The notes below the pieces were generated by a model. It worked only from the letters and a program-made list of their open reading frames with translations, did no database searches and was not told the DNA's origin. Positions 1-64,000 of a stretch of 64,000 nt of DNA are shown one piece after another. The position numbers were made by a program, and so were the translations under genes. The stretch comes from an uncultured bacterium (lineage in GTDB: Bacteria > Bacillota > Clostridia > Oscillospirales > Oscillospiraceae), in assembly GCA_947383145.1 (NCBI GenBank), contig CANDCH010000008.1, forward strand, positions 1 through 64,000. Reading direction: 5' to 3'. Positions within the stretch are counted from its first letter, which is position 1; each line of letters begins with the position of its first letter.

Positions 1-14
1 CCCCACGTCTCGCA

Positions 15-47
15 ACACTCTTTCCCTACACGACGCTCTTCCGATCT
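15..47 (+). other. Illumina adapter sequence (artefact)
   Basis: Thirty-three bases match the standard Illumina read 1 adapter exactly, ending in the familiar CTCTTCCGATCT. This is not biological sequence. It shows that the window starts at an untrimmed contig end, so bases 1 to about 47 should be ignored and any gene crossing the left edge cannot be interpreted. Confidence 0.97.
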
Positions 48-91
48 GGCAGTTCGCCCGCCGCTTCGCCCGCCGCATGGGTAAACATTAT

Positions 92-508
92 TTATCTAAA
101 AGCATATATGATTTCCATATTTACAATTTCTTCTACTCGCTCTCGGATATTGTTCATGTGTCTTACCCATTCCATCTGACTGTTGGCCTTGAGCTGTTCG
201 GTAATACCTTCTTGCTTTGCCATCTGTTTGACAAGCTGAGAAAACATATTTTCAGCCTGCTGATTAATGTCAGCCAGGTGACTATCCAGCTTCCCGCTGA
301 GTAGCAAGGCATTGTAAAGGGCTTTCCTGTGTTCCCGTAGATTCTGACGCCTGCGCTGACCCCAAATAGCAACAGGGACACTTTCCGGCACAGTGAGATT
401 TGGGAGAAAATAATCTCCCTCTTGACGATAAGTTCCATCCATCTGTTCAAATGTAGATTTTCCCACGATATATACCTCCGAAATGTTGATTTCCTGCAAT
501 TCAATCAC
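92..508 (-). CDS. tnpV: TnpV family transposon-encoded protein
   Basis: The protein has 138 residues. It carries the typical TnpV layout: an N-terminal GDYFLPNLTVPE segment, a central REHRKALYNALLLSGKL helix, and a C-terminal LKANSQMEWVRHMNNI helix. TnpV proteins are accessory products of clostridial integrative and mobilisable transposons, and their exact role is not settled. The gene is clearly richer in A+T than its surroundings, which supports recent transfer. No recombinase or relaxase gene is beside it, because the contig end lies 45 bases after the stop. It is therefore best read as the edge or remnant of a mobile element. Confidence 0.82.
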   Translation of the reverse strand: MIELQEINISEVYIVGKSTFEQMDGTYRQEGDYFLPNLTVPESVPVAIWGQRRRQNLREHRKALYNALLLSGKLDSHLADINQQAENMFSQLVKQMAKQEGITEQLKANSQMEWVRHMNNIRERVEEIVNMEIIYAFR

Positions 509-530
509 ATTCGGCTGGCTGCAAATAGAT

Positions 531-566
531 AAGGGAGAGGTAACTTCCTTACGTTACCTCTCCCTT
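531..566. terminator. Perfect 14-bp hairpin between convergently spaced genes
   Basis: AAGGGAGAGGTAAC at 531-544 pairs perfectly with 553-566 around an 8-base loop. It lies just downstream of the stop of the minus-strand gene at 592-1026 and just upstream of the tnpV start. There is no strong T-tract on either strand, so it may be a weak terminator, an RNA-processing hairpin or an insulator. Confidence 0.6.
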
Positions 567-591
567 CCGGGGGGTCCTTTCTATGCGCCGC

Positions 592-1026
592 TCAGTCGAA
601 GGCGATGTAGAGGTAAACGATGTTCTGTTGGTTGGCGTAGGCGTTGGAGTTGCGGACTTGAAATCCGCCGTCCACAATTTCCACCACCCGGGAGTTGAGG
701 TTGCTCTGATAGCAGTAATAGGCGGAGGTGGCCATGAAGCCGCCGCCGGGGTTGCGGGTGTGGATCAGCACGACTTTTGGGGTAAACCCCAGGCGGATGA
801 GCTGGGTGGCGGACGAATCGCCGTTGCCGGTGTAGGCTCCGGCCACGACATGCTTCGCCTCCAGCTTGACCAGGCGCTGGTCCAGGGCGGCGCCGGCGGT
901 CTGGGCCTCCGCCCGGGCGGCCTCCACGGCGTCCTCCAGAGCCTGGGCGTTCTGGTTGAGGGGGTCCGGGGAAAAGGTGTCGGACGTCTCGATGAGATTC
1001 AGGTTGTAGGTCTCGGTGTGTTGCAT
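592..1026 (-). CDS. Phage tail-fibre-like protein
   Basis: The protein has 144 residues when started at the ATG at 1026, which is preceded by a strong AAAGGAGGAG ribosome site. The first third contains a short alanine/glutamate-rich helix (ALEDAVEAARAEAQ) of coiled-coil type. The rest is beta-rich, with the AGAYTGNGDSS...LGFTPKVVLIHT pattern common in C-terminal domains of phage tail fibres and receptor-binding proteins. No other phage gene is adjacent, so it is either a relic of a prophage or a host-adopted surface-binding domain. Its ribosome site lies inside a perfect inverted repeat (1031-1058), which suggests translational control. The family assignment rests on style rather than on a diagnostic motif. 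Confidence 0.55.
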   Translation of the reverse strand: MQHTETYNLNLIETSDTFSPDPLNQNAQALEDAVEAARAEAQTAGAALDQRLVKLEAKHVVAGAYTGNGDSSATQLIRLGFTPKVVLIHTRNPGGGFMATSAYYCYQSNLNSRVVEIVDGGFQVRNSNAYANQQNIVYLYIAFD

Positions 1027-1030
1027 GATG

Positions 1031-1058
1031 TTATCTCCTCCTTTGCAGGAGGAGATAA
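1031..1058 (-). promoter_or_regulatory. Hairpin that hides the ribosome site of the tail-fibre-like gene
   Basis: TTATCTCCTCC at 1031-1041 and GGAGGAGATAA at 1048-1058 form a perfect 11-bp stem with a 6-base loop. On the minus-strand transcript one arm carries the GGAGG used by the ATG at 1026. Folding would therefore block initiation unless the hairpin is opened or processed. Confidence 0.6.
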
Positions 1059-1097
1059 AGGGGGGCCTGGTTGCACAATTCGATGCAAAACATTCCG

Positions 1098-1126
1098 TTG
1101 ACAAATCCGCAGCCGGAGGGTATAAT
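1098..1126 (+). promoter_or_regulatory. Perfect consensus sigma-A promoter (rightward)
   Basis: TTGACA at 1098-1103, a 17-base spacer and TATAAT at 1121-1126 are an exact match to the housekeeping consensus. No good protein-coding gene follows directly. The predicted start is near 1133, and an intrinsic terminator lies at 1207-1245, so the product would be an RNA of about 110 bases. Confidence 0.8.
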
Positions 1127-1132
1127 AAGCAT

Positions 1133-1245
1133 AGAGAGCCCCGTGTTTTGTTCACCCGGGCAAGCGGTTTGGCTCCTTAAAGTGTGGCTGGACTACAAAC
1201 TGCGTAGACGACCGTCACTTGTCGGAGTGGCGGTCGTCCCTTTTT
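1133..1245 (+). ncRNA. Candidate short antisense RNA
   Basis: This is the stretch between the consensus promoter at 1098-1126 and the hairpin plus T5 at 1207-1245. It carries no plausible ORF. It is complementary to the 3' part of the minus-strand transcript from the promoter at 1374-1402, including the last codons of the 27-residue ORF at 1215-1298. That layout matches antisense antitoxins of type I systems such as RatA and SR4. Expression is inferred, not seen. Confidence 0.5.
1207..1245 (+). terminator. Intrinsic terminator
   Basis: GACGACCGTCAC at 1207-1218 pairs with 1227-1238 (12 bp with one G-T pair, 8-base loop). The stem is followed by CC and five T residues on the plus strand. The hairpin overlaps the 3' end of the minus-strand small ORF. 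Confidence 0.75.
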
Positions 1246-1298
1246 ACCCGTACAGTCACGGTAAAACCGTAAACATGAAAAGTCAGGGTTATGGGCAC
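1215..1298 (-). CDS. 27-residue peptide, candidate type I toxin
   Basis: This small ORF starts with GTG at 1298, behind the ribosome site AAAGGGGGTGAG. The peptide has a 17-residue hydrophobic and beta-branched stretch (PITLTFHVYGFTVTVRV) followed by a charged tail (KRDDRHSDK), an outline shared with many small type I toxins. The hydrophobic part is weak for a membrane helix. Its stop lies inside the terminator hairpin of the opposite-strand RNA. The strong promoter at 1374-1402 drives it. It is too short to prove coding from sequence alone. Conservation of the peptide in relatives would decide. Confidence 0.45.
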   Translation of the reverse strand: MPITLTFHVYGFTVTVRVKRDDRHSDK

Positions 1299-1373
1299 AT
1301 ACTCACCCCCTTTCGGGTTTGAGTAACCAAACCGCCTGCCGTTGCCGGGCTCCCTCACACGGGACCCGGTATT

Positions 1374-1402
1374 ATTTTATACGATTTGACATAAAAAGTC
1401 AA
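1374..1402 (-). promoter_or_regulatory. Strong sigma-A promoter (leftward)
   Basis: On the minus strand TTGACT (1402-1397), a 17-base spacer and TAAAAT (1379-1374) form a near-consensus promoter. Its -35 box overlaps a TTGAC...GTCAA inverted repeat (1386-1402), whose other arm offers a TTGACA facing the gene at 1434. Confidence 0.7.
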
Positions 1403-1433
1403 GGAATACAACGTTGCACAAGGAGGACACCCA

Positions 1434-3374
1434 ATGCCCAGTACCGAAGCCGTCCAGTACTACCAGCAGGCCCTGAAGGCGGGCCAGCGGGAATATAAGA
1501 ACTGTGTCCACCGGGGGCTGAACCCCAACATCCAGGCCCTGGGGGCGGAGAAGCTCCAGCTGTCCCAGGTGAAGCTGGGGGTGATGGAGGTGCCCATCTA
1601 TCTGGTGGTGGGCTCCACCGAGGAGGCGCGCTGCAATTCCTTCTCCCCCGGCTTTTATCCCCTGATGGCCACGGACAGCGAGTTTGCCACCAAGTGGACC
1701 AACCTGTGCACGGCCCAGCTGAGCGAGGGCATCCACGACGCCGTCAAGTGCTATGAGTACCTGGGCCGGTTCTACGTCCAGGAGGGGAACAAGCGGGTGA
1801 GCGTGCTCAAAAGCATGGGCTCGGCCACGGTGCAGGCGGACGTGATCAGGCTCATGCCCGCCCGGGCGGACGACATCACCACCCAGATCTATATGGAGTT
1901 TCTGGAGTTTTTCCGCCACAGCCGGTGCTGGGGCGTGCATTTCAGCGACCTGGGGGGATATGCCAAGCTCCAGGCGGCGCTGGGCTTCGCCAAGGATGAG
2001 GACTGGCCGGAGGACTTTCGGAAAAAATTCAAGGCCCGGTATTTCAGCTTCCGCAGCAGCTTTTACCGGCTGGGCGGCGGCAGCCTGGGCCTGACCGCCG
2101 GGGACGCCTTGCTGCGCTGGCTGGAATTTTATCCGGCCCAGGACTTTTTGAGCTCCATCGGCGAGGGGGACTACCGCAAAACCCTCACCGCCATCTGGAA
2201 GGAGCTGTGCGTCCACGGGTCGCCCGCGCCCATCGCGGTGAGCCTTGCCCCCGCGGAGGGGGAGGAGAAAAAAAGTGTCATGTCCGCCCTGCTCGGGACG
2301 AAAAAGCGGCTGAAGGTGGCGTTTCTCTTCCAGGGTACGCCCCAGACCAGCGGCTGGGCCGCCGCCCACGACCGGGGCCGGGAGTATTTGGAGGAGACCC
2401 TGGGGGACGCGGTCAGCGTGCAGCGCTTCTACGACGTGTCCCCCCAGGAGGCGGACGGGGTCATCGGCGAGGCGGTGGCGGGGGGCGCGGAGCTGATTTT
2501 CACCACCTCCGTGAGCCTCATCGACGCCACCCTGCGGGTGGCGGTGAAGTACCCCAAGGTGCGCTTTATGAATTGCTCCATCGACCAGCCCTACGTCAAC
2601 GTGAAGGCGTATTACTGCCGGGTGTACGAGGGCAAATTCATCACCGGGGCCATCGCCGGGGCCATGAGCCGGGGCAGCCGCATCGGCTATGTGGGCAGCT
2701 ACCCCATTCTGGGGGTGCCCGCCAGCATCAACGCCTTTGCCCTGGGGGCGGCCCTCACCAACCCGGAGGCGGTCATCGACCTGCGCTGGCACTGCCTGCC
2801 GGGGGATTATATGGGGGAGTTCCGGCGGCAGGGCCTCCAGATTGTCAGCGACCGGGACTATATCTCCGAGCAGCCCGACGGGGCCCAGGGGCTGGCCCGG
2901 CTGGAGCCGGACGGCGAGCTTGTCCAGCTGGCCTCGCCCAGCTGGCACTGGGGGGAGTTCTACGTGCGCATTGTGCGGGAGATGCTCCGGGACCCCAAAA
3001 CCATCCCGTTGGCGGAGGACAGCAGCTGCGCCATCAACTACTGGTGGGGGATGAACAGCGGGGTGGTGGACCTGCGCTTCAGCCCGGACCTGCCCGAGGG
3101 GGTGCGGTCCCTGGCGGAGATCCTGCGGCAGGGCATCCGGGCGGGGACCATTCAGCCCTTCCAGCGGTTTATCCGGGACCAGGGGGGCAATGTGGTCAAC
3201 GACGGCAGCCGGAATCTGACCATGGAAGAGATTTTGAAAATGGACTGGCTGTGCGACCGCGTGGACGGCCGCCTGCCCGCCTTTGACGAGCTGCTTCCGG
3301 TGGCCAGGCCCACGGTGCGGCGGCTGGGCGTGGACCGGGAGAGCATCCCGCCGGAGGAGGAGAGGGACAAGTGA
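1434..3374 (+). CDS. ParB-like/BMP-domain fusion protein
   Basis: The protein has 646 residues and starts at an ATG behind AAGGAGG. Residues about 105-130 (YEYLGRFYVQEGNKRVSVLK) look like a ParB/sulfiredoxin-type fold motif. From about residue 293 to 560 it matches BMP/PnrA-family substrate-binding domains (LKVAFLFQG...GWAAAHDRGREYLEE..., then GAIAGAMSRGSRIGYVGSYP). BMP proteins normally are lipoproteins that bind nucleosides for ABC import. This one has no signal peptide or lipobox and no permease nearby, so it is probably cytosolic and may sense a nucleoside. Its stop overlaps the start of the metallophosphoesterase gene. Databases often call such proteins BMP family substrate-binding proteins, and the cytosolic role is my inference. 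Confidence 0.7.
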   Translation: MPSTEAVQYYQQALKAGQREYKNCVHRGLNPNIQALGAEKLQLSQVKLGVMEVPIYLVVGSTEEARCNSFSPGFYPLMATDSEFATKWTNLCTAQLSEGIHDAVKCYEYLGRFYVQEGNKRVSVLKSMGSATVQADVIRLMPARADDITTQIYMEFLEFFRHSRCWGVHFSDLGGYAKLQAALGFAKDEDWPEDFRKKFKARYFSFRSSFYRLGGGSLGLTAGDALLRWLEFYPAQDFLSSIGEGDYRKTLTAIWKELCVHGSPAPIAVSLAPAEGEEKKSVMSALLGTKKRLKVAFLFQGTPQTSGWAAAHDRGREYLEETLGDAVSVQRFYDVSPQEADGVIGEAVAGGAELIFTTSVSLIDATLRVAVKYPKVRFMNCSIDQPYVNVKAYYCRVYEGKFITGAIAGAMSRGSRIGYVGSYPILGVPASINAFALGAALTNPEAVIDLRWHCLPGDYMGEFRRQGLQIVSDRDYISEQPDGAQGLARLEPDGELVQLASPSWHWGEFYVRIVREMLRDPKTIPLAEDSSCAINYWWGMNSGVVDLRFSPDLPEGVRSLAEILRQGIRAGTIQPFQRFIRDQGGNVVNDGSRNLTMEEILKMDWLCDRVDGRLPAFDELLPVARPTVRRLGVDRESIPPEEERDK

Positions 3375-4024
3375 AGCTGATGGTGATCTCCGACGCCCCG
3401 GACCAGGGGCTGTGGGATTATTTCTCCAAGGAAAAGCTCCAGGGGGCGGACGCCATCATCTCCTGCGGGGACCTGCCGCCGTCCTACCTCTCCTTTCTGG
3501 TGACCATGGCCAACCGGCCCTTGTTTTACGTCCACGGCAACCACGACGCCCGGTATGAGAACGAGCCGCCGGAGGGGTGCGACTGCATCGACGGCAGGGT
3601 GGTGGAGTTCCGGGGCTACCGCATCCTCGGCCTGGGCGGGTGCATGAAGTACAACAGCAGCGAACACCAGTACACCGAGCGGCAGATGCGGCGCCGCGTC
3701 GCCAAGCTGGGCCGGACGCTGAAAAAGGGCGGCGTGGATATTCTGGTGACCCACGCCCCCGCCCAGGGCTTGGGGGATATGGAGGACGCCTGCCATCAGG
3801 GCTTCGCCTGCTTCCGAGAGGTGATGGAGGCGTATGCCCCCCAATACCACGTCCACGGCCATGTCCACCTGCAATACACGCCTAACGTCCCCAGAACCCG
3901 CCGGTTTGGGGACACTACCGTGGTAAACGCGTCCGGAAAGTACTTCATTGACCTGCCGGAGCGGCCCGCCGCCGCCCTGCCCGGGGGCCTGAGGGGCTGG
4001 CTGGCCCGGCGGCGGGGATCATAA
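3371..4024 (+). CDS. Calcineurin-like metallophosphoesterase
   Basis: The protein has 217 residues. It shows the metal-binding motif series of the family: an N-terminal VISDAPD in place of the usual DxH, then GDLPPSY, GNHDARY, THAPAQG and VHGHVHLQY. The first motif lacks the canonical histidine, as in YfcE-like variants. The likely start is GTG at 3371, which overlaps the TGA of the upstream BMP-domain gene, so the two are translationally coupled and probably work together. The last 20 residues are rich in Ala, Arg and Gly and poorly conserved in style. The substrate cannot be inferred. A cyclic nucleotide or other phosphodiester would fit a partner that binds nucleosides. Confidence 0.8.
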   Translation: MKLMVISDAPDQGLWDYFSKEKLQGADAIISCGDLPPSYLSFLVTMANRPLFYVHGNHDARYENEPPEGCDCIDGRVVEFRGYRILGLGGCMKYNSSEHQYTERQMRRRVAKLGRTLKKGGVDILVTHAPAQGLGDMEDACHQGFACFREVMEAYAPQYHVHGHVHLQYTPNVPRTRRFGDTTVVNASGKYFIDLPERPAAALPGGLRGWLARRRGS

Positions 4025-4049
4025 AGAAGGAGAAGGGGAGGAAACGCCC

Positions 4050-4622
4050 ATGCCGGATTGGGTAGAATTAGAGCGCCGCTGTCTCGCCTGCCAGAAATGC
4101 GCCCTGGCGGACACCCGCACCAACGTGGTGTTCGGTAAGGGGCCGAAAAACGCCCGGATCATGTTTGTGGGCGAGGGCCCCGGAGAGAACGAGGACCTCC
4201 AGGGGGAGCCCTTTGTGGGCAGGGGAGGGCAGTTACTGGACGAAATGCTGTCTCTCATCGGCCTGAGCCGGGAGAAGAACTTTTATATCACCAACATTGT
4301 CAAGTGCCGCCCGCCCAAAAACCGGGACCCGCTGAACACTGAGCAGGACGCCTGCATCGGCTACCTCCGGGAGCAGATGGAGCTGCTCCGGCCCAGGGTG
4401 GTGGTGTGCCTGGGGCGGATTGCCGCCATGCGCATCATCAAGCCGGATTACCGCATCACCAGGGAACACGGACAGTGGGTGGAGCGGGACGGGGTGAGCT
4501 ATACCGCCATCTACCATCCCGCCGCCCTGCTCCGGGACCCGTCCAAGAAGCCGGACACCTTCGCCGACCTGCGCGCCATCCGGGCCAAGCTCCGGGAGGT
4601 GTGCCCGGAGGTTTACGGCTGA
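4050..4622 (+). CDS. Family 4 (iron-sulfur) uracil-DNA glycosylase
   Basis: The protein has 190 residues and removes uracil from DNA to start base-excision repair. Family 4 hallmarks are present: clustered cysteines C11, C14 and C17 plus C86 and C102 for a 4Fe-4S cluster, the active-site motif GEGPGENED (41-49), and a C-terminal YHPAALL motif. The start has a strong GGGGAGG site. The gene follows the metallophosphoesterase by 25 bases and is probably in the same transcript. Length and motifs are normal for the family. Confidence 0.93.
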   Translation: MPDWVELERRCLACQKCALADTRTNVVFGKGPKNARIMFVGEGPGENEDLQGEPFVGRGGQLLDEMLSLIGLSREKNFYITNIVKCRPPKNRDPLNTEQDACIGYLREQMELLRPRVVVCLGRIAAMRIIKPDYRITREHGQWVERDGVSYTAIYHPAALLRDPSKKPDTFADLRAIRAKLREVCPEVYG

Positions 4623-4637
4623 ATTTTGCCATGCCAT

Positions 4638-4908
4638 TCACGCTGCGCCTGTTCGCGGCGCGCGAGCAGAACCCCCGCAAAGCCGCGCCTCAGGCTTTGT
4701 GGGGAAAGGAGGGACGGCAAAACAAGCGCGCTTCGCCAAAGGCGGAAGCGAGGGATGCGAAGCTTGCCCCGACGCCGTCACGCTGCGAAGCGGCCAGGGC
4801 GCTCAGCCGCTTTCACTCCGCCTCGGCCAAAACCCACCTCCGCTGCGCGGCGGCTGGGCTTTTGGCCTCGCTGCGCTCCAAGCTCCTTCGCTGTCCGCTT
4901 CTCCGCGC
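4638..4908. repeat. Dispersed intergenic repeat, copy A
   Basis: This GC-rich, palindrome-rich stretch has no convincing gene. It shares TCACGCTGCGCCTGTTCGCG (4638-4657) exactly with 9399-9418. It shares CTGCGCGGCGGCTGGGCTTT with copy B near 7410. It also shares AGGCGGAAGCGAGGGAT (4740-4756) and AGCTTGCCCCGACG (4761-4774), in inverted orientation, with copy D near 52470. It abuts the stop codon of the minus-strand SSB-like gene. Confidence 0.75.
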
Positions 4909-5541
4909 TCATAACGGCTCCGCGCCGTCCAGCAGGTTCATCACCGAAATCTCAAAGGCGGTGCGCTCCACCTGCTCCCCGTCGATGAGCTTGTGGTACT
5001 GGCGGCTCTGGAGCCGGCCCTCCAGCCGCAGCCGGTCGCCCACGTCCAGCCCGGCGCAGTGGGCGGCCAGCGAACCCCAGGCGATGCAGGGCAGGTAGTC
5101 CGCCCGGCCGTAGGGCCGGTTGACGGCCAGCAGCAGGTCGCAGATTTCCCGGCCCAGGGGGGTGCGGCGGGCGGTGGGCCTGCGGCACAGCGCCCCGGCC
5201 AGCACCAGCCGGTTCTCCCCCGTCTCCTCCGGGGCGGGCTGGGCGGACCGCACCAGCACGGTGATGACCAGCTTGCTGCCCTGGCCGGAGCGGTTGTTGT
5301 AGGAGCGCACCTCCCCCTGCGCGTCCACCCACCGGCCCGGCTCCCACAGGGAGGGGTCCGGGTCCGCCGTCACCAGGTTGAGCACGTCGTCCACCCCGCT
5401 CAGCCGGGGCACCCGAAGGGGGACGGCGTAGTAGTCCACGCCGTGGTTTCGGTGGGAGGGGACGGGGGCGGCCAGCCCCTGTCCCCGCAGTACAATCCTG
5501 TTTTCGCCTCTGTATTCGTCCATGGATATCACGCTCCGCAT
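4909..5541 (-). CDS. Single-stranded DNA-binding-like protein with two OB folds
   Basis: The protein has up to 210 residues; an alternative start at the second methionine (5523) is possible. Two stretches look like SSB OB folds. The first, divergent one follows NRIVLRGQG (about residues 14-100). A more typical one follows ENRLVLAGALCRRPTARRTPLGREIC (about 108-205), with the strand pattern of the SSB/primosomal PriB group. It lacks the acidic C-terminal tail of canonical SSB, so it is probably not the main replication SSB. The last residues (GAEPL) are encoded where repeat copy A begins. Databases tend to call such proteins single-stranded DNA-binding protein. Confidence 0.65.
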   Translation of the reverse strand: MRSVISMDEYRGENRIVLRGQGLAAPVPSHRNHGVDYYAVPLRVPRLSGVDDVLNLVTADPDPSLWEPGRWVDAQGEVRSYNNRSGQGSKLVITVLVRSAQPAPEETGENRLVLAGALCRRPTARRTPLGREICDLLLAVNRPYGRADYLPCIAWGSLAAHCAGLDVGDRLRLEGRLQSRQYHKLIDGEQVERTAFEISVMNLLDGAEPL

Positions 5542-5616
5542 ATCAAATGGTTTCCTGCCCTGACTATATGACGGGGGCGGGATGGATATGCCCCCTCCAA
5601 TGGATAACTATGCCCA

Positions 5617-5644
5617 TTGACAAGGGGGGACGGGGCAGTATAAA
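5617..5644 (+). promoter_or_regulatory. Promoter of the small gene at 5678
   Basis: TTGACA at 5617-5622, a 16-base spacer and TATAAA at 5639-5644 lie 34 bases upstream of the start codon, followed by the AAGGAGG site at 5664-5670. Confidence 0.65.
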
Positions 5645-5677
5645 ATAGAGGTGAGTTCAGCCGAAGGAGGGCTAAGG

Positions 5678-6085
5678 ATGGAACTGGAACTGACGCGCAA
5701 GCAGCTGCGCAGGCTGCTGGACATGGTATACATCGGCAACTGGATTTTGAACTCCACCCGGGGAGAGGACCGGTTCAAGGACTACGACGAGGTGGAGAGC
5801 CTGTTGTTTGCCCGGGCGGCCCAGGAGGGGATGCCCAGCCTGTCCGAGACCTATCAGGGGGAGGTGATCCCCTCCCGGGCCTTTGCGGAGGGGGGCATCC
5901 ACGAGGCCATCATGGAGTATGAGAACAATGTGTTCTTTGAGATTCTGGCGGAGGACCTGGCCCGCCGGGACATGGACGACGTGCCCATCGACGAGAGCAA
6001 TTATGACGAGCTGACCCAGCGCATCGACGCCTATATCGACGAGTTCGAGGCCCACGGCACGGACAACATCACCGTGGACTGCTGA
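5678..6085 (+). CDS. Conserved hypothetical acidic protein
   Basis: The protein has 135 residues from the ATG at 5678, chosen because AAGGAGG ends seven bases before it; a GTG at 5651 would lack a site. The sequence is acidic and helical throughout, with many Asp/Glu clusters (RGEDRFKDYDEVESLL, PIDESNYDELTQRIDAYIDEFE). No membrane segment or known catalytic motif is visible. It has its own promoter and ends in a strong bidirectional terminator shared with dnaJ, so it is a one-gene unit. I do not recognise the family. Confidence 0.75.
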   Translation: MELELTRKQLRRLLDMVYIGNWILNSTRGEDRFKDYDEVESLLFARAAQEGMPSLSETYQGEVIPSRAFAEGGIHEAIMEYENNVFFEILAEDLARRDMDDVPIDESNYDELTQRIDAYIDEFEAHGTDNITVDC

Positions 6086-6088
6086 GCG

Positions 6089-6134
6089 AAATAAACCGGA
6101 CCCCGCGGCACATGCCGCGGGGTCCGGTTTATTT
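6089..6134. terminator. Bidirectional terminator
   Basis: A perfect long hairpin, AAATAAACCGGACCCCGCGGCA and its complement (6089-6110/6113-6134), is flanked by A-rich and T-rich tracts. It separates the converging gene at 5678 from dnaJ, whose last codons (poly-Lys) overlap its right side. Confidence 0.88.
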
Positions 6135-7271
6135 CTTTTTCTTTTTGAAGAAGTCCTTGACGGGGGTCGCCGGGGGCGGCGTGCCCTCCCCCATGGTCTG
6201 GGCGTAGGCCAGCAGGGCGTCCTTTTGCTGCCCGGTGAGGTTGGTGGGCACCTGGACCTGGACGGTGACGTACTGATCTCCCCGTCCCCGCCCGCTGACG
6301 CTGGGCGCGCCCTTCCCCCGCAGGCGGAACACGGCGCCGGGCTGGGTGCCGGGGGGCAGGTCGTACTTCACCTTGCCGTCGATGGTGTCGATCTCCAGCG
6401 AGGCCCCCAGGGCCGCCTGGGTGAAGGACACCGGCTGTTCTGTGTAGAGGTTGCTGCCGTCCCGCTGGAACCGGCGGTCGGGGATGACGGCCACGTTCAC
6501 CAGCAGGTCCCCGGCGGGGCCGCCGTTGAGGCCGCCGTTGCCCTGGCCCCGCATGGAGATGGTCTGGCCGTCGTCGATGCCCGCGGGTATGCGGATTTTG
6601 ATGTTCCGCTGCCGCCGCATCTGGCCCTCGCCCCGGCAGTCGGGGCAGGGCTGGTGGATGAGCTTGCCGGTGCCCCGGCACTTGGAGCAGGGCGCGGTGG
6701 TGGTGAAGGCAAAGCCGCCGCCCCCCCGCTGAATGCGCACCTGGCCGGAGCCCCGGCAGTCGGGGCACACCTCGGCGGTGGTGCCCGCGGCGCAGCCGGT
6801 GCCCCGGCAGGCGCCGCAGGTCTCCATACGGTGGAGGCTGATCTCCTTTTCGCAGCCCGCCATGGCCTCGGCGAACTTGATGGTGACGCTGGCCCGGAGG
6901 GAGGCGCCCCGCTTGGGGGCGTTGGGGTTGGCCTGGCGCTGGCCGCCGAAGCCGCCGCCGAAGAAGGAGCCGAAGATGTCCCCCAGGTCGATGTCCCCCA
7001 TGTCGAAGCCGCCGCCGAAGCCCCCGGCCCCGAAGTTGGGGTCCACCCCGGCGTGGCCGAACTGGTCGTACTTGGCCCGCTTGTCCTTGTCGGACAGCAC
7101 CTCATAGGCCTCGTTGACCTCCTTGAATTTGGCCTCCGCCTCGGCGTTGCCGGGGTTCATGTCCGGGTGGTACTGCTTGGCCAGCTTGCGGTAGGCTCTT
7201 TTCAGCTCGTCGTCTGAGGCGGACTTGCCCACGCCCAGGACCTCGTAATAATCTCGTTTCTGGTCTGCCAT
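6129..7271 (-). CDS. dnaJ: Chaperone protein DnaJ
   Basis: This is the Hsp40 co-chaperone that delivers substrates to DnaK and stimulates its ATPase. The J domain (residues 1-70) contains the YHPDMNP loop. A Gly/Phe-rich linker follows (about 80-115), then four CxxCxGxG zinc repeats ([32 protein letters not shown]) and the C-terminal substrate domains. The length of 380 residues is normal. The start at 7271 is chosen for its AGAGGTG site; an in-frame GTG four codons earlier has none. The C-terminus ends in FFKKKKK. It is the last gene of hrcA-grpE-dnaK-dnaJ. Confidence 0.96.
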
Positions 7272-7289
7272 ATATGGAATCACCTCTTG

Positions 7290-7331
7290 ACACGGGAACG
7301 GCGGGGCGTGGAGCCCCGCTGTGTCCCGTGT
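7290..7331 (-). terminator. Hairpin upstream of dnaJ
   Basis: Nested arms ACACGGGA (7290-7297)/TCCCGTGT (7324-7331) and GCGGGGC (7301-7307)/GCCCCGC (7313-7319) form a strong stem between dnaK and dnaJ. There is no T-tract, so it may act as an RNA-stability or processing element rather than a full terminator. Confidence 0.55.
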
Positions 7332-7374
7332 GGGTTTTACACAATGTGATCATGCTGCGGATTGGCCGCATGGC

Positions 7375-7480
7375 CGGGTCGCTTTCGCTGAGACTCAGGC
7401 AAAACCCGCCTGCCGCTGCGCGGCGGCTGGGCTTTTGCCTTCGCTCCGCTCCAAGCTCCCCTATGCGGCTATCCCCCGCA
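7375..7480. repeat. Dispersed intergenic repeat, copy B
   Basis: This short relative of copy A shares the core CTGCGCGGCGGCTGGGCTTT and the flanking GCAAAACCC and CGCTCCAAGCTCC blocks. It begins right after the dnaK stop codon, as copies A and C begin after the stops of their neighbours. Confidence 0.7.
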
Positions 7481-7481
7481 C

Positions 7482-9332
<1,851 letters not shown>

Positions 9333-9398
9333 GATGAAGTTCCTCCTGTTTATATGAAAGTGTATTTTAACAATGTGAATTGGGGAGACGCTTTGTTG

Positions 9399-9577
9399 TC
9401 ACGCTGCGCCTGTTCGCGACGCGCGGCTTCCTTCCGACTCGGGGAAAACCCATCCGGGCCTCTGGCCCTCCTTGGGCTTTGTCTCGCCTCCGGCTCGGTC
9501 GGCGGTATACGCTTGCCACCGGCAAGCACCGCCCCTCGCTCCAGTCCATCCGCGCTGCTCACGACGGCTCCGCGCTT
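9399..9577. repeat. Dispersed intergenic repeat, copy C
   Basis: This repeat lies in the grpE-dnaK gap. TCACGCTGCGCCTGTTCGCG at 9399-9418 is identical to 4638-4657. The other end (GACGGCTCCGCGC next to the grpE stop) matches ACGGCTCCGCGC at the SSB-like stop in copy A. The middle differs, so the family is modular. Confidence 0.7.
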
Positions 9578-10210
9578 CTAATTCGCCACCTTTACCATGG
9601 AGAACCGGATGACCTTGTCCCCGCAGAGGAAGCCCTGCTGGAAGACCTCCACGATGGTGCTCTCGGCTGACTCCGGGTCGTCGCAATGCATCACGGCGTT
9701 GTGGCGGTTGGGGTCGAAGGTCTCGCCCAGGGCGGGGATCATCTCCACGCCCAGCCCCGTGAGGGCGTCCTGGAGGCCCTTCATGGTCATCTCCACGCCC
9801 TTTTTATAGGCCTCGTCGGCGGTCTCCTGCTTCAGCGCCCGCTCCAGATTGTCGTACACCGGGAGGAAGGCGGCCACGGTCTGGGCCTTGGCCTCGGACC
9901 AGGCGGATTCCTTTTCCTTGGCGGTGCGCTTGCGGTAGTTGTCGTACTCCGCCGCCAGCCGCAGGTATTTGTCCGCCGCCTCCGCAAGCAGCTGGCCCTG
10001 GTCCTTCCTGGGCTCCTTTCTGCCCTTCCCGAAGGGTCCCTTCCCCTTGGCGTCCGGCGCGTCCGGGGCCCCGGCGTCCTCAGGACGCCCGCCGGTCTCG
10101 GGGGCGCCGCCGGGTCCGGCCTCCCCGGCGGCCTCCTGAACGGGGGCGCCGGCGGTTTCCTCCTCCGCGGCCTCCTGGACGGGGTTTTCCTTCATTTTTT
10201 CTTCAGCCAT
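9578..10210 (-). CDS. grpE: Nucleotide exchange factor GrpE
   Basis: GrpE releases ADP from DnaK. The 210-residue protein has a low-complexity Glu/Ala/Gly/Pro-rich N-terminus (about residues 1-70). The long coiled-coil helix follows (LLAEAADKYLRLAAEYDNYRKRT), then the C-terminal beta domain with FDPNRHNAVMHCDDPESAESTIVEVFQQGF, the classic GrpE signature. The gene starts six bases after hrcA ends and has an AGGAGG site. The N-terminal extension is longer than average, with no known function. Confidence 0.97.
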   Translation of the reverse strand: MAEEKMKENPVQEAAEEETAGAPVQEAAGEAGPGGAPETGGRPEDAGAPDAPDAKGKGPFGKGRKEPRKDQGQLLAEAADKYLRLAAEYDNYRKRTAKEKESAWSEAKAQTVAAFLPVYDNLERALKQETADEAYKKGVEMTMKGLQDALTGLGVEMIPALGETFDPNRHNAVMHCDDPESAESTIVEVFQQGFLCGDKVIRFSMVKVAN

Positions 10211-10216
10211 TGCCGT

Positions 10217-11281
10217 TTATTCCTCCTTTTCCGGCGTGCCGGGGGGCAGCTCCGGCTGTCCGAACAGCTTGGACAGACCGTCCGCCACATAGGACAGCTT
10301 GGCGGCCACCTTGGCGTAATCCATCCGGGTGGGGCCCACCACGCCGATGACCCCCTTCATGCCGTCCCCGATGTCGTAGCTTGCCAGCACCACGCTGGTG
10401 TCCTTCAGCTCGTCGGCCACGTTTTCCGGGCCGATGAGGATTTTGGTGTCGTCCCCGTTCAGGGCGGGCAGGGCCAGCGCCTGGGCCAGGGAGCGGTCCT
10501 CCGACAGGTAGCTCATCAGCTTCTGGGCCTTGCCCACGTCCTGGTATTCCGGGTGGTCCAGGATGTGGCTGGCCCCGGCGGTGTACACCGCGCTGTTCTC
10601 CAGGCTGTCCAGCACCTCCATGGCGAAGGACACCACCAGGGAGATCAGCCCGTAGGACCCGCCCGCCGCGTGCTCGGCCACCCGCATCAGCTCCGGGGTG
10701 AGCTGGTCCAGGGTCTTGCCCACAAAGGCGGTGTTGAGCAGGGTGGTCAAAAGCTGCAACTGGGGTTCGGACAGGTCGGCGGGCAGGCGGAAGAGCTTGT
10801 TTTTTACCACGCTGCTGTCCGTCATCACCACCGCGATGAAGGAGGCGGAGTCCACCAGAATCAGGTCGAACCGCTTGATGGTGAGCCGCCGCACCCCCTC
10901 CGCCATGGCGAAGGCGGGGTAGTTGGTGAGCTGGGACACCATGCGGCCCGCCTGACCGATCACCTTGTCCAGCTCCTGCATTTTCAGGTGGAGGGCGTCG
11001 TTGATCTGGCGGGTTTCCTCCAGGCTCAGCCGCTGCTCCTCCATCAGCTCGTTGACGTACAGCCGGTAGCCCTTGGGGGAGGGAACCCGTCCGGCGGAGG
11101 TATGGGGCTGCTCCAGATAGCCCCGCTCCGTCAGGTCGGCCAGGTCGTTTCGGATGGTGGCGGAGGATACCTTCAGCCCCGCCAGCTGTGCCAGCGCTTT
11201 GGAACCCACCGGCTCCGCCGTTTCGATATAGCTCTCCACCACGGCGCGGAGGATCTTCTTTTTCCGCTCGGTCAGCTCCAA
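10217..11281 (-). CDS. hrcA: Heat-inducible transcription repressor HrcA
   Basis: HrcA binds CIRCE and represses class I heat-shock genes, with activity tuned by GroEL. The N-terminal winged helix (residues 1-75; SSATIRNDLADLTERGYLEQPHTSAGRVPS) is followed by the GAF-like dimer domain and the C-terminal motif VIGVVGPTRMDY. I choose a TTG start at 11281 because AAGGGAGG (11289-11296) ends seven bases before it. A TTG at 11299 would place the ribosome site inside the gene. This gives 354 residues. The gene leads the operon and has its own repressor site just upstream, so it is autoregulated. Confidence 0.95.
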   Translation of the reverse strand: MELTERKKKILRAVVESYIETAEPVGSKALAQLAGLKVSSATIRNDLADLTERGYLEQPHTSAGRVPSPKGYRLYVNELMEEQRLSLEETRQINDALHLKMQELDKVIGQAGRMVSQLTNYPAFAMAEGVRRLTIKRFDLILVDSASFIAVVMTDSSVVKNKLFRLPADLSEPQLQLLTTLLNTAFVGKTLDQLTPELMRVAEHAAGGSYGLISLVVSFAMEVLDSLENSAVYTAGASHILDHPEYQDVGKAQKLMSYLSEDRSLAQALALPALNGDDTKILIGPENVADELKDTSVVLASYDIGDGMKGVIGVVGPTRMDYAKVAAKLSYVADGLSKLFGQPELPPGTPEKEE

Positions 11282-11303
11282 GTCCCGGCCTCCCTTCAAG
11301 GTC

Positions 11304-11330
11304 TTAGCACTCGTCCTGCCTGAGTGCTAA
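11304..11330 (-). promoter_or_regulatory. CIRCE operator
   Basis: TTAGCACTC at 11304-11312, nine bases, then GAGTGCTAA at 11322-11330: an exact consensus HrcA operator. It covers the predicted transcription start, directly downstream of the -10 box. Confidence 0.98.
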
Positions 11331-11334
11331 AGAC

Positions 11335-11363
11335 AATGTACCACCACCCCCTCAAATTGTCAA
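11335..11363 (-). promoter_or_regulatory. Promoter of hrcA-grpE-dnaK-dnaJ
   Basis: On the minus strand TTGACA (11363-11358), a 17-base spacer and TACATT (11340-11335) lie immediately before CIRCE. Confidence 0.9.
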
Positions 11364-11537
11364 TAGCTCAGATGTAAATTAAATGTGAATCTGGGGGAAA
11401 AGCCGCCGCACTGCCAGAAAGCCGCCCGATTTTTGCAGTTCGGACCTGGGACTGCCGGATGGGCCCGGTTGCCCGTTTGGATGCAAGGTGAAAAAAGGAC
11501 TTCCCTTTCCCCGCGGTTCGTAGTATGATGTATGAAA

Positions 11538-11591
11538 GGAAGGACTGATTAAGCCGGCAGGACGCCGCGGACGCGTGGAATCAGTGCTTCC
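11538..11591 (+). repeat. Imperfect inverted repeat in the leader of the mannosyltransferase gene
   Basis: GGAAGGACTGATT at 11538-11550 is complementary, apart from one base, to 11579-11591. It could form a leader hairpin. The GGAAGGACTGATTAA end also resembles the end of the repeat at 21001-21155. The rest of the gap 11364-11646 shows only a weak TATGAT box at 11524 and nothing else I can name. Confidence 0.45.
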
Positions 11592-11646
11592 TAAAGCATG
11601 GACGATTTACTCACGAAAGCGCGCTGAGCGCGGATGGAGGCCGCAG

Positions 11647-13878
11647 ATGGACGGAATATTGGCATTGACCGCCGCCCCGGAGGAGAGCGCCCCGCTCACC
11701 CTTCTGGGGGCGTGGAACGCGGTGGTGGACGGGGTGAGCTGGTTTTTCAGGAACCTGTCCCCCGCCTTTGGCTGGGCGCTGTTGGGAATCGGGGTGTGCG
11801 CCGCTTTTTTTGTGTACTACTGGCTGTGCCTGCGGCCCCGGCCCCGGAGCCTGGAGTGGATCGCCATGCGGGAGAAGAAGGCCGCGCCCCGGCGCCTGAC
11901 CCTCACCCTGCCCTGCCACCCCATGGAGGGGCGGGACATTCTGCCCGTGCTGCTGCTGACGGCGGTGTACGCCTTCACCGCCTTTTTCCAGCTGGGCAAT
12001 CTGGACGGACCCCAGAGCGTGGTCAAGTTCCAGGAGGGGGACTGCTTCACCTTCTCCTATAAAGAGCCGGTGACGGTGGACAAGGTGTCCTATTTCACCT
12101 CCCTGGGGACGGGCTCTTACCGCCTGGAGTGGGAGGACGAGGCCGGGGAGTGGCAGGGCGTGAAGCTGGACCAGGCCTATAACGACCTGTTCAAGTGGAA
12201 TGTGCTGGACCTGAACCTGGTGAACGAGGAGGGGGAGGAGGCCGGCGAGGGGGCTGTGGGGCCGGTCACCGCGTCCCGCTTCCGCATCTATGCCGCCGAC
12301 GCCCCCCGGCCGGAGGGCCTGTGGCTGGCGGAGCTGGCCCTGTGGGTGGGGGACCGGGACCTGTATCCCGCCCGGGCCAGCGAGAACGGCCTGGCCCTGT
12401 TTGACGAGCACGGCCAGTGGACCGCCAAATCCACCTATATGAATTCGTCCTATTTCGACGAGATCTACCACCCCCGCACGGCGCTGGAGCACCTGAACAA
12501 CGTCTATCCCTACGAGGTGTCCCACCCGCCCCTGGGCAAGCTGATTTTGTCCCTGGGCGTCCTGATGTTCGGCATGGTTCCCTTCGGCTGGCGGTTTATG
12601 GGGACGCTGTTCGGGGTGTTGATGGTGCCGGTGCTGTATATTTTCCTGAAAAACCTCTTCGGGAAAACCCCGGTGGCCCTGTGCGGCGCGGCGCTGTTCA
12701 CCTTCGACTTCATGCACCTGGTGCAGACCCGCATCGCCACCATCGACACCTACGGCGTGTTCTTCATTCTGGTGTCCTACTACTTTATGTACCGCTGGCT
12801 GGCGGTGCCCGCGGGGAAGAAGCTGCGGCACTATGTCCTTCCCCTGTTTTTAAGCGGCCTGTTCTGGGGCGTCGGCTGCGCGTCCAAGTGGACGGTGGTG
12901 TACGCCGGGGCGGGGCTGGCCCTGCTGTGGCTGCTGGGGATGATCTTCAAGGCCGGGGACTGGCGGGAGGCGGAGGACCGCGCCCGGAAGGCCCCCGCCC
13001 CCCCGGAGGTCCGGGAGCAGGTGGCCCAGGCCATGTTCCAGGAGGCCGCGCCCCCCTGGACGCCCCCCCGGGTGCCCTCCTTTGCCGCCCACGTGTGGGG
13101 GACCGTCGGCCTGTCGGTGGTGTTTTTCGTGCTGGTCCCGGTGTGCGTTTACACCGTGTCCTACTTCCCCTATGCCGCGGCCAAGGGGAATGAGACGGGC
13201 TTTTTTGGCATGGCGGCCCAGGCGCTGAGCTGGCCCTTCGCCCGCCTGCCCCAGATTCTGGCCGCCATGGGCGGCGGGGAGGAGGGGGCGGTCAAGGCCT
13301 TCTTCGATGCCATCCCCGGCGGCAGCGACCACCCGGTGGACATCATGCTGAAGAACCAGTATTTCATGCTCACCTATCATCAGGGGGTGCACACCCCCCA
13401 CCCCTACGCCTCCTATTGGTATCAGTGGATCTTCGACGGCCGGCCCATTCTGTACTACCGGGACCTGGACGTGCCGGGGCAGAAGAGCCTGTTCGCCTCC
13501 TTCAACAACCCCCTGGTGTCCTGGGCGGGGCTGCTGGCCTTTTTCGCCGTGGCCATCCAGACAGTGCGGCGGAAGTGCGGCAAGGGCCTGTTTATCCTCG
13601 TCGCCATTCTGTCCCAGTTTGTGCCCTGGCTGCCCATCGGGCGCATCCTGTTCGCTTATCACTATTTCCCCACGGTGCTGTTCCTGTGCTTTGCCATCGC
13701 CTACCTCATGGACGATATGGCGGAGCGGAAGCGGAAGGGCTGGCAGCTGGCGGTGTACGGCTTTACCGGCTGCGCCGCCGGGCTGTATTTCATCTTCTAC
13801 CCGGAGCTCACCGGGCTGTATGTGCCCACCTGGTACAGCCAGTATTTCCTGCGGTGGCTCCCAAGCTGGCCCTTGTAG
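11647..13878 (+). CDS. PMT-type (GT39) protein mannosyltransferase
   Basis: This is an integral membrane glycosyltransferase of the dolichyl/polyprenyl-phosphate-mannose protein mannosyltransferase group. The PMT signature is clear around residues 265-305: NSSYFDEIYHPRTALEHL followed by YPYEVSHPPLGKLI, with the catalytic Asp-Glu pair in the first lumenal loop. About ten hydrophobic segments follow the N-terminal anchor near residue 35-60. A large beta-rich extracytoplasmic insert lies between the second helix and the DE motif (about 115-260). The ATG at 11647 is chosen for its GGAGG site; upstream codons read through a hairpin. The likely role is O-mannosylation of secreted proteins, by family analogy. 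Confidence 0.85.
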   Translation: MDGILALTAAPEESAPLTLLGAWNAVVDGVSWFFRNLSPAFGWALLGIGVCAAFFVYYWLCLRPRPRSLEWIAMREKKAAPRRLTLTLPCHPMEGRDILPVLLLTAVYAFTAFFQLGNLDGPQSVVKFQEGDCFTFSYKEPVTVDKVSYFTSLGTGSYRLEWEDEAGEWQGVKLDQAYNDLFKWNVLDLNLVNEEGEEAGEGAVGPVTASRFRIYAADAPRPEGLWLAELALWVGDRDLYPARASENGLALFDEHGQWTAKSTYMNSSYFDEIYHPRTALEHLNNVYPYEVSHPPLGKLILSLGVLMFGMVPFGWRFMGTLFGVLMVPVLYIFLKNLFGKTPVALCGAALFTFDFMHLVQTRIATIDTYGVFFILVSYYFMYRWLAVPAGKKLRHYVLPLFLSGLFWGVGCASKWTVVYAGAGLALLWLLGMIFKAGDWREAEDRARKAPAPPEVREQVAQAMFQEAAPPWTPPRVPSFAAHVWGTVGLSVVFFVLVPVCVYTVSYFPYAAAKGNETGFFGMAAQALSWPFARLPQILAAMGGGEEGAVKAFFDAIPGGSDHPVDIMLKNQYFMLTYHQGVHTPHPYASYWYQWIFDGRPILYYRDLDVPGQKSLFASFNNPLVSWAGLLAFFAVAIQTVRRKCGKGLFILVAILSQFVPWLPIGRILFAYHYFPTVLFLCFAIAYLMDDMAERKRKGWQLAVYGFTGCAAGLYFIFYPELTGLYVPTWYSQYFLRWLPSWPL

Positions 13879-14202
13879 GGGTATCCCCCCTGCGAGGGGG
13901 AGCGCCCTCCGGGGGCCTGCTTTCTCTCACGCGAGAGAAAGTAGGCAAAGAGCGCGCCTAAGGGGCTCCGCCCCTTAGGTATCCCCGGGCCGGTTATACG
14001 GCACAGATGCCAACCCTTCCGGCGCTTGCGGCTTTGCGGCTGGTGTCACCCTTTTAACGCTGCCGCCGGTGTCTGGACACTGATAGGCGAGTGGGGTCTA
14101 CGGACTGCGCCTAAGTGGGCGCGGCGTTTCCAGCGGGGCAGACATCGGTCACCGCCGGACGGTGGGCGGTATATGGAATTTTTAACTGTAAGGTGGTACA
14201 AC
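13879..14202. repeat. Repeat-rich intergenic region with two palindromes
   Basis: GCCTGCTTTCTCTC (13915-13928) pairs with GAGAGAAAGTAGGC (13933-13946), with one mismatch. CCTAAGGGG (13957-13965) pairs with CCCCTTAGG (13971-13979). The first palindrome belongs to the same type as the one at 53698-53727. The remaining bases to 14190 hold no ORF with a ribosome site. The first hairpin could end transcription of the mannosyltransferase gene. Confidence 0.6.
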
Positions 14203-15018
14203 ATGTATTTGTGCGACATCCACAGCCATTCCCAAATCTCCCCGGACTGCGACGTGCCTCTGGCCGATATGGCCCGGGCGGCCATCGCCGCGGGCCTCCG
14301 GGAGTTCTGCGTGTCCGACCACCACGACCTGCTGGATTATGACGGCCTTCCCGCCGCCCCCTTTTGCTGGCCCGCCGCCAAGGAGCAGTACCGGGCGGTC
14401 AAGGACTCCCTGGGGGACAGGCTGACCCTCCGGCTGGGGCTGGAGCTGGGCTCCGCCCCCTATGACCCGGAGACCGCCCGGGCGGCCCTGGCCCAGGGCG
14501 GGGAGGAGCTGGACTTTGTGCTGGGCTCCCTCCACAACTGGATTGGGTTCCACAACAACGACCTGCTGGACATGACCAGCTATCAGGGGAACGAGCCTCT
14601 GGCCCGACGGGCCATGGAATCCACCCTGGAGCACACCTGGACCCTGGTGACCCAAATGCCCGACTGCTACGACAGCTTGGCCCACGTCAGCTATCCCCTG
14701 CGGTACATCCGCAAGGACGGCGTCAGCCTGTCCATGGAGGACTACGAGGAGCGGGTGCGGGCCATTTTCACCGAGGTGGCGCGGACGGGCCACGCGCTGG
14801 AGGCGAACGTCTGGGCCGGACGGGACCTGGACTCCTGGCCGCTGCTGCTGGGCTGGTTCAAGCAGTGCGGCGGGGAGCTGGTGACGGTGGGAGCGGACGC
14901 CCACCGGCCTGAGGACGTGGGCCGGGGCATCCCCCAGGCGCTGGAGCTGGTCAAGGCGGCGGGGTTCGGCTATGTGGCCACCTATGAGCGCCGCAGGCCG
15001 GTGCTTCACAAACTGTAA
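14203..15018 (+). CDS. hisJ: HisJ-type histidinol-phosphatase (PHP domain)
   Basis: The protein has 271 residues from the ATG at 14203, which has an AAGGTGG site. Metal-binding PHP motifs are present: DIHSHSQIS near the start, SDHHDLLDYD, E in LGLELGSAPYD, GSLHNWIGF, and GADAHRPEDVG near the end. This is the layout of HisJ, which makes histidinol from histidinol phosphate. No other his gene is nearby, so a different phosphoester substrate is possible. It is followed closely by rpiB. Confidence 0.8.
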   Translation: MYLCDIHSHSQISPDCDVPLADMARAAIAAGLREFCVSDHHDLLDYDGLPAAPFCWPAAKEQYRAVKDSLGDRLTLRLGLELGSAPYDPETARAALAQGGEELDFVLGSLHNWIGFHNNDLLDMTSYQGNEPLARRAMESTLEHTWTLVTQMPDCYDSLAHVSYPLRYIRKDGVSLSMEDYEERVRAIFTEVARTGHALEANVWAGRDLDSWPLLLGWFKQCGGELVTVGADAHRPEDVGRGIPQALELVKAAGFGYVATYERRRPVLHKL

Positions 15019-15034
15019 ACGGAGGGTTCGACTG

Positions 15035-15472
15035 ATGAAAATTTCCATTGCCTGCGACCACGGGGCCTACGAGCTCAAGGAGCGGCTGAAGGCCCATCTT
15101 CTGGACCAGGGCCACCAGGTGGCCGACTGCGGCACGGACAGCGCCGAGAGCTGCGATTACCCGGATTTCGGCATTGCCGCCGCGAAACTGGTGGCGGACG
15201 GGACCTGTGAGCGGGGGGTGGTGCTGTGCACCACCGGCATCGGCATGTCCATGGCGGCCAACAAGGTGCGGGGGGTGCGGTGCGCCCTGTGCCACGAGCC
15301 CCTGTCCGCCGAGATGACCCGCCGCCACAACGACGCCAACGTGTTGGCCATGGGGGCGGGGGTCACCGGCGGCAATCTGGCGGAGCGGATTCTGGACGTG
15401 TTCCTGTCCACGGACTTCGAGGGGGGCCGCCACCAGCGCCGGGTGGACAAGGTCATGGAGGCGGAACGGTGA
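15035..15472 (+). CDS. rpiB: Ribose-5-phosphate isomerase B
   Basis: RpiB interconverts ribulose 5-phosphate and ribose 5-phosphate in the pentose phosphate pathway. The 145-residue protein shows ACDHGAYELKE at the N-terminus, the active-site Cys in VVLCTTGIGMSMAANK, and the HNDANVLAMGAGV block. A methionine further upstream has no ribosome site, so the ATG at 15035 with GGAGGG is used. The stop codon overlaps the GTG of the next ORF. A LacAB-type galactose-6-phosphate isomerase role is less likely because only one subunit gene is present. Confidence 0.93.
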   Translation: MKISIACDHGAYELKERLKAHLLDQGHQVADCGTDSAESCDYPDFGIAAAKLVADGTCERGVVLCTTGIGMSMAANKVRGVRCALCHEPLSAEMTRRHNDANVLAMGAGVTGGNLAERILDVFLSTDFEGGRHQRRVDKVMEAER

Positions 15473-15945
15473 GCGTATCCGCGAAGGAGCGGGAGAAGCT
15501 CCGGGAGCGCTTTGCGTTCTGGACCCAAAAGCTCCGCCTCGTCCCCGGCTGGGATGTGCGGCTGGAGTGGGTGGACGACCCGGGGTGATCCAAGACCGGC
15601 GATTTCAAAATCGACTGCACCGACCGCAAGGCCATTTTGCAGCTCAACGCCGTCAATCCCAGGGATGAGCATCTGGAGGAAACCATCGTCCACGAGCTGA
15701 TGCACCTGAAGCTGTACCCCCTGGACCAGGTGACGGAATCCCTCATTGTCACCCAGTTTGAGGAGGGCGCCCCCGCCCGGAGCTTCGCCTACCGGCAGTT
15801 TTTCGAGGCGCTGGAGGCCACGGTGGAGGAGCTGGCCAAGTGCTTTTTGCTGGAGTTCGGGGAGGACCGGGCGCTCTCCTTCGGGCGGTGCGCCGGGATG
15901 AGGTCCCTGGACGAGCTGTACGAGGGGCTGAATAACCTGGAGTAA
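15469..15945 (+). pseudogene. Putative zinc metallopeptidase ORF interrupted by an in-frame TGA
   Basis: Reading from the GTG at 15469, which overlaps the rpiB stop, gives 39 codons ending in WVDDPG, then TGA at 15586-15588. The same frame continues for 118 codons to 15945. The downstream part has the HExxH-type zinc motif HELMH (IVHELMHLKLY) and reads smoothly across the stop (SKTGDFKIDCTDRKAILQLN). A single G-to-A change of a TGG Trp codon would explain it. A restart at the ATG at 15664 is possible; a TTG at 15637 also exists. Selenocysteine recoding is unlikely because no SECIS-like hairpin with the usual apical G is visible. It is probably a fresh nonsense mutation or a sequencing error. 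Confidence 0.7.
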
Positions 15946-15964
15946 AAGAAGGCGAAAAAAGAAG

Positions 15965-16126
15965 CTTTTAGACCGCTATCTATGTTTTGTATAGTGAAAG
16001 CCGTGTGAAAACGTTCTAGTTTTCACACGGCCTTGCATTTATGATAAAATTCTTTCTCAATATTTGTCCGGTTTCTTGTCGAGCGGACATTTTATTGTTT
16101 CAACCGCTTTCGTAACGGTCTAAAAG
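15965..16126. repeat. AT-rich element bounded by 11-bp perfect inverted repeats
   Basis: CTTTTAGACCG at 15965-15975 is the exact complement of 16116-16126. The 140 bases between are strikingly A+T-rich for this genome and contain GCCGTGTGAAAAC (16000-16012) paired with 16019-16031, plus a TGTCCG/CGGACA stem. The element lies between two converging genes. It could be a bidirectional terminator, a miniature inverted-repeat element or a structured RNA. A further TTTCTTTGCAAGAAA palindrome follows up to 16165. Confidence 0.6.
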
Positions 16127-16169
16127 TTCTTTTTCGGTTTCTGTTTCTTTGCAAGAAAAAGGAACAAAT

Positions 16170-16775
16170 TCAATGCCTTTGACCACCCAGCAGCTCTTCC
16201 AGCTCCTCCGGGGTGTACAGGGCGTTGAGCGCCGCCAGCAGGGCCTTGGCGGTCATGCGCTCGGGCAGGCCCAGCCGCCGGAGCAGCTCCCCCCGCCGGG
16301 CCGCCGCGTCCGGCGTCCCCGACAGCCCCAGGGCGAACAGGTCCGCCGGGGTGAGGTCCCCGGCGGGGCGGTCCGGGGCGCCCCCGTCCAGCAACGTGGC
16401 CCCCGCCCGGAGCAGGGCGTCCCGCAAGACGCCGGGGGGCATCCCCTCCACGCCCAGCTTGCCCTCCCTGCCGGGGGCGCGCTTGCGGCGCTCCTTGCCG
16501 TACACGTCGGGGATATAGGCGTGCTTCACCTGGTCCTTTGGTAGGGCCCCCTTGAGGTAGTTGCGAATGACGAACCCCGCCCCGTCCGGGTCGGTGAGGA
16601 CGATGAGCCCCCGGATCTGGGCCAGCCGCCGGAGCAGGGCCAGCCGCTCCCCGTCCTTGAACACGCCGAACCCGGCGGTGTCCAGGATCAGGGTGTCCGC
16701 CACCCCCGCCAGGGCGGCCTTGTCGTACCGGCCCTCCACCACAATGGCCTCCCGGATGCGCAGGGGGGCGGTCAT
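16170..16775 (-). CDS. rnmV: Ribonuclease M5
   Basis: RNase M5 cuts the 5S rRNA precursor to its mature ends. The 201-residue protein begins with a Toprim domain (IVVEGRYDKAAL with the catalytic Glu; LTDPDGAG with the second acidic motif). It ends in the DUF4093-type C-terminal region (LTPADLFALGLSG ... MTAKALLAALNALYTPEELEELL). Its ATG overlaps the stop of holA (ATGA), so the two are coupled. In many Firmicutes rnmV sits beside ksgA, which is not the case here. Confidence 0.88.
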   Translation of the reverse strand: MTAPLRIREAIVVEGRYDKAALAGVADTLILDTAGFGVFKDGERLALLRRLAQIRGLIVLTDPDGAGFVIRNYLKGALPKDQVKHAYIPDVYGKERRKRAPGREGKLGVEGMPPGVLRDALLRAGATLLDGGAPDRPAGDLTPADLFALGLSGTPDAAARRGELLRRLGLPERMTAKALLAALNALYTPEELEELLGGQRH

Positions 16776-17836
16776 TCCGCCACCCGCCGGCCGGAGGCCA
16801 GCTCCATCAGCAGCCCGGTGAGCACCTCTCCCTCCCGGCCGTAGGAATTTTTCAGCAGAATGTCGGTCTCGGCGCAGCGGCGCACGGCGTACCGGCACCA
16901 GGGCAGGGAGAACCTCCCGGCGGCGTCCAGCAGCCGCCCTGCCTGTTGCTCCATGTAGTAGCCGTTCATATTCCACAGTCCGGCGTATTCCTCCCGGCTC
17001 CGCCGGGCGTCCCGGAACAGCCGCGCGGTGTACAGCTGGCGGAAGTATTTGCCCATGACGGACAGGATCATCACCGGGGACTCCTGGCTGTGGAGCAGGT
17101 CGGCCAGCACGGACGCGGCCTTGTCAAAATCCTTGGCGGCCAGGGCGTCGGTCATGCGGAACACCACCGCCCCCACCTTGGGGGAGGCCACGGCGTCGAT
17201 GTCCGCCCGGGTGACCCGGTCGTGGGCGGCGTAGGCGGCGATTTTGCCGATCTCGGAGGCCAGGTCGTGCATTAGATCGCCGCACAGGAACACCAGGTAG
17301 CCGGCGTCCATGGCGTCGATGGACTTGCCCGCCTTCTGGAACTGGCGGCAGATCCACCCGGCGAGCTCCCCCTGCTCCTGGCGCTGAAACTCCACCACCG
17401 CCCCCATTTTCTTCAGCAGGGCGGACAGCTTGGACCGGCCGTCCGCCTTGTAGGGCAGCAGGTCGTACACGAACACCAGGCAGCAGTAGTCCGGCAGGGC
17501 GGACAGGATGGACAGCAGCCGGTCCCGGCCCTTCTCCCCCTGGGAGAACAGGTCGAAGTCGGTGACCACCACCAGGGTGCGCTCGCTCATCATGGGCAGG
17601 CAGTCCACCGCCTGCTCGATCCAGTCCACCGAGCACTCCGCCCCCCTGGCGGTGTGAAGGTTGAACTCCTCCAGCCCGGGGGGGAGGAGGGCTTTTTTCA
17701 GCAGGGCGAGGCAGTCGTCCCGGAGAAAGGCCTCCTCGCCATGGAAGAGATAGAGGCTTTTGGGCGCGCCCTCCTTGACGGCGCGCTTCAGCTCCCGCAT
17801 GGCGGTGTTGTCCGCTTTTTTGCGTTTGGGCGGCAT
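16772..17836 (-). CDS. holA: DNA polymerase III delta subunit
   Basis: This is the clamp-loader wrench subunit. The 354-residue protein has the HolA-type N-terminal AAA-like fold (SLYLFHGEEAFLRDDCLALL) and lacks a functional Walker A, as expected. It has the DCLPMMSERTLVVV segment and a C-terminal helical collar (VFRMTDALAAKDFDKAASVLADLL...QESPVMILSVMGKYFRQLY). It lies between comEC and rnmV on the minus strand with a nine-base gap to comEC, a common comEC-holA pairing in Firmicutes. Confidence 0.9.
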   Translation of the reverse strand: MPPKRKKADNTAMRELKRAVKEGAPKSLYLFHGEEAFLRDDCLALLKKALLPPGLEEFNLHTARGAECSVDWIEQAVDCLPMMSERTLVVVTDFDLFSQGEKGRDRLLSILSALPDYCCLVFVYDLLPYKADGRSKLSALLKKMGAVVEFQRQEQGELAGWICRQFQKAGKSIDAMDAGYLVFLCGDLMHDLASEIGKIAAYAAHDRVTRADIDAVASPKVGAVVFRMTDALAAKDFDKAASVLADLLHSQESPVMILSVMGKYFRQLYTARLFRDARRSREEYAGLWNMNGYYMEQQAGRLLDAAGRFSLPWCRYAVRRCAETDILLKNSYGREGEVLTGLLMELASGRRVAE

Positions 17837-17845
17837 GGCGTCTCC

Positions 17846-20224
17846 TCATTTCGTGTGATATACCCCCACGGCCCCGTCCCGCACCCGGACGGTGATGGTA
17901 CCGTCCCGGCCGGTGTACAGGACCTGGGAACCGGCGGCGGCCAGCCGGTCCAGAGTTTCGGGCGCGGGGTGGCCGTAGGCGTTGCGGGCTCCGGCGGAGA
18001 TCAGGACCAGCTCCGGGGCGGCGGCGTCCAGCAGCGTTTGGCAGGTGGAATATTTCGACCCGTGGTGGCCCGCCACCAGCAGCTCGACATCGGGGATGGG
18101 ATAGTACTTCACCAGCATTTTCTCCACAAAGGCGTCGGCGTCCCCGGTGATGAGCACGTCGAAGTCCCCGTGGGAGCACAGGGCGAACAGGCCGGATTCG
18201 TTGGAGGTCCCGCCCCCCAGGGGCGGGAACAGGGCGACCGACGCCTCTCCCAGGGGCAGGACCGCGGTCTCCGCCACCAGGAGGAGCTCCGCGCCCTCCG
18301 CCAGGGCCAGGGACCGCAGGCGGGCCAGCCCCTCGGGGTCCGCGTCTCCCGCCGGGACGGCCACCCGGTCCACCTCCATCCGGTAAAAGAGCTGTTCCAC
18401 CCCGTTGCAGTGGTCGGCGTCGAAGTGGGTGAGGGCCAGCAGGTCCAGCCGGGTGCGGCCCATGGCGGCGAAGTAGTCGGCGGCGGCGTCCCCGGCGCTG
18501 CGCAGGCCGTCCCCGCCGCAGTCCACCAGGGCGGCCTGCCCGCCGGACAGCAGCACGGTGGACGACCCCTGGCCCACGTCCAGCACGGCGGCGGTGAGGT
18601 CCGCCGTGTCCGCCTCCAGCCGCCCCAGGCCCACGGCGGCGCACAGCAGCAGGGCCAGCGCCCCGGCGGGGAGCAGGGGGCGGCGGGGCTTCTCCCGGGT
18701 CAGGAGCGCCGCCAGCACGACCGCGTACACCGCCCCCAGCCAGATCAGGCAGTACCGGCTGTCCGCGCTGAGGGAGGCGAAGGGGAACCGGCCCAGCCGC
18801 AGCGCGATCCACCGGGTATAGTGGCCCAAAAGGCCCGCGATATGCCCCAGGGCGGCGGCGGGGCCGGGGAGAAATACCGCCAGGGTCCCCAGGACCAGGG
18901 CGCAGGCCATGAGCAGGCTCAGCGCCCACAGGGCCAGCGCGTTGGACAGGGGGGACAGGATCGGAATCTGCCCAAAGTACAGCGCGGTGAGGGGCGCGGT
19001 GAACAGCATGGCCCCCAGGGACACGGACACGCCGGCGAGGACGGCCCGGACCGCCTTCCACAGCGCCAGACGGACTTTGCGCGTTTTGGCGGGGCTGTGC
19101 CTGCGCCAGGGGCGGTACATCCATTGAAACAGGGGATCGGAGACCAGCAGGATGCCCGCCACCGAGGCGAAGGACATTTGCAGGCTCACGCTGGCGGCGG
19201 CGAAGGGGTTCTGGACCAGCAGGACCAGCAGGGCCAGGCCCAGGGCGGAGGGGGCGTCCTCCTCCCGGCGGGCGATGGGGGCCAGCAGCAGGGCGGACTG
19301 CATGACGGCCGCCCGGAAAGCCGACGGCGTGCCGCCCGCCATGAGGGCGTAGAACAGCAGCAGGGGGAGCATGGCCAGGGCGGGGCCCCTGCGCCGCCGG
19401 GTGAGGACCAGGGCCGTCTGGACCAGAAAGCTGATGTGGAGGCCGGACACCACGGCGGCGTGGGTCAGCCCCGCCCGGTTGAGGGCGGAATAGAAGGTCT
19501 CGTCCAGCCCGGACTTGTCTCCCAGGGCGACGGCGGCGGCGATGGGGGCGGCGGTCCGGTCAAAGGCGGCGTAAATGCCGCTGCGGAGGGCCCGGGCGCA
19601 CAGGGCGGGCCAGTGCCGGAGGGACGCCCGCCCGGCGGGGTCCACCGCGTGTACCTCCCGGCAGTAGGCCAGCAGGTACACGCCCCTGGCGGTGTAATAG
19701 GCGGTCTCGCCGCCGAAGGCCAGGGCGGAGGGCTCCACCCGGGCGGAGCAGGAGACCCGGTCGCCCGGCTTTAACCCGCCCCAGTCCGCCGTGCCGTAGA
19801 CCAGGACATCCGGCCCGCCGTCCAGGCGGAGGGCGGCGGAGTATCCGCCGGTGGAGGTGGGCGCGGGGTAGGAGCACACCTCGCCGGAGAGGAACACGTC
19901 CTCCCCCGCCCATCGCTCCGCCGGGGCGCGGAACAGGGCGGAATAGGCGGCGGACCACCCCAGGGCCAGCAGGCCGCCCAGGCACAGGGCCAGCCCCCGC
20001 CGGGAGAGCTGGTAGAGGGAGTGCCGGGACAGCGGGCCCTTTTCCTTGGGCCTGCGCAGGAGGATGGGGTGCTCGCCGGGCCGGGGGCGGACGCGAAGCC
20101 ACGCCGCCAGCGCCAGCGCCGGCAGGACAATGGCCGCCGCCGCGGGGACCGGCCCCGGCGTTCCGTAGCACGCCCACAGGCAGACGGCGGCAAATCCCGC
20201 CGCAAACCATGCCAGCCTGCGCAT
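17846..20224 (-). CDS. comEC: ComEC/Rec2 competence DNA-uptake channel
   Basis: ComEC is the membrane channel for incoming single-stranded DNA. The protein has 792 residues. Two or three N-terminal helices and a DUF4131-type extracytoplasmic OB region lie before about residue 215. The competence core has many helices and includes AVVSGLHISFLVQ and GGTPSAFRAAVMQ. A C-terminal metallo-beta-lactamase domain begins DVGQGSSTVLLSGG and includes LTHFDADHCNG. The full length is intact. No comEA gene is adjacent, but a reduced type IV filament cluster lies at 30-35 kb. Confidence 0.93.
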   Translation of the reverse strand: MRRLAWFAAGFAAVCLWACYGTPGPVPAAAAIVLPALALAAWLRVRPRPGEHPILLRRPKEKGPLSRHSLYQLSRRGLALCLGGLLALGWSAAYSALFRAPAERWAGEDVFLSGEVCSYPAPTSTGGYSAALRLDGGPDVLVYGTADWGGLKPGDRVSCSARVEPSALAFGGETAYYTARGVYLLAYCREVHAVDPAGRASLRHWPALCARALRSGIYAAFDRTAAPIAAAVALGDKSGLDETFYSALNRAGLTHAAVVSGLHISFLVQTALVLTRRRRGPALAMLPLLLFYALMAGGTPSAFRAAVMQSALLLAPIARREEDAPSALGLALLVLLVQNPFAAASVSLQMSFASVAGILLVSDPLFQWMYRPWRRHSPAKTRKVRLALWKAVRAVLAGVSVSLGAMLFTAPLTALYFGQIPILSPLSNALALWALSLLMACALVLGTLAVFLPGPAAALGHIAGLLGHYTRWIALRLGRFPFASLSADSRYCLIWLGAVYAVVLAALLTREKPRRPLLPAGALALLLCAAVGLGRLEADTADLTAAVLDVGQGSSTVLLSGGQAALVDCGGDGLRSAGDAAADYFAAMGRTRLDLLALTHFDADHCNGVEQLFYRMEVDRVAVPAGDADPEGLARLRSLALAEGAELLLVAETAVLPLGEASVALFPPLGGGTSNESGLFALCSHGDFDVLITGDADAFVEKMLVKYYPIPDVELLVAGHHGSKYSTCQTLLDAAAPELVLISAGARNAYGHPAPETLDRLAAAGSQVLYTGRDGTITVRVRDGAVGVYHTK

Positions 20225-20312
20225 ACCGCCGCCCCCCTTTCAGAATGCTTTTCCCTATTTTATACGGAATGGGGGGACAAGTCAACGCGGCGGGGGAAAT
20301 TTGCGGCGGGGG

Positions 20313-20341
20313 TTGTCAAACCGGCGGGGGGCTGGTATGCT
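20313..20341 (+). promoter_or_regulatory. Promoter of the HAD hydrolase gene
   Basis: TTGTCA at 20313-20318, a 17-base spacer and TATGCT at 20336-20341, 25 bases upstream of the start codon. An AAGGAG site (20353-20358) follows. Confidence 0.6.
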
Positions 20342-20366
20342 GGGGGGAGGATAAGGAGCTGATGAG

Positions 20367-21005
20367 ATGTACCTATTCGACCTGGACGGCACCATCACCG
20401 ACACCAACGGCCTGTGGGCGGAGGTGGACCGGGAATTTCTGTCCCGGCGGGGGCTGGCCGGCACCCCGGAGTACGAGCGGGTGGTGTCCCGCTCCATCTA
20501 CCCCATCGCGGCCCAATTCACCCGGGACTACTACCGCCTGCCCGACAGTCCGGAGGACATCATGGCGGAATGGGACGCGCTGGCGGGCCGCCATTACCGG
20601 GAGCTGGCCCCATTGAAGCCGGGGGCGGGGGCGTTTGTGCGGCAGTGCGCGGCGGAGGGGCGGGCCATGGCGGTGTTCACCGCCTGCCGCCCCGCCCTGT
20701 GCCGCGCGGCGCTGGAGCGGTTCGGCCTGTGGGACCTGTTCGGCCACATCGTCTTCGCCGAGGAGATCGGCCTGGAGAAGCGCGATCCCCAGTGCTTTGT
20801 GGAGCTGTGCCGCCGCACCGGCGCGGCCCCGGAGGACTGCACCCTCTTTGACGACAGTCCGGACAACTGCGCCGCCGCGGCGAAGGCGGGCATGACCGCC
20901 GTGGGGGTGTACGACCCCTACTACGACAGCCGCCAGGAGGAGCTGAAGGCGGTGTGCGCCCGGTATGTCCGATCCTTTGAGGAACTGGTCCTGAGGAAGC
21001 GCTGA
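20367..21005 (+). CDS. HAD-family phosphatase (Gph/PGMB-like)
   Basis: The 212-residue protein is a haloacid-dehalogenase superfamily hydrolase. It has the nucleophile motif LFDLDGTITDTN (residues 3-14), a helical cap, motif II in VFTACRP, the Lys of motif III in EEIGLEKRDP, and the acidic motif IV in CTLFDDSPDNCAAAAKAGM. This is subfamily IA, which includes phosphoglycolate phosphatase and beta-phosphoglucomutase. The substrate cannot be told from sequence. It is a single-gene unit with its own promoter. Confidence 0.85.
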   Translation: MYLFDLDGTITDTNGLWAEVDREFLSRRGLAGTPEYERVVSRSIYPIAAQFTRDYYRLPDSPEDIMAEWDALAGRHYRELAPLKPGAGAFVRQCAAEGRAMAVFTACRPALCRAALERFGLWDLFGHIVFAEEIGLEKRDPQCFVELCRRTGAAPEDCTLFDDSPDNCAAAAKAGMTAVGVYDPYYDSRQEELKAVCARYVRSFEELVLRKR

Positions 21006-21155
21006 TTAAATGCGCCTGCGGCGCTTTGCGGGTCTTTTTCGCCATAGCTTCGTTGTGATTTCTTGAAATAAACATAATTATTCCTGCAAAATCCCGCCTC
21101 GCTGTGACAAAAAATCTCCCGCAAACCGCTCTTGCCGATTGAATTAGTCCTTCCC
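21001..21155. repeat. AT-richer dispersed repeat with imperfect terminal repeats
   Basis: This 150-base tract stands out from the GC-rich background and has no gene. Its left end (CTGATTAAATGCGCC) and the complement of its right end (GGACTAATTCAATCGGC) are similar but not identical. The right end in reverse (GGAAGGACTAATTC) resembles 11538-11551. From memory the inner segment looks like a repeat common in clostridial genomes; a self-BLAST would confirm. Nothing else is seen up to the ribosome site at 21205. Confidence 0.4.
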
Positions 21156-21218
21156 TGACATAGGCATTGGCAAAAACCTCCCTGCCCACATAGGATGAGG
21201 GGCAAAGGAGGTGTGAAC

Positions 21219-21983
21219 ATGGAGAATATGATCCCATGCCCGATTCAGGATCAAGAGGTGTTTCAGCGGGTGTGGCAGCGGGTGATGGCGGGCCGCTCCG
21301 AGGAGAGCAGCCTCATCCGGCCCAACCCCTCTGTGGGCAGCGGCGACCTGTCCTGCGGCTGTCTGGCGGCCCTTCTGGCCCAGGAGGGGGAGGGCCTGCC
21401 CCCGGTGTGCCGCCCGGAGGAGCCCGCCCCCCCGGCGGAGCAGGAGCCGCCGGAGCTGCCCGCAGAGGAGCCCATGCCGGGGCCGGAGGCGCCTCCGCAG
21501 GAGCGGCCCTGCGCCCCGGCGGAGGGAGGCGCCGCCCGCTGGGGGAGCGACCTGCCCCAGCTGTGGGAGGAGCCCCAGCCCGCCGACGACCGGACGGCCC
21601 GCCTGCGGGGCCACGTGATGGACGCGCTGGAGGGGTGGCAGTTCTACCGCCACCTGGCCCGCCGGGCCCGGGGGGCGGACGCGCGGATGCTGAACAGCCT
21701 GGCGGGGGAGCTGCACAGGCACGCCCGGAAGCTGTCGGCGGCATACTTTTTGCTCACCGGGCTGCGGTACTGGCCCACGGAGACGCTCAGCGCCCCGGCC
21801 ATCCCGTCCTACTGGGGAGCGCTGCGCGCCCGCCATCAGGCGGAGCAGCGGCAGGAGAGCGCGTTCCGGCTGGCGGCGGACGACTGGGAGGACCAGGAGC
21901 TGCTGGCGATGTACGGCGAGCTGGCCGACGCCTGCCAGAACCGGTGCCGCCAGCTCAGGAGCCTGCTGGAGCAGGGCATGTGA
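21219..21983 (+). CDS. Ferritin-like/rubrerythrin-fold protein (tentative)
   Basis: The protein has 254 residues from the ATG at 21219, chosen for the AAAGGAGG site nine bases away. Residues about 65-115 are a Pro/Glu-rich disordered linker. The C-terminal half is helical, with EGWQFYRHLARRA and LAGELHRHARKLSAAYFLLTG spaced as in ferritin-like four-helix proteins that carry an E...ExxH diiron pattern. Only part of the diiron ligand set is obvious. I would call it ferritin-like with low confidence. It is a single-gene unit ending in a strong terminator. Confidence 0.5.
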   Translation: MENMIPCPIQDQEVFQRVWQRVMAGRSEESSLIRPNPSVGSGDLSCGCLAALLAQEGEGLPPVCRPEEPAPPAEQEPPELPAEEPMPGPEAPPQERPCAPAEGGAARWGSDLPQLWEEPQPADDRTARLRGHVMDALEGWQFYRHLARRARGADARMLNSLAGELHRHARKLSAAYFLLTGLRYWPTETLSAPAIPSYWGALRARHQAEQRQESAFRLAADDWEDQELLAMYGELADACQNRCRQLRSLLEQGM

Positions 21984-22003
21984 CCGTTACTTAGCCATCA
22001 CGG

Positions 22004-22046
22004 GAGGGAGCGCCGGGATATCTCCGGCGCTCCCTCTGTACTTTTT
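22004..22046 (+). terminator. Intrinsic terminator
   Basis: GAGGGAGCGCCGG at 22004-22016 pairs perfectly with 22024-22036 around a 7-base loop, followed by CTTTTT after a few bases. It ends the ferritin-like gene. Confidence 0.85.
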
Positions 22047-22056
22047 CCCCGCAGTC

Positions 22057-22065
22057 TGGTATAAT
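22057..22065 (+). promoter_or_regulatory. Extended -10 promoter of pcrA
   Basis: TGGTATAAT is an ideal extended -10 element (TGnTATAAT). The -35 region (TGTACT at 22037-22042, 17-base spacing) is poor and overlaps the upstream terminator. Confidence 0.6.
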
Positions 22066-22097
22066 GCTTTTACTTGACGAAAAGGATCTGATTGCCT

Positions 22098-24578
22098 ATG
22101 CTCACGCCGGAACAGACGCTGGAATTCTGCCGCCTCCGCCGGGAGGCCATCGCCCAGGACTATCAGAACCTCAACCCCGAGCAGCGAAAGGCCGTGCTGG
22201 CCACCGAGGGCCCCCTGCTGCTGCTGGCGGGGGCGGGGTCGGGCAAGACCACCGTGCTCATCCACCGGGTGGCCAACCTGATCCGCTATGGCCGGGGGTC
22301 GGACTGCCTGGAGGCGCCCGAGTGGGTCACCCAGGACGACCTGGAGTTTTTGCGGGACTACGCCGCCCGCCCAGGCCGGGAGGACCGCGCGCGGGCCGGA
22401 CGGCTGTGCGCCGTGGAGCCCGCCCCCCCCTGGTCCATCATCGCCATCACCTTCACCAACAAGGCCGCCGGGGAGCTGAAGGACCGCCTGGAGCGGATGC
22501 TGGGCCCCGCCGCCCGGGACGTGTGGGCCTCCACCTTCCACTCCGCCTGTGTGCGGATTCTGCGCCGGGACATCGAGAAGCTGGGCTTTCCCTCCTCCTT
22601 CACCATCTATGACACCGACGACTCCCTCCGGGTGATGAAGGACTGTATCCGGGCGCTGAATTTCGACGATAAGCAGTTCCCGCCCCGCTCGGTGCTGGGA
22701 ACAGTTTCCAGGGCCAAGGACAAGCTCCAGCTGGCCCGGAATTTCGCGGAGGAGGCGGACCGGTCCGGCGACTTCCGGCTGGAGAAAATCGCCCGGCTGT
22801 ATACGGAGTACGAAAAGCGGCTGTGGGAGGCCGGGGCGCTGGATTTCGACGACATCATCCTCCACACCGTGCGGCTGCTCCAAAATCACGATGACGTTCT
22901 GGCATATTATCAGAGAAAATTCCGCTACGTGCTCATCGACGAGTACCAGGACACCAACAATTTACAGTATCTTCTGGCTTCCCTTCTGGCCGGGGGGCGG
23001 GAGAACATCTGCGTGGTGGGGGACGACGACCAGTCCATCTACCGCTTCCGGGGGGCCACCATCGAGAACATCCTCTCCTTTGAGGACCAGTACAAGGGGT
23101 GCCGCACCATCCGGCTGGAGCGCAACTACCGCTCCACGAAAAATATTCTGGACGCGGCCAACGCCGTCATCCGCCACAACCAGGGCCGGAAGGGCAAGGA
23201 GCTGTGGACGGCGGGGGAGGCGGGGGACAAGGTGTCCCTGTACACCGCCATGAACGAGAACGACGAGGCCCGGTACGTGGCGGACAAGCTGCTGGCGGAC
23301 TACCGGGCGGGGATCAAGTGGAACACCCACGCCGTGCTCTACCGCATGAACGCCCAGTCCAACCAGCTGGAGGTGGCCTTCAAGCGCAGCGGCATCCCCT
23401 ATAAGGTCATCGGCGGCACCAAGTTCTTCGACCGGGCGGAGGTAAAGGACATGCTGGCCTATCTCTGCGCCGTCCAGAACCACGGGGACGACCTGCGGCT
23501 GGCCCGGATTATCAACAATCCCCCCCGGGGCATCGGAAACGCCACGGTGGAGCGGGCCCGGACCGCCGCCGCCCAGAGCGGCCTGTCCCTGTGGGAGGTG
23601 GTCTCCCATGCCGGGGACTACCCGGAGCTGCAAAAGGCGGCGGGGAAGCTGGGCCGATTCGCCGCGCTGATCGAGGAGCTCACCGCCCTGTCCCGGACCC
23701 TGGACCTGGAGAACTTCTATGAGGAGGCGGTGGCCCGGACGGGCTACGCCGCCATGCTCCAGGCCAAAAACGACGTGGAAAGCCGCACCCGGCTGGAGAA
23801 CGTGCGGGAGCTGCTCACCTCCATCAAGGGCTATGTGGAAAACGCGGAGGAGCCCTCTTTGGCGGGGTTCCTGGATGAGATCGCCCTGTACACAGATCTG
23901 GACAGCCACGACCCGGACGAGGACGCGGTGGTGATGATGACCATGCACTCCGCCAAGGGGCTGGAGTTCCCCACAGTGTTCGTGGTGGGGATGGAGGAGG
24001 GGATTTTCCCCGGCCTGCGTGCCATCGGCGAGGCGGAGGAGATGGAGGAGGAGCGGCGGCTGTGCTACGTGGCGCTGACCCGCGCCAAGGAGCGGCTGTA
24101 CCTCACCTGCGCGGGCCAGCGGATGCTGTTCGGCCGGACCAGCAGCAACCGGCCCTCCCGGTTTGCCGGGGAGATTCCGGCGGAGCTGTTGGACCAGTCC
24201 GGGCGGTCCTGTCTGGACCCCGCCCCTGCCGGGGACGATGGGGAGGAGGACTTCGGGCAGATCCCCCGGGTATCCACCTTCCGGGAGCCCTACCGCCCCG
24301 CCTACGGGGGCGGGGAGCGGCGCGGCGCCTACACGCCCGCCCGGTCCCAGAAGCCCGCCGCCTCCCGGCCTGCGTTCCGCTCCGCCCCGGCGGACTCCGG
24401 CCCCGCCCTGCCGGAGTACCGAAAGGGGGACATGGTGGAGCACAAGGCCTTTGGACAGGGAATGGTGCTGTCCGCCCAGAAGATGGGAGGCGACGTGCTG
24501 TTGGAGATCGCCTTCGACGGGGTGGGGACCAAGCGGCTGATGCTGAAAACCAGCGCCCAGTACATCAAAAAGCAATAG
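22098..24578 (+). CDS. pcrA: ATP-dependent DNA helicase PcrA (UvrD/Rep family)
   Basis: This is a superfamily 1 3'-5' helicase for repair and for removing RecA and replication blocks. Motifs: Walker A AGAGSGKTTVL, TFTNKAAGELKDR, DEYQDTN, GDDDQSIYRFRGA, LERNYRS, MTMHSAKGLEFPTVFVVGMEEGIFP, YVALTRAKERL. About 47 extra residues lie between motif I and motif Ia (residues about 63-110) compared with Bacillus PcrA. The C-terminal Tudor-like domain (EYRKGDMVEHKAFGQGMVL) is present. A TTG two codons earlier (22092) is an alternative start with better spacing to AAAGGA. It has about 826 residues. Confidence 0.95.
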   Translation: MLTPEQTLEFCRLRREAIAQDYQNLNPEQRKAVLATEGPLLLLAGAGSGKTTVLIHRVANLIRYGRGSDCLEAPEWVTQDDLEFLRDYAARPGREDRARAGRLCAVEPAPPWSIIAITFTNKAAGELKDRLERMLGPAARDVWASTFHSACVRILRRDIEKLGFPSSFTIYDTDDSLRVMKDCIRALNFDDKQFPPRSVLGTVSRAKDKLQLARNFAEEADRSGDFRLEKIARLYTEYEKRLWEAGALDFDDIILHTVRLLQNHDDVLAYYQRKFRYVLIDEYQDTNNLQYLLASLLAGGRENICVVGDDDQSIYRFRGATIENILSFEDQYKGCRTIRLERNYRSTKNILDAANAVIRHNQGRKGKELWTAGEAGDKVSLYTAMNENDEARYVADKLLADYRAGIKWNTHAVLYRMNAQSNQLEVAFKRSGIPYKVIGGTKFFDRAEVKDMLAYLCAVQNHGDDLRLARIINNPPRGIGNATVERARTAAAQSGLSLWEVVSHAGDYPELQKAAGKLGRFAALIEELTALSRTLDLENFYEEAVARTGYAAMLQAKNDVESRTRLENVRELLTSIKGYVENAEEPSLAGFLDEIALYTDLDSHDPDEDAVVMMTMHSAKGLEFPTVFVVGMEEGIFPGLRAIGEAEEMEEERRLCYVALTRAKERLYLTCAGQRMLFGRTSSNRPSRFAGEIPAELLDQSGRSCLDPAPAGDDGEEDFGQIPRVSTFREPYRPAYGGGERRGAYTPARSQKPAASRPAFRSAPADSGPALPEYRKGDMVEHKAFGQGMVLSAQKMGGDVLLEIAFDGVGTKRLMLKTSAQYIKKQ

Positions 24579-24638
24579 CGTCCGGGCCGTTGCGGGCGGG
24601 CGGGACGTGAGCACACAGTGGAAAAAGAGGGGATATTG

Positions 24639-24968
24639 ATGGGGATTGTAATCGGCGTTTTCGCGCTTCTGTTCGGCGGGCTCCACCTTATCGCGGGGCT
24701 CAGCCAGTTCAAATCCAAGGACCCCGCCGCCCGGGGCTTCGCCGTCGCCATGGCCTGCGGCGGGATCGCTGTGTTCTGCGGCGGCGTAGCCCACCTGGCG
24801 GGGGGCCTGCACGGCTGGCAGGACGCCATTTCCGCCGCCACGGGCTGCCTGCTCATCTGCGTCCCGGCCTATGAAAACGGCAGGCGCTCGGGGAACCTCC
24901 ACCCCTCCCACCACGCCGTCCGGGGCGTCCTCGCCCTCCTTCTGGTGGCGGGGGTGGCCCTCTGGTGA
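24639..24968 (+). CDS. Small integral membrane protein, unknown
   Basis: The protein has 109 residues from the ATG at 24639, chosen for its GAGGGG site. There are three hydrophobic helices: residues about 2-20 (GIVIGVFALLFGGLHLIAGL), 32-55 (GFAVAMACGGIAVFCGGVAHLAGG) and 90-108 (VLALLLVAGVALW). A short polar loop, YENGRRSGNLHPSHH, precedes the last. I do not recognise the family. It lies between pcrA and the methionine operon and starts a possible transcript with the latter, since only four bases separate it from the next gene. Confidence 0.7.
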   Translation: MGIVIGVFALLFGGLHLIAGLSQFKSKDPAARGFAVAMACGGIAVFCGGVAHLAGGLHGWQDAISAATGCLLICVPAYENGRRSGNLHPSHHAVRGVLALLLVAGVALW

Positions 24969-24972
24969 CGGG

Positions 24973-25632
24973 ATGAGGCTGGATTTGCGGGAGGCCCTGC
25001 GCTATCTGGGGGTGCGGGGGGAGCCGGACCCGGCCCTGCTGGCCCGGCTGTCCGCCATGGCGGACAAGCTCACCCGGACGGTGGAGCCGCGCTGGGCGTG
25101 GCGGGTGTTTCACGTGAAACATACGTTTGATTTCGTGGAGCTGGAGAGGGCGGGGCTGGTCCTGTCCGGCGGCATGGCGAAAACCATGCTGGCGGACTGC
25201 GCCCAGGCGGTGCTGCTGGCCTGCACCCTGGGGGCGGGGTTCGAGGCCATGCTCCGGGGGGAGCAGGCCAGGGGCATGGCCGGGGCCGCCCTGCTGGACG
25301 CCTGCGGCTCCGCCTGGGTGGAGGCGGGGTGCGGCGGGGCGGAGGAGGAGATCTCCGCCCGGTTTCCGGGGCTGTACCGCACCGACCGGTTCAGTCCCGG
25401 CTACGGGGACCTGCCGCTGGACCTGCAAAGGGACATCTGCGCCCTGCTGGACGCCCCCCGGCGGCTGGGGGTCCAGGTGACGGACAGCCTTCTCATGAAT
25501 CCGTCCAAAACCGTCACCGCCGTGATCGGCCTGTCGGAAAAGCCCCAGCCCGCCCGCGTCCGGGGCTGCGCGTTCTGCGATTTACGGGAAAACTGCCAAT
25601 ACCGCAAGGGAGGGACCACCTGTGGAGCTTGA
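24973..25632 (+). CDS. Methionine synthase reactivation-domain protein
   Basis: The 219-residue protein corresponds to the SAM-binding activation domain normally at the C-terminus of MetH. It would allow reductive methylation of cob(II)alamin when the enzyme is oxidised. The typical segments are FSPGYGDLPLDLQ and TDSLLMNPSKTVTAVIGLS, ending in a CAFCDLRENCQYR cysteine cluster (CxxC...C) seen in stand-alone clostridial versions. It overlaps metH by 11 bases, so synthesis is coupled. Codons 45-50 (VFHVKH) are encoded by a perfect parS palindrome at 25106-25121. Confidence 0.88.
   Translation: MRLDLREALRYLGVRGEPDPALLARLSAMADKLTRTVEPRWAWRVFHVKHTFDFVELERAGLVLSGGMAKTMLADCAQAVLLACTLGAGFEAMLRGEQARGMAGAALLDACGSAWVEAGCGGAEEEISARFPGLYRTDRFSPGYGDLPLDLQRDICALLDAPRRLGVQVTDSLLMNPSKTVTAVIGLSEKPQPARVRGCAFCDLRENCQYRKGGTTCGA
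25106..25121. promoter_or_regulatory. parS centromere-like site (ParB/Spo0J binding)
   Basis: TGTTTCACGTGAAACA is a perfect 16-base palindrome and matches the Bacillus-type parS consensus (TGTTNCACGTGAAACA). It sits inside the coding sequence of the methionine synthase reactivation gene, as several Bacillus parS sites sit inside genes. It would be the loading site for ParB and SMC. parS sites cluster near the origin of replication, so this region is probably origin-proximal (inference). Confidence 0.88.
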
Positions 25633-27985
25633 CTTTTTACGTGAGGGACTGGTCATTTGGGACGGGGCCATGGGCACCGTCTTACAGCGGAGGGGCCTGC
25701 CCCCCGGCGGCAAGCCGGAGCTGCTGAATCTCACCAATCCGGAGCTGCCGCGCTCCATCCACCGGGAGTACATCGAGGCGGGCAGCCGGATCATCTGCGC
25801 CAACACCTTCGGGGCCAACGCCCTGAAGCTGGCGGGGACGGGGTGCGCCGTGGACCGGGCGGTGTTCGCCGCCGTGGCCATCGCCAGGGACGCCGCCGCC
25901 GGGACGGGGGCGAAAACCGCCCTGGACGTGGGCCCCCTGGGGGAGCTGCTGGAGCCCCTGGGCACCCTGACCTTTGAACGGGCTTACGAGCTGTTCAAAG
26001 AGGTGGTCACGGCCGGAGAGAGGGCCGGGGCGGACCTGATCGCCATCGAGACCATGACCGACCTGTACGAGGCCAAGGCCGCCCTGCTGGCGGCCAAGGA
26101 GAACACCGCCCTGCCCGTATTCGCCGCCATGTCCTTCGAGCGAAACGGCCGCACCTTCACCGGCTGCACCATCCCGTCCATGGCCCGGACCCTGGAGGGG
26201 CTGGGGGCGGACGCCGTCGGCCTGAACTGCTCCCTGGGGCCCGACCTGCTTCTCCCCCTGGTGCGGGAGCTGTGCGAAAACACCCGCCTGCCCGTCATCG
26301 TCAAGCCCAACGCGGGCCTGCCCGACCCGGCCACGGGGGAGTACGCCATGGGCCCGGAGGAATTCGTCCGGGCCATGCTCCCCCTGGTGGAGGCGGGGGC
26401 GTCCGTCGTGGGCGGGTGCTGCGGCACGTCGCCGGACTACATCCGCGCCCTGGCCAGGGCCCTGGAGGGGAAAAAACCCGCTCCCCGGACCTGCCGCTCC
26501 GCCGGGTTTGTGTGCTCCGCCATGACGCCCTGCTTTCTGGACGGGGTGCGGGTGATCGGGGAGCGGATCAACCCCACCGGCAAAAAGCGGTTCCAGCAAG
26601 CCCTTCTGGAGGGGGACCTGGACTATATCCTGGACGCGGCCGTGGAGCAGGAGGACGCCGGGGCGGACATTCTGGACGTGAATGTGGGCCATCCGGGGGT
26701 GGACGAGACCGTTATGCTGCCCCGGGTGGTGAAAAAGCTCCAGAGCGCCGTGACCCTGCCCCTGCAGCTGGACTCCACCAATCCCGCCGCCCTGGAGGCC
26801 GCCCTGCGGGTGTACAACGGCAAGGCGGCGGTGAACTCGGTGAACGGCGAGCGGGCGGCGCTGGAGCGGATTCTGCCCATTGTGAAGAAGTACGGGGCCG
26901 CCGTGGTGGGGCTGTGCCTGGATGAACGGGGCATCCCCCCCACGGCGGAGGGCCGGGTGGAAATCGCCCGCCGCATTCTGGACGCGGCCCTGAGCTATGG
27001 CATCCCGGCGGAGGATGTGTGGATCGACTGCCTCACCCTCACCGTGTCCGCCCAGCAGGACCAGGCCCTGGAGACCCTGCGGGCCGTGCGCATGGCGCGG
27101 GAGGAGCTGGGACTGCCTGTGGTGCTGGGGGTGTCCAACATCTCCTTCGGCCTGCCCAACCGCGCCGCCGTCACCCGGAGCTTCCTGACCCAGGCGCTGG
27201 GGGCCGGGCTCACCCTGCCCATACTCAACCCCAACCAGCGGGAGATGATGGATGCGGTGGCGGCGTTCCGGGTGCTCTCCGGCCAGGATGCGGGATGCCG
27301 GGACTACATCCGGCGGTTCGCGGACGCCGCCCCCGTCCCGGCCTCTCCCGCCCCGGCGGGGGGGCTCGCCCTGGAGGAGGCGGTGGCCAGGGGGCTGGAC
27401 GGGGACGCGGGCCGGCTGGCCCGGGAGGCCCTTCAGTCCCAGGACGGGCTGTCCCTGGTGGAAAACCGGCTTATCCCCGCTTTGGACAAGGTGGGGGCGG
27501 ACTACGAGGCGGGCAGGGCCTTCCTCCCCCAGCTGCTCAGCGCCGCCCAGGCGGCCCAGGCGGTGTTCGAGGCGGTGAAGGCCTCCCTCGCGGAGCGGGG
27601 CGGGACTCCGGTGCGGAAGGGCAGGTTTGCCATCGCCACCGTCAAGGGGGACATCCACGACATCGGCAAGAACATTGTGCGCACAGTGATGGAAAACTAC
27701 GGCTATGAGGCCGTGGATCTGGGCCGGGACGTGCCGCCGGAGGTCATTTTGGAGGCGGTCCGGGAGGGGGATATCCGGCTGGTGGGGCTGTCCGCCCTGA
27801 TGACCACCACCCTGCCCGCCATGGAGGAGACCATCAAGCTGCTCCGCACCCTGCCCCGGCCCCCGGCGGTGTGGGTGGGCGGCGCGGTGGTCACGCCGGA
27901 GCACGCCGCCCGGATGGGGGCGGACTACTATGCCCGGGACGCCCGCCAGTCGGTGGAGATTGCCCGGAAGGTGCTGGGACCATGA
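25622..27985 (+). CDS. metH: Cobalamin-dependent methionine synthase without reactivation domain
   Basis: MetH transfers the methyl group of methyltetrahydrofolate through cobalamin to homocysteine. The 787-residue protein contains the homocysteine domain (zinc ligands C203, C266 and C267 in GLNCSLG and GGCCGTS), the pterin-binding domain (about 305-560; GERINPTGKKRF, VNSVNGER), the cap (about 580-670) and the B12 domain with the lower-ligand motif GDIHDIGKN. It stops where long MetH proteins continue into the activation domain, which is encoded by the gene just upstream. The start is GTG at 25622 behind GGGAGGG. The stop overlaps the next start (ATGA). Confidence 0.95.
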   Translation: MELDFLREGLVIWDGAMGTVLQRRGLPPGGKPELLNLTNPELPRSIHREYIEAGSRIICANTFGANALKLAGTGCAVDRAVFAAVAIARDAAAGTGAKTALDVGPLGELLEPLGTLTFERAYELFKEVVTAGERAGADLIAIETMTDLYEAKAALLAAKENTALPVFAAMSFERNGRTFTGCTIPSMARTLEGLGADAVGLNCSLGPDLLLPLVRELCENTRLPVIVKPNAGLPDPATGEYAMGPEEFVRAMLPLVEAGASVVGGCCGTSPDYIRALARALEGKKPAPRTCRSAGFVCSAMTPCFLDGVRVIGERINPTGKKRFQQALLEGDLDYILDAAVEQEDAGADILDVNVGHPGVDETVMLPRVVKKLQSAVTLPLQLDSTNPAALEAALRVYNGKAAVNSVNGERAALERILPIVKKYGAAVVGLCLDERGIPPTAEGRVEIARRILDAALSYGIPAEDVWIDCLTLTVSAQQDQALETLRAVRMAREELGLPVVLGVSNISFGLPNRAAVTRSFLTQALGAGLTLPILNPNQREMMDAVAAFRVLSGQDAGCRDYIRRFADAAPVPASPAPAGGLALEEAVARGLDGDAGRLAREALQSQDGLSLVENRLIPALDKVGADYEAGRAFLPQLLSAAQAAQAVFEAVKASLAERGGTPVRKGRFAIATVKGDIHDIGKNIVRTVMENYGYEAVDLGRDVPPEVILEAVREGDIRLVGLSALMTTTLPAMEETIKLLRTLPRPPAVWVGGAVVTPEHAARMGADYYARDARQSVEIARKVLGP

Positions 27986-29772
27986 GGGCCGGAGCGTATC
28001 TGGCGGGGGGAAAGCCCCTGCTGTTCGACGGAGCCATGGGGACGTACTATGCCGCGGGACCGGGCCGGGCCGGGGGCTCCTGCGAGGAGGCAAACCTGCG
28101 CGCCCCGTCTGAGATTGCCGCCATCCACCGCGCCTATCTGGAGGCGGGGGCCCGGGCCATCCGAACCAACACCTTCGACGTGAGCGGCCCCTGGGAGACG
28201 GCCCGGAGCGTCATTGAGGCGGGGTGCGCCATCGCCCTGGAGGCGGCGAAGCCCTTCGGGGCCTGGGTGTTCGCGGGGCTGGGCCCCGCCCCCCGGGAGG
28301 GGGCGCTCTCCCCCGGCGCGCACTACCGCCGTCAGGCGGAGGCGTTTTTGGCCCAGGGCATCACCTGCTTTCTTGTGGAGACCCTGCCCACCGATGAGGG
28401 GGTGCCGGAGCTGGCCCGCTTTTTGAAGGAGCGCTGTCCCCAGTCGTTTCTGCTGGCCTCCTTTGCCGCCGCCCCCGACGGGATCACCCGGGAGGGGCTG
28501 TCCGCCCGGGTTCTGCTGGAGCGGACCGCCGCCCTGCCGGAGGTGGACGGGGTGGGGCTCAACTGCGTGTCCGGGCCCCGGCACCTGCTGGAGTTCGTCC
28601 GGGGGCTGGACCTGTCCGCCCTGGGGGGCAAGCCCCTGTCCGTCATGCCCAACGCGGGTTACCCCACGGTGCTGGGGCGGCGGGCGGTTTACCGGGGCGG
28701 GCCGGACTATTTCGCCGCCCTGCTGGCGGACATCGCCCGGTCCGGCGCGGCCATTGTGGGCGGCTGCTGCGGCACCACCCCCGCCCACATCTCCCAGGCC
28801 GCCCGGGCGCTGGAGGGGGGCGCCGTCCGGCCTCCGGCGGTTCCCGTCCAGCCCCGGTCCCGGCCGGAGGTCCGGCCCGGTCAAAACCGCCTCCGGGACA
28901 AGCTGGCGGCGGGGGAGCGGGTGATGGCCGTGGAGCTGGACCCGCCCGCCGACGACAGCGTGGAGTCCTTTATGGAGGGGGTCCGCGCCCTGCGGGAGGC
29001 GGGGGCGGACGCGGTCACCGTGGCGGACTGCCCCGTGGGCCGCCCCAGGGCGGACAGCTCCCTGCTGGCCTGTAAGATCCGCCGGGAGGCCGGGGTGGAG
29101 CCCCTGCCCCACCTCACCTGCCGGGACCGCAACCTCAACGCCACCAAGGCCCTGCTGCTGGGGCTGAGCATGGAGGGGGTGCACAACATCCTGCTGGTCA
29201 CCGGCGATCCCATCCCGTCGGAGAGCCGGGACGAGGTGAAAAGCGTGTTCAATTTCAATTCCCGGAAGCTGATCCGATACGTCTCCGGCCTGACGGGCCA
29301 GGGCCTGTCCACCCCCTTTCAGATCTTCGGGGCGCTGAACGTCAACGCCCCCAGCTTCAAGCGGCAGCTGGCCCTGGCCCAGGAAAAGGAGGAGGCCGGG
29401 GCCGCGGGATTCCTCACCCAGCCGGTGCACTCTCCCCAGGCGCTGGAAAATTTGGCGCTGGCGCGGCATACCCTGAAGGGGAAGCTGCTGGGCGGGGTGC
29501 TCCCCATCGTCAGCCACCGCAACGCCCTGTTCCTCAACAACGAGGTGGCGGGGGTGTGGGTGCCGGAGGAGATTGTCCGGCGCTACCAGGGCCTGGACCG
29601 GGAGGAGGCCGAGGCCCTGGCCCTGGAGCTGTCGGTGCAGGCCGCCCGGGACATGGCCCCCTGCACCGACGGCTGGTACCTTATGACCCCCTTCCGCCGT
29701 ACGGCCCTGGTGGTTCGGATCATGGGGCGGCTCCGGGAGGAGATGTTCGACAAAAAGTCGAACAATTTGTAA
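27982..29772 (+). CDS. Homocysteine S-methyltransferase/methylenetetrahydrofolate reductase fusion
   Basis: The 596-residue protein resembles Bacillus YitJ. Its N-terminal homocysteine domain (residues 1-300) carries VGLNCVSG and VGGCCGTTP. The C-terminal half (about 310-596) is a MetF-like TIM barrel for NAD(P)H- and FAD-dependent reduction of methylene-THF to methyl-THF (MAVELDPPADDSVESFM, HLTCRDRN, LLVTGDPIPS). The ATG overlaps the metH stop. Together the three genes supply methyl-THF and use it to make methionine. The MetF half is the probable donor for MetH. Confidence 0.93.
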   Translation: MRAGAYLAGGKPLLFDGAMGTYYAAGPGRAGGSCEEANLRAPSEIAAIHRAYLEAGARAIRTNTFDVSGPWETARSVIEAGCAIALEAAKPFGAWVFAGLGPAPREGALSPGAHYRRQAEAFLAQGITCFLVETLPTDEGVPELARFLKERCPQSFLLASFAAAPDGITREGLSARVLLERTAALPEVDGVGLNCVSGPRHLLEFVRGLDLSALGGKPLSVMPNAGYPTVLGRRAVYRGGPDYFAALLADIARSGAAIVGGCCGTTPAHISQAARALEGGAVRPPAVPVQPRSRPEVRPGQNRLRDKLAAGERVMAVELDPPADDSVESFMEGVRALREAGADAVTVADCPVGRPRADSSLLACKIRREAGVEPLPHLTCRDRNLNATKALLLGLSMEGVHNILLVTGDPIPSESRDEVKSVFNFNSRKLIRYVSGLTGQGLSTPFQIFGALNVNAPSFKRQLALAQEKEEAGAAGFLTQPVHSPQALENLALARHTLKGKLLGGVLPIVSHRNALFLNNEVAGVWVPEEIVRRYQGLDREEAEALALELSVQAARDMAPCTDGWYLMTPFRRTALVVRIMGRLREEMFDKKSNNL

Positions 29773-30145
29773 ATTATTTTCACCCAAGGGGGTGTCTGCG
29801 GGGAAAAATCACCATATTGCGCGGGAAGATTGCGGCCAGTCCAATATTTTGTGATTTCCATCGGGTGCTGAGGGAGAAAAAGTGCTTGCAATTCTGAAAA
29901 ATTGTGGTACAATAAAACTGTGCCTAACGAACATAGCGTTTATATCCGCTCTTTTCATCGTTCAAACGTTCTATATTAAAGCGAAAAAGAGAACAATAGT
30001 ATCATAAACAGCGTTCGCAGGCCATCTCAACCGTACCGTATGAGGACGGGCGCGCGCGCCCGCCGGAACGCGCCCCGGAGCCGGGGCGGAACACGCAGAC
30101 GCAGAAGCCGGGGAAGGCCGGCAGTGTGCGGGAAAGGAAATCGCT
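29773..30145 (+). promoter_or_regulatory. Intergenic region with promoter of the transglutaminase/pilus-like operon
   Basis: TTGCAA at 29886-29891, a 16-base spacer and TACAAT at 29908-29913 form a good sigma-A promoter, giving a leader of about 225 bases. The region is AT-rich up to 30010, then turns very GC-rich with a (GC)n tract near 30048. No terminator is clear after the methionine operon. No other ORF has a ribosome site here. Confidence 0.6.
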
Positions 30146-31141
30146 ATGAAGAAGAAGACGATGCTTGCGGCTCTGCTGGCGGCTCTGCTGGCCGCCTGCT
30201 GCCTGCTCCAGGGCTGCTCCAGCGCCGCCGTGGACAGGGATGAGATTTATATCGACCAGGTGCCCATGGAGGAGCTCCAGCTGGAGGACGAGATGGTGCC
30301 CCTGGCCAACGGCCCCGCCCCCGTCACCGACCTGCTGATGCCCGAGGCCTCCGGCGTCAAGGTGCAGAGCCAGGGCGGCGCGGAGATCGACTACTCCAAC
30401 GTCCAGGACGGCTATGTGATGGTGCGTTTTGCCGGCGCAAACAGCAAGAAGCTGAAGGTGCAGGTGGCCGGACCCACCACTACCTACACCTACGACCTGC
30501 CCACCGGGGACTGGGTCACCTACTGCCTGTCCGACGGCAACGGCCGCTATAAGGTCACCGCCCTGCAAAACACCACCGGCAAGAAGTACAGCATTCTGGC
30601 CTCCGCCTCCTTTGACGTGAGCCTGAACGACGAGTTCGCCCCCTTCCTGCGGCCCAACCAGTACGTGGACTACCAGGACGCCAAGGACACCATCGCCAAG
30701 GCGGAGGAGCTGGCGGGGGGCGAGAGCGATCCCCTGAAGAAGGTGGAGAAGGTCTATGAGTACGTGGTGAAGAACCTGACCTATGACAAGAGCAAGGCCA
30801 GCGCCGTGGCCCAGGGCAAGATGACCGGCTATCTGCCCGTGCTGGACAGCGTGCTGGCGGAGAAGAAGGGCATCTGCTTCGACTACGCCGCCCTGATGAC
30901 CGGGATGCTCCGCAGCCAGGGGGTGCCCTGCAAGCTGGTGGTGGGCTACGCCGGCACGGCGTACCACGCCTGGGTCAGCGTGTGGACCGAGGAGGACGGC
31001 TGGGTGGACGGCGTGATCTACTTCGACGGCTCCGTGTGGCAGCGGATGGACCCCACCTTCGCCAGCTCCGGCAATCAAAGTGAAAAAATTATGAAGTATA
31101 TCGGCGACGGCAAAAATTATACCACAAAATACCTCTATTAA
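30146..31141 (+). CDS. Lipoprotein with transglutaminase-like domain
   Basis: The 331-residue protein has a lipoprotein signal peptide (charged MKKK, hydrophobic core, lipobox LLQGC with Cys24). Residues about 70-160 form a beta-rich region. The C-terminal transglutaminase-like fold has the full triad: Cys244 in GICFDYAAL, His274 in YHAWVSVW and Asp302 in MDPTFAS. Such bacterial domains are usually cysteine proteases or amidases on the cell surface. It precedes a pilus-like cluster by 17 bases and may act on the surface structure or peptidoglycan (inference). Confidence 0.88.
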   Translation: MKKKTMLAALLAALLAACCLLQGCSSAAVDRDEIYIDQVPMEELQLEDEMVPLANGPAPVTDLLMPEASGVKVQSQGGAEIDYSNVQDGYVMVRFAGANSKKLKVQVAGPTTTYTYDLPTGDWVTYCLSDGNGRYKVTALQNTTGKKYSILASASFDVSLNDEFAPFLRPNQYVDYQDAKDTIAKAEELAGGESDPLKKVEKVYEYVVKNLTYDKSKASAVAQGKMTGYLPVLDSVLAEKKGICFDYAALMTGMLRSQGVPCKLVVGYAGTAYHAWVSVWTEEDGWVDGVIYFDGSVWQRMDPTFASSGNQSEKIMKYIGDGKNYTTKYLY

Positions 31142-31157
31142 GCTGGGAGGACTGAGA

Positions 31158-32186
31158 ATGAAACGGCAAATTTCCAACGATGAGATTGCCAGCCTGAGCC
31201 TGGAGCTGTCCATGCTGCTCCACGCCGGGGTGAGCACCGGGGACGCCCTGTCCCTGCTGGCGGAGGAGGGCGAGAACAAGGAGACGCTCGCCGCCATGGC
31301 CCGGCAGGTGGACGGCGGCGCCACCCTGGCCGCCGCCCTGCGGGAGAGCGGCGGCTTCCCCGCCTATGTCTGCGGCCTGGTGGACGTGGGCGAGCGGACG
31401 GGCCGGACGGAGGAGGCCCTGGCCGCCCTGTCCCGGTACTATGAGGACCGGGTGCGGCTGGGCCGCCGCGTGCGCAGCGCCCTGCTCTATCCGGCGGTGA
31501 TGCTGGCGCTGATGCTGGTGGTCATCGGGGTGCTGCTGGTGAAGGTGCTCCCCATTTTTGACGATGTGTACGCCTCCCTGGGCGGGCGGCTGAGCGGCGT
31601 GGCCGCGGGGCTGCTCACCCTGGGCCGCTGGCTGGAGGGCGCCATGCCCGTGCTGTGGGTGGTGCTGGCGGCGGTGGCGGTGTTCGTGGCGCTGTTCTCC
31701 GCCGTGGGCTCCTTCCGGGGCAGGCTGGTGTCCTGGTGGCAGGGCCGCCACGGGGACAAGGGCGTGGCCCGCAAGCTGAACAACGCCCGTCTGGCCCAGG
31801 CCCTGGCCATGGGCATGGCCAGCGGCCTGCCTGTGGAGGAGGCGGTGGCCCTGTCCGCCGGACTGATGGAGGGCGGCGCGAAGGAGCGCTGCCTCAGCTG
31901 CCAGAAGCGGATGGAGGGCGGCGAGAGCCTGGGCGAGGCCCTGCGCCAGAGCGGGCTGCTGCCCGCCCGGCAGAGCCGCCTGCTGGAGCTGGGCCAGCGC
32001 AGCGGCACCGGGGACGCCTCCATGGAGAAGATCGCCCGGGACCTGAGCGAGGAGGGCGAGGCCGCCCTGGACGCCCTGGTCAGCCGGGTGGAGCCCGCCC
32101 TGGTGCTGGTGTGTTCAGTGCTGGTGGGGCTGATTCTGCTGTCCGTGATGCTGCCCCTGATGCACATCATGAGCGCCATCGGGTGA
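31158..32186 (+). CDS. Type IV pilus/type II secretion inner-membrane protein (PilC/GspF/ComGB-like)
   Basis: The 342-residue protein has the two T2SSF helical domains, each followed by membrane helices: LSMLLHAGVSTGDALSLL ... VDVGERTGRTEEALAAL in the first and ARLAQALAMGMASGLPVEEAV ... LELGQRSGTG in the second. The last helix is ALVLVCSVLVGLILLSVMLPLMHIM. It is shorter at the N-terminus than standard PilC. It is the platform on which a pilus ATPase turns; the only ATPase here is PilT-like. It is followed by four small genes, most of them overlapping. Confidence 0.88.
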   Translation: MKRQISNDEIASLSLELSMLLHAGVSTGDALSLLAEEGENKETLAAMARQVDGGATLAAALRESGGFPAYVCGLVDVGERTGRTEEALAALSRYYEDRVRLGRRVRSALLYPAVMLALMLVVIGVLLVKVLPIFDDVYASLGGRLSGVAAGLLTLGRWLEGAMPVLWVVLAAVAVFVALFSAVGSFRGRLVSWWQGRHGDKGVARKLNNARLAQALAMGMASGLPVEEAVALSAGLMEGGAKERCLSCQKRMEGGESLGEALRQSGLLPARQSRLLELGQRSGTGDASMEKIARDLSEEGEAALDALVSRVEPALVLVCSVLVGLILLSVMLPLMHIMSAIG

Positions 32187-32190
32187 GCCC

Positions 32191-32514
32191 ATGAGAAGAC
32201 GGAAAAACGGCTGGGTCCCCATTGTGCGGGGCCTGCTCTGGCCGGCGGCGGCGGCCGCCGCGCTGCTGTGCTTTGCCACCGCCGTCAACAGCCTGGACAG
32301 CGGGCGGAGCCAGGAGGATATGCGCCAGCTGGAGGAGACCCTCCGGCGCAGCTGCGTGGCCTGCTACGCCGCCGAGGGCGTCTATCCCCCAGACCTGGAC
32401 TATTTGAAGGAGCATTACGGCCTCCAGATTGACGGGGAGCATTACACCGTCCACTACATTGCCTTCGCGGAAAACCTGATGCCGGATATCACCGTGCTGG
32501 AGAACGAGCCATGA
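32191..32514 (+). CDS. Small one-helix protein, pseudopilin-like position
   Basis: The 107-residue protein has a basic N-terminus (MRRRKN), one hydrophobic helix (about 13-31, LLWPAAAAAALLCFATAV), then a helical stretch with CVACY and a small C-terminal domain. No prepilin peptidase site (G/A followed by FTLIE) is visible. Size and topology match minor pseudopilins, and it lies directly after the PilC-like gene. Its stop overlaps the next start. I do not recognise a named family. Confidence 0.7.
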   Translation: MRRRKNGWVPIVRGLLWPAAAAAALLCFATAVNSLDSGRSQEDMRQLEETLRRSCVACYAAEGVYPPDLDYLKEHYGLQIDGEHYTVHYIAFAENLMPDITVLENEP

Positions 32515-32990
32515 AGAGAGAAAAAATCCAACATCATATGGACGGATTGCTGCTCCTGCTTCTGTTCGGGGTGTTCGCCGTGTGCGTGCTGTCGGTGCTG
32601 CTGACGGGGGCCAGGGCCTACCGCCGCCTCACCCTGCGGGACCAGGAGGCCTACCGCCGCCGGACCTGCGTGCAGTACATCGCCACCCGGGTGCGCCAGG
32701 GGGATATCGAGGGGGGCGTGACGGTGGAGCCCTTCGGAGAGGGCGACGCCCTCGCCCTCACCGCGGACGGCTACGTCACCCGGGTCTACTGGCATGACGG
32801 CTGGCTCAAGGAATTGTATACCGATGAGGACGTTCAGCTCGCTCCCGAGGACGGGGAGAAGATTATGGAGCTGGGCGGTTTGACCATGTCTATGGACGAT
32901 GGGCTGCTGACCGTGGAGGCCGTCAACGGGGACGGCACGTCGGACACCCTGCGGCTGGCCCTGCGCGGCGGAGAGGGGGGTGGGCAATGA
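32511..32990 (+). CDS. DUF4860-like one-helix protein
   Basis: The 159-residue protein has a short polar N-terminus, a strong helix (about 12-32, GLLLLLLFGVFAVCVLSVLLTG) and an extracytoplasmic beta-rich domain. The layout (ARAYRRLTLRDQEAYRRRTCVQYIATRVRQGD followed by short strands) resembles DUF4860 proteins found in clostridial pilus-like loci. The DUF number is from memory and should be checked. It overlaps both neighbours by four bases. Confidence 0.65.
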   Translation: MKREKIQHHMDGLLLLLLFGVFAVCVLSVLLTGARAYRRLTLRDQEAYRRRTCVQYIATRVRQGDIEGGVTVEPFGEGDALALTADGYVTRVYWHDGWLKELYTDEDVQLAPEDGEKIMELGGLTMSMDDGLLTVEAVNGDGTSDTLRLALRGGEGGGQ

Positions 32991-33448
32991 AGAGCAGAGC
33001 CCCTTTGATTCTGATGGAGCAGATGGTGATGCTGCTGGTGTTCGCCCTGGCGGCGGCGCTGTGCATGCAGGCCTTTGTGAAGTCCGACCAGATGTCCCAG
33101 CGCAGCCAGGACCGGGACCGGGCCCTCACCCAGGTCCAGACCGTGGCGGAGACCGTCCGGCACTGCAAGGGCGACATGACCCAGGCGGCGGCGCTGCTGG
33201 AACTGCCCTACCCGTATGATTCCGATGTGGACACGCTGTGGGTGCACTACGATGAAAATTGGAACTGCGTCGGCGTGGGGGTTGGCTGCGGGATGGGCGT
33301 GGCCTGCTCCCTGGCGGTCCGGCCGATGGACGCCGGCGCGGCTGGCCTGGGCATGGCCCGGGTGGAGGCGGTTTCCATGCCGGATGAGACGGTGATCTTC
33401 GCCCTGGACGTGGCCTGGCAGGAGGAGGTGGGCGGCCATGCCGGTTAA
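32987..33448 (+). CDS. Pilin-like one-helix protein
   Basis: The 153-residue protein starts MKSRAPLILMEQMVMLLVFALAAAL. If cut before LILME the mature form would carry the conserved Glu at position 5, as in type IV pilins, although the residue before the cut is Pro instead of Gly. The helix is followed by a small domain with a GVGVGCGMGVAC glycine/cysteine patch. Overlaps with both neighbours show tight coupling. It is the best pilin candidate of the four. Confidence 0.65.
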   Translation: MKSRAPLILMEQMVMLLVFALAAALCMQAFVKSDQMSQRSQDRDRALTQVQTVAETVRHCKGDMTQAAALLELPYPYDSDVDTLWVHYDENWNCVGVGVGCGMGVACSLAVRPMDAGAAGLGMARVEAVSMPDETVIFALDVAWQEEVGGHAG

Positions 33449-33902
33449 AAAAGAGGAGCGCTTTTCCCCCCCGGCGGTGGGGGGCACCTCTCTGCTGGTG
33501 GTGTTCGCGGTGCTGTGCCTGACGGTGTTCGCCCTGCTCAGCCTCACCACCGTACAGGCCGACGTGCGGCTGGCGGACGCCTCCGCCAAGGCGGTTACGG
33601 ACTATTACGAGGCCGACCGTCAGGCCCAGGCGGTGCTGGCCTACCTGCGCACCGGCGAGGCCGCCGCCGGGTCTATCCCGGAGGACCTTCAGCTGAGCAG
33701 CGAAGCCAGCGATTATCCCGGGGGCAAACCCGGCGATACGGTCACCTCCTACGCCATCCCCATTTCGGACACCCAGGAGCTCCAAGTGGAGGTGCGCTTC
33801 AACTGGGACGGGACCTATGACATTCTGCGCTGGCAGGCCGCCCCCACGGGCGAGTGGGAGGGCGACGAGTCCTTCGAGCTCTGGGACGGAACACTGTTTT
33901 AA
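33438..33902 (+). CDS. Small one-helix protein of the pilus-like cluster
   Basis: The 154-residue protein has a cytoplasmic N-terminus of about 18 residues, a helix (SLLVVFAVLCLTVFALLSLTTV), then a helical stalk (ADASAKAVTDYYEADRQAQAVLAYL) and a C-terminal beta domain. The shape is that of a minor pilin, but no canonical cleavage site is present. It overlaps the previous gene by 11 bases and precedes pilT by 13. Confidence 0.68.
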   Translation: MPVKKEERFSPPAVGGTSLLVVFAVLCLTVFALLSLTTVQADVRLADASAKAVTDYYEADRQAQAVLAYLRTGEAAAGSIPEDLQLSSEASDYPGGKPGDTVTSYAIPISDTQELQVEVRFNWDGTYDILRWQAAPTGEWEGDESFELWDGTLF

Positions 33903-33915
33903 GGAGGCCATTCCT

Positions 33916-34974
33916 ATGGCTGGATTGACGGAATATCTGAAGCGGGCGGTGGCGGACAACGCCTCCGACCTGTTTATCGTGGCGGGCGGCCCCGTGTGCG
34001 CCAAGGAGGACAAGCGGCTGGTGCCCATCAGCGAGGACCGGGTGTTCCCTCAGGAGACGGAGGAACTGATCCGGGAGGTGTATGAGCTGGCCAAGCGTCC
34101 CATTGAGCGCTTTCTCCGGGAGGGGGACGACGACTTCTCCTTCTCCGTGGCGGGGCTGGCCCGGTTCCGGGTGAACGTGTACCGCCAGAGGGGCTCCATG
34201 GCCGCGGTGATCCGGGTGGTGGCCTTTGACATACCCGATTATCAGAGCATGGGCATCCCCGAGGAGGTCATCAAGCTGGCCCAGGTGGCCCACGGCATGG
34301 TGCTGGTCACCGGCACGGCGGGCAGCGGCAAGTCCACCACCCAGGCCTGCGTCATCGACCGGATCAACCAGACCCGGGAGTGCCACATCATCACCCTGGA
34401 GGACCCCATCGAGTACCTCCACCGGGACCGGCGGAGCATCGTCAGCCAGCGGGAAATCGCCATCGACACCCAGGACTACCCCTCCGCCCTGCGGGCCTGC
34501 CTCCGTCAGGCCCCCGACGTGATTCTGCTGGGCGAGATGCGGGACCAGGCCACCATCCACACCGCCATGACGGCGGCGGAGACAGGACACCTGCTCATCG
34601 CCACCCTCCACACCAAGGGGGCGGTGAACACCATCGACCGCATTGTGGACACCTTCCCCAGCGGCCAGCAGGATCAGGTCCGGGTGCAGCTGAGCATGGT
34701 GCTCCACACCGTGGTGTCCCAGCAACTGGTGCCCGGGGTCAACGGCGAGCTGGTGCCCGCCTTTGAGATCATGCACGTGAACAACGCCATCCGAAGCCTG
34801 ATCCGGGACAGCAAAACCCACCAGATCGACAACGCCATCGCCGCCGGCGGGGCGGAGGGCATGATTACCATGGACCAGTCCCTGCTGAGCCTGTACAAGG
34901 CGGGGAGGATCACGGCGGACACGGCGCTGTCCTGTTCGGACAACCCGGAGCAGCTGCGCCGGAGAATGGGCTGA
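33916..34974 (+). CDS. pilT: PilT-type retraction ATPase
   Basis: The 352-residue protein starts at the ATG at 33916, behind AAGGAGG. It has the PilT/PilB N-terminal PAS-like domain (LKRAVADNASDLFIVAGGPV), Walker A GTAGSGKSTT, the Asp box LEDPIEYLH, Walker B ILLGEMRD, and the His box HLLIATLHT. It lacks the zinc and MSHE-N domains of PilB assembly ATPases. PilT normally disassembles pili, so a lone PilT with PilC is unusual unless it powers assembly here, as in some Com-like systems. Confidence 0.93.
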   Translation: MAGLTEYLKRAVADNASDLFIVAGGPVCAKEDKRLVPISEDRVFPQETEELIREVYELAKRPIERFLREGDDDFSFSVAGLARFRVNVYRQRGSMAAVIRVVAFDIPDYQSMGIPEEVIKLAQVAHGMVLVTGTAGSGKSTTQACVIDRINQTRECHIITLEDPIEYLHRDRRSIVSQREIAIDTQDYPSALRACLRQAPDVILLGEMRDQATIHTAMTAAETGHLLIATLHTKGAVNTIDRIVDTFPSGQQDQVRVQLSMVLHTVVSQQLVPGVNGELVPAFEIMHVNNAIRSLIRDSKTHQIDNAIAAGGAEGMITMDQSLLSLYKAGRITADTALSCSDNPEQLRRRMG

Positions 34975-34979
34975 GCGCC

Positions 34980-36185
34980 ATGAAATACGATTTTACCAGC
35001 GTGATTGAGCGCCGGGGACTGGACGCCCTGGCGGTGGACGAGGTGGGCCGCCCCGGCGGCTGCCCCGCCCCCCGGGCCGGCTTTGACCCCATCCCCATGT
35101 GGGTGGCGGACATGAATTTCGCCACCGTCCCCTCCGTGCCCCAGGCCATGCTGGAGCGGGTCCGGCACCCCCTGTACGGCTACTTTTACCCCCGGGAGGA
35201 GTATTTCCAGGCCATTGTGGACTGGCAGCGGGACCGCAACGGCGTTTCCGGCCTGTCCAAGGAACACATCGGCTATGAGAACGGCGTGCTGGGCGGGGCG
35301 GTGAGCGCCCTGAATGTGTTCTGCTCCAGGGGCGGCAGCGTGCTGCTCCACACGCCCGCCTATGTGGGCTTCACCGGGGCCCTTGCCAACAACGGCTGGC
35401 ACATTGTCCACAGCCCCCTGGTTTTGGACGAAAACGGCGTCTACCGCATGGATTTTGACGACATGGAGCGAAAAATCGTGGACCACAAAATCCATGCCGC
35501 CGTGTTCTGCTCTCCCCACAACCCCTGCGGCCGGGTGTGGGAGCGGTGGGAGCTGGAGCGGGCCATGGCGCTGTTCCAGAAGCACGGCGTGATGGTGGTG
35601 TCCGACGAGATCTGGTCGGACCTGGTGCTGGACGGACACCGGCATGTGCCCACCCAGTCCGTCAGCGAGGACGCCCGCAGGCGCACCGTGGCCCTGTACG
35701 CCCCCTCCAAGACCTTCAACCTGGCGGGGCTGGTGGGGGGCTACCACATCATCTACGACAAAACCCTCCGGGAGCGGGTGGAGAAGGAGTCCTCCCTGTG
35801 CCATTACAATGAGATGAATCTCATGTCCATGTACGCCCTGCTGGGCGCTTACGGCCCCGAGGGCCGGGAGTGGGTGGACGAGCTCCGGCAGGTGCTGACG
35901 GAAAACGTGGAGTACGCCTGCGGGTATATTGCCCGGCGGTTCGCGGGCGTCCGGGTGTCCAAGCCCCAGGGCACCTATATGCTGTTTCTGGACTGCGCCC
36001 GGTGGTGCGAAGCGCACGGAAGGAGTCTGGACCAGCTGCTTCGAGCGGGCTGGGATGTGGGAGTGTATTGGCAGGACGGGCGGCCCTTCCACGGCCCCAG
36101 CCACATCCGGGTGAATCTGGCCCTGCCCCTCTCCCGGGTGGAGGAGGCCTTCCGGCGGCTGGATCAGTTTGTGTTCAACGGGTGA
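34980..36185 (+). CDS. PatB/MalY-type cystathionine beta-lyase (aminotransferase class I fold)
   Basis: The 401-residue PLP enzyme has IPMWVADMNFATVPSV near the N-terminus, FCSPHNPCGRVW, SDEIWSDLVL and the PLP lysine in APSKTFNLAGL, the pattern of the PatB/MalY group. These cleave the C-S bond of cystathionine or cysteine conjugates and so make homocysteine. There is no good ribosome site, and the ATG is only five bases after the pilT stop, so translation is probably coupled. Its product would feed the methionine operon 5 kb upstream. Confidence 0.9.
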   Translation: MKYDFTSVIERRGLDALAVDEVGRPGGCPAPRAGFDPIPMWVADMNFATVPSVPQAMLERVRHPLYGYFYPREEYFQAIVDWQRDRNGVSGLSKEHIGYENGVLGGAVSALNVFCSRGGSVLLHTPAYVGFTGALANNGWHIVHSPLVLDENGVYRMDFDDMERKIVDHKIHAAVFCSPHNPCGRVWERWELERAMALFQKHGVMVVSDEIWSDLVLDGHRHVPTQSVSEDARRRTVALYAPSKTFNLAGLVGGYHIIYDKTLRERVEKESSLCHYNEMNLMSMYALLGAYGPEGREWVDELRQVLTENVEYACGYIARRFAGVRVSKPQGTYMLFLDCARWCEAHGRSLDQLLRAGWDVGVYWQDGRPFHGPSHIRVNLALPLSRVEEAFRRLDQFVFNG

Positions 36186-36194
36186 GCGCCTGTG

Positions 36195-36231
36195 AAAAGG
36201 AGGCCCCGCGCATAGCGCGGGGCCTCCTTTT
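36195..36231. terminator. Bidirectional terminator
   Basis: AAAAGGAGGCCCCGCGC (36195-36211) and its exact complement (36215-36231) form a 17-bp stem with A and T ends. It separates the plus-strand pilT/patB unit from the converging sugar-sensing operon. Confidence 0.93.
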
Positions 36232-36236
36232 GCCCT

Positions 36237-37304
36237 TCACCGGCCGCCTTCGGGTAGAAACTGGTCCAGGTTGGTCCAGTCGATTTTTTGGTAGGGCAGC
36301 CAGACGTAGTGGCCGTCCTGGAGGTCCACCGCCAGGGCGGGGTCCTCCCCCTCCGCCAGAGCCAGGGCCAGATCCAGCATGGCCCGGGCGATGCCCCGGG
36401 CGTCGTTGAGGACGGTGCCGTACAGCTCCCCGGTGGACATGGCCTCCAGCGCCGGGGCGGTGGCGTCCACCCCCACCACCAGCGGACCGGGATTTCCCCA
36501 GGCCCGGATGGCGTCCAGCGCCCCCAGGGCCATGTCGTCGTTGTTGGAAAACACGACCTCGATTTCGGGCCCGAACCAGTCCAGCCACTGGGCCATTTTA
36601 GCGGAGGCCTGCCCCCGGTTCCAGTTGGCGGAGTCGCTGGCCAGCTTTTCCACCTCCACCCCCGCGTCGGTGAGAACCTTCACCGACCACTCGGTGCGCA
36701 GCAGCGTATCCTGGTGGCCCGGCTCCCCCTCCAGCATTACGTATTGGAGCACGCCGTCCCCGCTGCGGTCCAGACCCAGCCGTTCGTCCCGCCAGGCGTC
36801 CAGCACCAGCTCGCCCTGCAGGGCCCCGCCCTCCTCCGCCCGGGCCCCCACATAGTACACCCGCTCCCGGTAGTCGATGTCCTCCGACACCGGCTGGCGG
36901 TTGAAGAAAATGACGGGAACCTCAGACGCCTCCGCCTTGTCGATGAGCACCGCCGCCGCCGTGCGGTCCACGATGTTGACCAGCAGAATGTCGTATCCCC
37001 GGTCCAGAAACCGGTCGATCTGCTCCAGCTGGGTGGTCTGGTTGTTGGCGCCGTCCATCACGGAGATGTTGATCTTCCGGCCCAGCTCCACCTCCGCCTC
37101 CTGGACCATCCGCTCCAGCTCCTGGGTGACGGAGGAGATAAAGGTGTCGTCCTGGGTATACAATGCCACCCCCAGGCGCAGGGTGTCCGTCTCCTGTTCC
37201 CGGGCGGGGGCGCAGCCCGGGGAACACAGCAGCGCCAGGGCCAGCAGCAGCGCCGGTCCCCGCCTAGCCCACCGGGAACAGCAGCTTTTGATATTCCGGT
37301 TCAT
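36237..37304 (-). CDS. Galactose-binding-protein-like sensor or uptake lipoprotein
   Basis: The 355-residue periplasmic-binding-type protein starts at the ATG at 37304 behind GGGGGAGG. It has a signal peptide with an imperfect lipobox (CSPGC, Cys31). It resembles MglB: TLRLGVALYTQDDTFISS, VIFFNRQP, SNNDDMALGALDAIRAWG, VVGVDATAPAL. It is distinct from the mglB at 44449 and lies last in the unit that also encodes the two-component system, overlapping the preceding gene by 41 bases. It may present galactose-like sugars to the histidine kinase (inference). Confidence 0.82.
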   Translation of the reverse strand: MNRNIKSCCSRWARRGPALLLALALLCSPGCAPAREQETDTLRLGVALYTQDDTFISSVTQELERMVQEAEVELGRKINISVMDGANNQTTQLEQIDRFLDRGYDILLVNIVDRTAAAVLIDKAEASEVPVIFFNRQPVSEDIDYRERVYYVGARAEEGGALQGELVLDAWRDERLGLDRSGDGVLQYVMLEGEPGHQDTLLRTEWSVKVLTDAGVEVEKLASDSANWNRGQASAKMAQWLDWFGPEIEVVFSNNDDMALGALDAIRAWGNPGPLVVGVDATAPALEAMSTGELYGTVLNDARGIARAMLDLALALAEGEDPALAVDLQDGHYVWLPYQKIDWTNLDQFLPEGGR

Positions 37305-38214
37305 AGAGTTCCTCCCCCCGCACAATGAAAAACGGCAGCGGTTCCGTATGATAGCTGTCCCCCCGGGCCAGGTTTACCGCCCCCTCCACCGCCAGATAGC
37401 CGGCGGCGAAGTCGCTCCACGCCCCGGCGGCGGAGATGACCCCCTGCTCCAGCCAGGCGGCGGCGTTGGCGGAAACCCCCACGCCGTACAGGGGCACGTC
37501 CAGCCCCAGGCTTTGCTTCAGCGCCGCCGCCTGCTCGGTGAGGGCGGGCTCAAACGCCATTACGGCGGACAGGTCCGGCTGCTTGAGCAGGTCCCGCAGG
37601 GCGTCGGAGGAGGCGGTGAGGCTCACGGTCCGTTCCCGCACCGGCGCTCCGGCCCGCTCCAGGACCGCCCGGGCCCCGTCCACGCGGGCGGCGACGCCGG
37701 TGCTGTCCGGGGAGGCGTTGAGCAGGAGTATGAAGCCTGCCGCGTCCCGCGCCAGCACGGCCTCCGCCAGCGCTCCGCCCAGGGCGGCGTTGTCCGGCGA
37801 GACGGTGAGGGAGGCCCCCTCCAGGGGGGACTCCATGGACACGATGGGGCAGACCGCCTCCTGCTCCGCCAGGGCCCGGGACAGCTCCGGCGGGTCCGCC
37901 GGGACCACCACCAGCGCGTTGGATTGCTGGCCGATTTCCCGGCGGAGCACCGCCAGCTGGTCCGCGCCGTCGTTGGCCTGCGCCAGGGTGAGCACCCGCA
38001 GCTCCGCGCCCAGCTCGCCCGCGGCCTGCTCCATGCCCAGGCGGGCGTTGAGCCACAGGGAGCTGTCGGCCTCCCGCAAAATGACGGAAATCTCCACCAG
38101 AGGGGCGGCGTCCCGGTGGCTGGGAAGCTGGGGCAGCAGCATGGTCACGATCACCGCTCCGCCCAAAAGGATGAGAATGATCAGCTGAATCACGGTGTTT
38201 CGTTTGTGCTTCAC
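37264..38214 (-). CDS. Membrane-anchored periplasmic-binding-type protein
   Basis: The 316-residue protein starts with GTG at 38214, overlapping the histidine kinase stop (GTGA), behind AGGAGGG. An uncleaved N-terminal helix (residues 8-28, TVIQLIILILLGGAVIVTMLL) anchors a sugar-binding-type domain (PLVEISVILREADSSLWLNARLGMEQAAGELG ... LVVVPADPPELSRAL ... IVSMESPLEG). There is no lipobox. Tethered binding proteins next to YesM-type kinases usually act as co-sensors. The ligand is unknown. Confidence 0.8.
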   Translation of the reverse strand: MKHKRNTVIQLIILILLGGAVIVTMLLPQLPSHRDAAPLVEISVILREADSSLWLNARLGMEQAAGELGAELRVLTLAQANDGADQLAVLRREIGQQSNALVVVPADPPELSRALAEQEAVCPIVSMESPLEGASLTVSPDNAALGGALAEAVLARDAAGFILLLNASPDSTGVAARVDGARAVLERAGAPVRERTVSLTASSDALRDLLKQPDLSAVMAFEPALTEQAAALKQSLGLDVPLYGVGVSANAAAWLEQGVISAAGAWSDFAAGYLAVEGAVNLARGDSYHTEPLPFFIVRGEELYEPEYQKLLFPVG

Positions 38215-40028
38215 GGCGCGCCCTCCTGTTGATACCGGCCGGCCTGCTCCAGGTTCAGGGCGGGCAGGCGCAGGCGGATGGTGGTGCCCTCGTCGGGCTC
38301 GCTGAAGATGGTCAGGCCGTAGGGCTCGCCGAAGGTGAGGCGGATGCGCTGGTGGACGTTGCGCACCCCGATGCCGGAGCCGGTGGTGTGCAGCTCCGGC
38401 CGCTGTTCGCTGAGCAGGGTGGCGGCCACCTCGGGACGCATTCCCACCCCGTTGTCGGACACGTCGATGATGAGGTCGTCCCCCTCCCGGCGGGCGTCCA
38501 CCGTGATGAGCCCGTCCTCCTCCGAACCGGTGATGCCGTGGTAGATGGCGTTTTCCAGCAGGGGCTGAATGGTGAGCTTCAGGGTGTACAGCCCCCCGGT
38601 GTCCGGTCCGGCGGAGACGGCGGCGTCGAATTTGTTTTTGTAGCGGATTTGCTGTATGTTCAGATAGTGGCGGGCGTGCTCCAGCTCGTCGGCCAGGGGG
38701 ATGATCCGTTTGCCCCGGCTCAAGGCGATGCGAAACAGCCGGGCCAGGGAGGTGACCATCTGAATGGACTCCTGATACCGCCCGGACTCGGTCATCCAGA
38801 TGACGGAGTCCAGGGTGTTGTATAGAAAATGGGGGTTGATCTGGGACTGGAGCACCTCCAGCTCGCTCCGGCGCTTCTGCGCCTCCTGTTGAATGATGTC
38901 GTCCATCAGGTGGCGCATGGTGGACACCATGGAGGCGATGGACCGGCTCAGCCGCCGCAGCTCGTAGCAGCCGCTCTCCTCGATTTCCACCGCCTCCCGT
39001 CCGGCCTCCAGCTCCTTCACCGCCTGATCCAGCCGCAGGATGGGATCGGAGATGTAGGCGGACACCCGGAAGTTCAGGAAGGCCATCAAAAAGGCGGAGA
39101 ACAGCAGAATGGACACGCCAAACAGCAGCAGGGAGTCGCTCTGCCCCCAAAGCCAGGGGTTGGGGACCACCCCCACCAGCTTCCAGCCGGTGTAGCCCAC
39201 GGTTTTCACCGTCACCTCCCGGCTCTGGCCCTGGAACCGCTCCCGGTGGGAGCCGTCGGAGTAGCCCGCCGCCGCCAGGTTGTTCTCCTCCAGCAGTCCG
39301 GCGTAAATGAGCTGTTGCCTGGGGTGGTAGATGATCTCCCCGTCCCGGTCGATGAGGTAGATATAGCCCCCGTTGGGCTGCTCCACGTTCCGGCACACCT
39401 GGGCGATGCCGGCAAAGCTCATGTCCACCAGAAGGACGCCGCTCTCCGTGCTGCCCGCCCGGGTGAGCTGTACGTGACGGCTGAGGGACACCACCCAGCG
39501 GTAGCGGTCGTCGGGGTCGTCAAACAGCTCCTGGATGTGGGGGGTGGAGAAGTGGAGGTTTTCCATCTTGTCCAGCGCCTGCCGGAACCAGGGGCTCTCG
39601 TTGGGAAAGGCGGAGCGCTTGGCGGAGGACAGGGGGGCCGCCGCCTCCAGCGCGCCGCCCTCGTTGAACACGGCGATGGACACCAGCACGTCCCGATTCT
39701 CCTCGTAGAGCAGGCCCATGTCCTCCGTCATGGAGCGGTGGGTGGCGTCGGTCTTTTTGATGATCCGGTAATACACCGTGTCCGACACCCGCATCATCCG
39801 CCGCAGATAGCTGTCCAGATTCCGGTTCACCTGGGCCAGCACCCGCTGGGTGGACTCCTGTGCCATGGCCTGCATGGAGTCGGAGAAACGCAGCAGCAGG
39901 CTCCCGCCCAGCAGCAGGATGCCCGCCAGCGCCACCGCCGTGAAGGACAGGGACAGCACCAGCTGAATGCTCATGCCGCGGTAGCCCTGGGCCACCCGTC
40001 CGGCCAGACGCTTGAACAGTCCGCGCAT
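38211..40028 (-). CDS. Sensor histidine kinase (LytS/YesM-type)
   Basis: The 605-residue protein has TM1 at about 21-47, a dCache-like extracytoplasmic domain (48-298; YIYLIDRDGEIIYHP), TM2 at about 299-320, HAMP (325-375) and a His_kinase domain with phospho-acceptor His400 in QINPHFLYNTL. The ATPase domain (LLENAIYHGI, VSDNGVGM) ends the protein. It pairs with the AraC-type regulator 12 bases upstream. The adjacent binding-protein genes suggest a sugar signal. Confidence 0.93.
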   Translation of the reverse strand: MRGLFKRLAGRVAQGYRGMSIQLVLSLSFTAVALAGILLLGGSLLLRFSDSMQAMAQESTQRVLAQVNRNLDSYLRRMMRVSDTVYYRIIKKTDATHRSMTEDMGLLYEENRDVLVSIAVFNEGGALEAAAPLSSAKRSAFPNESPWFRQALDKMENLHFSTPHIQELFDDPDDRYRWVVSLSRHVQLTRAGSTESGVLLVDMSFAGIAQVCRNVEQPNGGYIYLIDRDGEIIYHPRQQLIYAGLLEENNLAAAGYSDGSHRERFQGQSREVTVKTVGYTGWKLVGVVPNPWLWGQSDSLLLFGVSILLFSAFLMAFLNFRVSAYISDPILRLDQAVKELEAGREAVEIEESGCYELRRLSRSIASMVSTMRHLMDDIIQQEAQKRRSELEVLQSQINPHFLYNTLDSVIWMTESGRYQESIQMVTSLARLFRIALSRGKRIIPLADELEHARHYLNIQQIRYKNKFDAAVSAGPDTGGLYTLKLTIQPLLENAIYHGITGSEEDGLITVDARREGDDLIIDVSDNGVGMRPEVAATLLSEQRPELHTTGSGIGVRNVHQRIRLTFGEPYGLTIFSEPDEGTTIRLRLPALNLEQAGRYQQEGAP

Positions 40029-40040
40029 TCCGACGCCCCC

Positions 40041-41630
40041 CTAGTCCTGGCGGGCCGCCCGGAACCTGGAGGGAGGCAGGCCGAAGTGGCGCTTGAACAC
40101 GAAGCTGAAATAGTTGGGGTCGGTGTAGCCGGTGCGCTCGGCGATGAGGTAGGTTTTGTCGCCGGTGTCCCGGAGGAGGCGGGCGGCGTGCTCCATGCGC
40201 ACCTCGGTGACGTAGGCGGTGAAGCTCTTCTGGGTCTCCCGCTTGAACAGGGTGGAGAAATAGGTGGGGGACAGGTGGAGCTGTCCGCACAGGGTCTCCA
40301 CGCTGAGGGCGCTGTCGCCGTAGTGAGCGGCGATGAAGCTCTTCGCCTGTTCCACCGTCTTCCAGGCGGAGTCGGTGCGCTGGCGGCTCATGGCCTCCCA
40401 CAGCCGCAGGGCCCGCTCCAGCAGCCAGCCCTCCACCGCGTCCAGGGAGGGAAAGTCGGTGATGGACACCATGCCGGTGAAGTCCGGGCCGAACACCGCC
40501 TCCAGCTCCACGCCGCCGGTCTGGGCCAGCCGGGTGAGGGCGGTGAGCATCTCCAGAAAGAACATATGGCTCTGGGGGAGGGAGAGCCGTGCCTCCCGCA
40601 CCCGGTCCACCTGGCGGCGGATGAGCTGGCCCACCTGCTCCCGGGAGCCCAGCTTGACGGCGGAGGCGAGGGCCCGCTGGTCCGCCTCCTCCAGGGTCAG
40701 GCAGGCGGAGCGGTCGGGCTCCAGGTCGCCGATGTACAGCGCCTGCTCCTCCCCCATGAGCACCCGGTAGTCCGCCGCCGCCGCGGCCCCCTCCATGGAG
40801 CTGTGGAGCAGCTCCGGCCCGGCGCAGGGCCTGCCCACCCCCGCGAACAGGGTCATGCCCAGCAGGGGGACCGCCAGCTTGCACAGCCGGCCCAGCTCCT
40901 CCGTCAGGGCATAGATCTGCTCCTCCCCCTCCAGGCGCACCAGCAGGGCCAGGGCGTCGTTATAGAGCACGGTGCGGGGGGCGCACCCGTCCAGAGAGAA
41001 GCGGGACTGGAAAAAGTCCCGGATGGAGGGCAGCAGCAGCCCGTCCCCGGCGGCGCCGTCCGCCAGCACCAGCGCCGCCGCCCAGCAGCCCTCCGGCAGG
41101 TCGATCTCATACCGGGCCGCCCGCTCCCGCGCCCGGTCCGGGGGAATGGCCCCGTCCAGCAGGCGGGTATAGAACAGCTCCCGCAGCACGGGCAGGCTCT
41201 CCTCGTACCGGCGGCGGAGGGTTTCGATGTCCCGGCGCTCCATGCGCTCCCCGTCCAGCTGCTCCCGCAGGCGGGTGAGCACCCCGGACAGCTCCGGGGC
41301 GTTGATGGGCTTCAAAATATACTCGGACACGTTCATGCCGATGGCCTGCCGGGCGTACTCGAACTCGTCGAAGCCGGAGAACACCACCAGCTTGGCGGCG
41401 GGCAGCAGGGGCTTCAGCCGGCGGCACAGCTCCAGCCCGTCCATGTAGGGCATTTTGATGTCGGTGAGCACCACGTCGGGGCGCAGCTGCTCCGCCAGCT
41501 CCAGGGCGTCCACGCCGTTTTCCGCCGTCCCGGCCAGCGCGAAGCCCAGCTCCGCCCAGCCGATCCTCCGGCGGATGCCCTCCCGGATCTCCTCCTCGTC
41601 GTCCACCAGCAGCACACGGTATTCCTCCAT
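40041..41630 (-). CDS. Response regulator with AraC-type DNA-binding domain (YesN-like)
   Basis: The 529-residue protein starts at the ATG at 41630 behind GGGGAGG. The receiver domain (1-120) carries Asp10 and Asp11 and phospho-acceptor Asp57 in VVLTDIKMPYMDG. A long variable middle region follows. The C-terminal about 100 residues form two AraC helix-turn-helix units (HLSPTYFSTLFKRETQKSF and ERTGYTDPNYFSFVFKRHFG). The likely targets are the mgl operon just upstream and this operon. Confidence 0.93.
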   Translation of the reverse strand: MEEYRVLLVDDEEEIREGIRRRIGWAELGFALAGTAENGVDALELAEQLRPDVVLTDIKMPYMDGLELCRRLKPLLPAAKLVVFSGFDEFEYARQAIGMNVSEYILKPINAPELSGVLTRLREQLDGERMERRDIETLRRRYEESLPVLRELFYTRLLDGAIPPDRARERAARYEIDLPEGCWAAALVLADGAAGDGLLLPSIRDFFQSRFSLDGCAPRTVLYNDALALLVRLEGEEQIYALTEELGRLCKLAVPLLGMTLFAGVGRPCAGPELLHSSMEGAAAAADYRVLMGEEQALYIGDLEPDRSACLTLEEADQRALASAVKLGSREQVGQLIRRQVDRVREARLSLPQSHMFFLEMLTALTRLAQTGGVELEAVFGPDFTGMVSITDFPSLDAVEGWLLERALRLWEAMSRQRTDSAWKTVEQAKSFIAAHYGDSALSVETLCGQLHLSPTYFSTLFKRETQKSFTAYVTEVRMEHAARLLRDTGDKTYLIAERTGYTDPNYFSFVFKRHFGLPPSRFRAARQD

Positions 41631-41701
41631 CGCGGCCCGCCTCCCCCTGATTTGGCCGCTCCCGTTGGAGCGGCCGCCGCCCATGGGCGGCGATATGTGA
41701 T

Positions 41702-41730
41702 ATTGTACCATACGGTTTGGGATTTGAAAA
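41702..41730 (-). promoter_or_regulatory. Promoter of the two-component operon
   Basis: On the minus strand TTTTCA (41730-41725), a 17-base spacer and TGGTACAAT (extended -10, hexamer 41707-41702). It lies between the mglC terminator and the regulator gene, so the sensor genes can be expressed apart from mgl. Confidence 0.6.
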
Positions 41731-41735
41731 CCGCA

Positions 41736-41767
41736 AAATGCCCGCCCGCGGCAGCGGACGGGCATTT
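41736..41767 (-). terminator. Terminator of the mgl operon
   Basis: AAATGCCCG (41736-41744) pairs with CGGGCATTT (41759-41767), extended inward by GC pairs, just after the mglC stop and followed by TTTTG on the minus strand. Confidence 0.75.
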
Positions 41768-41779
41768 GAGGGAAGGAAA

Positions 41780-42838
41780 TTACTTCTTCACCAGGTACTT
41801 GCGCATGTCCAGGGCGCAGGCGAACAGGATGATGCCGCCCTTCAGCGCGTACTGGAGGTTCTGGTCCATGCCCACCAGGGGCAGGGCCACGAAAATCAGC
41901 CGCAGCATGATGACGCCGATGACGATGCCGCTGATCTTGCCGATGCCGCCCACGAAGGACACGCCGCCGATGACGCAGGCGGCGATGGCGTCCAGCTCGT
42001 AGTTGACGCCGGTGTTGGCGGTGTTGGCGGCGATACGGGCGCTCTCCACGAAGCCGGCCCAGCCGTACATGGCCCCCGCCAGGGCGAACACGGCGATGGT
42101 GGTGGCGAACACGTTGACGCCGGACACCCGGGCGGCCTCCTCATTGGCGCCCAGGGCGAACATGTTCTTGCCGAAGGTGGTCTTGTTCCAGACGAACCAC
42201 ATCAGGGCGGTGAGCAGCAGGGCGTAGATCACGTAGTTGGGAATCTTCACCGAGCCGAAGGTGAGCAGAGGCGGATTGCCCACCACGAAGTTGCGGTAGC
42301 CCTCGTCCAGGGCGGAGATGGCCATGCCGCCGTTGTTGCCCATCTGCACGTACAGCAGCAGGATGGTGTACAGGATGAGCTGGGTGGCCAGGGTGACGAT
42401 GAAGGGGTGGAGCTTGAACTTGGCCACGAAGAAGCCGTTGAAGGCCCCGATGGCCGCGCCGATGGCCACCACGATGAGGATGACCAGGGGGATGGGCAGG
42501 GTGCCGATGTTGGGCCACATCTTGTTGGCCGCCGTGGTGGACTGGAGCAGGGAGGCGGACACGCAGGCGGTGATGCCCACGGCGCGGCCCGCGCTCAGGT
42601 CGGTGCCGGTGAGCACGATGCACCCGGCGATGCCCAGGGCCACGGGGAGGTAGGCCGCCGTCAGGGACAGCAGGTTCACCAGGGAGGTGGGGGACAGGAA
42701 GGACGGCTGGGTGATGGCCACATACACCGCCACCACCAGCATGATGATGATCAGCGCGTTGTTGAGCAGGGTGTCGCCCACCTTCTGGGCCGTCAGCCCC
42801 TGGGCCTTTTCGGCCAGCTTTTTGGATTCGTTACTCAT
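41780..42838 (-). CDS. mglC: Galactoside ABC transporter permease
   Basis: The 352-residue protein is a BPD_transp_2 permease of the ribose/galactose type, with nine or ten helices. The conserved block ALGIAGCIVLTGTDLSAGRAVG and the C-terminal GGVSFVGGIGKISGIVIG are diagnostic. It is the last gene of mglB-mglA-mglC. MglC probably forms a homodimer channel with MglA. The start has GAGGAGGAG. Confidence 0.93.
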   Translation of the reverse strand: MSNESKKLAEKAQGLTAQKVGDTLLNNALIIIMLVVAVYVAITQPSFLSPTSLVNLLSLTAAYLPVALGIAGCIVLTGTDLSAGRAVGITACVSASLLQSTTAANKMWPNIGTLPIPLVILIVVAIGAAIGAFNGFFVAKFKLHPFIVTLATQLILYTILLLYVQMGNNGGMAISALDEGYRNFVVGNPPLLTFGSVKIPNYVIYALLLTALMWFVWNKTTFGKNMFALGANEEAARVSGVNVFATTIAVFALAGAMYGWAGFVESARIAANTANTGVNYELDAIAACVIGGVSFVGGIGKISGIVIGVIMLRLIFVALPLVGMDQNLQYALKGGIILFACALDMRKYLVKK

Positions 42839-42853
42839 GGGGACTCCTCCTCT

Positions 42854-44353
42854 TTATACATATTTGGCGGCCAGGGTCAGAATCTCCTCCTGGCTGGTGG
42901 AGGCGGCGTTCACCTCGCCCGCCACCTGGCCGCCGGACATGACGATGATACGGTCGCACACGCCAAGCAGCTCCGGCATCTCCGAAGAGACCATGACCAC
43001 GCCCTTGCCCTCGTTGGCCAGGTCGATGATGAGCTGGTAGATCTCGTATTTCGCGCCCACGTCGATGCCGCGGGTGGGCTCGTCCAGCAGCAGGATCTCC
43101 GGCTTGGTCAGCAGCCACCGGCCGATGATGACCTTTTGCTGGTTGCCGCCGGACAGGGAGCGGATCTGGGTTTTCTGGCTGGGGGTCTTGATGTGCATGG
43201 CCTGGATGGACCAATCGGTGTCCTCCCGCATCTTCTTGTCGCTGAGGACCACGCCGCCCAACAGGTAGCCCTTCAGGTTGGAGATGACGGTGTTCTCCTT
43301 GATGTCCCGGATGCCGAAGATGCCGGTGGCCCGGCGCTCCTCGGTGAGCAGGGCGAAGCCGTTTTTGATGGCCTCCTTGGGAGTCCGGTTCTGGATGGCC
43401 TTCCCGTGGAGGGTGATGGTCCCGCCCTCCCGGGTCATGGCGCCGAACAGGTTCTCCAGCACCTCGGTGCGGCCGGAGCCGTCCAGCCCCGCGATGCCCA
43501 GGATTTCGCCCTTTTTCAGCTGGAAGGTGGCGTCCTTCAGCCGGGTGTACCGGCCCGCCATGTGCTGCACGTCCAGGATGACCTCCCCCGGCTGGTTGGT
43601 CTTGGGGGGGAAGCGGTTGGTGAGCTCCCGGCCCACCATGAGGCGGATGATCTCGTCCATGGTGAGCTCCTTGGCCGGACGGGTGGCCACCCAGGTGCCG
43701 TCCCGCATGATGGTCACGTCGTCGCTGATGCGGAGGATCTCCTCCATTTTGTGGCTGATGTAGATGATGCCGCAGCCCTTGTCCCGCAGCATGTTGATGA
43801 TGCGGAACAGGTGCTCCACCTCGGTTTCGGTGAGGGACGAGGTGGGCTCGTCAAAGACGATGACCTTGGCGTTATAGCTCACGGCCTTGGCGATCTCCAC
43901 CATCTGCCGCTGGGACACGGGCAACTTGGACATGATGGCGTTGGGGTCCACCGTGACCTCCAGCTCCTCAAAAATCTCCCGGGTGCGCTGGTCCATGATG
44001 CGCTCGCTGACGATGAAGCCGCCCACCTTGGGGTAGCGGCCCAGCCACAGGTTGTCCTTCACCGTGCGGGTGAGGGCCTGGTTCAGCTCCTGATGCACCA
44101 TGGCCACGCCGTTCTCCAGCGCCTCCTTGGAGCTTTTGAACTCCACCTCTTTGCCGTCCAGGGTGACGGTTCCGGCGTCCCGGCGGTAGATGCCGAACAG
44201 GCACTTCATCAGGGTGGACTTGCCCGCGCCGTTCTCCCCCATGAGGGCGTGGACGGTGCCGGGCCGGACGGTGAGGTTTACCCCGTCCAGGGCCTTTACG
44301 CCGGGGAATTCCTTGGAAATGCCGCGCATTTCCAGCAGTGCCGGCTGATCCAT
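42854..44353 (-). CDS. mglA: Galactose/methyl galactoside ABC transporter ATP-binding protein
   Basis: The 499-residue protein has two fused ABC domains, as usual for sugar importers of the Rbs/Mgl group. The first has Walker [29 protein letters not shown] and [11 protein letters not shown]. The second has a degenerate Walker A ([11 protein letters not shown]), signature LSGGNQQKV and [12 protein letters not shown]. It lies 15 bases before mglC and 95 bases after mglB. Confidence 0.96.
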
Positions 44354-44375
44354 ACGGTTCCTCCTCTCAATATCA

Positions 44376-44409
44376 ACGAGCGGGGCTGCCCACCGGCAGC
44401 CCCGCTCGT
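44376..44409 (-). terminator. Intercistronic hairpin after mglB
   Basis: ACGAGCGGGGCTGCC (44376-44390) pairs perfectly with 44395-44409 around a 4-base loop. Such stems after the binding-protein gene commonly stabilise its mRNA and reduce read-through, giving more binding protein than transporter. Confidence 0.75.
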
Positions 44410-44448
44410 CTGTGGGTCAGTGTACGGTACGTTGAATCGCTGTGGAGA

Positions 44449-45597
44449 TCAGTCCTCGCTGCTGGCGTCGTACACGCCGTAGGGAACGCGGATCTTGGCC
44501 ACGCCCTCGTCCACGGTGTAGCTGCCGGTGTTGTCCATCAGGGCGGCGCCGGACTGGACGTTCTTCACCAGGGTCAGGATGGTGGAGGCCATGCCCACCG
44601 CGTCCTGCTTGATGGAGCCGGTCATGTTGCCCTGCTTGATGAGGGCCTTGGCGTCGTCGGTGGCGTCCACGCCGAACACGGGGATGATGGTGGTGCCCTC
44701 GCCGTTGTTGTAGCCCACGTTCTGCAGGGCGGAGATGGCGCCGGTGGCCATGCCGTCGTTGTTGCAGATGATGAGCTCGATCATGTTGTTGTTGTCCTTG
44801 TTGTAGGAGCCCAGCAGGGTCACCATGTAGTCGTTGGCGGCCTGAGCGGACCACTTGCCGTTGGTGTCCACCAGGTACTTGGTGGCGGCGCTGGAATCAT
44901 AGTACTCCAGCTCGGGCTTGCCCGCGGCGGTGAGCACTTTGTTGGCGTCCTCCACGCCGAACTGGGTGCGGGCCTCGGCCTCGGCGTTGGCCTCCTGGCC
45001 CTTGAACATGACGTAGGAGATCTTGCCGTCGCCGTTCAGGTCCACGGCGTCATAGTTGTCCACCAGGTACTTGCCGATCATCTCGCCCTGCATATGGCCG
45101 GCGTCGGGGGCGTTGGTGCCCACGAAGGCGCACTTGTCATAGCTGTTGATCACGTCGTTGTCGGCCACCTCGCGGTTGAAGAAGACCACGGGGATGCCGG
45201 CGGTGCGGGCGGCCTCCACGATGTCCTTGGCGGGGTCGGAGGTGGAGGTCTCCACGATGTTGACGATGAGCAGCTTGGAGCCGGCGGTGATGGCGGTGTT
45301 CACCTGGTCGGTCTGGGTGGGCTGGCTGCCGGCGGCGTCCCAGTTGTTGGGCTTGATGCCCAGGGAGCCCAGCTGCTCGTCCAGGGAGGCGCGGACGGTG
45401 GAGATGTACACGTCGGAGAAGTCATAGTAGAACACGTCCACCCGCAGGTCGCCGGCGGGGGTGGGGTCGTTGTTCCCGGCGGGCTGAGAGTTCCCGGCGG
45501 GGGGATTGCTGGCGGCGGGGGGGTCCTTGGGGCCGCAGCCGGCGAACAGGCCCAGCATCATGACGGCGGCCAGGGCAAGAGCAAGCGTCTTTTTCAT
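44449..45597 (-). CDS. mglB: Galactose/methyl galactoside substrate-binding lipoprotein
   Basis: The 382-residue protein has a lipoprotein signal (LFAGC, Cys21) and a low-complexity Pro/Ala/Asn linker (about 24-50). The type I periplasmic-binding fold matches galactose-binding protein: RVDVFYYDFSDVYISTVRASLD, VVFFNREV, IICNNDGMATGAISALQ, FGVDATDDAKALI. It heads the operon and is preceded by a good ribosome site. In E. coli MglB calcium and sugar ligands occupy equivalent positions; exact specificity is inferred. Confidence 0.94.
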   Translation of the reverse strand: MKKTLALALAAVMMLGLFAGCGPKDPPAASNPPAGNSQPAGNNDPTPAGDLRVDVFYYDFSDVYISTVRASLDEQLGSLGIKPNNWDAAGSQPTQTDQVNTAITAGSKLLIVNIVETSTSDPAKDIVEAARTAGIPVVFFNREVADNDVINSYDKCAFVGTNAPDAGHMQGEMIGKYLVDNYDAVDLNGDGKISYVMFKGQEANAEAEARTQFGVEDANKVLTAAGKPELEYYDSSAATKYLVDTNGKWSAQAANDYMVTLLGSYNKDNNNMIELIICNNDGMATGAISALQNVGYNNGEGTTIIPVFGVDATDDAKALIKQGNMTGSIKQDAVGMASTILTLVKNVQSGAALMDNTGSYTVDEGVAKIRVPYGVYDASSED

Positions 45598-45656
45598 TCT
45601 TGGTTCCTCCTATAATTTTCAGGATGCGCCGGGGAAGAAGCGCTCCCGGCAATGCT

Positions 45657-45676
45657 ATTGTAGCGGTTATGACCGC
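45657..45676 (-). promoter_or_regulatory. mgl promoter -10 box with overlapping operator-like palindrome
   Basis: TACAAT (minus, 45662-45657) is immediately preceded by GCGGT-CATA-ACCGC (45676-45663), a 5-bp inverted repeat. The -35 region at 17 bases has no TTGACA. This suggests a promoter that needs an activator, possibly the AraC-type regulator at 40041. Confidence 0.5.
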
Positions 45677-45776
45677 CAAAAACGATAGAAAATTCTTTGC
45701 ACTTTCATGAAAAAACTTGGTTTTTTTACCAGGGTGCTCCCACCCCGGCGGGGCGCGAAGGGGAACAGGGCCGAAA

Positions 45777-45806
45777 AAGCCGCTCCGCCCTGGGGCGGAG
45801 CGGCTT
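45777..45806 (-). terminator. Terminator of the HAD phosphatase gene
   Basis: AAGCCGCTCCGCCC (45777-45790) pairs with 45793-45806, followed by TTTTTCGG on the minus strand. Confidence 0.85.
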
Positions 45807-45816
45807 GAGGGGGGCG

Positions 45817-46590
45817 TCACAGGGTCCTGAGCACATCCGCCACCCGGGCGCAGCGGACGGGGAAGCGGGCCTTCAGCTCCGGGGCGGCGCGGTCCATCAG
45901 GTAAGGGCGGCCCGCGATGGAGAGCATGGGGATGTCGTTGAAGTTGTCGCCGAAGGCCATCACCTCGTCCAGGCCGATCCCCAGGGCGGCGCAAAGCTGG
46001 GTCAGGCCCTTCCCCTTGTCCGCCAGGGTGAAGTCCAGCCAGACCTCCCCGGCCACGGCGGCCTGGAAGGCCCCGCCCCACCGGGGGGCCAGCTCCGCCA
46101 GGGCGGCGGCGGGGCCGAGGGCGGGACAGTAGGCGGACACCTTCACGACGTCCTCCGGCATGTCCTCCGGACGGGCCAGCAGCACCGTGTTGTTGCCCAC
46201 AAAGTCCCGGACCAGGGGGGCGATCTCCTCCCCCTTGGGGCAGAGGTAGCTGGTGTTGGCCCCGGAGATGAGCACCTCCAGCTCCGGGCGGGCGTGGATA
46301 TCCCGGGCCAGGGCCAGGGCGGACTGCCGGTCCATGGCGGTCTTGCCCAGCACCGGGCCGGGGCTGCCCGGGCCGTACACCACCGCCCCGTTCTCGCACA
46401 GGAAGGGCACACGGTCCGCCACCGGGGCAAACAGCTTGCGCAGGCTGGCGTACTGCCGCCCGCTGGCGGGGCAGAACAGAATTCCTCTCTTTTCCAGACG
46501 GACAATCTCCTGAAAAATCTCCGCCGGAATGGCGGTCTCCCCATAGGGGAGCAGGGTGCCGTCGATGTCGCTGGCGACGAGCCGGATCAT
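45817..46590 (-). CDS. HAD-IIB (Cof-type) sugar-phosphate phosphatase
   Basis: The 257-residue protein has the N-terminal nucleophile motif VASDIDGTLLPYGE, motif II in FCPASGRQYASL, a C2B cap, the Lys in ADKGKGLTQL and the acid motif GDNFNDIPML. This is the Cof subfamily, whose members dephosphorylate sugar phosphates, flavin precursors or pyridoxal phosphate. The substrate is unknown. It is a separate unit with a terminator at its 3' end. Confidence 0.9.
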   Translation of the reverse strand: MIRLVASDIDGTLLPYGETAIPAEIFQEIVRLEKRGILFCPASGRQYASLRKLFAPVADRVPFLCENGAVVYGPGSPGPVLGKTAMDRQSALALARDIHARPELEVLISGANTSYLCPKGEEIAPLVRDFVGNNTVLLARPEDMPEDVVKVSAYCPALGPAAALAELAPRWGGAFQAAVAGEVWLDFTLADKGKGLTQLCAALGIGLDEVMAFGDNFNDIPMLSIAGRPYLMDRAAPELKARFPVRCARVADVLRTL

Positions 46591-46670
46591 GGCGATCTCT
46601 CCTTTTCAGGCGGGTTTGACGGCATCCATTGTATCGAAACCGGGGCCGCTTGTAAAGCCGCGGAAGGACG

Positions 46671-46695
46671 AAAAAGCGGCGGATGGCTCCGCCGC
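46671..46695 (-). terminator. Terminator after spoIIR
   Basis: GCGGCGGA (46676-46683) pairs with TCCGCCGC (46688-46695) around TGGC, followed by TTTTTCG on the minus strand. Confidence 0.8.
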
Positions 46696-46702
46696 CTTTG
46701 TC

Positions 46703-47335
46703 TCATCTGCCGCCGGTGAGCTCCTGCCACCACTCGATGAGCCGGAATTTCAGCACATAGCCCCCGTCCTGCCCGGTGATGAGGGCCACCTGGTCCTCCG
46801 ACAGCACGCCCTGGGCCGCCGTCTCCACGCCCCGCTCTGACACGGAGGCCAGACACAGGGGGGGGAACACCACGCACCACCAGTTGCGCCCCGCCCCCGC
46901 CCCGATGGTCACCCTCAGCGCCCGGTACTGTCCGGCGGGGAGGGAGAACCCGTCGTACTCCCTGGTGGGAAACCACTGGTCCTCCAGCGCCACCCGCACC
47001 GGGTCGTGATTCCCCGTCCGGGCCAGGGCGTCCGCCCCGGCCTGGGCCAGCTCGTCCAGGTGGGGCGCCAGGGCCGCCTCCGCCTCCCGGCGGCCGGCCG
47101 CGCCCTCCAGCAGCTGGGAGGCCCTGGCCAGCACCGCGTCCCGCACCAGCAGCTTCCGGGCCTGGTCTGCCTCTGTGTCGGAGTTGGCCACCACGTGGAG
47201 GCGCAGCACCCGGTCCGCCAAAGCCGCCTCGCTGGCCCCGGCCCACACCCCCGCCGTGAGGACGAGGCCGAAGGCCAGCATCAGGGCCGCCTCCCAGCGG
47301 CGGAATCTCGGGGAAGAGAGCAGGTTGGATTTCAT
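46703..47335 (-). CDS. spoIIR: Stage II sporulation protein R
   Basis: SpoIIR is the forespore-secreted signal that activates SpoIIGA to process pro-sigma-E in the mother cell. The 210-residue protein has an N-terminal signal/anchor helix (about 14-36) and the SpoIIR core: RLHVVANSDTEADQARKLLVRDAVL, WFPTREYDGFSLPAGQYRALRVTIGAGAGRNWWCVVFPPLC. It indicates an endospore-forming host. I use the ATG at 47335; a GTG three codons upstream overlaps the likely ribosome site. Confidence 0.93.
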   Translation of the reverse strand: MKSNLLSSPRFRRWEAALMLAFGLVLTAGVWAGASEAALADRVLRLHVVANSDTEADQARKLLVRDAVLARASQLLEGAAGRREAEAALAPHLDELAQAGADALARTGNHDPVRVALEDQWFPTREYDGFSLPAGQYRALRVTIGAGAGRNWWCVVFPPLCLASVSERGVETAAQGVLSEDQVALITGQDGGYVLKFRLIEWWQELTGGR

Positions 47336-47390
47336 AAAAAGCACCGTCCTATGTATGTTGTAAGCACAGTATGGACGGCTCCGTTCCGTC

Positions 47391-48251
47391 TTATACGCCG
47401 GGTCCGGCGGGGGCGCACAAAAATACGTCCCGGTAGCTTTCCCGCAGGCGGGCGCAGGCGTTCTGGGCCTGGGCGCTTTCCGCGAACAGGCCGAACACGG
47501 TCGGCCCGCTGCCCGACATGGACGCCCCCAGCGCCCCGCAGTCGATGAGGGCGGATTTGATCTCGTTGATTTCCGACTGCCGCCGGGGCTCCAGCACGTC
47601 CTCGAACACGTTGTACAGCCGCCGGGCCACCCCGGCCAGGTCCCCGGCCTCCAGGGCGGATATCACCCCGGCGGTGTCGGGGCGGCGGACGATTTTGCGT
47701 ACGTTCACCCGGGAGAAGAGCTGGGGGGTGGAGATGGAGAAGGGGGGCTTGCAGACGGCGATGTGGCAGGGGGGCAGGGGAGGCAGGGGGGTGAGGACCT
47801 CCCCCCGGCCCTCCGCCAGGGCGGCGCCCCCCAACACGCAGAAGGGCACGTCGGAGCCCACCGCCTCCCCGATTCTGGCCAGCTGGGCGGGGGACAGCCC
47901 TGCCCCGGTGAGCTCGTTCATGCCCCGGAGGACGGCGGCGGCGTCGGCGCTGCCCCCCGCCAGCCCGGCGCACACCGGGATGCGCTTGCGGATGAACACG
48001 TCCACCTCTCCCCCCTTTCCCACGGCCCGGCGGAAGGCGGCGGCGGCCATCTGGGCCAGGTTCTTTCCCCCGGTGGGCAGGAAGTGGAGGCCGGTCACCG
48101 CCGTCCCCTCCGCCCCCCGGGCGGGGGCGATGGTGAGCCGGTCCGACAGGGTGATGGACTGCATCACCATCTGGAGGTCGTGATAGCCGTCCTCCCGGCG
48201 GCGGAGTATGTCCAGGGTGAGGTTGATTTTGGCGTTGGCGGTCAGTTCCAT
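47391..48251 (-). CDS. ispE: 4-diphosphocytidyl-2-C-methyl-D-erythritol kinase
   Basis: IspE is a GHMP kinase in the non-mevalonate isoprenoid pathway. The 286-residue protein begins MELTANAKINLTLDILRR at the ATG at 48251 (site AAGGAG). It carries the ATP loop PVCAGLAGGSADAAAVLRG and the C-terminal motif GASMSGSGPTVFG. It lies 20 bases after the unknown gene at 48272, at the distal end of the aromatic operon. That may be a convenience of transcription rather than function. Confidence 0.95.
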   Translation of the reverse strand: MELTANAKINLTLDILRRREDGYHDLQMVMQSITLSDRLTIAPARGAEGTAVTGLHFLPTGGKNLAQMAAAAFRRAVGKGGEVDVFIRKRIPVCAGLAGGSADAAAVLRGMNELTGAGLSPAQLARIGEAVGSDVPFCVLGGAALAEGRGEVLTPLPPLPPCHIAVCKPPFSISTPQLFSRVNVRKIVRRPDTAGVISALEAGDLAGVARRLYNVFEDVLEPRRQSEINEIKSALIDCGALGASMSGSGPTVFGLFAESAQAQNACARLRESYRDVFLCAPAGPGV

Positions 48252-48271
48252 GGTGTGCTCCTTCTCTGGGT

Positions 48272-48931
48272 TTATAGCTTGCACTGAGTATGAAGATCCG
48301 CGGCATACCCGTCAAGCAGCTGGTCAATTTCCAGAAAGCGGCGGCCTTCAATGAGCCGCAAAAGGCAGGCGGCGCGGCCGTACCGCTGCTGAGAGCTGGG
48401 GTCGGTGTACGCGGAAAGCTCATCCAACAGGGACCTGAGCGGGCGCGAGGCGGAAAAATAGCGTTTCACTCTCAAATAGGAGTAGGCCAGATAGGTATAT
48501 CGGATGACCGGGGGGCACAGGATATACCGGGTGTCCCGGGAGCGGGCGCTTTTGAGAAACCGGATGAGGCGGCGGGGTGAGGAAACCTTCTGGAAAAAGG
48601 GAAGGGCCTCAGCCTCCACCAGCGCTTCCAGTTCCGCGATATCTGGGCCAAAACGGTCCGGCTCCGTGCCCCAAGGGCCCATTCGGTCAAACTCCGCCCA
48701 CCTGAGTTCGCGCCCGAAGGTGAGATGCAATTCCGGCTCAGGAGCATACAAGGGCTGGGCGGCAATGTGGAATTTCATGCCGGAGGGCGGAAAGTCAAAG
48801 CAAATTGTGAGGGCAATGTCCTGCTCAATTTTCACAAGGCATGTGGGACGGTACAGGGTGAACCCGTACTGTGCGGCCAGCCGTTTGGAGAGCCGCTCTA
48901 CGGCGTTCTTCCACCTGCGGTCACTTGACAT
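48272..48931 (-). CDS. Conserved hypothetical protein, unknown
   Basis: The 219-residue protein has no signal peptide or membrane helix. The N-terminal half is alpha/beta (WKNAVERLSKRLAAQYGFTLYRPTCLVKIEQDIALTICFDFP). The C-terminal half is helical and rich in Arg and Leu (RYTYLAYSYLRVKRYFSASRPLRSLLDELSAY). The outline recalls DUF4304-like proteins, but I would not assign it. The start overlaps aroE by 11 bases, so it is translated with the aromatic genes. No catalytic motif is visible. Confidence 0.7.
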   Translation of the reverse strand: MSSDRRWKNAVERLSKRLAAQYGFTLYRPTCLVKIEQDIALTICFDFPPSGMKFHIAAQPLYAPEPELHLTFGRELRWAEFDRMGPWGTEPDRFGPDIAELEALVEAEALPFFQKVSSPRRLIRFLKSARSRDTRYILCPPVIRYTYLAYSYLRVKRYFSASRPLRSLLDELSAYTDPSSQQRYGRAACLLRLIEGRRFLEIDQLLDGYAADLHTQCKL

Positions 48932-49793
48932 GGCGCACTCCCCGCTGCTGGCTGCCGCCGGAAGCCAGCGCCGCCGTGGCCGCCGACCCCATGGCCCGCC
49001 GGTCCAGGGGCCGGTTCAGGAAGCGCTCCAGGGCCAGCACCGCCTGGTTCACCAGCATGGGCAGGCCGTTCAGCGTCCGCAGTCCCCGCCGTTTGGCCTG
49101 GGAGAGCAGTTCCGTCTCCGCCGGGTGGTAGATGAGGTCGAACACCCCGGCCCCATCGGGCAGGGCGTCCAGAAAGCCGAAGTCCTCAAACTGGTGGGGA
49201 CAGCCCGCCATGCCCAGGCTGGTGCAGTTCACCAGCAGGCCGGACTCCCGGCACAGGTTGGTCAGGGTGGCGGGCAAGAAGTCCATGGGCATGGCGCGGC
49301 GGCAGGGGTCCCGGCGGCACAGGGCCTCCGCCCGTTCCATGGTGCGGTTGCACACCCACACCCGCTTTGCCCCGGCGGCGGACAGGGACAGGGCCACGGC
49401 CTTGGCCGCGCCCCCCGCCCCCAGCAGGACGGCGGTGCGCCCCGCCGGGTCCATGCCCAGGCCGTCCCGGAGGGCCTCCACCGCCCCGGCCCCGTCGGTG
49501 TTGAAGCCGGTCCACCGCCCCTCCCGCAGGCACACGGTGTTCACCGCGCCCACGGCCCGGGCGGCGGGGTCAATCTCGTCCAGCAAGGGGAGCAGGTCCT
49601 CCTTGTGGGGCATGGTGGCGTTGAAGCCGGTAACGCCGTTCTCCCTGGCCCAGGCCAGGTACTGGGGCAGCTCTCCCCGGCGGACCACCTGGGGGGTGTA
49701 GGGCGCGTCCAGCCCCAGGGCGGCGAGCATGGCCCCGTGGAGGACGGGGGATTTGGAGTGGAGCACCGGGTCGCCGATCACCTGAAGCTTCAT
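48921..49793 (-). CDS. aroE: Shikimate dehydrogenase
   Basis: AroE reduces 3-dehydroshikimate to shikimate with NADPH. The 290-residue protein has the substrate loop VIGDPVLHSKSPVLHGAML, the catalytic Lys and Asp region (NATMPHKEDLLP; NTDGAGAVEAL), the NADP-binding GAGGAAKAVALSL with CNRTMERAE, and the C-terminal FDLIYHPAETELL. It has a 4-base overlap with aroQ. A C-terminal tail of about 20 residues exceeds the usual length. Confidence 0.96.
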   Translation of the reverse strand: MKLQVIGDPVLHSKSPVLHGAMLAALGLDAPYTPQVVRRGELPQYLAWARENGVTGFNATMPHKEDLLPLLDEIDPAARAVGAVNTVCLREGRWTGFNTDGAGAVEALRDGLGMDPAGRTAVLLGAGGAAKAVALSLSAAGAKRVWVCNRTMERAEALCRRDPCRRAMPMDFLPATLTNLCRESGLLVNCTSLGMAGCPHQFEDFGFLDALPDGAGVFDLIYHPAETELLSQAKRRGLRTLNGLPMLVNQAVLALERFLNRPLDRRAMGSAATAALASGGSQQRGVRHVK

Positions 49794-50221
49794 TTTCCGC
49801 CCTCCAGAAACCAGTCCATGGCCATGAGGTAGCCGTCGAAGCCGCGGCCGTACAGCTGGCCCACGCAGGCCGGGGCGGTGACGGACACCGCCCGGAAGGG
49901 CTCCCGCCGGTCGATCTGGCTGATGTGCACCTCGTAGGCGGGCACGTCCACCGCCTTCAGCGCGTCCAGAATGGCGTAGCTGTAGTGGGTGTACGCCCCC
50001 GGATTGATGATAATGGCGTCGTACAACCCGTCGGCGGCGTGGATCTGGTCGATGATGGCCCCCTCATGGTTGGACTGGAAGCAGTCCGCCGTGGAAGCGT
50101 GGGCGGCGGCGTGGTCCCGGATGAGCCCGCACAGCGCCTCATAGCTCCGGTCCCCGTAGATGCCCGGCTCCCGTTTGCCCAGCAGGTTCAGGTTGGGGCC
50201 GTTGATGATGAGAAATTTCAC
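49790..50221 (-). CDS. aroQ: 3-dehydroquinate dehydratase, type II
   Basis: Type II dehydroquinase forms dodecamers and makes 3-dehydroshikimate. The 143-residue protein has the signature IINGPNLNLLGKREPGIYG with the catalytic Tyr, FQSNHEGAIIDQIHAA and INPGAYTHYSYAI with the catalytic His nearby. The GTG at 50221 is chosen because it overlaps the aroK stop as GTGA and GGAGG lies ten bases upstream. A GTG at 50230 abuts the ribosome site. Confidence 0.96.
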   Translation of the reverse strand: MKFLIINGPNLNLLGKREPGIYGDRSYEALCGLIRDHAAAHASTADCFQSNHEGAIIDQIHAADGLYDAIIINPGAYTHYSYAILDALKAVDVPAYEVHISQIDRREPFRAVSVTAPACVGQLYGRGFDGYLMAMDWFLEGGK

Positions 50222-50727
50222 GCGCTGCACACCTCCGTATAGATGGCGGCGACCCGCGCCGCCGCGTCCTCCGGCCCGCCGCCGCAGGGGATGATATGGT
50301 CCGCCCAGCGGCGGTAGACGGGGGCCCGCCGCTGATAGCGGAGGATAAAGTCTTCCCGCCCCTTCTGGGCCAGGGGGCGGCCGGACACGTCAAGCCCGTC
50401 GTAGGTCTCTCCCGGGTCCCGGTCCAGCCAGAACACCACACCGTTTTTTTTCAGCTCGGCGATGGCTTCGTCTTGGAGCGGCAAGCCGCCCCCGCAGGCG
50501 ATGACAAGCCCCTCCCGGCCGGACAGCTCCCGGCACAGCGCCAGCTCCAGCGCCCGGAACGCCGGCTCCCCGTCCCGGGCGAAAATATCCGGGATGGAGC
50601 GGCCCGTCCGCTGTTCGATGAGGGCGTCGGTGTCCGCCGGCTCCAGGGCCAGCAGGCGGCCCAGCAGGCGGCCCACCGTGGTCTTGCCGCAGCCCATCAT
50701 GCCGGTGAGGATGACGTTTTTGCCCAT
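50218..50727 (-). CDS. aroK: Shikimate kinase
   Basis: AroK phosphorylates shikimate at O3. The 169-residue protein has Walker A GMMGCGKTTVGRLLG, the shikimate-binding Asp and Arg (PADTDALIE; DGEPAFRALE), the GGG loop in ACGGGLPLQ, and the lid region DVSGRPLAQKGRE. The length is typical. It lies between pheA (13-base gap) and aroQ (overlap). Confidence 0.95.
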   Translation of the reverse strand: MGKNVILTGMMGCGKTTVGRLLGRLLALEPADTDALIEQRTGRSIPDIFARDGEPAFRALELALCRELSGREGLVIACGGGLPLQDEAIAELKKNGVVFWLDRDPGETYDGLDVSGRPLAQKGREDFILRYQRRAPVYRRWADHIIPCGGGPEDAAARVAAIYTEVCSA

Positions 50728-50740
50728 GGAACGCGCCTCC

Positions 50741-51895
50741 TCACTCCAGATTGGAGGGAAACCAGCCCAGTACCCGGAATTCCCCGGTGGTCTGGGCCAG
50801 CTCGTGGAGGGCGTCGTCCACGGCGGGGTCGCCGGGCGCGCCGGTGAACTCCAGGAAGAACATGTACTCCCAGCTCCGCCCCGGCAGAGGCCGGGACTCC
50901 AGCTTGACCATATTCAGCCCGTGAACGGCGAAAACGGTGAGCACCTCGTGGAGGGACCCGGCCTCGTGGGGCAGGACGAACAGGGTGCTGATTTTGTCCG
51001 CGCCGGGGCGCAGCTCCAGCCGGGGGGAGACCACCACGAACCGGGTGGTGTTCCGGGCGTTGTGGTTAATCCCACGGACCAATATGTCCAGGCCGTAGAG
51101 CTCCGCCGCCCGGGCGGAGCAGATGGCGGCCTTCGTCAAATCGCCGCTGTCCGCCACCATCTTGGCCGACCCGGCGGTGTCCGCCTGGGGCACCTGCTTC
51201 CAGCCGGGGTGGGCGTTGAGGTAGCGCTCGCACTGAAACAGCCCCTGCTCGTGGGAGTACACGTGGGTGATGGAATCCAGCGACGCGCCGGGCAGGGCCA
51301 TGAGGCAGTGCTCCACCTTCACGGTGGTCTCGCCCACCATATAGCACTCGTACTGGGTGAGCAGGTCGTAGATCTGCCGGATGGCCCCGGTGGAGCTGTT
51401 CTCAATGGGGAGCACGGCGTAGTCCGCCCGGCCCTCCCGCAGGGCCAGGAAGCAGTCCTCGAACTGCTCCAGCCCGGCGGTGTCCGCGCCAGGACCGAAG
51501 AAGTCCAGCGCCGCCTGCTCGCTGTAGGCCCCCGGCTCCCCCTGGTAGGCCACTCGGGGGGCGCTCACGGGCTCCCGGGCATTGGCCTGGGCCTCCCGCC
51601 AGCGGCGGACGCCGGGGTTGTCCGCCCCCTGGCCCAGCATGTCCCGCTGCTGCCGCCGGGACAGGGCCATGATGGTCTGGAACAGGGTGACCGCCGCCGG
51701 ACGCAGGGCCTCCCCGGCCAGCTCCCCCTTGTTGCGGAGCACCTGGCGCTCCCGCTCCTGGTCCAGCACCGGGATGCCCCGCGCCCGCTTGTACTCTCCC
51801 ACCCGGGCGGTCACGTCCATCCGGCGGCGGAACAGCTCCACCAGCTCCCGGTCGATGGCGTCGATGTCCCGGCGCAGGCTCTGCAAATCGTCCAT
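50741..51895 (-). CDS. pheA: Chorismate mutase/prephenate dehydratase
   Basis: This bifunctional enzyme makes phenylpyruvate from chorismate. The 384-residue protein comprises an AroQ-type chorismate mutase (residues 1-88; LRRDIDAIDRELVELFRRRMDV), prephenate dehydratase (about 112-285; VAYQGEPGAYSEQAAL, LPIENSSTGAIRQIYDLL, NTTRFVVVS) and a C-terminal ACT domain (about 297-384; KISTLFVLPHEAGSLHEVL, ESRPLPGRSWEY) that would bind Phe for feedback control. The start overlaps the previous stop by one base. Confidence 0.97.
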   Translation of the reverse strand: MDDLQSLRRDIDAIDRELVELFRRRMDVTARVGEYKRARGIPVLDQERERQVLRNKGELAGEALRPAAVTLFQTIMALSRRQQRDMLGQGADNPGVRRWREAQANAREPVSAPRVAYQGEPGAYSEQAALDFFGPGADTAGLEQFEDCFLALREGRADYAVLPIENSSTGAIRQIYDLLTQYECYMVGETTVKVEHCLMALPGASLDSITHVYSHEQGLFQCERYLNAHPGWKQVPQADTAGSAKMVADSGDLTKAAICSARAAELYGLDILVRGINHNARNTTRFVVVSPRLELRPGADKISTLFVLPHEAGSLHEVLTVFAVHGLNMVKLESRPLPGRSWEYMFFLEFTGAPGDPAVDDALHELAQTTGEFRVLGWFPSNLE

Positions 51896-52383
51896 CAGCG
51901 GTATCTCTCCTTTAATCTGGCGTAGTGCTCGGCGTTGGCCCGCAGGGAGGCGAGCTCCTTCTCAGTGAGGGGGCGGACCACCCTGGCCGGATTGCCCAGC
52001 ACCAGGGAGCCGTCGGGCGCGTCCAGCTTCCCCGCCACCACGGCGCCCCCGCCCACCAGGCAGTTTCTGCCGATTTTGGCGAAGTCCAGCAGGACGGCCC
52101 CCATGCCCACGATGGTGTTGTCCCCCACGCACGCGCCGTGGACGATGGCCCCGTGGCCCACCGAGACGTAATCCCCCAGCACGGTGGGGGCCTTCTCCGA
52201 GTGGAGCACGCAGCAGTCCTGGACGTTGCAGCCCCGGCCCAGCACGATGGGCTTCCCGTCCCCCCGGAGCACGGCGTTGAACCACACGGAACAGTCCGGG
52301 CCCAGGGTCACGTCCCCCACCACCACGGCGCCCGGAAGGATCATAACGCTCTCATCGGTTTGACGCAAAGTTTTCAAATCCAT
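51895..52383 (-). CDS. Gamma-carbonic-anhydrase-like hexapeptide-repeat protein
   Basis: The 162-residue left-handed beta-helix protein has hexapeptide repeats (VVVGDVTLGPDCSVWFNAVLRGDG, VGHGAIVHGACVGDNTIVGMGAVLL). The metal-binding His residues of the gamma-carbonic anhydrase/YrdA group appear in CVLHSE, VGHGAIVHG. It may hydrate carbon dioxide or act as an acyltransferase-like protein of unknown substrate. The ATG at 52383 is preferred to a TTG two codons earlier. Its place between aroC and pheA is not explained by function. Confidence 0.82.
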   Translation of the reverse strand: MDLKTLRQTDESVMILPGAVVVGDVTLGPDCSVWFNAVLRGDGKPIVLGRGCNVQDCCVLHSEKAPTVLGDYVSVGHGAIVHGACVGDNTIVGMGAVLLDFAKIGRNCLVGGGAVVAGKLDAPDGSLVLGNPARVVRPLTEKELASLRANAEHYARLKERYR

Positions 52384-52427
52384 GTTCAATTCCCCATTGT
52401 TTTGATTTTCCGGCGCTCCCAGGTCAA

Positions 52428-52560
52428 AGCCCTAACAGCTCCCAGGCCGCTAAGGCCGCCGCCTCGTCGGGGCAAGCTCCATATCCCTCGCTTCCGCCTG
52501 ACGGCGAAAGCTCGGTGATTCCGCTGCCTCTCCTCTCCCCACAAAAGCGGAAGGACGCTT
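52428..52560. repeat. Repeat copy D next to a duplicated aroC 3' end
   Basis: Bases 52428-52466 copy the last 42 bases of aroC (52579-52620) in the same orientation, with four substitutions and one 3-base gap. Between the two copies lies a member of the dispersed repeat family: CGTCGGGGCAAGCT (52465-52478) and ATCCCTCGCTTCCGCCT (52483-52499) are the exact complement of 4761-4774 and 4740-4756. No gene is present in this gap. Confidence 0.75.
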
Positions 52561-52574
52561 TTTCGGGGGCCCCT

Positions 52575-53621
52575 TTATAGCCCTAATAACTCACAGGCGG
52601 CTAAGGCCGCCGCCGCCTCGATCACCGGCACGGCCCGGTGGACCACGCAGGGGTCGTGGCGGCCCTGGAGCTCCAGCACGGCGTTCTCGTTTTTGGCCAT
52701 GTCCACGGTGAACTGCCGGCGGGCGATGGAGGGGGTGGGGCGCATGGTGACCTCGAACACCAGGGGCATTCCGTTGGTGATGCCGCCGTTGATCCCCCCG
52801 GCGCAGTTCTGCTCCGCTTTGATGGAGCCGTCCCCGTCCACATACAGCGGGTCGTTGGCCTCGGAGCCCCGCATGAGGGCGAAGGCCGTCCCCGCCCCGA
52901 AGGCCACCGCCTTCACCGCCGGGACGGCGAACAGGTATTTTGAGAAAATGCCCTCGGCGTTGCGGCCCAGGTCCGGCTCCCCCAGGCCGGGAGGCAGGCC
53001 GAACACCCCGCACTCGATGGACCCGCCCACCGAGTCCAGGTCGTTTTTGGCCTCCAGGATGGCGGAGCGCATTTCCGCGCCCGCCTCGTCGTTGAGCACG
53101 GGAAAGTCCTTCTGCGCGGCGTCCCGCAGGGACGCCCAGTCCTCCAGGGCGTCGTCGTTGACGCCGTAAATGGAGGAGATGTGGGCCCCCACCAGCACGC
53201 CCCGCTGGGCCAGCAGCTGCTTCGCCACCCCGCCCGCGAACACCAGGGGGGCGGTGAGCCGCCCGGAGAAGTGCCCGCCCCCCCGGTAGTCGTTAAAGCC
53301 CTGATAGCGTGCGCGGGCGGCGTAGTCGGCGTGGCCGGGGCGGGCCAGATTTCTGGTGCGCTCGTAATCCCCCGGGCGGGTGTCCGTGTTCTCCATGACG
53401 GCGCACAGGGGCGCGCCGGTGGTGCGGCCCTCAAACACCCCGGAGAGAATGCGGGGCTCGTCCGCCTCCCGCCGGGCGGTGGACAGGCCGTTTTTCCCCG
53501 GAGCCCTGCGGCTGAGGTCAAAGCGGACGGCCTCCAGGTCCAGCTCCAGCCCGGGGGGGACGCCCTCCAGCACCACGCCGATGGCGGGGCCATGGGACTC
53601 ACCGAATATGGAATACTTCAA
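52575..53621 (-). CDS. aroC: Chorismate synthase
   Basis: AroC removes phosphate from EPSP to give chorismate, using reduced flavin. The 348-residue protein has the signatures FGESHGPAIGVVLEGVP, RPGHADYAARARYQGFNDYRGGGHFSGRLTAP and a C-terminal RHDPCVVHRAVPVIEAA. I prefer the TTG at 53621, six bases after AGGTG, to a GTG at 53630 that falls within that site. The 3' end is partly duplicated downstream. Confidence 0.96.
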   Translation of the reverse strand: MKYSIFGESHGPAIGVVLEGVPPGLELDLEAVRFDLSRRAPGKNGLSTARREADEPRILSGVFEGRTTGAPLCAVMENTDTRPGDYERTRNLARPGHADYAARARYQGFNDYRGGGHFSGRLTAPLVFAGGVAKQLLAQRGVLVGAHISSIYGVNDDALEDWASLRDAAQKDFPVLNDEAGAEMRSAILEAKNDLDSVGGSIECGVFGLPPGLGEPDLGRNAEGIFSKYLFAVPAVKAVAFGAGTAFALMRGSEANDPLYVDGDGSIKAEQNCAGGINGGITNGMPLVFEVTMRPTPSIARRQFTVDMAKNENAVLELQGRHDPCVVHRAVPVIEAAAALAACELLGL

Positions 53622-53697
53622 AGGAATCACCTCGTTTGGTTGTCGTCGGGATACAAAACGGATCGCGCGGGGTGGTCAGCGGTTTCAAGCTCTTTTT

Positions 53698-53727
53698 GGT
53701 TACTTTTTCTCTCGAGAAAAAGTAACC
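53698..53727. repeat. Palindrome forming the 3' end of the aroA fusion gene
   Basis: GGTTACTTTTT (53698-53708) pairs with 53717-53727, with an inner CTC/GAG pair. It resembles the palindrome at 13915-13946 and the TTTCTTTGCAAGAAA motif near 16145. The last nine codons and stop of the aroA fusion lie within it, and the hairpin probably ends or insulates transcription. Confidence 0.65.
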
Positions 53728-55952
53728 CAGTACCGCTCCAGGTCGATGTCCTCTCCCGGCTCGTGGACGGTGCTCTCATACACGCCGCCGTTGGCCAGAA
53801 TGGTGCGGCGGCTGGCGGGGTTGCCCGGCTCACAGGCGATGAGCACCCGGTCCAGGCCGATCTCTTGGCAGAAGGGCAGGGCCAGCCGGAGCATCTCCTT
53901 GGCGTAGCCTTTGCGCCGCTCCGAGGGCCGCACAGAGTAGCCGATGTGGCCGGCGTACTTTTCCAGGTACTCGTTGAAATGGTGCCGCACCTGGAGCATG
54001 CCCACCAGCCTGCCGTCCGATTCCCGGACGGCCAGGAACTGGGTGGCCTGCACCTTCCCCTCCGGGAGGGTGGCGGGGTCGGTGTAGGAGCGCACCGCCG
54101 CCAGCCATTCCGCCGGGGAGCTCATCCGCCGCAGGGGGCCGCAGCCGTCCATGGAGCTGTCCGCGTCGGCGCACTCCTGACGGTAGGCCCAGACCTGATT
54201 CAAATGCTCCTCCGCGGGGAGAACCAGTTTGATTTTGTCCATCTGTGATTCCTCCGGGGCGGGAAAACGGTAGACCGCCTCACTGCAGTCGAATTCTCCG
54301 GTGGGCCGGAAGCCAAACCGCTCGTAGAGCCTCACCGCCCGGACGTTTTCCGGCGCCACGGTGAGAAAGACATCCCTCCGCCCATACAGGGCGTACATCT
54401 CCTGAATCACCAGGGGGAGGGCCTGGGCCCCCAGCCCCCGGCCCTGGCAGTCCGCGTCGATCATATAGCGGCACAGCAGGGGGACGTTCCCCCGCTCCTC
54501 CCACAGGCCGAAAAAGGCGAAGCCCACCGCCTTGCCGTCGCTGAGAATCAGGCGGCAGGTCCAGGCGGGGTCGTACAGCGCCTGGAGCATGGAAAAGGCG
54601 TTGCCGGCCATCCACTGCTGGTCCAGGGGGTTGACGCGCTCCACGTCGGTGGTGAGGAGGGCGGCCTCCCGCCAGTTGTCCGGCCCGATGGGGGCCAGGG
54701 ACAGAGCGTATTCCCGCCGGATTTTTCCCCCCAGCCGTTCATAGTCCTCCCAGAAGCCGGGGTAGGATTTGGCCACGCACTGAGCGCCTGTAAGGGTGAT
54801 GGGATTTACACACCGGGCGGCGGCAATGGCCGCCATCATGGCGATGCGGTGGTCGTTGAAGGCGTCCACCTTTACACCGCCTGCCAGAGCGTCCTTTCCT
54901 GTGATGCGGAGGAAGTCCGGGCCCTCTTCCACCTCCGCCCCCAGGGCGTTGAGCACCTGGGTCACGGAGGAGAGCCGGTCGCTCTCCTTGGCGCGCAGGC
55001 GAGCGGCGTTGACCAGACGGGTGGCCTCTCCCGCCCGCAGCGCCGCCATGGCCGCCAGAGGGGGGACCAGGTCGGGACAGCCGGACACGTCCAGCTCCAC
55101 GTCCCCAGGCCGCTGCAATGCCAAAGCGTAATCTGCGGTAATTTTATCACCCTGGGTTGAATCCGGATTCAGGCCGTCCGCATGCACCGGGCTTCCCAAA
55201 TATTCGGCCGCGTACCAGAACGCCGCCTGGGACCAGTCCGCCTCCACCACGGCCTCCGCCGCCCGGTAGGTCTGGTTCCCCTGGGGGTGGTACTGGGGGG
55301 GCAGGGACAGGGCGACGGGCAGCTCCACCCCGAATTGGGCCATGGCCTGGAGGGTCATGTGGACGTACCCCTCGCTCTCCAGGGGGGTGGTGGGGACGAT
55401 GGCGGAAGGGCCGTTCAGCAGGGGCAGGGCGAACAGCAGCCCGGTGAAGAACTGGGAGGACACGTTCCCCGGCAGGCGGTACTCCCCGGGGGTGAGCTGC
55501 CCGGCCACGGTGAGCACGCCGTTCTTCAGTTCGTAGGAGATTCCCTTTTCGTCGAAAAGATCAAAGTAGGGCTTCAGCGGCCGCTCCATCAGCCGCCCCC
55601 GGCCGGTAAAAATCCCGCCCCCCCGCACCGCCAGGGCGATGGGGATGAGGAAGCGCAGGGTGGAGCCGCTCTCCCCGCAGTCCAGCCGGGGATACGCCAT
55701 CCGCCGCAGGGGGGACATGGAATTGGCCCCCATGCCCCGGACGGTGACGGCGCCGCCGCTCAGCTTGAACTCCGCCCCCAGCTCCTCCAGGCAGCGAAGG
55801 GTGGCCCGGATGTCCTGGGAGAGGGCCACATTGGAGACGGCGCTCTCCCCGCGGGCCAGGGCGGCGGCGATGAGCAGGCGGTGGGCCTGGGATTTGGAGG
55901 GCGGCGGGGCGGCGGTCCCGGCCAGCCGCCCGGGGGTGATGGTGATGTTCAT
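53700..55952 (-). CDS. aroA: EPSP synthase fused to two GNAT acetyltransferase domains
   Basis: One uninterrupted frame encodes 750 residues. Residues 1-410 are a full 5-enolpyruvylshikimate-3-phosphate synthase (PPPSKSQAHRLLIAAAL, LDCGESGSTLRFLIP, FTGRGRLMERP, VDAFNDHRIAMM, SYPGFWEDYERLGG, its normal end). Residues about 414-563 form a GNAT domain with acetyl-CoA motif CQGRGLGAQALPL and YERFGFRPTGEF. Residues 571-750 form a second GNAT (SVRPSERRKGYAKEMLRLAL). The ATG at 54242, first codon of the second GNAT, has an internal GGAGGAATCACAG ribosome site, so it may also be made alone. The start overlaps aroB (ATGA). Confidence 0.93.
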   Translation of the reverse strand: MNITITPGRLAGTAAPPPSKSQAHRLLIAAALARGESAVSNVALSQDIRATLRCLEELGAEFKLSGGAVTVRGMGANSMSPLRRMAYPRLDCGESGSTLRFLIPIALAVRGGGIFTGRGRLMERPLKPYFDLFDEKGISYELKNGVLTVAGQLTPGEYRLPGNVSSQFFTGLLFALPLLNGPSAIVPTTPLESEGYVHMTLQAMAQFGVELPVALSLPPQYHPQGNQTYRAAEAVVEADWSQAAFWYAAEYLGSPVHADGLNPDSTQGDKITADYALALQRPGDVELDVSGCPDLVPPLAAMAALRAGEATRLVNAARLRAKESDRLSSVTQVLNALGAEVEEGPDFLRITGKDALAGGVKVDAFNDHRIAMMAAIAAARCVNPITLTGAQCVAKSYPGFWEDYERLGGKIRREYALSLAPIGPDNWREAALLTTDVERVNPLDQQWMAGNAFSMLQALYDPAWTCRLILSDGKAVGFAFFGLWEERGNVPLLCRYMIDADCQGRGLGAQALPLVIQEMYALYGRRDVFLTVAPENVRAVRLYERFGFRPTGEFDCSEAVYRFPAPEESQMDKIKLVLPAEEHLNQVWAYRQECADADSSMDGCGPLRRMSSPAEWLAAVRSYTDPATLPEGKVQATQFLAVRESDGRLVGMLQVRHHFNEYLEKYAGHIGYSVRPSERRKGYAKEMLRLALPFCQEIGLDRVLIACEPGNPASRRTILANGGVYESTVHEPGEDIDLERYWVTFSREKK

Positions 55953-57022
55953 AGCGTTTCCTCCAACAGTTCCAGCAGGTCCTTTCGGGGCAGTTTGCGG
56001 GGGACGGCATGGCCGGTTTTGTCCAGCAGGATGAGGGTGATGTCCGCCCCCGCGCTTTTCTTGTCCAGGCCGATGGCGGCGGCGCGGTCCTCCCTGGAGC
56101 AGGGGATGGCGATGGGCAGGCCCAGGGCGGACAGAGCGTTTTCGATTGCTTCCGGCGTCCCCGCTGGGGTGACGCCCAATTTGACGCCCAGCCTGGCCGC
56201 GGCGCACATGCCCGCCGCCACCGCTTCGCCGTGGCTCCACTCAATATAACGCCCCGCCAGCTCGTAGGCGTGGCCCAGGGTGTGGCCGAAGTTCAGGATC
56301 ATCCGCAGGCCGGTGTCCAGCTCGTCCTCCATGACCACTTGGCGTTTTATATCGCAGCAGGTATACAAAATGTGTTCGATGTCCGCCATCAGCGCTTGCC
56401 GGGAGGGGCGGGCGGCCAGGAAATCGAAAAACCCCCCGTCCCAGATACAGCCGTATTTGACTACCTCCGCCATCCCCGCCATGAACACGGGCAGGGGGAG
56501 GGTGTCCAGAGCGTCCGGGTCCATGAGCACCAGGCGCGGCTGGTAGAAGGCCCCGGCCAGATTCTTCCCGTGGGCCAGGTCCACCGCCACCTTGCCGCCT
56601 ACGGAGGAGTCCACCTGGGCCAGCAGGGTGGTGGGAATCTGGACAAAGGCCACCCCCCGGAGGATGGTGGCGGCGGCAAAACCCGCCAGGTCCCCCACCA
56701 CGCCGCCCCCCAGGGCCACAACGCCGTCGGTGCGGGTGAGGCCGAAGTCCATGAAGCCCTCCCACAGAGCCGCCAGCTGGGAGGGATTTTTGCTGTCCTC
56801 CCCGGCGGGAACGGCGAACAGGCGGCATTCAAACCCGGCTGACTCCAGGCCGGCCTTCACCCGGTTGTAGTAGAGGGGGCCCACGGTAGTATCAGTGACC
56901 ACCGCCAGCTTGCGGGCGCGGGGCAGGACGGCCCGGAGACGCTCCCCTGCCTGGGCCAGCAGGCCCCGTTCGATCAGAATGTCGTACTCCCGGCCCGGCA
57001 GGGCCACGGTGAGGGTGTTCAT
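55949..57022 (-). CDS. aroB: 3-dehydroquinate synthase
   Basis: AroB cyclises DAHP to 3-dehydroquinate with NAD and a divalent metal. The 357-residue protein has PAGEDSKNPSQL, the Gly-rich GGGVVGDLAGFAAATILRG, PTTLLAQVDSSVGGKVAVDL and the metal-binding FGHTLGHAYE with SHGEAVAAGM. Its ATG overlaps the stop of the small regulator gene (57019), placing it second in an operon that starts with the regulator. Confidence 0.97.
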   Translation of the reverse strand: MNTLTVALPGREYDILIERGLLAQAGERLRAVLPRARKLAVVTDTTVGPLYYNRVKAGLESAGFECRLFAVPAGEDSKNPSQLAALWEGFMDFGLTRTDGVVALGGGVVGDLAGFAAATILRGVAFVQIPTTLLAQVDSSVGGKVAVDLAHGKNLAGAFYQPRLVLMDPDALDTLPLPVFMAGMAEVVKYGCIWDGGFFDFLAARPSRQALMADIEHILYTCCDIKRQVVMEDELDTGLRMILNFGHTLGHAYELAGRYIEWSHGEAVAAGMCAAARLGVKLGVTPAGTPEAIENALSALGLPIAIPCSREDRAAAIGLDKKSAGADITLILLDKTGHAVPRKLPRKDLLELLEETL

Positions 57023-57255
57023 GGCGTACCTCCTTTGGGGGTGTGGTGGGCCACCTCTCGGATTTCGGTGCGGCCCATGAGCCAGTCAAGGGAAACCTGA
57101 TAGAATTCCCCGATGGCCAGCAAAGTGTCCCCCCGGGGAGTTGCGCCCAGTTCAAGGTCCTGATAGCCGCGGGTGGACAGGCCTACTGCCTGGGCCGCAT
57201 CCGCTTGGGTCAGATGCCGTTCGTTCCGCAGAAGCCGGATTCGCTCTGAAAACAT
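57019..57255 (-). CDS. XRE-family transcriptional regulator
   Basis: The 78-residue protein is essentially one HTH_3 domain: RIRLLRNERHLTQADAAQAVGLSTRGYQDLELG, with the turn-and-recognition helices at about 18-40. The ATG at 57255 lies just after GGGGGAG; a GTG at 57273 would swallow that site. It overlaps aroB by four bases, and a strong palindrome sits upstream. It probably represses its own operon and the divergent gene, possibly in response to an aromatic-pathway signal (inference). Confidence 0.88.
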   Translation of the reverse strand: MFSERIRLLRNERHLTQADAAQAVGLSTRGYQDLELGATPRGDTLLAIGEFYQVSLDWLMGRTEIREVAHHTPKGGTP

Positions 57256-57266
57256 GAAACTCCCCC

Positions 57267-57295
57267 TTGACACGAAGAAAACTGTGTGGTATTTT
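57267..57295 (+). promoter_or_regulatory. Promoter of the divergent 60-residue ORF
   Basis: TTGACA at 57267-57272, a 17-base spacer and TATTTT at 57290-57295 with an upstream TGG (extended -10). It overlaps the operator at 57294-57319. Confidence 0.65.
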
Positions 57296-57319
57296 AATAT
57301 ACAGAAAACTGTATATTAA
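57294..57319. promoter_or_regulatory. 26-bp palindromic operator for the XRE regulator
   Basis: TTAATATACAG (57294-57304), AAAA, CTGTATATTAA (57309-57319): 11-bp perfect arms. A third half-like AAAACTGT lies at 57278-57285. The site covers the start region of the rightward promoter and lies upstream of the regulator gene. Confidence 0.75.
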
Positions 57320-57331
57320 GGAGCGGTTGAA

Positions 57332-57514
57332 ATGGAACCAGCGATTCCCATGGTCGTGGAAAGCCTGTACTCCTATTTTGTGCCTGGGCAACTGCCCCAA
57401 TACTGGCCTGACTATCTGCGGAACGATCCCGCCCGCGCCCATGGGCTGTGGTCCTTCTACCAGGGGTTGAGGCTGGGACTGCAGCTGGCAGACGGGTGCC
57501 TGGAGAAGCTGTGA
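57332..57514 (+). CDS. Small hypothetical protein, divergent from the XRE gene
   Basis: The 60-residue ORF is preceded by AAGGAG eight bases before the ATG and by a good promoter. The sequence is rich in aromatic residues (SLYSYFVPGQLPQYWPDYL; GLWSFYQGLRLGLQLADG). There is no membrane helix. It ends six bases from the aroF stop, tail to tail. The shared operator and divergent layout suggest a partner of the XRE protein. A toxin-antitoxin pair is possible but unproven. Confidence 0.7.
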   Translation: MEPAIPMVVESLYSYFVPGQLPQYWPDYLRNDPARAHGLWSFYQGLRLGLQLADGCLEKL

Positions 57515-57520
57515 CCAGGT

Positions 57521-58543
57521 TCAGGCCAACTCTTTGCCCATGAGCTCCACCAGCGGATTCAGCTTTCCCATGAGGTGGGCGAACTTCTCCGGCGTCAGGG
57601 ACTGGGCCCCGTCGCACTTGGCGCAGGGGGGGTCGTTGTGGACCTCCACCATGAGGCCGTCCGCCCCCACCGCCACTGCGGCCATGGCCAGCGGCTCCAC
57701 CATCCAGTACATCCCGGCGGCGTGGGAGGGGTCCACCACGATGGGCAGGTGGCTCATCTTCCGGATGGCCGGGATGGCGGACAGGTCCAGGGTGTTGCGG
57801 GTGTAGGTCTCGAAGGTGCGCACCCCCCGCTCGCACAAAATCACGTTCTCGTTGCCCGCGGCCATGATATACTCCGCCGACATGATCCACTCCTCGTAGG
57901 TGTTGGACAGCCCCCGCTTGAGGAGCACCGGCTTGGACAGCCTGCCCACTTCCTTGAGCAGGTCGAAGTTCTGCATGTTCCGGGCGCCGATCTGCACCAG
58001 GTCCACCTTTTCCTCGAACAGCTCGCAGTACCGGGGGGCCATGATCTCGGACACAATGGGCAGCCCGGTGTCCGCCTTGGCCTCCAGCAGCAGCTCCAGC
58101 CCGCCGGTGCCCATGCCCTGGAAGGAGTAGGGCGACGTGCGGGGCTTGAACGCGCCGCCGCGGAGCAGGGCGGCCCCCGCCGCCTTCACGTCCCGGGCCA
58201 CGCCCACAATCTGTTCCTCGCTCTCCACCGAGCAGGGCCCGGCGATGACGGTGAATTTGTCCCCGCCCCCGATGGGCACCCCGGACACGTCGGCCACGGT
58301 GTCCTCCGGGTGGAACTTGCGGTTGGCCTTCTTGTAGGGCTCCTGCACCCGCATGACCCGCTCCACGTCGTCGTTCATGGACAGCTTGCCCATGTCGATG
58401 TGGGCGGTGTCCCCCACCAGGCCCAGGATGGAGCAGCCCACCCCGTTGGTGATCCCCGCCTTGACACCGTGCTCCCGCTCCAGCTGGGCCGCGAGGGCTT
58501 GGATTCTCTCCTGGCTGACGCCGGGCTTCATGACAATTACCAT
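57521..58543 (-). CDS. aroF: 3-deoxy-7-phosphoheptulonate synthase (DAHP synthase)
   Basis: This is the first enzyme of the shikimate pathway: PEP plus erythrose 4-phosphate. The 340-residue protein belongs to the class Ibeta group, with an N-terminal ferredoxin-like regulatory domain (1-70; ERIQALAAQLEREHGVKAGI) and a catalytic barrel (IAGPCSVESEEQI, RGGAFKPRTSPYSFQG, VDPSHAAGMYWMVEPL). The ATG at 58543 has GAGAGGAG; the frame is open further upstream through a terminator, which is leader and not protein. Expression is likely attenuated. Confidence 0.95.
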   Translation of the reverse strand: MVIVMKPGVSQERIQALAAQLEREHGVKAGITNGVGCSILGLVGDTAHIDMGKLSMNDDVERVMRVQEPYKKANRKFHPEDTVADVSGVPIGGGDKFTVIAGPCSVESEEQIVGVARDVKAAGAALLRGGAFKPRTSPYSFQGMGTGGLELLLEAKADTGLPIVSEIMAPRYCELFEEKVDLVQIGARNMQNFDLLKEVGRLSKPVLLKRGLSNTYEEWIMSAEYIMAAGNENVILCERGVRTFETYTRNTLDLSAIPAIRKMSHLPIVVDPSHAAGMYWMVEPLAMAAVAVGADGLMVEVHNDPPCAKCDGAQSLTPEKFAHLMGKLNPLVELMGKELA

Positions 58544-58560
58544 GGTAAAAACTCCTCTCA

Positions 58561-58601
58561 AATAAAAGAAAGCCCATGGTCCGCAGGAAATGCGGTCCAT
58601 G
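58561..58601 (-). terminator. Attenuator terminator in the aroF leader
   Basis: On the minus strand CATGGACCGCA (58601-58591) pairs with TGCGGACCATG (58585-58575), with one central mismatch and a 5-base loop, followed by GGGCTTTCTTTTATTT. It lies between the leader ORF and aroF. A second GC stem, GGGGCGG/CCGCCCC (58630-58648), sits upstream and may be the competing structure. Confidence 0.75.
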
Positions 58602-58651
58602 AGCTTCCCCAAAAGGTACGGATTCAGGCGGGGCGGTCCCGCCGCCCCTGC

Positions 58652-58747
58652 TCACGCGCCGCGTTTGACCACGCCAAAACAGCCGGACAGGTTAAATCGA
58701 GTCCAGCGGCCGGTAAAGGTGAAGCTGCGGGCGGCGGTACGGGTCAT
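58652..58747 (-). CDS. 31-residue leader peptide of aroF
   Basis: The ATG at 58747 follows GAGGT by seven bases and lies about 25 bases downstream of the predicted transcript start. The peptide has four Phe and one Trp within residues 9-24 (SFTFTGRWTRFNLSGCFG), in keeping with attenuation by aromatic aminoacyl-tRNA supply. Stops and starts fit between promoter and terminator. The peptide itself need have no function. Conservation of its aromatic codons would be the test. Confidence 0.65.
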   Translation of the reverse strand: MTRTAARSFTFTGRWTRFNLSGCFGVVKRGA

Positions 58748-58778
58748 GAGCGTTACCTCGCTGATTTGGGTTGGAGAC

Positions 58779-58807
58779 ATTATATACTGTGGCGCGCTGA
58801 ATTGCAA
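58779..58807 (-). promoter_or_regulatory. Promoter of the aroF leader
   Basis: On the minus strand TTGCAA (58807-58802), a 17-base spacer and a perfect TATAAT (58784-58779). Confidence 0.85.
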
Positions 58808-58862
58808 GGCTTTTTTTCAGGCGGGGCGGGAGCGGGAGAAAGAAAAATAGTTTCGGTTTTTC

Positions 58863-58891
58863 TTTACATTTTATCCCGCTGGGTATACAAT
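58863..58891 (+). promoter_or_regulatory. Promoter of the beta-CASP gene
   Basis: TTTACA at 58863-58868, a 17-base spacer and TACAAT at 58886-58891, facing away from the aroF promoter. Confidence 0.65.
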
Positions 58892-58943
58892 ACAATTAGC
58901 CATTTTATACAATTTATATTTCAGTCGTGGAGGTGCTTCCTGG

Positions 58944-60539
58944 ATGAAATTGACATTCTTCGGCGCGGCCAAGGCGGTTACCGGCAGCTGCCACTGTGTG
59001 GAGGTCAACGGCCGCAAGGTGCTGGTGGACTGCGGCTTGCAGCAGGGCAAGGACGAGCGGGACAACCGCGAGCTGGACTTTACCCCGTCGTACATCGACG
59101 ATGTGGTGGTCACCCACGCCCACATCGACCACTCCGGCCGCATCCCCCTGTTGGTGAAGCAGGGCTTCGCGGGCAACATCTACTGCACCCGGCTGACGGC
59201 GGAGTTGCTGTCCATCATGCTGCGGGACTCCGCCCAGATTCAGGAGAGCGACGCCGCCTATGAGAACCAGAAGGGCAGGCGGGCGGGCCGGGAGCCGGTG
59301 GAGCCGCTGTACACCCTGGTGGACGTGGAGAAGGCCCTGCGGCACATCGTCACCTGCGAGTACGGCCAGGAGCTGGACATCTCCGACGGCATCAAAGTCC
59401 GGTTTGTGGACGCGGGCCATTTGCTGGGCTCCGCCTGCGTGGAGATGTGGCTCACCGAGCAGGGCTTCACCAAGAAGATCGTGTTCTCCGGCGACATCGG
59501 CAACCGGAAGCAGCCCATCATCCGCTCCCCTCAGCCCATCACCGAGGCGGATTACGTGGTGACGGAGAGCACCTACGGCGACCGGCTGCACAACGTGAAG
59601 GAAAAGCCCAACTATGCCGACGACCTGGCCCGGGTCATTGAGGAGACCCTGTCCGAGGGGGGCAACCTGGTGATCCCCTCCTTCGCCGTGGGCCGCACCC
59701 AGGAGCTGCTGTACTTCATCCGGCAGATCAAGGAGCAGGGGCTGGTCCACTGCGACCCCGACTTCCAGGTATACGTGGACTCCCCCCTGGCGGGGGCGGC
59801 CACCGAGATTTTCTCCGGCGACCTCACCGGCTACCTGGATGAGAACGAGGCCGAGCAGCTGCGGGGCGGGGCGCTGTTCCGCTTCCCCGGGCTGAACATC
59901 ACCGAGAGCACCGACGAGTCCCGGGGGCTGAACCTGGACCCCCGGCCCAAGGTGATTATCTCAGCCTCCGGCATGTGCGACGCGGGCCGCATCCGCCACC
60001 ACCTGAAGCACAACCTGTGGCGGCCGGAGTGCACCATCCTCTTCGTGGGCTATCAGGCGGAGGGCTCCCTGGGCCGCCGCATCCTGGACGGGGCTCCCCG
60101 GGTGAAGCTGTTCGGGGAGGAGATCGCCGTGCGGGCGCGGATCGTCCGATTCCACGGCCTCAGCTCCCACGCGGACCGGGACGGGCTGGTGCGCTGGATC
60201 AACCGCTACTCCCCCAAGCCCCAGCAGGTGTTCGTGGTCCATGGCGACGCCCGCGCGGCGGAGAACTACACCCAGACCCTGACGGAGCTGGGCTTTGCCG
60301 CCCACGCGCCCAACTATGAGGAGGTCTACGACCTTCTGGAGAACCGGATGACTGCCCCGGGCATCGCGCTGGAGCCCAAGGAGCTCCACGTGGACGCCGG
60401 GTCCCCCGCCTACCGGCGGCTGGAGGACGTGGGCCGGAGGCTCATGGAGGTCATCGCCCACAACAAGGGCGGCTCCAACAAGGACCTGGGCAAGTTCGCC
60501 GACCAGCTCCGGGCGCTGATCAGCAAGTGGGACAGATAA
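58944..60539 (+). CDS. Beta-CASP metallo-beta-lactamase-fold nuclease (KH-less RNase J/CPSF-like)
   Basis: The 531-residue protein has the metallo-beta-lactamase core with motif HAHIDHSGRIP, the later metal ligands in DAGHLLGSA and FSGDIG, and the beta-CASP domain with PSFAVGRTQELLYFI, ISASGMCDAGRIRHHL and FVGYQAEGSLGRR, then FHGLSSHADRDGL. This matches bacterial YSH1/CPSF73-like exonucleases probably acting on RNA. It is not RNase J, which has a different C-terminus. GGAGGTG precedes the ATG. It is a single-gene unit. Confidence 0.9.
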   Translation: MKLTFFGAAKAVTGSCHCVEVNGRKVLVDCGLQQGKDERDNRELDFTPSYIDDVVVTHAHIDHSGRIPLLVKQGFAGNIYCTRLTAELLSIMLRDSAQIQESDAAYENQKGRRAGREPVEPLYTLVDVEKALRHIVTCEYGQELDISDGIKVRFVDAGHLLGSACVEMWLTEQGFTKKIVFSGDIGNRKQPIIRSPQPITEADYVVTESTYGDRLHNVKEKPNYADDLARVIEETLSEGGNLVIPSFAVGRTQELLYFIRQIKEQGLVHCDPDFQVYVDSPLAGAATEIFSGDLTGYLDENEAEQLRGGALFRFPGLNITESTDESRGLNLDPRPKVIISASGMCDAGRIRHHLKHNLWRPECTILFVGYQAEGSLGRRILDGAPRVKLFGEEIAVRARIVRFHGLSSHADRDGLVRWINRYSPKPQQVFVVHGDARAAENYTQTLTELGFAAHAPNYEEVYDLLENRMTAPGIALEPKELHVDAGSPAYRRLEDVGRRLMEVIAHNKGGSNKDLGKFADQLRALISKWDR

Positions 60540-60556
60540 AAACCTGTATACAAGAA

Positions 60557-60584
60557 GCGGCCCCCCTCTTTCGAGGGGGGCCGC
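60557..60584. terminator. Terminator between converging genes
   Basis: GCGGCCCCCCTC (60557-60568) and its exact complement (60573-60584) around TTTC. It separates the beta-CASP gene from nifJ. Only short T runs follow. Confidence 0.8.
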
Positions 60585-60601
60585 TGTTGTGCCGCGGTGG
60601 A

Positions 60602-63600
60602 TTACTTGTACAGCTCGATGAGCTTCTGGAGGTGCTCCCAGCGGGCCATGGCGGCGGCCTCGTTGGCCTTGAACAGCCCGGTGGCGCGCTCCGGGAAGGA
60701 GCGGGTCAGGGAGGAGTAGCGGGCCTCGTTGAGCAGGAACTCCTGATAGCCGCCGGCGGGGGCCTTGGAGTCCAGGGTGAAGGGGTTCTTGCCCTCGGCC
60801 TTCAGGGCGGGGTTGTACCGGAACAGGTTCCAGTAGCCGCAGGCCACGGCCTTCTTCATCTCGCTCTGGCAGTTGGCCATGCCGCCCTTGATGGAGTGCA
60901 TCTCGCAGGGGCTGTAGCCGATGACCAGGGACGGGCCGTGATAGGCCTCGGCCTCCCGGATGGCCTGGAGGGTCTGGTTGGGATTGGCGCCCATGGCCAC
61001 CTGGGCCACGTACACATAGCCGTACTGCATGACGATCTCCGCCAGGGACTTCTTGCTGATGGTCTTGCCGGCGGCGGCAAACTGCGCCACCTGACCGATG
61101 TTGGAGGACTTGGACGCCTGTCCGCCGGTGTTGGAGTACACCTCGGTGTCAAACACGAAGATGTTCACGTCCTCGCCGGAGGCCAGCACGTGGTCCAGGC
61201 CGCCGTAGCCGATGTCGTAGGCCCAGCCGTCGCCGCCGAAAATCCACACGGACTTCTTGCTCAGGTAGTCCTTTTCGGCCAGAATCTCCTGGATCAGCTT
61301 GCAGGCGTCGCAGTCGCAGAACTTCGCGCCGGAGTCCTTCAGCTCCTTGGCGTGGGCCTGGAACTGGGGCAGCTGCTCGCCAAAGACCTTGGCCGCGTCG
61401 GGGCTCCCGGTGAACGCCACGATCTCATCCACGGTCATCAGGCCCTCCTCCAGGGCGGCGATATAGGCACGGGTGGCCTCGGCGTTGGCCTCGCCGTCGT
61501 CCATGGTGTCCAGCCACTTCTGGGCGGCCTCCTTCAGGGGGGCGTAGGTGTAGTCCACGGCCAGCAGGGCGCGGGTCTTGTCCGCCAGGGCGTTGCGGAT
61601 GGCCTTCTGGCCCAGGTGGATGCCCAGACCGTGCTCGGCGTTGTCCTCAAACAGGGAGTTGGCCCAGGCCACGCCCTTGCCTTCCTTGTTGACGGTGTAG
61701 GGAGAGGTGGCCGCGGGACCGCCCCAGATGGAGGAGCAGCCGGTGGCGTTGGACACGTACATGCGGTCGCCGCACACCTGGGTGACCAGGCGGGCGTAAG
61801 CGGTCTCGGCACAGCCGGCGCAGGAGCCGGAGAACTCCAGCAGGGGCTGCTTGAACTGGCTGTCCTTGACGGAGGCGTTGCCCTGCATGTCCGCCTTGGG
61901 GGCTACCTTGGCCACCATATAGTCGAAAGCGGGCTGACGGGCGGCTTCCTGCTCCAGGGGCACCATGGACAGGCTCTTGGTGGGGCAGATGCCCACACAG
62001 ACGGAGCAGCCCATGCAGTCCATGGCGGACACGGCCAGGGAGTACTTGTACACGCCCTTGCCCTTGCCGGCCTTCACGTCCACGATCTGGGCGCACTCGG
62101 GGGCGTTCTTGGCCTCCTCCTCAGTGAGGGCGAAGGGACGGATGGTGGCGTGGGGGCAGACATAGGAGCACATATTGCACTGCACGCAGGTGTCGGGGTT
62201 CCAGGCGGGCACGCTGACGGCCACGCCCCGCTTCTCATAGGCGGCGGCGCCCTGCTGGAAGGTGCCGTCCACGTAGTTGGTGAAGGCGGACACGGGCAGG
62301 CTGTCGCCGTCCATGCGGTTGATGGGCTCCATCACGTCCTTCACCTGCTCCACCAGCTGGGCGCGGCCCTCCAGCTTCTCGCCGCCGGCCTTGTCCTCGG
62401 CGCTGGCCCAGGAGGCGGGCACCTCGAACTTCTTGAACGCGGTGGCGCCCATGTCGATGGCCTTGTGGTTCATGTCCACGATGTCCTGGCCCTTCTTCAG
62501 GTAGGAGTGGGTGGCGGCGTCCTTCATATAGCCGATGGCCTCCTCCTCGGGCATGACCTTGGCCAGCTTGAAGAAGGCGGACTGGAGGATGGTGTTGGTG
62601 CGCTTGCCCATGCCGATCTCGATGGCCAGGTCGATGGCGTTGATGGTGTAGACCTGGATGTTGTGCTGGGCGATATAGCGCTTGGCCACGGCGGGCATGT
62701 GCTTATCCAGCTCCTCGTCGGACCACTGGCAGTTGATGAGGAAGGTGCCGCCGTCCTTCACGTCCCGGACCATGGGGAAGCCCTTGACAATGTAGGCGGG
62801 GACGTGGCAGGCCACGAAGTCGGCCTTGTTGATATAATAGGGGGCGCGGATGGGCTGGTCGCCGAAGCGCAGGTGGCTGATGGTCACGCCGCCGGTCTTC
62901 TTGGAGTCGTACTGGAAGTACGCCTGAACATACTTGTCGGTGTGGTCGCCGATGATCTTGATGGAGTTCTTGTTGGCGCCCACGGTGCCGTCGCCGCCCA
63001 GACCCCAGAACTTGACCTCGATGGTGCCCTCGGCCGCGGTGTTGGGGGAGGGCTTCTCCTCCAGGGACATGTTGGTGACGTCGTCCACGATGCCGATGGT
63101 GAACTGGCGCTTGGGAGCGGCCTTGGTCAGCTCCTCATAGACGGCGAACACGCTGGCGGGGGGAGTGTCCTTGGAGCCCAGGCCGTAGCGGCCGCCGATG
63201 ACGGAGATGTCGTTCCGGCCCGCGTTGGCCAGGGCGGTGACCACGTCCAGGTACAGGGGCTCGCCCTGGGCGCCGGGCTCCTTGGTCCGGTCCAGCACGG
63301 CGATCTTCTTGCAGGTGGCGGGAATGGCGGAGAGCAGCTTGTCGGCGCGGAAGGGGCGGTACAGGCGGACCTTGATGAGGCCCACCTTCTCGCCGTGGGC
63401 GTTCAGGTAGTCGATGACCTCCTCGGCCACATCGCAGATGGAGCCCATGGCGATGATGACCCGGTCGGCGTCGGGCGCGCCGTAGTAGTTGAACAGCTGG
63501 TAGTTGGTGCCCAGCTTGGCGTTGACCTTGCCCATGTAGTTCTCGACGATCTCGGGGATGTCGTCGTAGTACTTGTTGCAGGCCTCGCGGTGCTGGAAGA

Positions 63601-64000
63601 AGATGTCGCCGTTCTCGTGGGAGCCGCGCATCACGGGGCGCTCGGGGTTGAGGGCCCGGGCCCGGAAGTCCTCAATGGCCTTCCAGTCCACCATCTCGGC
63701 CAGGTCGTCGTAGTCCCAGATGGCCACCTTCTGAATCTCGTGGGAGGTGCGGAAGCCGTCGAAGAAGTTCAGGAAGGGCACGCGGCCCTCGATGGAGGCC
63801 AGGTGGGCCACGGCGGCCAGATCCATGACCTCCTGCACGTTGCCCTCGGCCAACATGGCGAAGCCGGTCTGGCGGCAGGCCATGACGTCGGAGTGGTCGC
63901 CGAAGATGTTCAGCGCGTGGCTGGACACGGTACGGGCGGACACATGGAACACGCAGGGCAGCAGCTCGCCGGCGATCTTGTACATATTGGGGATCATCAG
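60602..64000 (-). CDS. nifJ: Pyruvate:ferredoxin (flavodoxin) oxidoreductase, 5' end cut off by the window
   Basis: The enzyme oxidises pyruvate to acetyl-CoA and reduces ferredoxin, the central catabolic step in anaerobes. About 1130 codons are visible; the frame stays open through 64000, and the first methionine seen (63997) is internal, so some 40-60 N-terminal residues are missing. Visible parts: domain I from IPNMYKIAGELLPCVFHVSAR, domain II, two 4Fe-4S clusters (CVQCNMCSYVCPHATIRP, CMGCSVCVGICPTKSL), and the TPP domain (FSGSCAGCAETAYARL, FGGDGWAYDIGYGGLDH, DTEVYSNTGGQASKSS). Confidence 0.97.
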   Translation of the reverse strand: MMIPNMYKIAGELLPCVFHVSARTVSSHALNIFGDHSDVMACRQTGFAMLAEGNVQEVMDLAAVAHLASIEGRVPFLNFFDGFRTSHEIQKVAIWDYDDLAEMVDWKAIEDFRARALNPERPVMRGSHENGDIFFQHREACNKYYDDIPEIVENYMGKVNAKLGTNYQLFNYYGAPDADRVIIAMGSICDVAEEVIDYLNAHGEKVGLIKVRLYRPFRADKLLSAIPATCKKIAVLDRTKEPGAQGEPLYLDVVTALANAGRNDISVIGGRYGLGSKDTPPASVFAVYEELTKAAPKRQFTIGIVDDVTNMSLEEKPSPNTAAEGTIEVKFWGLGGDGTVGANKNSIKIIGDHTDKYVQAYFQYDSKKTGGVTISHLRFGDQPIRAPYYINKADFVACHVPAYIVKGFPMVRDVKDGGTFLINCQWSDEELDKHMPAVAKRYIAQHNIQVYTINAIDLAIEIGMGKRTNTILQSAFFKLAKVMPEEEAIGYMKDAATHSYLKKGQDIVDMNHKAIDMGATAFKKFEVPASWASAEDKAGGEKLEGRAQLVEQVKDVMEPINRMDGDSLPVSAFTNYVDGTFQQGAAAYEKRGVAVSVPAWNPDTCVQCNMCSYVCPHATIRPFALTEEEAKNAPECAQIVDVKAGKGKGVYKYSLAVSAMDCMGCSVCVGICPTKSLSMVPLEQEAARQPAFDYMVAKVAPKADMQGNASVKDSQFKQPLLEFSGSCAGCAETAYARLVTQVCGDRMYVSNATGCSSIWGGPAATSPYTVNKEGKGVAWANSLFEDNAEHGLGIHLGQKAIRNALADKTRALLAVDYTYAPLKEAAQKWLDTMDDGEANAEATRAYIAALEEGLMTVDEIVAFTGSPDAAKVFGEQLPQFQAHAKELKDSGAKFCDCDACKLIQEILAEKDYLSKKSVWIFGGDGWAYDIGYGGLDHVLASGEDVNIFVFDTEVYSNTGGQASKSSNIGQVAQFAAAGKTISKKSLAEIVMQYGYVYVAQVAMGANPNQTLQAIREAEAYHGPSLVIGYSPCEMHSIKGGMANCQSEMKKAVACGYWNLFRYNPALKAEGKNPFTLDSKAPAGGYQEFLLNEARYSSLTRSFPERATGLFKANEAAAMARWEHLQKLIELYK

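What the first reader, a model, noticed from the sequence alone, without database searches (positions are those of the whole stretch)
1098..1402. Candidate type I toxin-antitoxin locus or new structured RNA with promoters firing toward each other
An exact consensus promoter (TTGACA-17-TATAAT) fires rightward and a near-consensus one (TTGACT-17-TAAAAT) fires leftward, only about 250 bases apart. The leftward transcript carries a 27-codon ORF with a strong ribosome site buried in a GNRA hairpin. Its two ends pair in three blocks, as in folded toxin mRNAs. The rightward transcript ends at an intrinsic terminator overlapping the ORF's 3' end, the layout of txpA/RatA-type antisense control. The locus sits beside mobile-element genes. 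The weak hydrophobicity of the peptide is the main argument against a toxin; a raiA-like RNA is the chief alternative.
Basis: partly seen in the sequence, partly recalled or inferred. Interest (0 to 1): 0.8.

Follow-up and report, generated by a model that had tools for sequence, protein, structure and literature searches.

The report
Hidden RNA-controlled toxin gene family
This small stretch looks like one copy of a large, so far unnamed family of toxin-and-RNA-antidote genes in gut bacteria, in which one shared RNA framework carries at least three different small toxin-like peptides, one of an unusual kind.

Summary
Window 1098-1402 has two convergent promoters, a leftward 27-codon ORF (GTG 1298 to TGA 1215), a Shine-Dalgarno in a GAAA hairpin, 5'-3' end pairing, and a predicted ~113-nt rightward antisense RNA ending over the ORF's last codons. 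No Rfam family matches (not raiA). I collected 170 distinct copies from Oscillospiraceae, other Clostridia and viral contigs. The peptide is under codon-level constraint. The antisense promoter scores at least 10/12 in 153 of 161 copies with flanks (exact in 114); the sense promoter is weaker. Closing helix and hairpins covary. Neighbours differ. Antisense-only and tandem antisense units exist. The same framework carries other ORFs: 31-aa-type membrane peptides (26 loci, same genus) and Hol_Tox-like peptides (15 loci, 14 in the genus). This exchange is the best argument that the window ORF is a type I toxin. The peptide differs from textbook type I toxins: no transmembrane helix; cationic, amphipathic beta-strand pattern. 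Pfam, NCBIfam, PHROGs, PADLOC and the papers listed by my searches gave no name for it. Toxicity, transcripts and antisense control remain unshown.

The parts
1374..1402 (-). Sense (toxin mRNA) promoter TTGACT-17-TAAAAT, 10/12
   Evidence: corresponding promoter at least 10/12 in 102 of 161 copies
1327..1368 (-). 5' arm of the mRNA (predicted start about 1368), pairs with the 3' arm at 1136-1173
   Evidence: native 5'-3' pairing -37.7 vs swapped -27.2 kcal/mol in 135 copies; covarying pairs
1301..1324 (-). Hairpin ACTCAAACCCGAAAGGGGGTGAGT with the Shine-Dalgarno in its stem, GAAA loop
   Evidence: one double-sided covarying pair
1215..1298 (-). Toxin-like ORF, GTG start, 27 codons plus TGA: VPITLTFHVYGFTVTVRVKRDDRHSDK
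   Evidence: pN/pS 0.33 (27-codon class) and 0.17 (25-codon class) in the part before the antisense overlap
1136..1173 (-). 3' arm of the mRNA closing helix (also the template of the antisense RNA's 5' end)
1098..1126 (+). Antisense (antitoxin RNA) promoter TTGACA-17-TATAAT, exact
   Evidence: exact in 114 of 161 copies, at least 10/12 in 153
1133..1245 (+). Predicted antisense RNA, about 113 nt, complementary to the mRNA 3' region and the last ~9 codons
   Evidence: inferred from promoter and terminator; model R1 has a match in 33 of 42 genomes of the genus
1207..1245 (+). Intrinsic terminator of the antisense RNA; its stem overlaps codons DDRHSDK and TGA, its T-tract is the complement of the V-K-R codons
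   Evidence: covarying stem pairs

Best explanation
A type I toxin-antitoxin module. A weaker leftward promoter makes a ~235-nt mRNA for a 27-residue cationic peptide. As the RNA is made, its ribosome site folds into a GAAA-capped hairpin; when complete, its 5' and 3' ends pair into a long closing helix, giving a compact, poorly translated RNA. A stronger rightward promoter makes a ~113-nt antisense RNA that covers the last codons and the 3' region of the mRNA. Its 5' end resembles the mRNA's own 5' arm, so it can displace that arm and form a long duplex, silencing the mRNA (probably through RNase III, as for TxpA/RatA; inferred). If the DNA carrying the module is lost or antisense synthesis stops, surviving mRNA is translated and the amphipathic beta-type peptide, by analogy with the membrane peptides carried on the same framework, would damage the membrane. 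Shown here by comparative sequence: ORF constraint, promoters, RNA structures, antisense overlap, framework sharing. Inferred: transcription, duplex formation, toxicity, membrane target.
For: Peptide conserved with pN/pS 0.33 (27-codon class, 412 pairs) and 0.17 (25-codon class, 411 pairs) upstream of the antisense overlap, shifted frames 1.0 to 2.9. Antisense promoter at least 10/12 in 153 of 161, exact in 114; sense at least 10/12 in 102 of 161, exact in 12. Closing helix: native pairing better than swapped partners in 92.6% of 2700 comparisons, present in 73 of 74 MFE folds; 15 of 29 consensus pairs have double-sided compensation: 8 in the closing helix, 1 in the SD hairpin, 6 in the terminator stem. 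Neighbours: 285 neighbour ORFs fall into 233 clusters, largest 5, so it is no leader of one gene. 22 of 137 untruncated pattern hits lack a full-length ORF of this class but keep a good antisense promoter, against 4 intact ORFs scored without one; on a second look 3 of the 22 may still encode a related or other peptide, and 15 have no SD-preceded small ORF at all. Same framework with membrane-type peptides: 26 and 15 of 54 weaker model hits; a class-A 5'-UTR profile finds 21 of 26 class-B 5' UTRs at median 21.7 bits and 0 of 520 shuffles. Class C matches Hol_Tox in 9 of 10 members, below Pfam's cut-off. 20 of 24 viral-contig hits carry the ORF (my count); neighbours include tape-measure, antirepressor and FtsK-type genes.
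Against: No expression or toxicity data. The peptide lacks the transmembrane helix typical of membrane type I toxins: 1 of 159 peptides passes 1.6 in a 19-residue Kyte-Doolittle window. ORF decay is a larger mutational target than promoter decay, so the asymmetry is only supportive, and the 22 shrink to at most 19 on a second look. Of the 4 apparent antitoxin-less intact ORFs, L174 has an exact promoter farther away, but L209 keeps a good toxin promoter while its antisense promoter spacer is shortened. Removing the mRNA 3' end in silico does not free the SD (unpaired probability 0.30 full, 0.28 trimmed), so AapA-type activation by 3' trimming is not supported. 5'-UTR homology to class C is weak (4 of 15 detected), and class C end pairing beats shuffles clearly in only about half. 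Class B pN/pS is only 0.57, shifted frames 0.77 and 1.22.
Confidence: 0.84

Rival explanations
1. Antisense-controlled small peptide that is not toxic: a regulatory or signalling micropeptide, or a moron-type fitness peptide, kept low by a cis antisense RNA.
For: Peptide constrained but lacks a transmembrane helix; two copies looked at in an annotated record lie between core genes (jag-TatD and PNPase-HTH in Vescimonas fastidiosa).
Against: The same RNA framework carries two other peptide classes that look like membrane type I toxins; antisense-only relics and tandem antisense genes are expected for toxins, less so for a useful peptide; no conserved neighbour.
Confidence: 0.11
2. The conserved unit is mainly a noncoding RNA gene (the rightward RNA), acting in trans, and the ORF is secondary.
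For: The antisense gene is strongly conserved and exists alone; no Rfam family.
Against: Codon-level constraint of the ORF outside the overlap; TGA kept in 170 of 170 copies (the hits were found by peptide profile, so an ORF is built in); three ORF classes placed at the same spot.
Confidence: 0.03
3. Known structured RNA such as raiA, or a promoter pair arising by chance.
For: Long-range pairing resembles large structured RNAs.
Against: No Rfam match at gathering level and no raiA at relaxed threshold; recurrence in 170 copies.
Confidence: 0.01

Closest known systems
TxpA/RatA, BsrG/SR4 type I modules (Bacillus subtilis prophages)
   Same: Convergent toxin and antisense genes with antisense over the toxin gene's 3' part (layout of RatA and SR4 recalled), prophage contexts (PMC6563280, sections headed 2 and 3 read); class C peptides of the same framework resemble the Hol_Tox family.
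   Different: Window peptide is 27 aa without a transmembrane helix; closing 5'-3' helix over the whole mRNA; no sequence relation found by Pfam or NCBIfam.
AapA/IsoA (Helicobacter pylori) and hok/Sok
   Same: Toxin mRNA with 5'-3' long-distance pairing and SD-sequestering hairpins, multicopy (PMC6733600, passages read).
   Different: Here the SD hairpin is local and stays closed on 3' trimming in silico; antisense covers the 3' half of the mRNA (position of IsoA recalled as nearer the 5' half); peptide is not an alpha-helical membrane peptide by hydropathy.
C. difficile CD2517.1-RCd8 and related modules
   Same: Clostridial, convergent overlapping type I modules, several on prophages (PMC6563280, section headed 2 read).
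   Different: Toxins of 34-59 aa with a transmembrane domain and charged C-terminus; I made no direct sequence comparison with them beyond the family libraries.
zor/orz antitoxin-only loci of E. coli
   Same: Antitoxin gene without its toxin (PMC11264685, abstract read).
   Different: Here antitoxin-only genes also occur as head-to-tail tandem units next to a complete module.

Membership tests
Type I toxin-antitoxin system | Small translated toxin ORF (under ~60 codons) with its own promoter and RBS | tested here: met
   codon constraint, conserved promoter and SD (by sequence)
Type I toxin-antitoxin system | Antisense RNA gene overlapping the toxin mRNA, with strong promoter and terminator | tested here: met
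   (by sequence; transcript not observed)
Type I toxin-antitoxin system | Toxin inhibits growth; antisense RNA counteracts it | not testable with these tools
   needs expression experiments
Membrane-associated type I toxin (Fst/Ldr, TxpA, Ibs, AapA and like) | Hydrophobic alpha-helical transmembrane segment | tested here: not met
   1 of 159 peptides passes the hydropathy threshold; beta-type hydrophobic moment instead (2.07 vs 1.03 shuffled, residues 2-10). Class B and C relatives on the same framework do have a hydrophobic segment (where hydropathy was also part of the selection rule)
Known families in Pfam, NCBIfam, PADLOC, PHROGs | Profile match of the window peptide class | tested here: not met
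   4 representative peptides; the only listed match is a zinc-ribbon profile at E 0.14, below cut-off
Hol_Tox (PF16935), for class C relatives only | Score above the gathering cut-off | tested here: not met
   9 of 10 members match at E up to 0.5, best E 6.1e-4, 20.0 bits, cut-off 23.3: sub-threshold resemblance
AapA/IsoA-like control | 5'-3' long-distance interaction in the toxin mRNA | tested here: met
   (prediction and covariation)
AapA/IsoA-like control | 3'-end trimming frees the SD | tested here: not met
   SD unpaired probability 0.30 full vs 0.28 trimmed (thermodynamic model only)
raiA motif RNA or other Rfam family | Covariance-model match | tested here: not met

The most novel reading that the evidence does not exclude
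A clostridial superfamily of type I toxin-antitoxin modules built on one exchangeable RNA chassis (folded mRNA plus antisense RNA) into which at least three unrelated toxin ORFs have been swapped, including the first type I membrane toxin that works as an amphipathic cationic beta-hairpin instead of a transmembrane helix; the antitoxin gene multiplies on its own as tandem and solo units, possibly as anti-addiction elements acting across modules.
Probability: 0.45. Interest if true: 0.87.

Novelty: new variant of a known kind. Interest (0 to 1): 0.78.

Why it matters
Searches for type I modules have leaned on small transmembrane peptides or homologues of known toxins (as described in PMC6563280); this family would be missed that way. 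In the one annotated record I looked at (Vescimonas fastidiosa) no listed gene lies under the copies, although that gene table is incomplete. If right, it shows that the RNA control part of a toxin-antitoxin module can be inherited separately from the toxin, makes toxin exchange directly testable, and offers a simple DNA signature for finding more modules in common gut bacteria. A beta-type peptide would widen what a type I toxin can be.

Tried and rejected
raiA or another Rfam RNA: rejected. Leader peptide or attenuator of a downstream gene: rejected because neighbours differ; the most frequent neighbour, a tail-like gene, follows 5 copies (L001, L002, L062, L063, L069). Plasmid or phage copy-control antisense: no match in the annotated phage collection (one DNA and one peptide query), and two copies lie between core genes. 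AapA-style SD release by 3' trimming: not supported. Structure model of the peptide: not obtained. Class-wide peptide search: 5 of 391 genomes pass E 0.01, and only the window's own genome gives near-full-length matches; the antisense model passes E 0.001 in 6 of 199 genomes of the phylum sample. The DNA search reports 133 of 199 genomes at E up to 1, many of them short chance-level matches; I relied on the long ones.

Rows dropped before counts: one search used 81 of 89 peptide hits (full length, E below 1e-12); one search used 161 of 170 copies (flanks long enough) and 135 of 161 for the pairing test; one search kept 74 representatives of 161 (both promoters at least 10/12, length 185-260, under 85% alike), of which 53 went into A2 and 42 into A5; one search counts 137 untruncated of 149 pattern hits, and re-examined the 22 without a full-length ORF; two searches looked at 54 hits that I picked (the weaker or not yet seen ones), giving 26 class B and 15 class C; the other 13 are class A copies, antisense-only units or unclear.

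Full report
1. The observation. The two promoters, the ORF, the SD hairpin, the end pairing and the terminator are where the finding puts them. The leftward RNA folds far better than shuffles (z -5.2). The ORF starts at GTG 1298 and stops at TGA 1215. The antisense RNA should run from about 1133 to 1245. Terminator-like sites as such are not rare in the region (6 found, 4.8 expected), so the weight rests on recurrence.

2. A family. A DNA search of 199 relatives found copies of up to 80% identity over nearly the whole length in the same genus. The 27-aa peptide matched in 50 of 199 genomes at E up to 1 (the weakest may be chance), often in several copies per genome. From these, from pattern scans of genome contigs (119 stretches, scan stopped at its limit, some chance matches) and viral contigs (24, of which 20 show the ORF), and from two plasmid-collection loci, I collected 170 distinct copies, all ending in TGA: 119 ATG, 46 GTG and 5 TTG starts. 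Named records with the ORF include Vescimonas fastidiosa, Gemmiger formicilis, Evtepia gabavorous, Pseudoflavonifractor capillosus and a Dysosmobacter MAG. In the Vescimonas record no gene is listed under the matches, but that gene table is incomplete by the tool's own statement. A class-wide peptide search gave 5 of 391 genomes, with near-full-length matches only in the window's own genome.

3. The ORF is a gene. In the codons before the antisense overlap pN/pS is 0.33 (27-codon class, 412 pairs) and 0.17 (25-codon class, 411 pairs); shifted frames give 1.0 to 2.9. The consensus is MPIT-TFHI---TVTI-VK--NRHSAK, with 25-residue forms starting MRITLHIG. Four representatives match no family above cut-off in Pfam, NCBIfam, PADLOC or PHROGs.

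4. The antisense gene. In 161 copies the opposite-strand promoter scores at least 10/12 in 153 and is exact in 114; its predicted start lies a median 66 nt beyond the stop. The sense promoter scores at least 10/12 in 102 and is exact in 12; the 5' UTR has a median of 67 nt. Control on the first 81 copies: exact antisense promoter 79% observed, 0% in shuffles. The antisense terminator stem lies over the RNRHSAK codons (DDRHSDK in the window) and its T-tract is the complement of the preceding V-K codons, so the end of the peptide is constrained twice.

5. RNA structure. Native 5' and 3' arms pair at -37.7 kcal/mol on average, against -27.2 with arms swapped between diverged copies and -22.0 with shuffled arms (135 copies, 2700 swaps, 92.6% won). 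The closing helix is in 73 of 74 MFE folds. RNAalifold on 53 copies gives 29 pairs, 15 with double-sided compensation: 8 in the closing helix, 1 in the SD hairpin, 6 in the terminator stem. The antisense gene consensus just after its -10 (..GCGAnAAGCGGTTnAGCCC) resembles the mRNA 5' consensus (GGGCGCTGC...AGGCGGTTnGGCC): both are complementary to the mRNA 3' arm, so the antitoxin could displace the mRNA's own arm (inferred). In-silico removal of the mRNA 3' end does not free the SD, which argues against a direct copy of the AapA mechanism described in PMC6733600 (passages read). That RNase III silences TxpA in B. subtilis I know from recall and from the title and abstract start of PMC3531473 in a listing.

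6. Context and decay. 285 neighbouring ORFs of the 161 copies fall in 233 clusters. Among 137 untruncated pattern hits, 85 have an intact ORF and good antisense promoter; 22 lack a full-length ORF of this class but keep the promoter; 4 have an intact ORF scored without it and 2 are borderline; 24 have neither or are unclear and include unrelated taxa. A second look at the 22: 3 may still encode a related or other peptide (L136 a shortened form, L182 a hydrophobic peptide ending in KKK, L224 a longer form), 4 have only partial or unrelated ORFs, 15 have no SD-preceded small ORF. Of the 4 opposite cases, L174 has an exact promoter farther out and L209 is a real exception. The ORF is the larger target, so this is support, not proof. 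13 of 161 copies have another terminator hairpin within 700 nt downstream. Antisense-only genes occur as solo units and as head-to-tail units abutting a complete module, for example L002, G004:C43 and G002:C6. Shore et al. (PMC11264685, abstract read) report orz antitoxin-only E. coli.

7. One chassis, several toxins. A covariance model of the antisense gene (R1, 42 sequences) matches 33 of 42 genomes of the genus at E up to 0.01 and 6 of 199 of the phylum sample at E up to 0.001. Among weaker hits the peptide is different. Of 54 hits examined, 26 (all in the genus) encode a membrane peptide of type MGNGRWAKVLRF..., mostly 31 residues, and 15 (14 in the genus, one in G767) a peptide of about 25-29 residues ending in basic residues, type M.YVTFSDLIQIG...KKK. 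All 41 exceed a Kyte-Doolittle 19-residue mean of 1.9; a threshold of 1.4 was part of the selection rule. Class C resembles Hol_Tox in 9 of 10 members, below cut-off, and weakly ComI, PepG1 and, less tellingly, SecE-type models. Because R1 does not cover the 5' UTR, the 5' UTR is an independent test: a class A 5'-UTR profile finds 21 of 26 class B 5' UTRs (median 21.7 bits) and none of 520 shuffles; for class C 4 of 15, at about 5 bits, and none of 300 shuffles. Class B end pairing is -44.4 native, -36.7 swapped, -21.2 shuffled; class C -35.1, -31.4, -24.9, with about half below the 5% point of the shuffles. So the shared chassis is clear for B and likely for C. Class B codon constraint is modest (0.57 against 0.77 and 1.22 in shifted frames). 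The window's own genome has class A in the window (C8) and on C28, and class B on C16.

8. The peptide. It is cationic (mean net charge +5), not hydrophobic (GRAVY -0.19); 1 of 159 distinct peptides passes a transmembrane threshold. The hydrophobic moment at 170 degrees is 2.07 against 1.03 for shuffles in residues 2-10 and 1.69 against 0.96 in the second segment (151 peptides), while at 100 degrees there is no excess. This is the pattern of two amphipathic beta strands; a hairpin is inferred. No structure model could be made. A review describes membrane-associated type I toxins as alpha-helical, with cytosolic SymE and RalR as a separate group (PMC8309996, passages read).

9. Novelty. Searches of the paper library for five peptide words (0 papers) and for combinations of type I toxin or toxin-antitoxin terms with Faecalibacterium, Lachnospiraceae, beta-hairpin, Oscillospiraceae, Oscillibacter and general terms listed no paper whose title or abstract start describes this family; three of these listings were cut (20 of 34, 20 of 610, 10 of 34). 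The library lacks most subscription papers and preprints. The system works like a type I module; membership of the kind is met on architecture and untested on toxicity; the toxin class fails the helical-membrane feature.

Noticed in passing
window 15-47: The contig begins with a sequence that I recognise (from memory) as an Illumina adapter, so the first ~50 bases are probably an assembly artefact.
   Followed up: no
window 592-1029 (-) and L002 about 2018-2452: A phage-tail-like gene follows 5 copies (L001, L002, L062, L063, L069), differing strongly in its C-terminal part between the window and L002 (by eye); module plus tail-like gene may move together.
   Followed up: partly
L294 (G004:C43:1-6200): One contig carries a class A module, two class B modules and two antisense-only units within 6 kb: a cluster of toxin-antitoxin units.
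   Followed up: partly
L112 (UBA3287 contig): Four hairpin copies about 450 bp apart; three have the class A ORF, the first does not.
   Followed up: partly
L182:255-330: A class A-type hairpin preceded by a hydrophobic ORF MKFTVTVVVEFLDCVLRIVFKKK that stops just before it: a possible hybrid between toxin classes.
   Followed up: no
L209:5284-5370: Intact ORF with good sense promoter whose antisense promoter has a shortened spacer: a possible antitoxin-less toxin, or an assembly error.
   Followed up: partly
L237, L240, L249, L232, L250: Copies on IMG/VR contigs beside an antirepressor, an FtsK-type protein, tape-measure genes and an MmeI-like restriction-modification protein.
   Followed up: partly
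L314, L329, L309:125-240: Further weak matches of the antisense model with other or no small ORFs, suggesting that more toxin classes or relics may exist.
   Followed up: no
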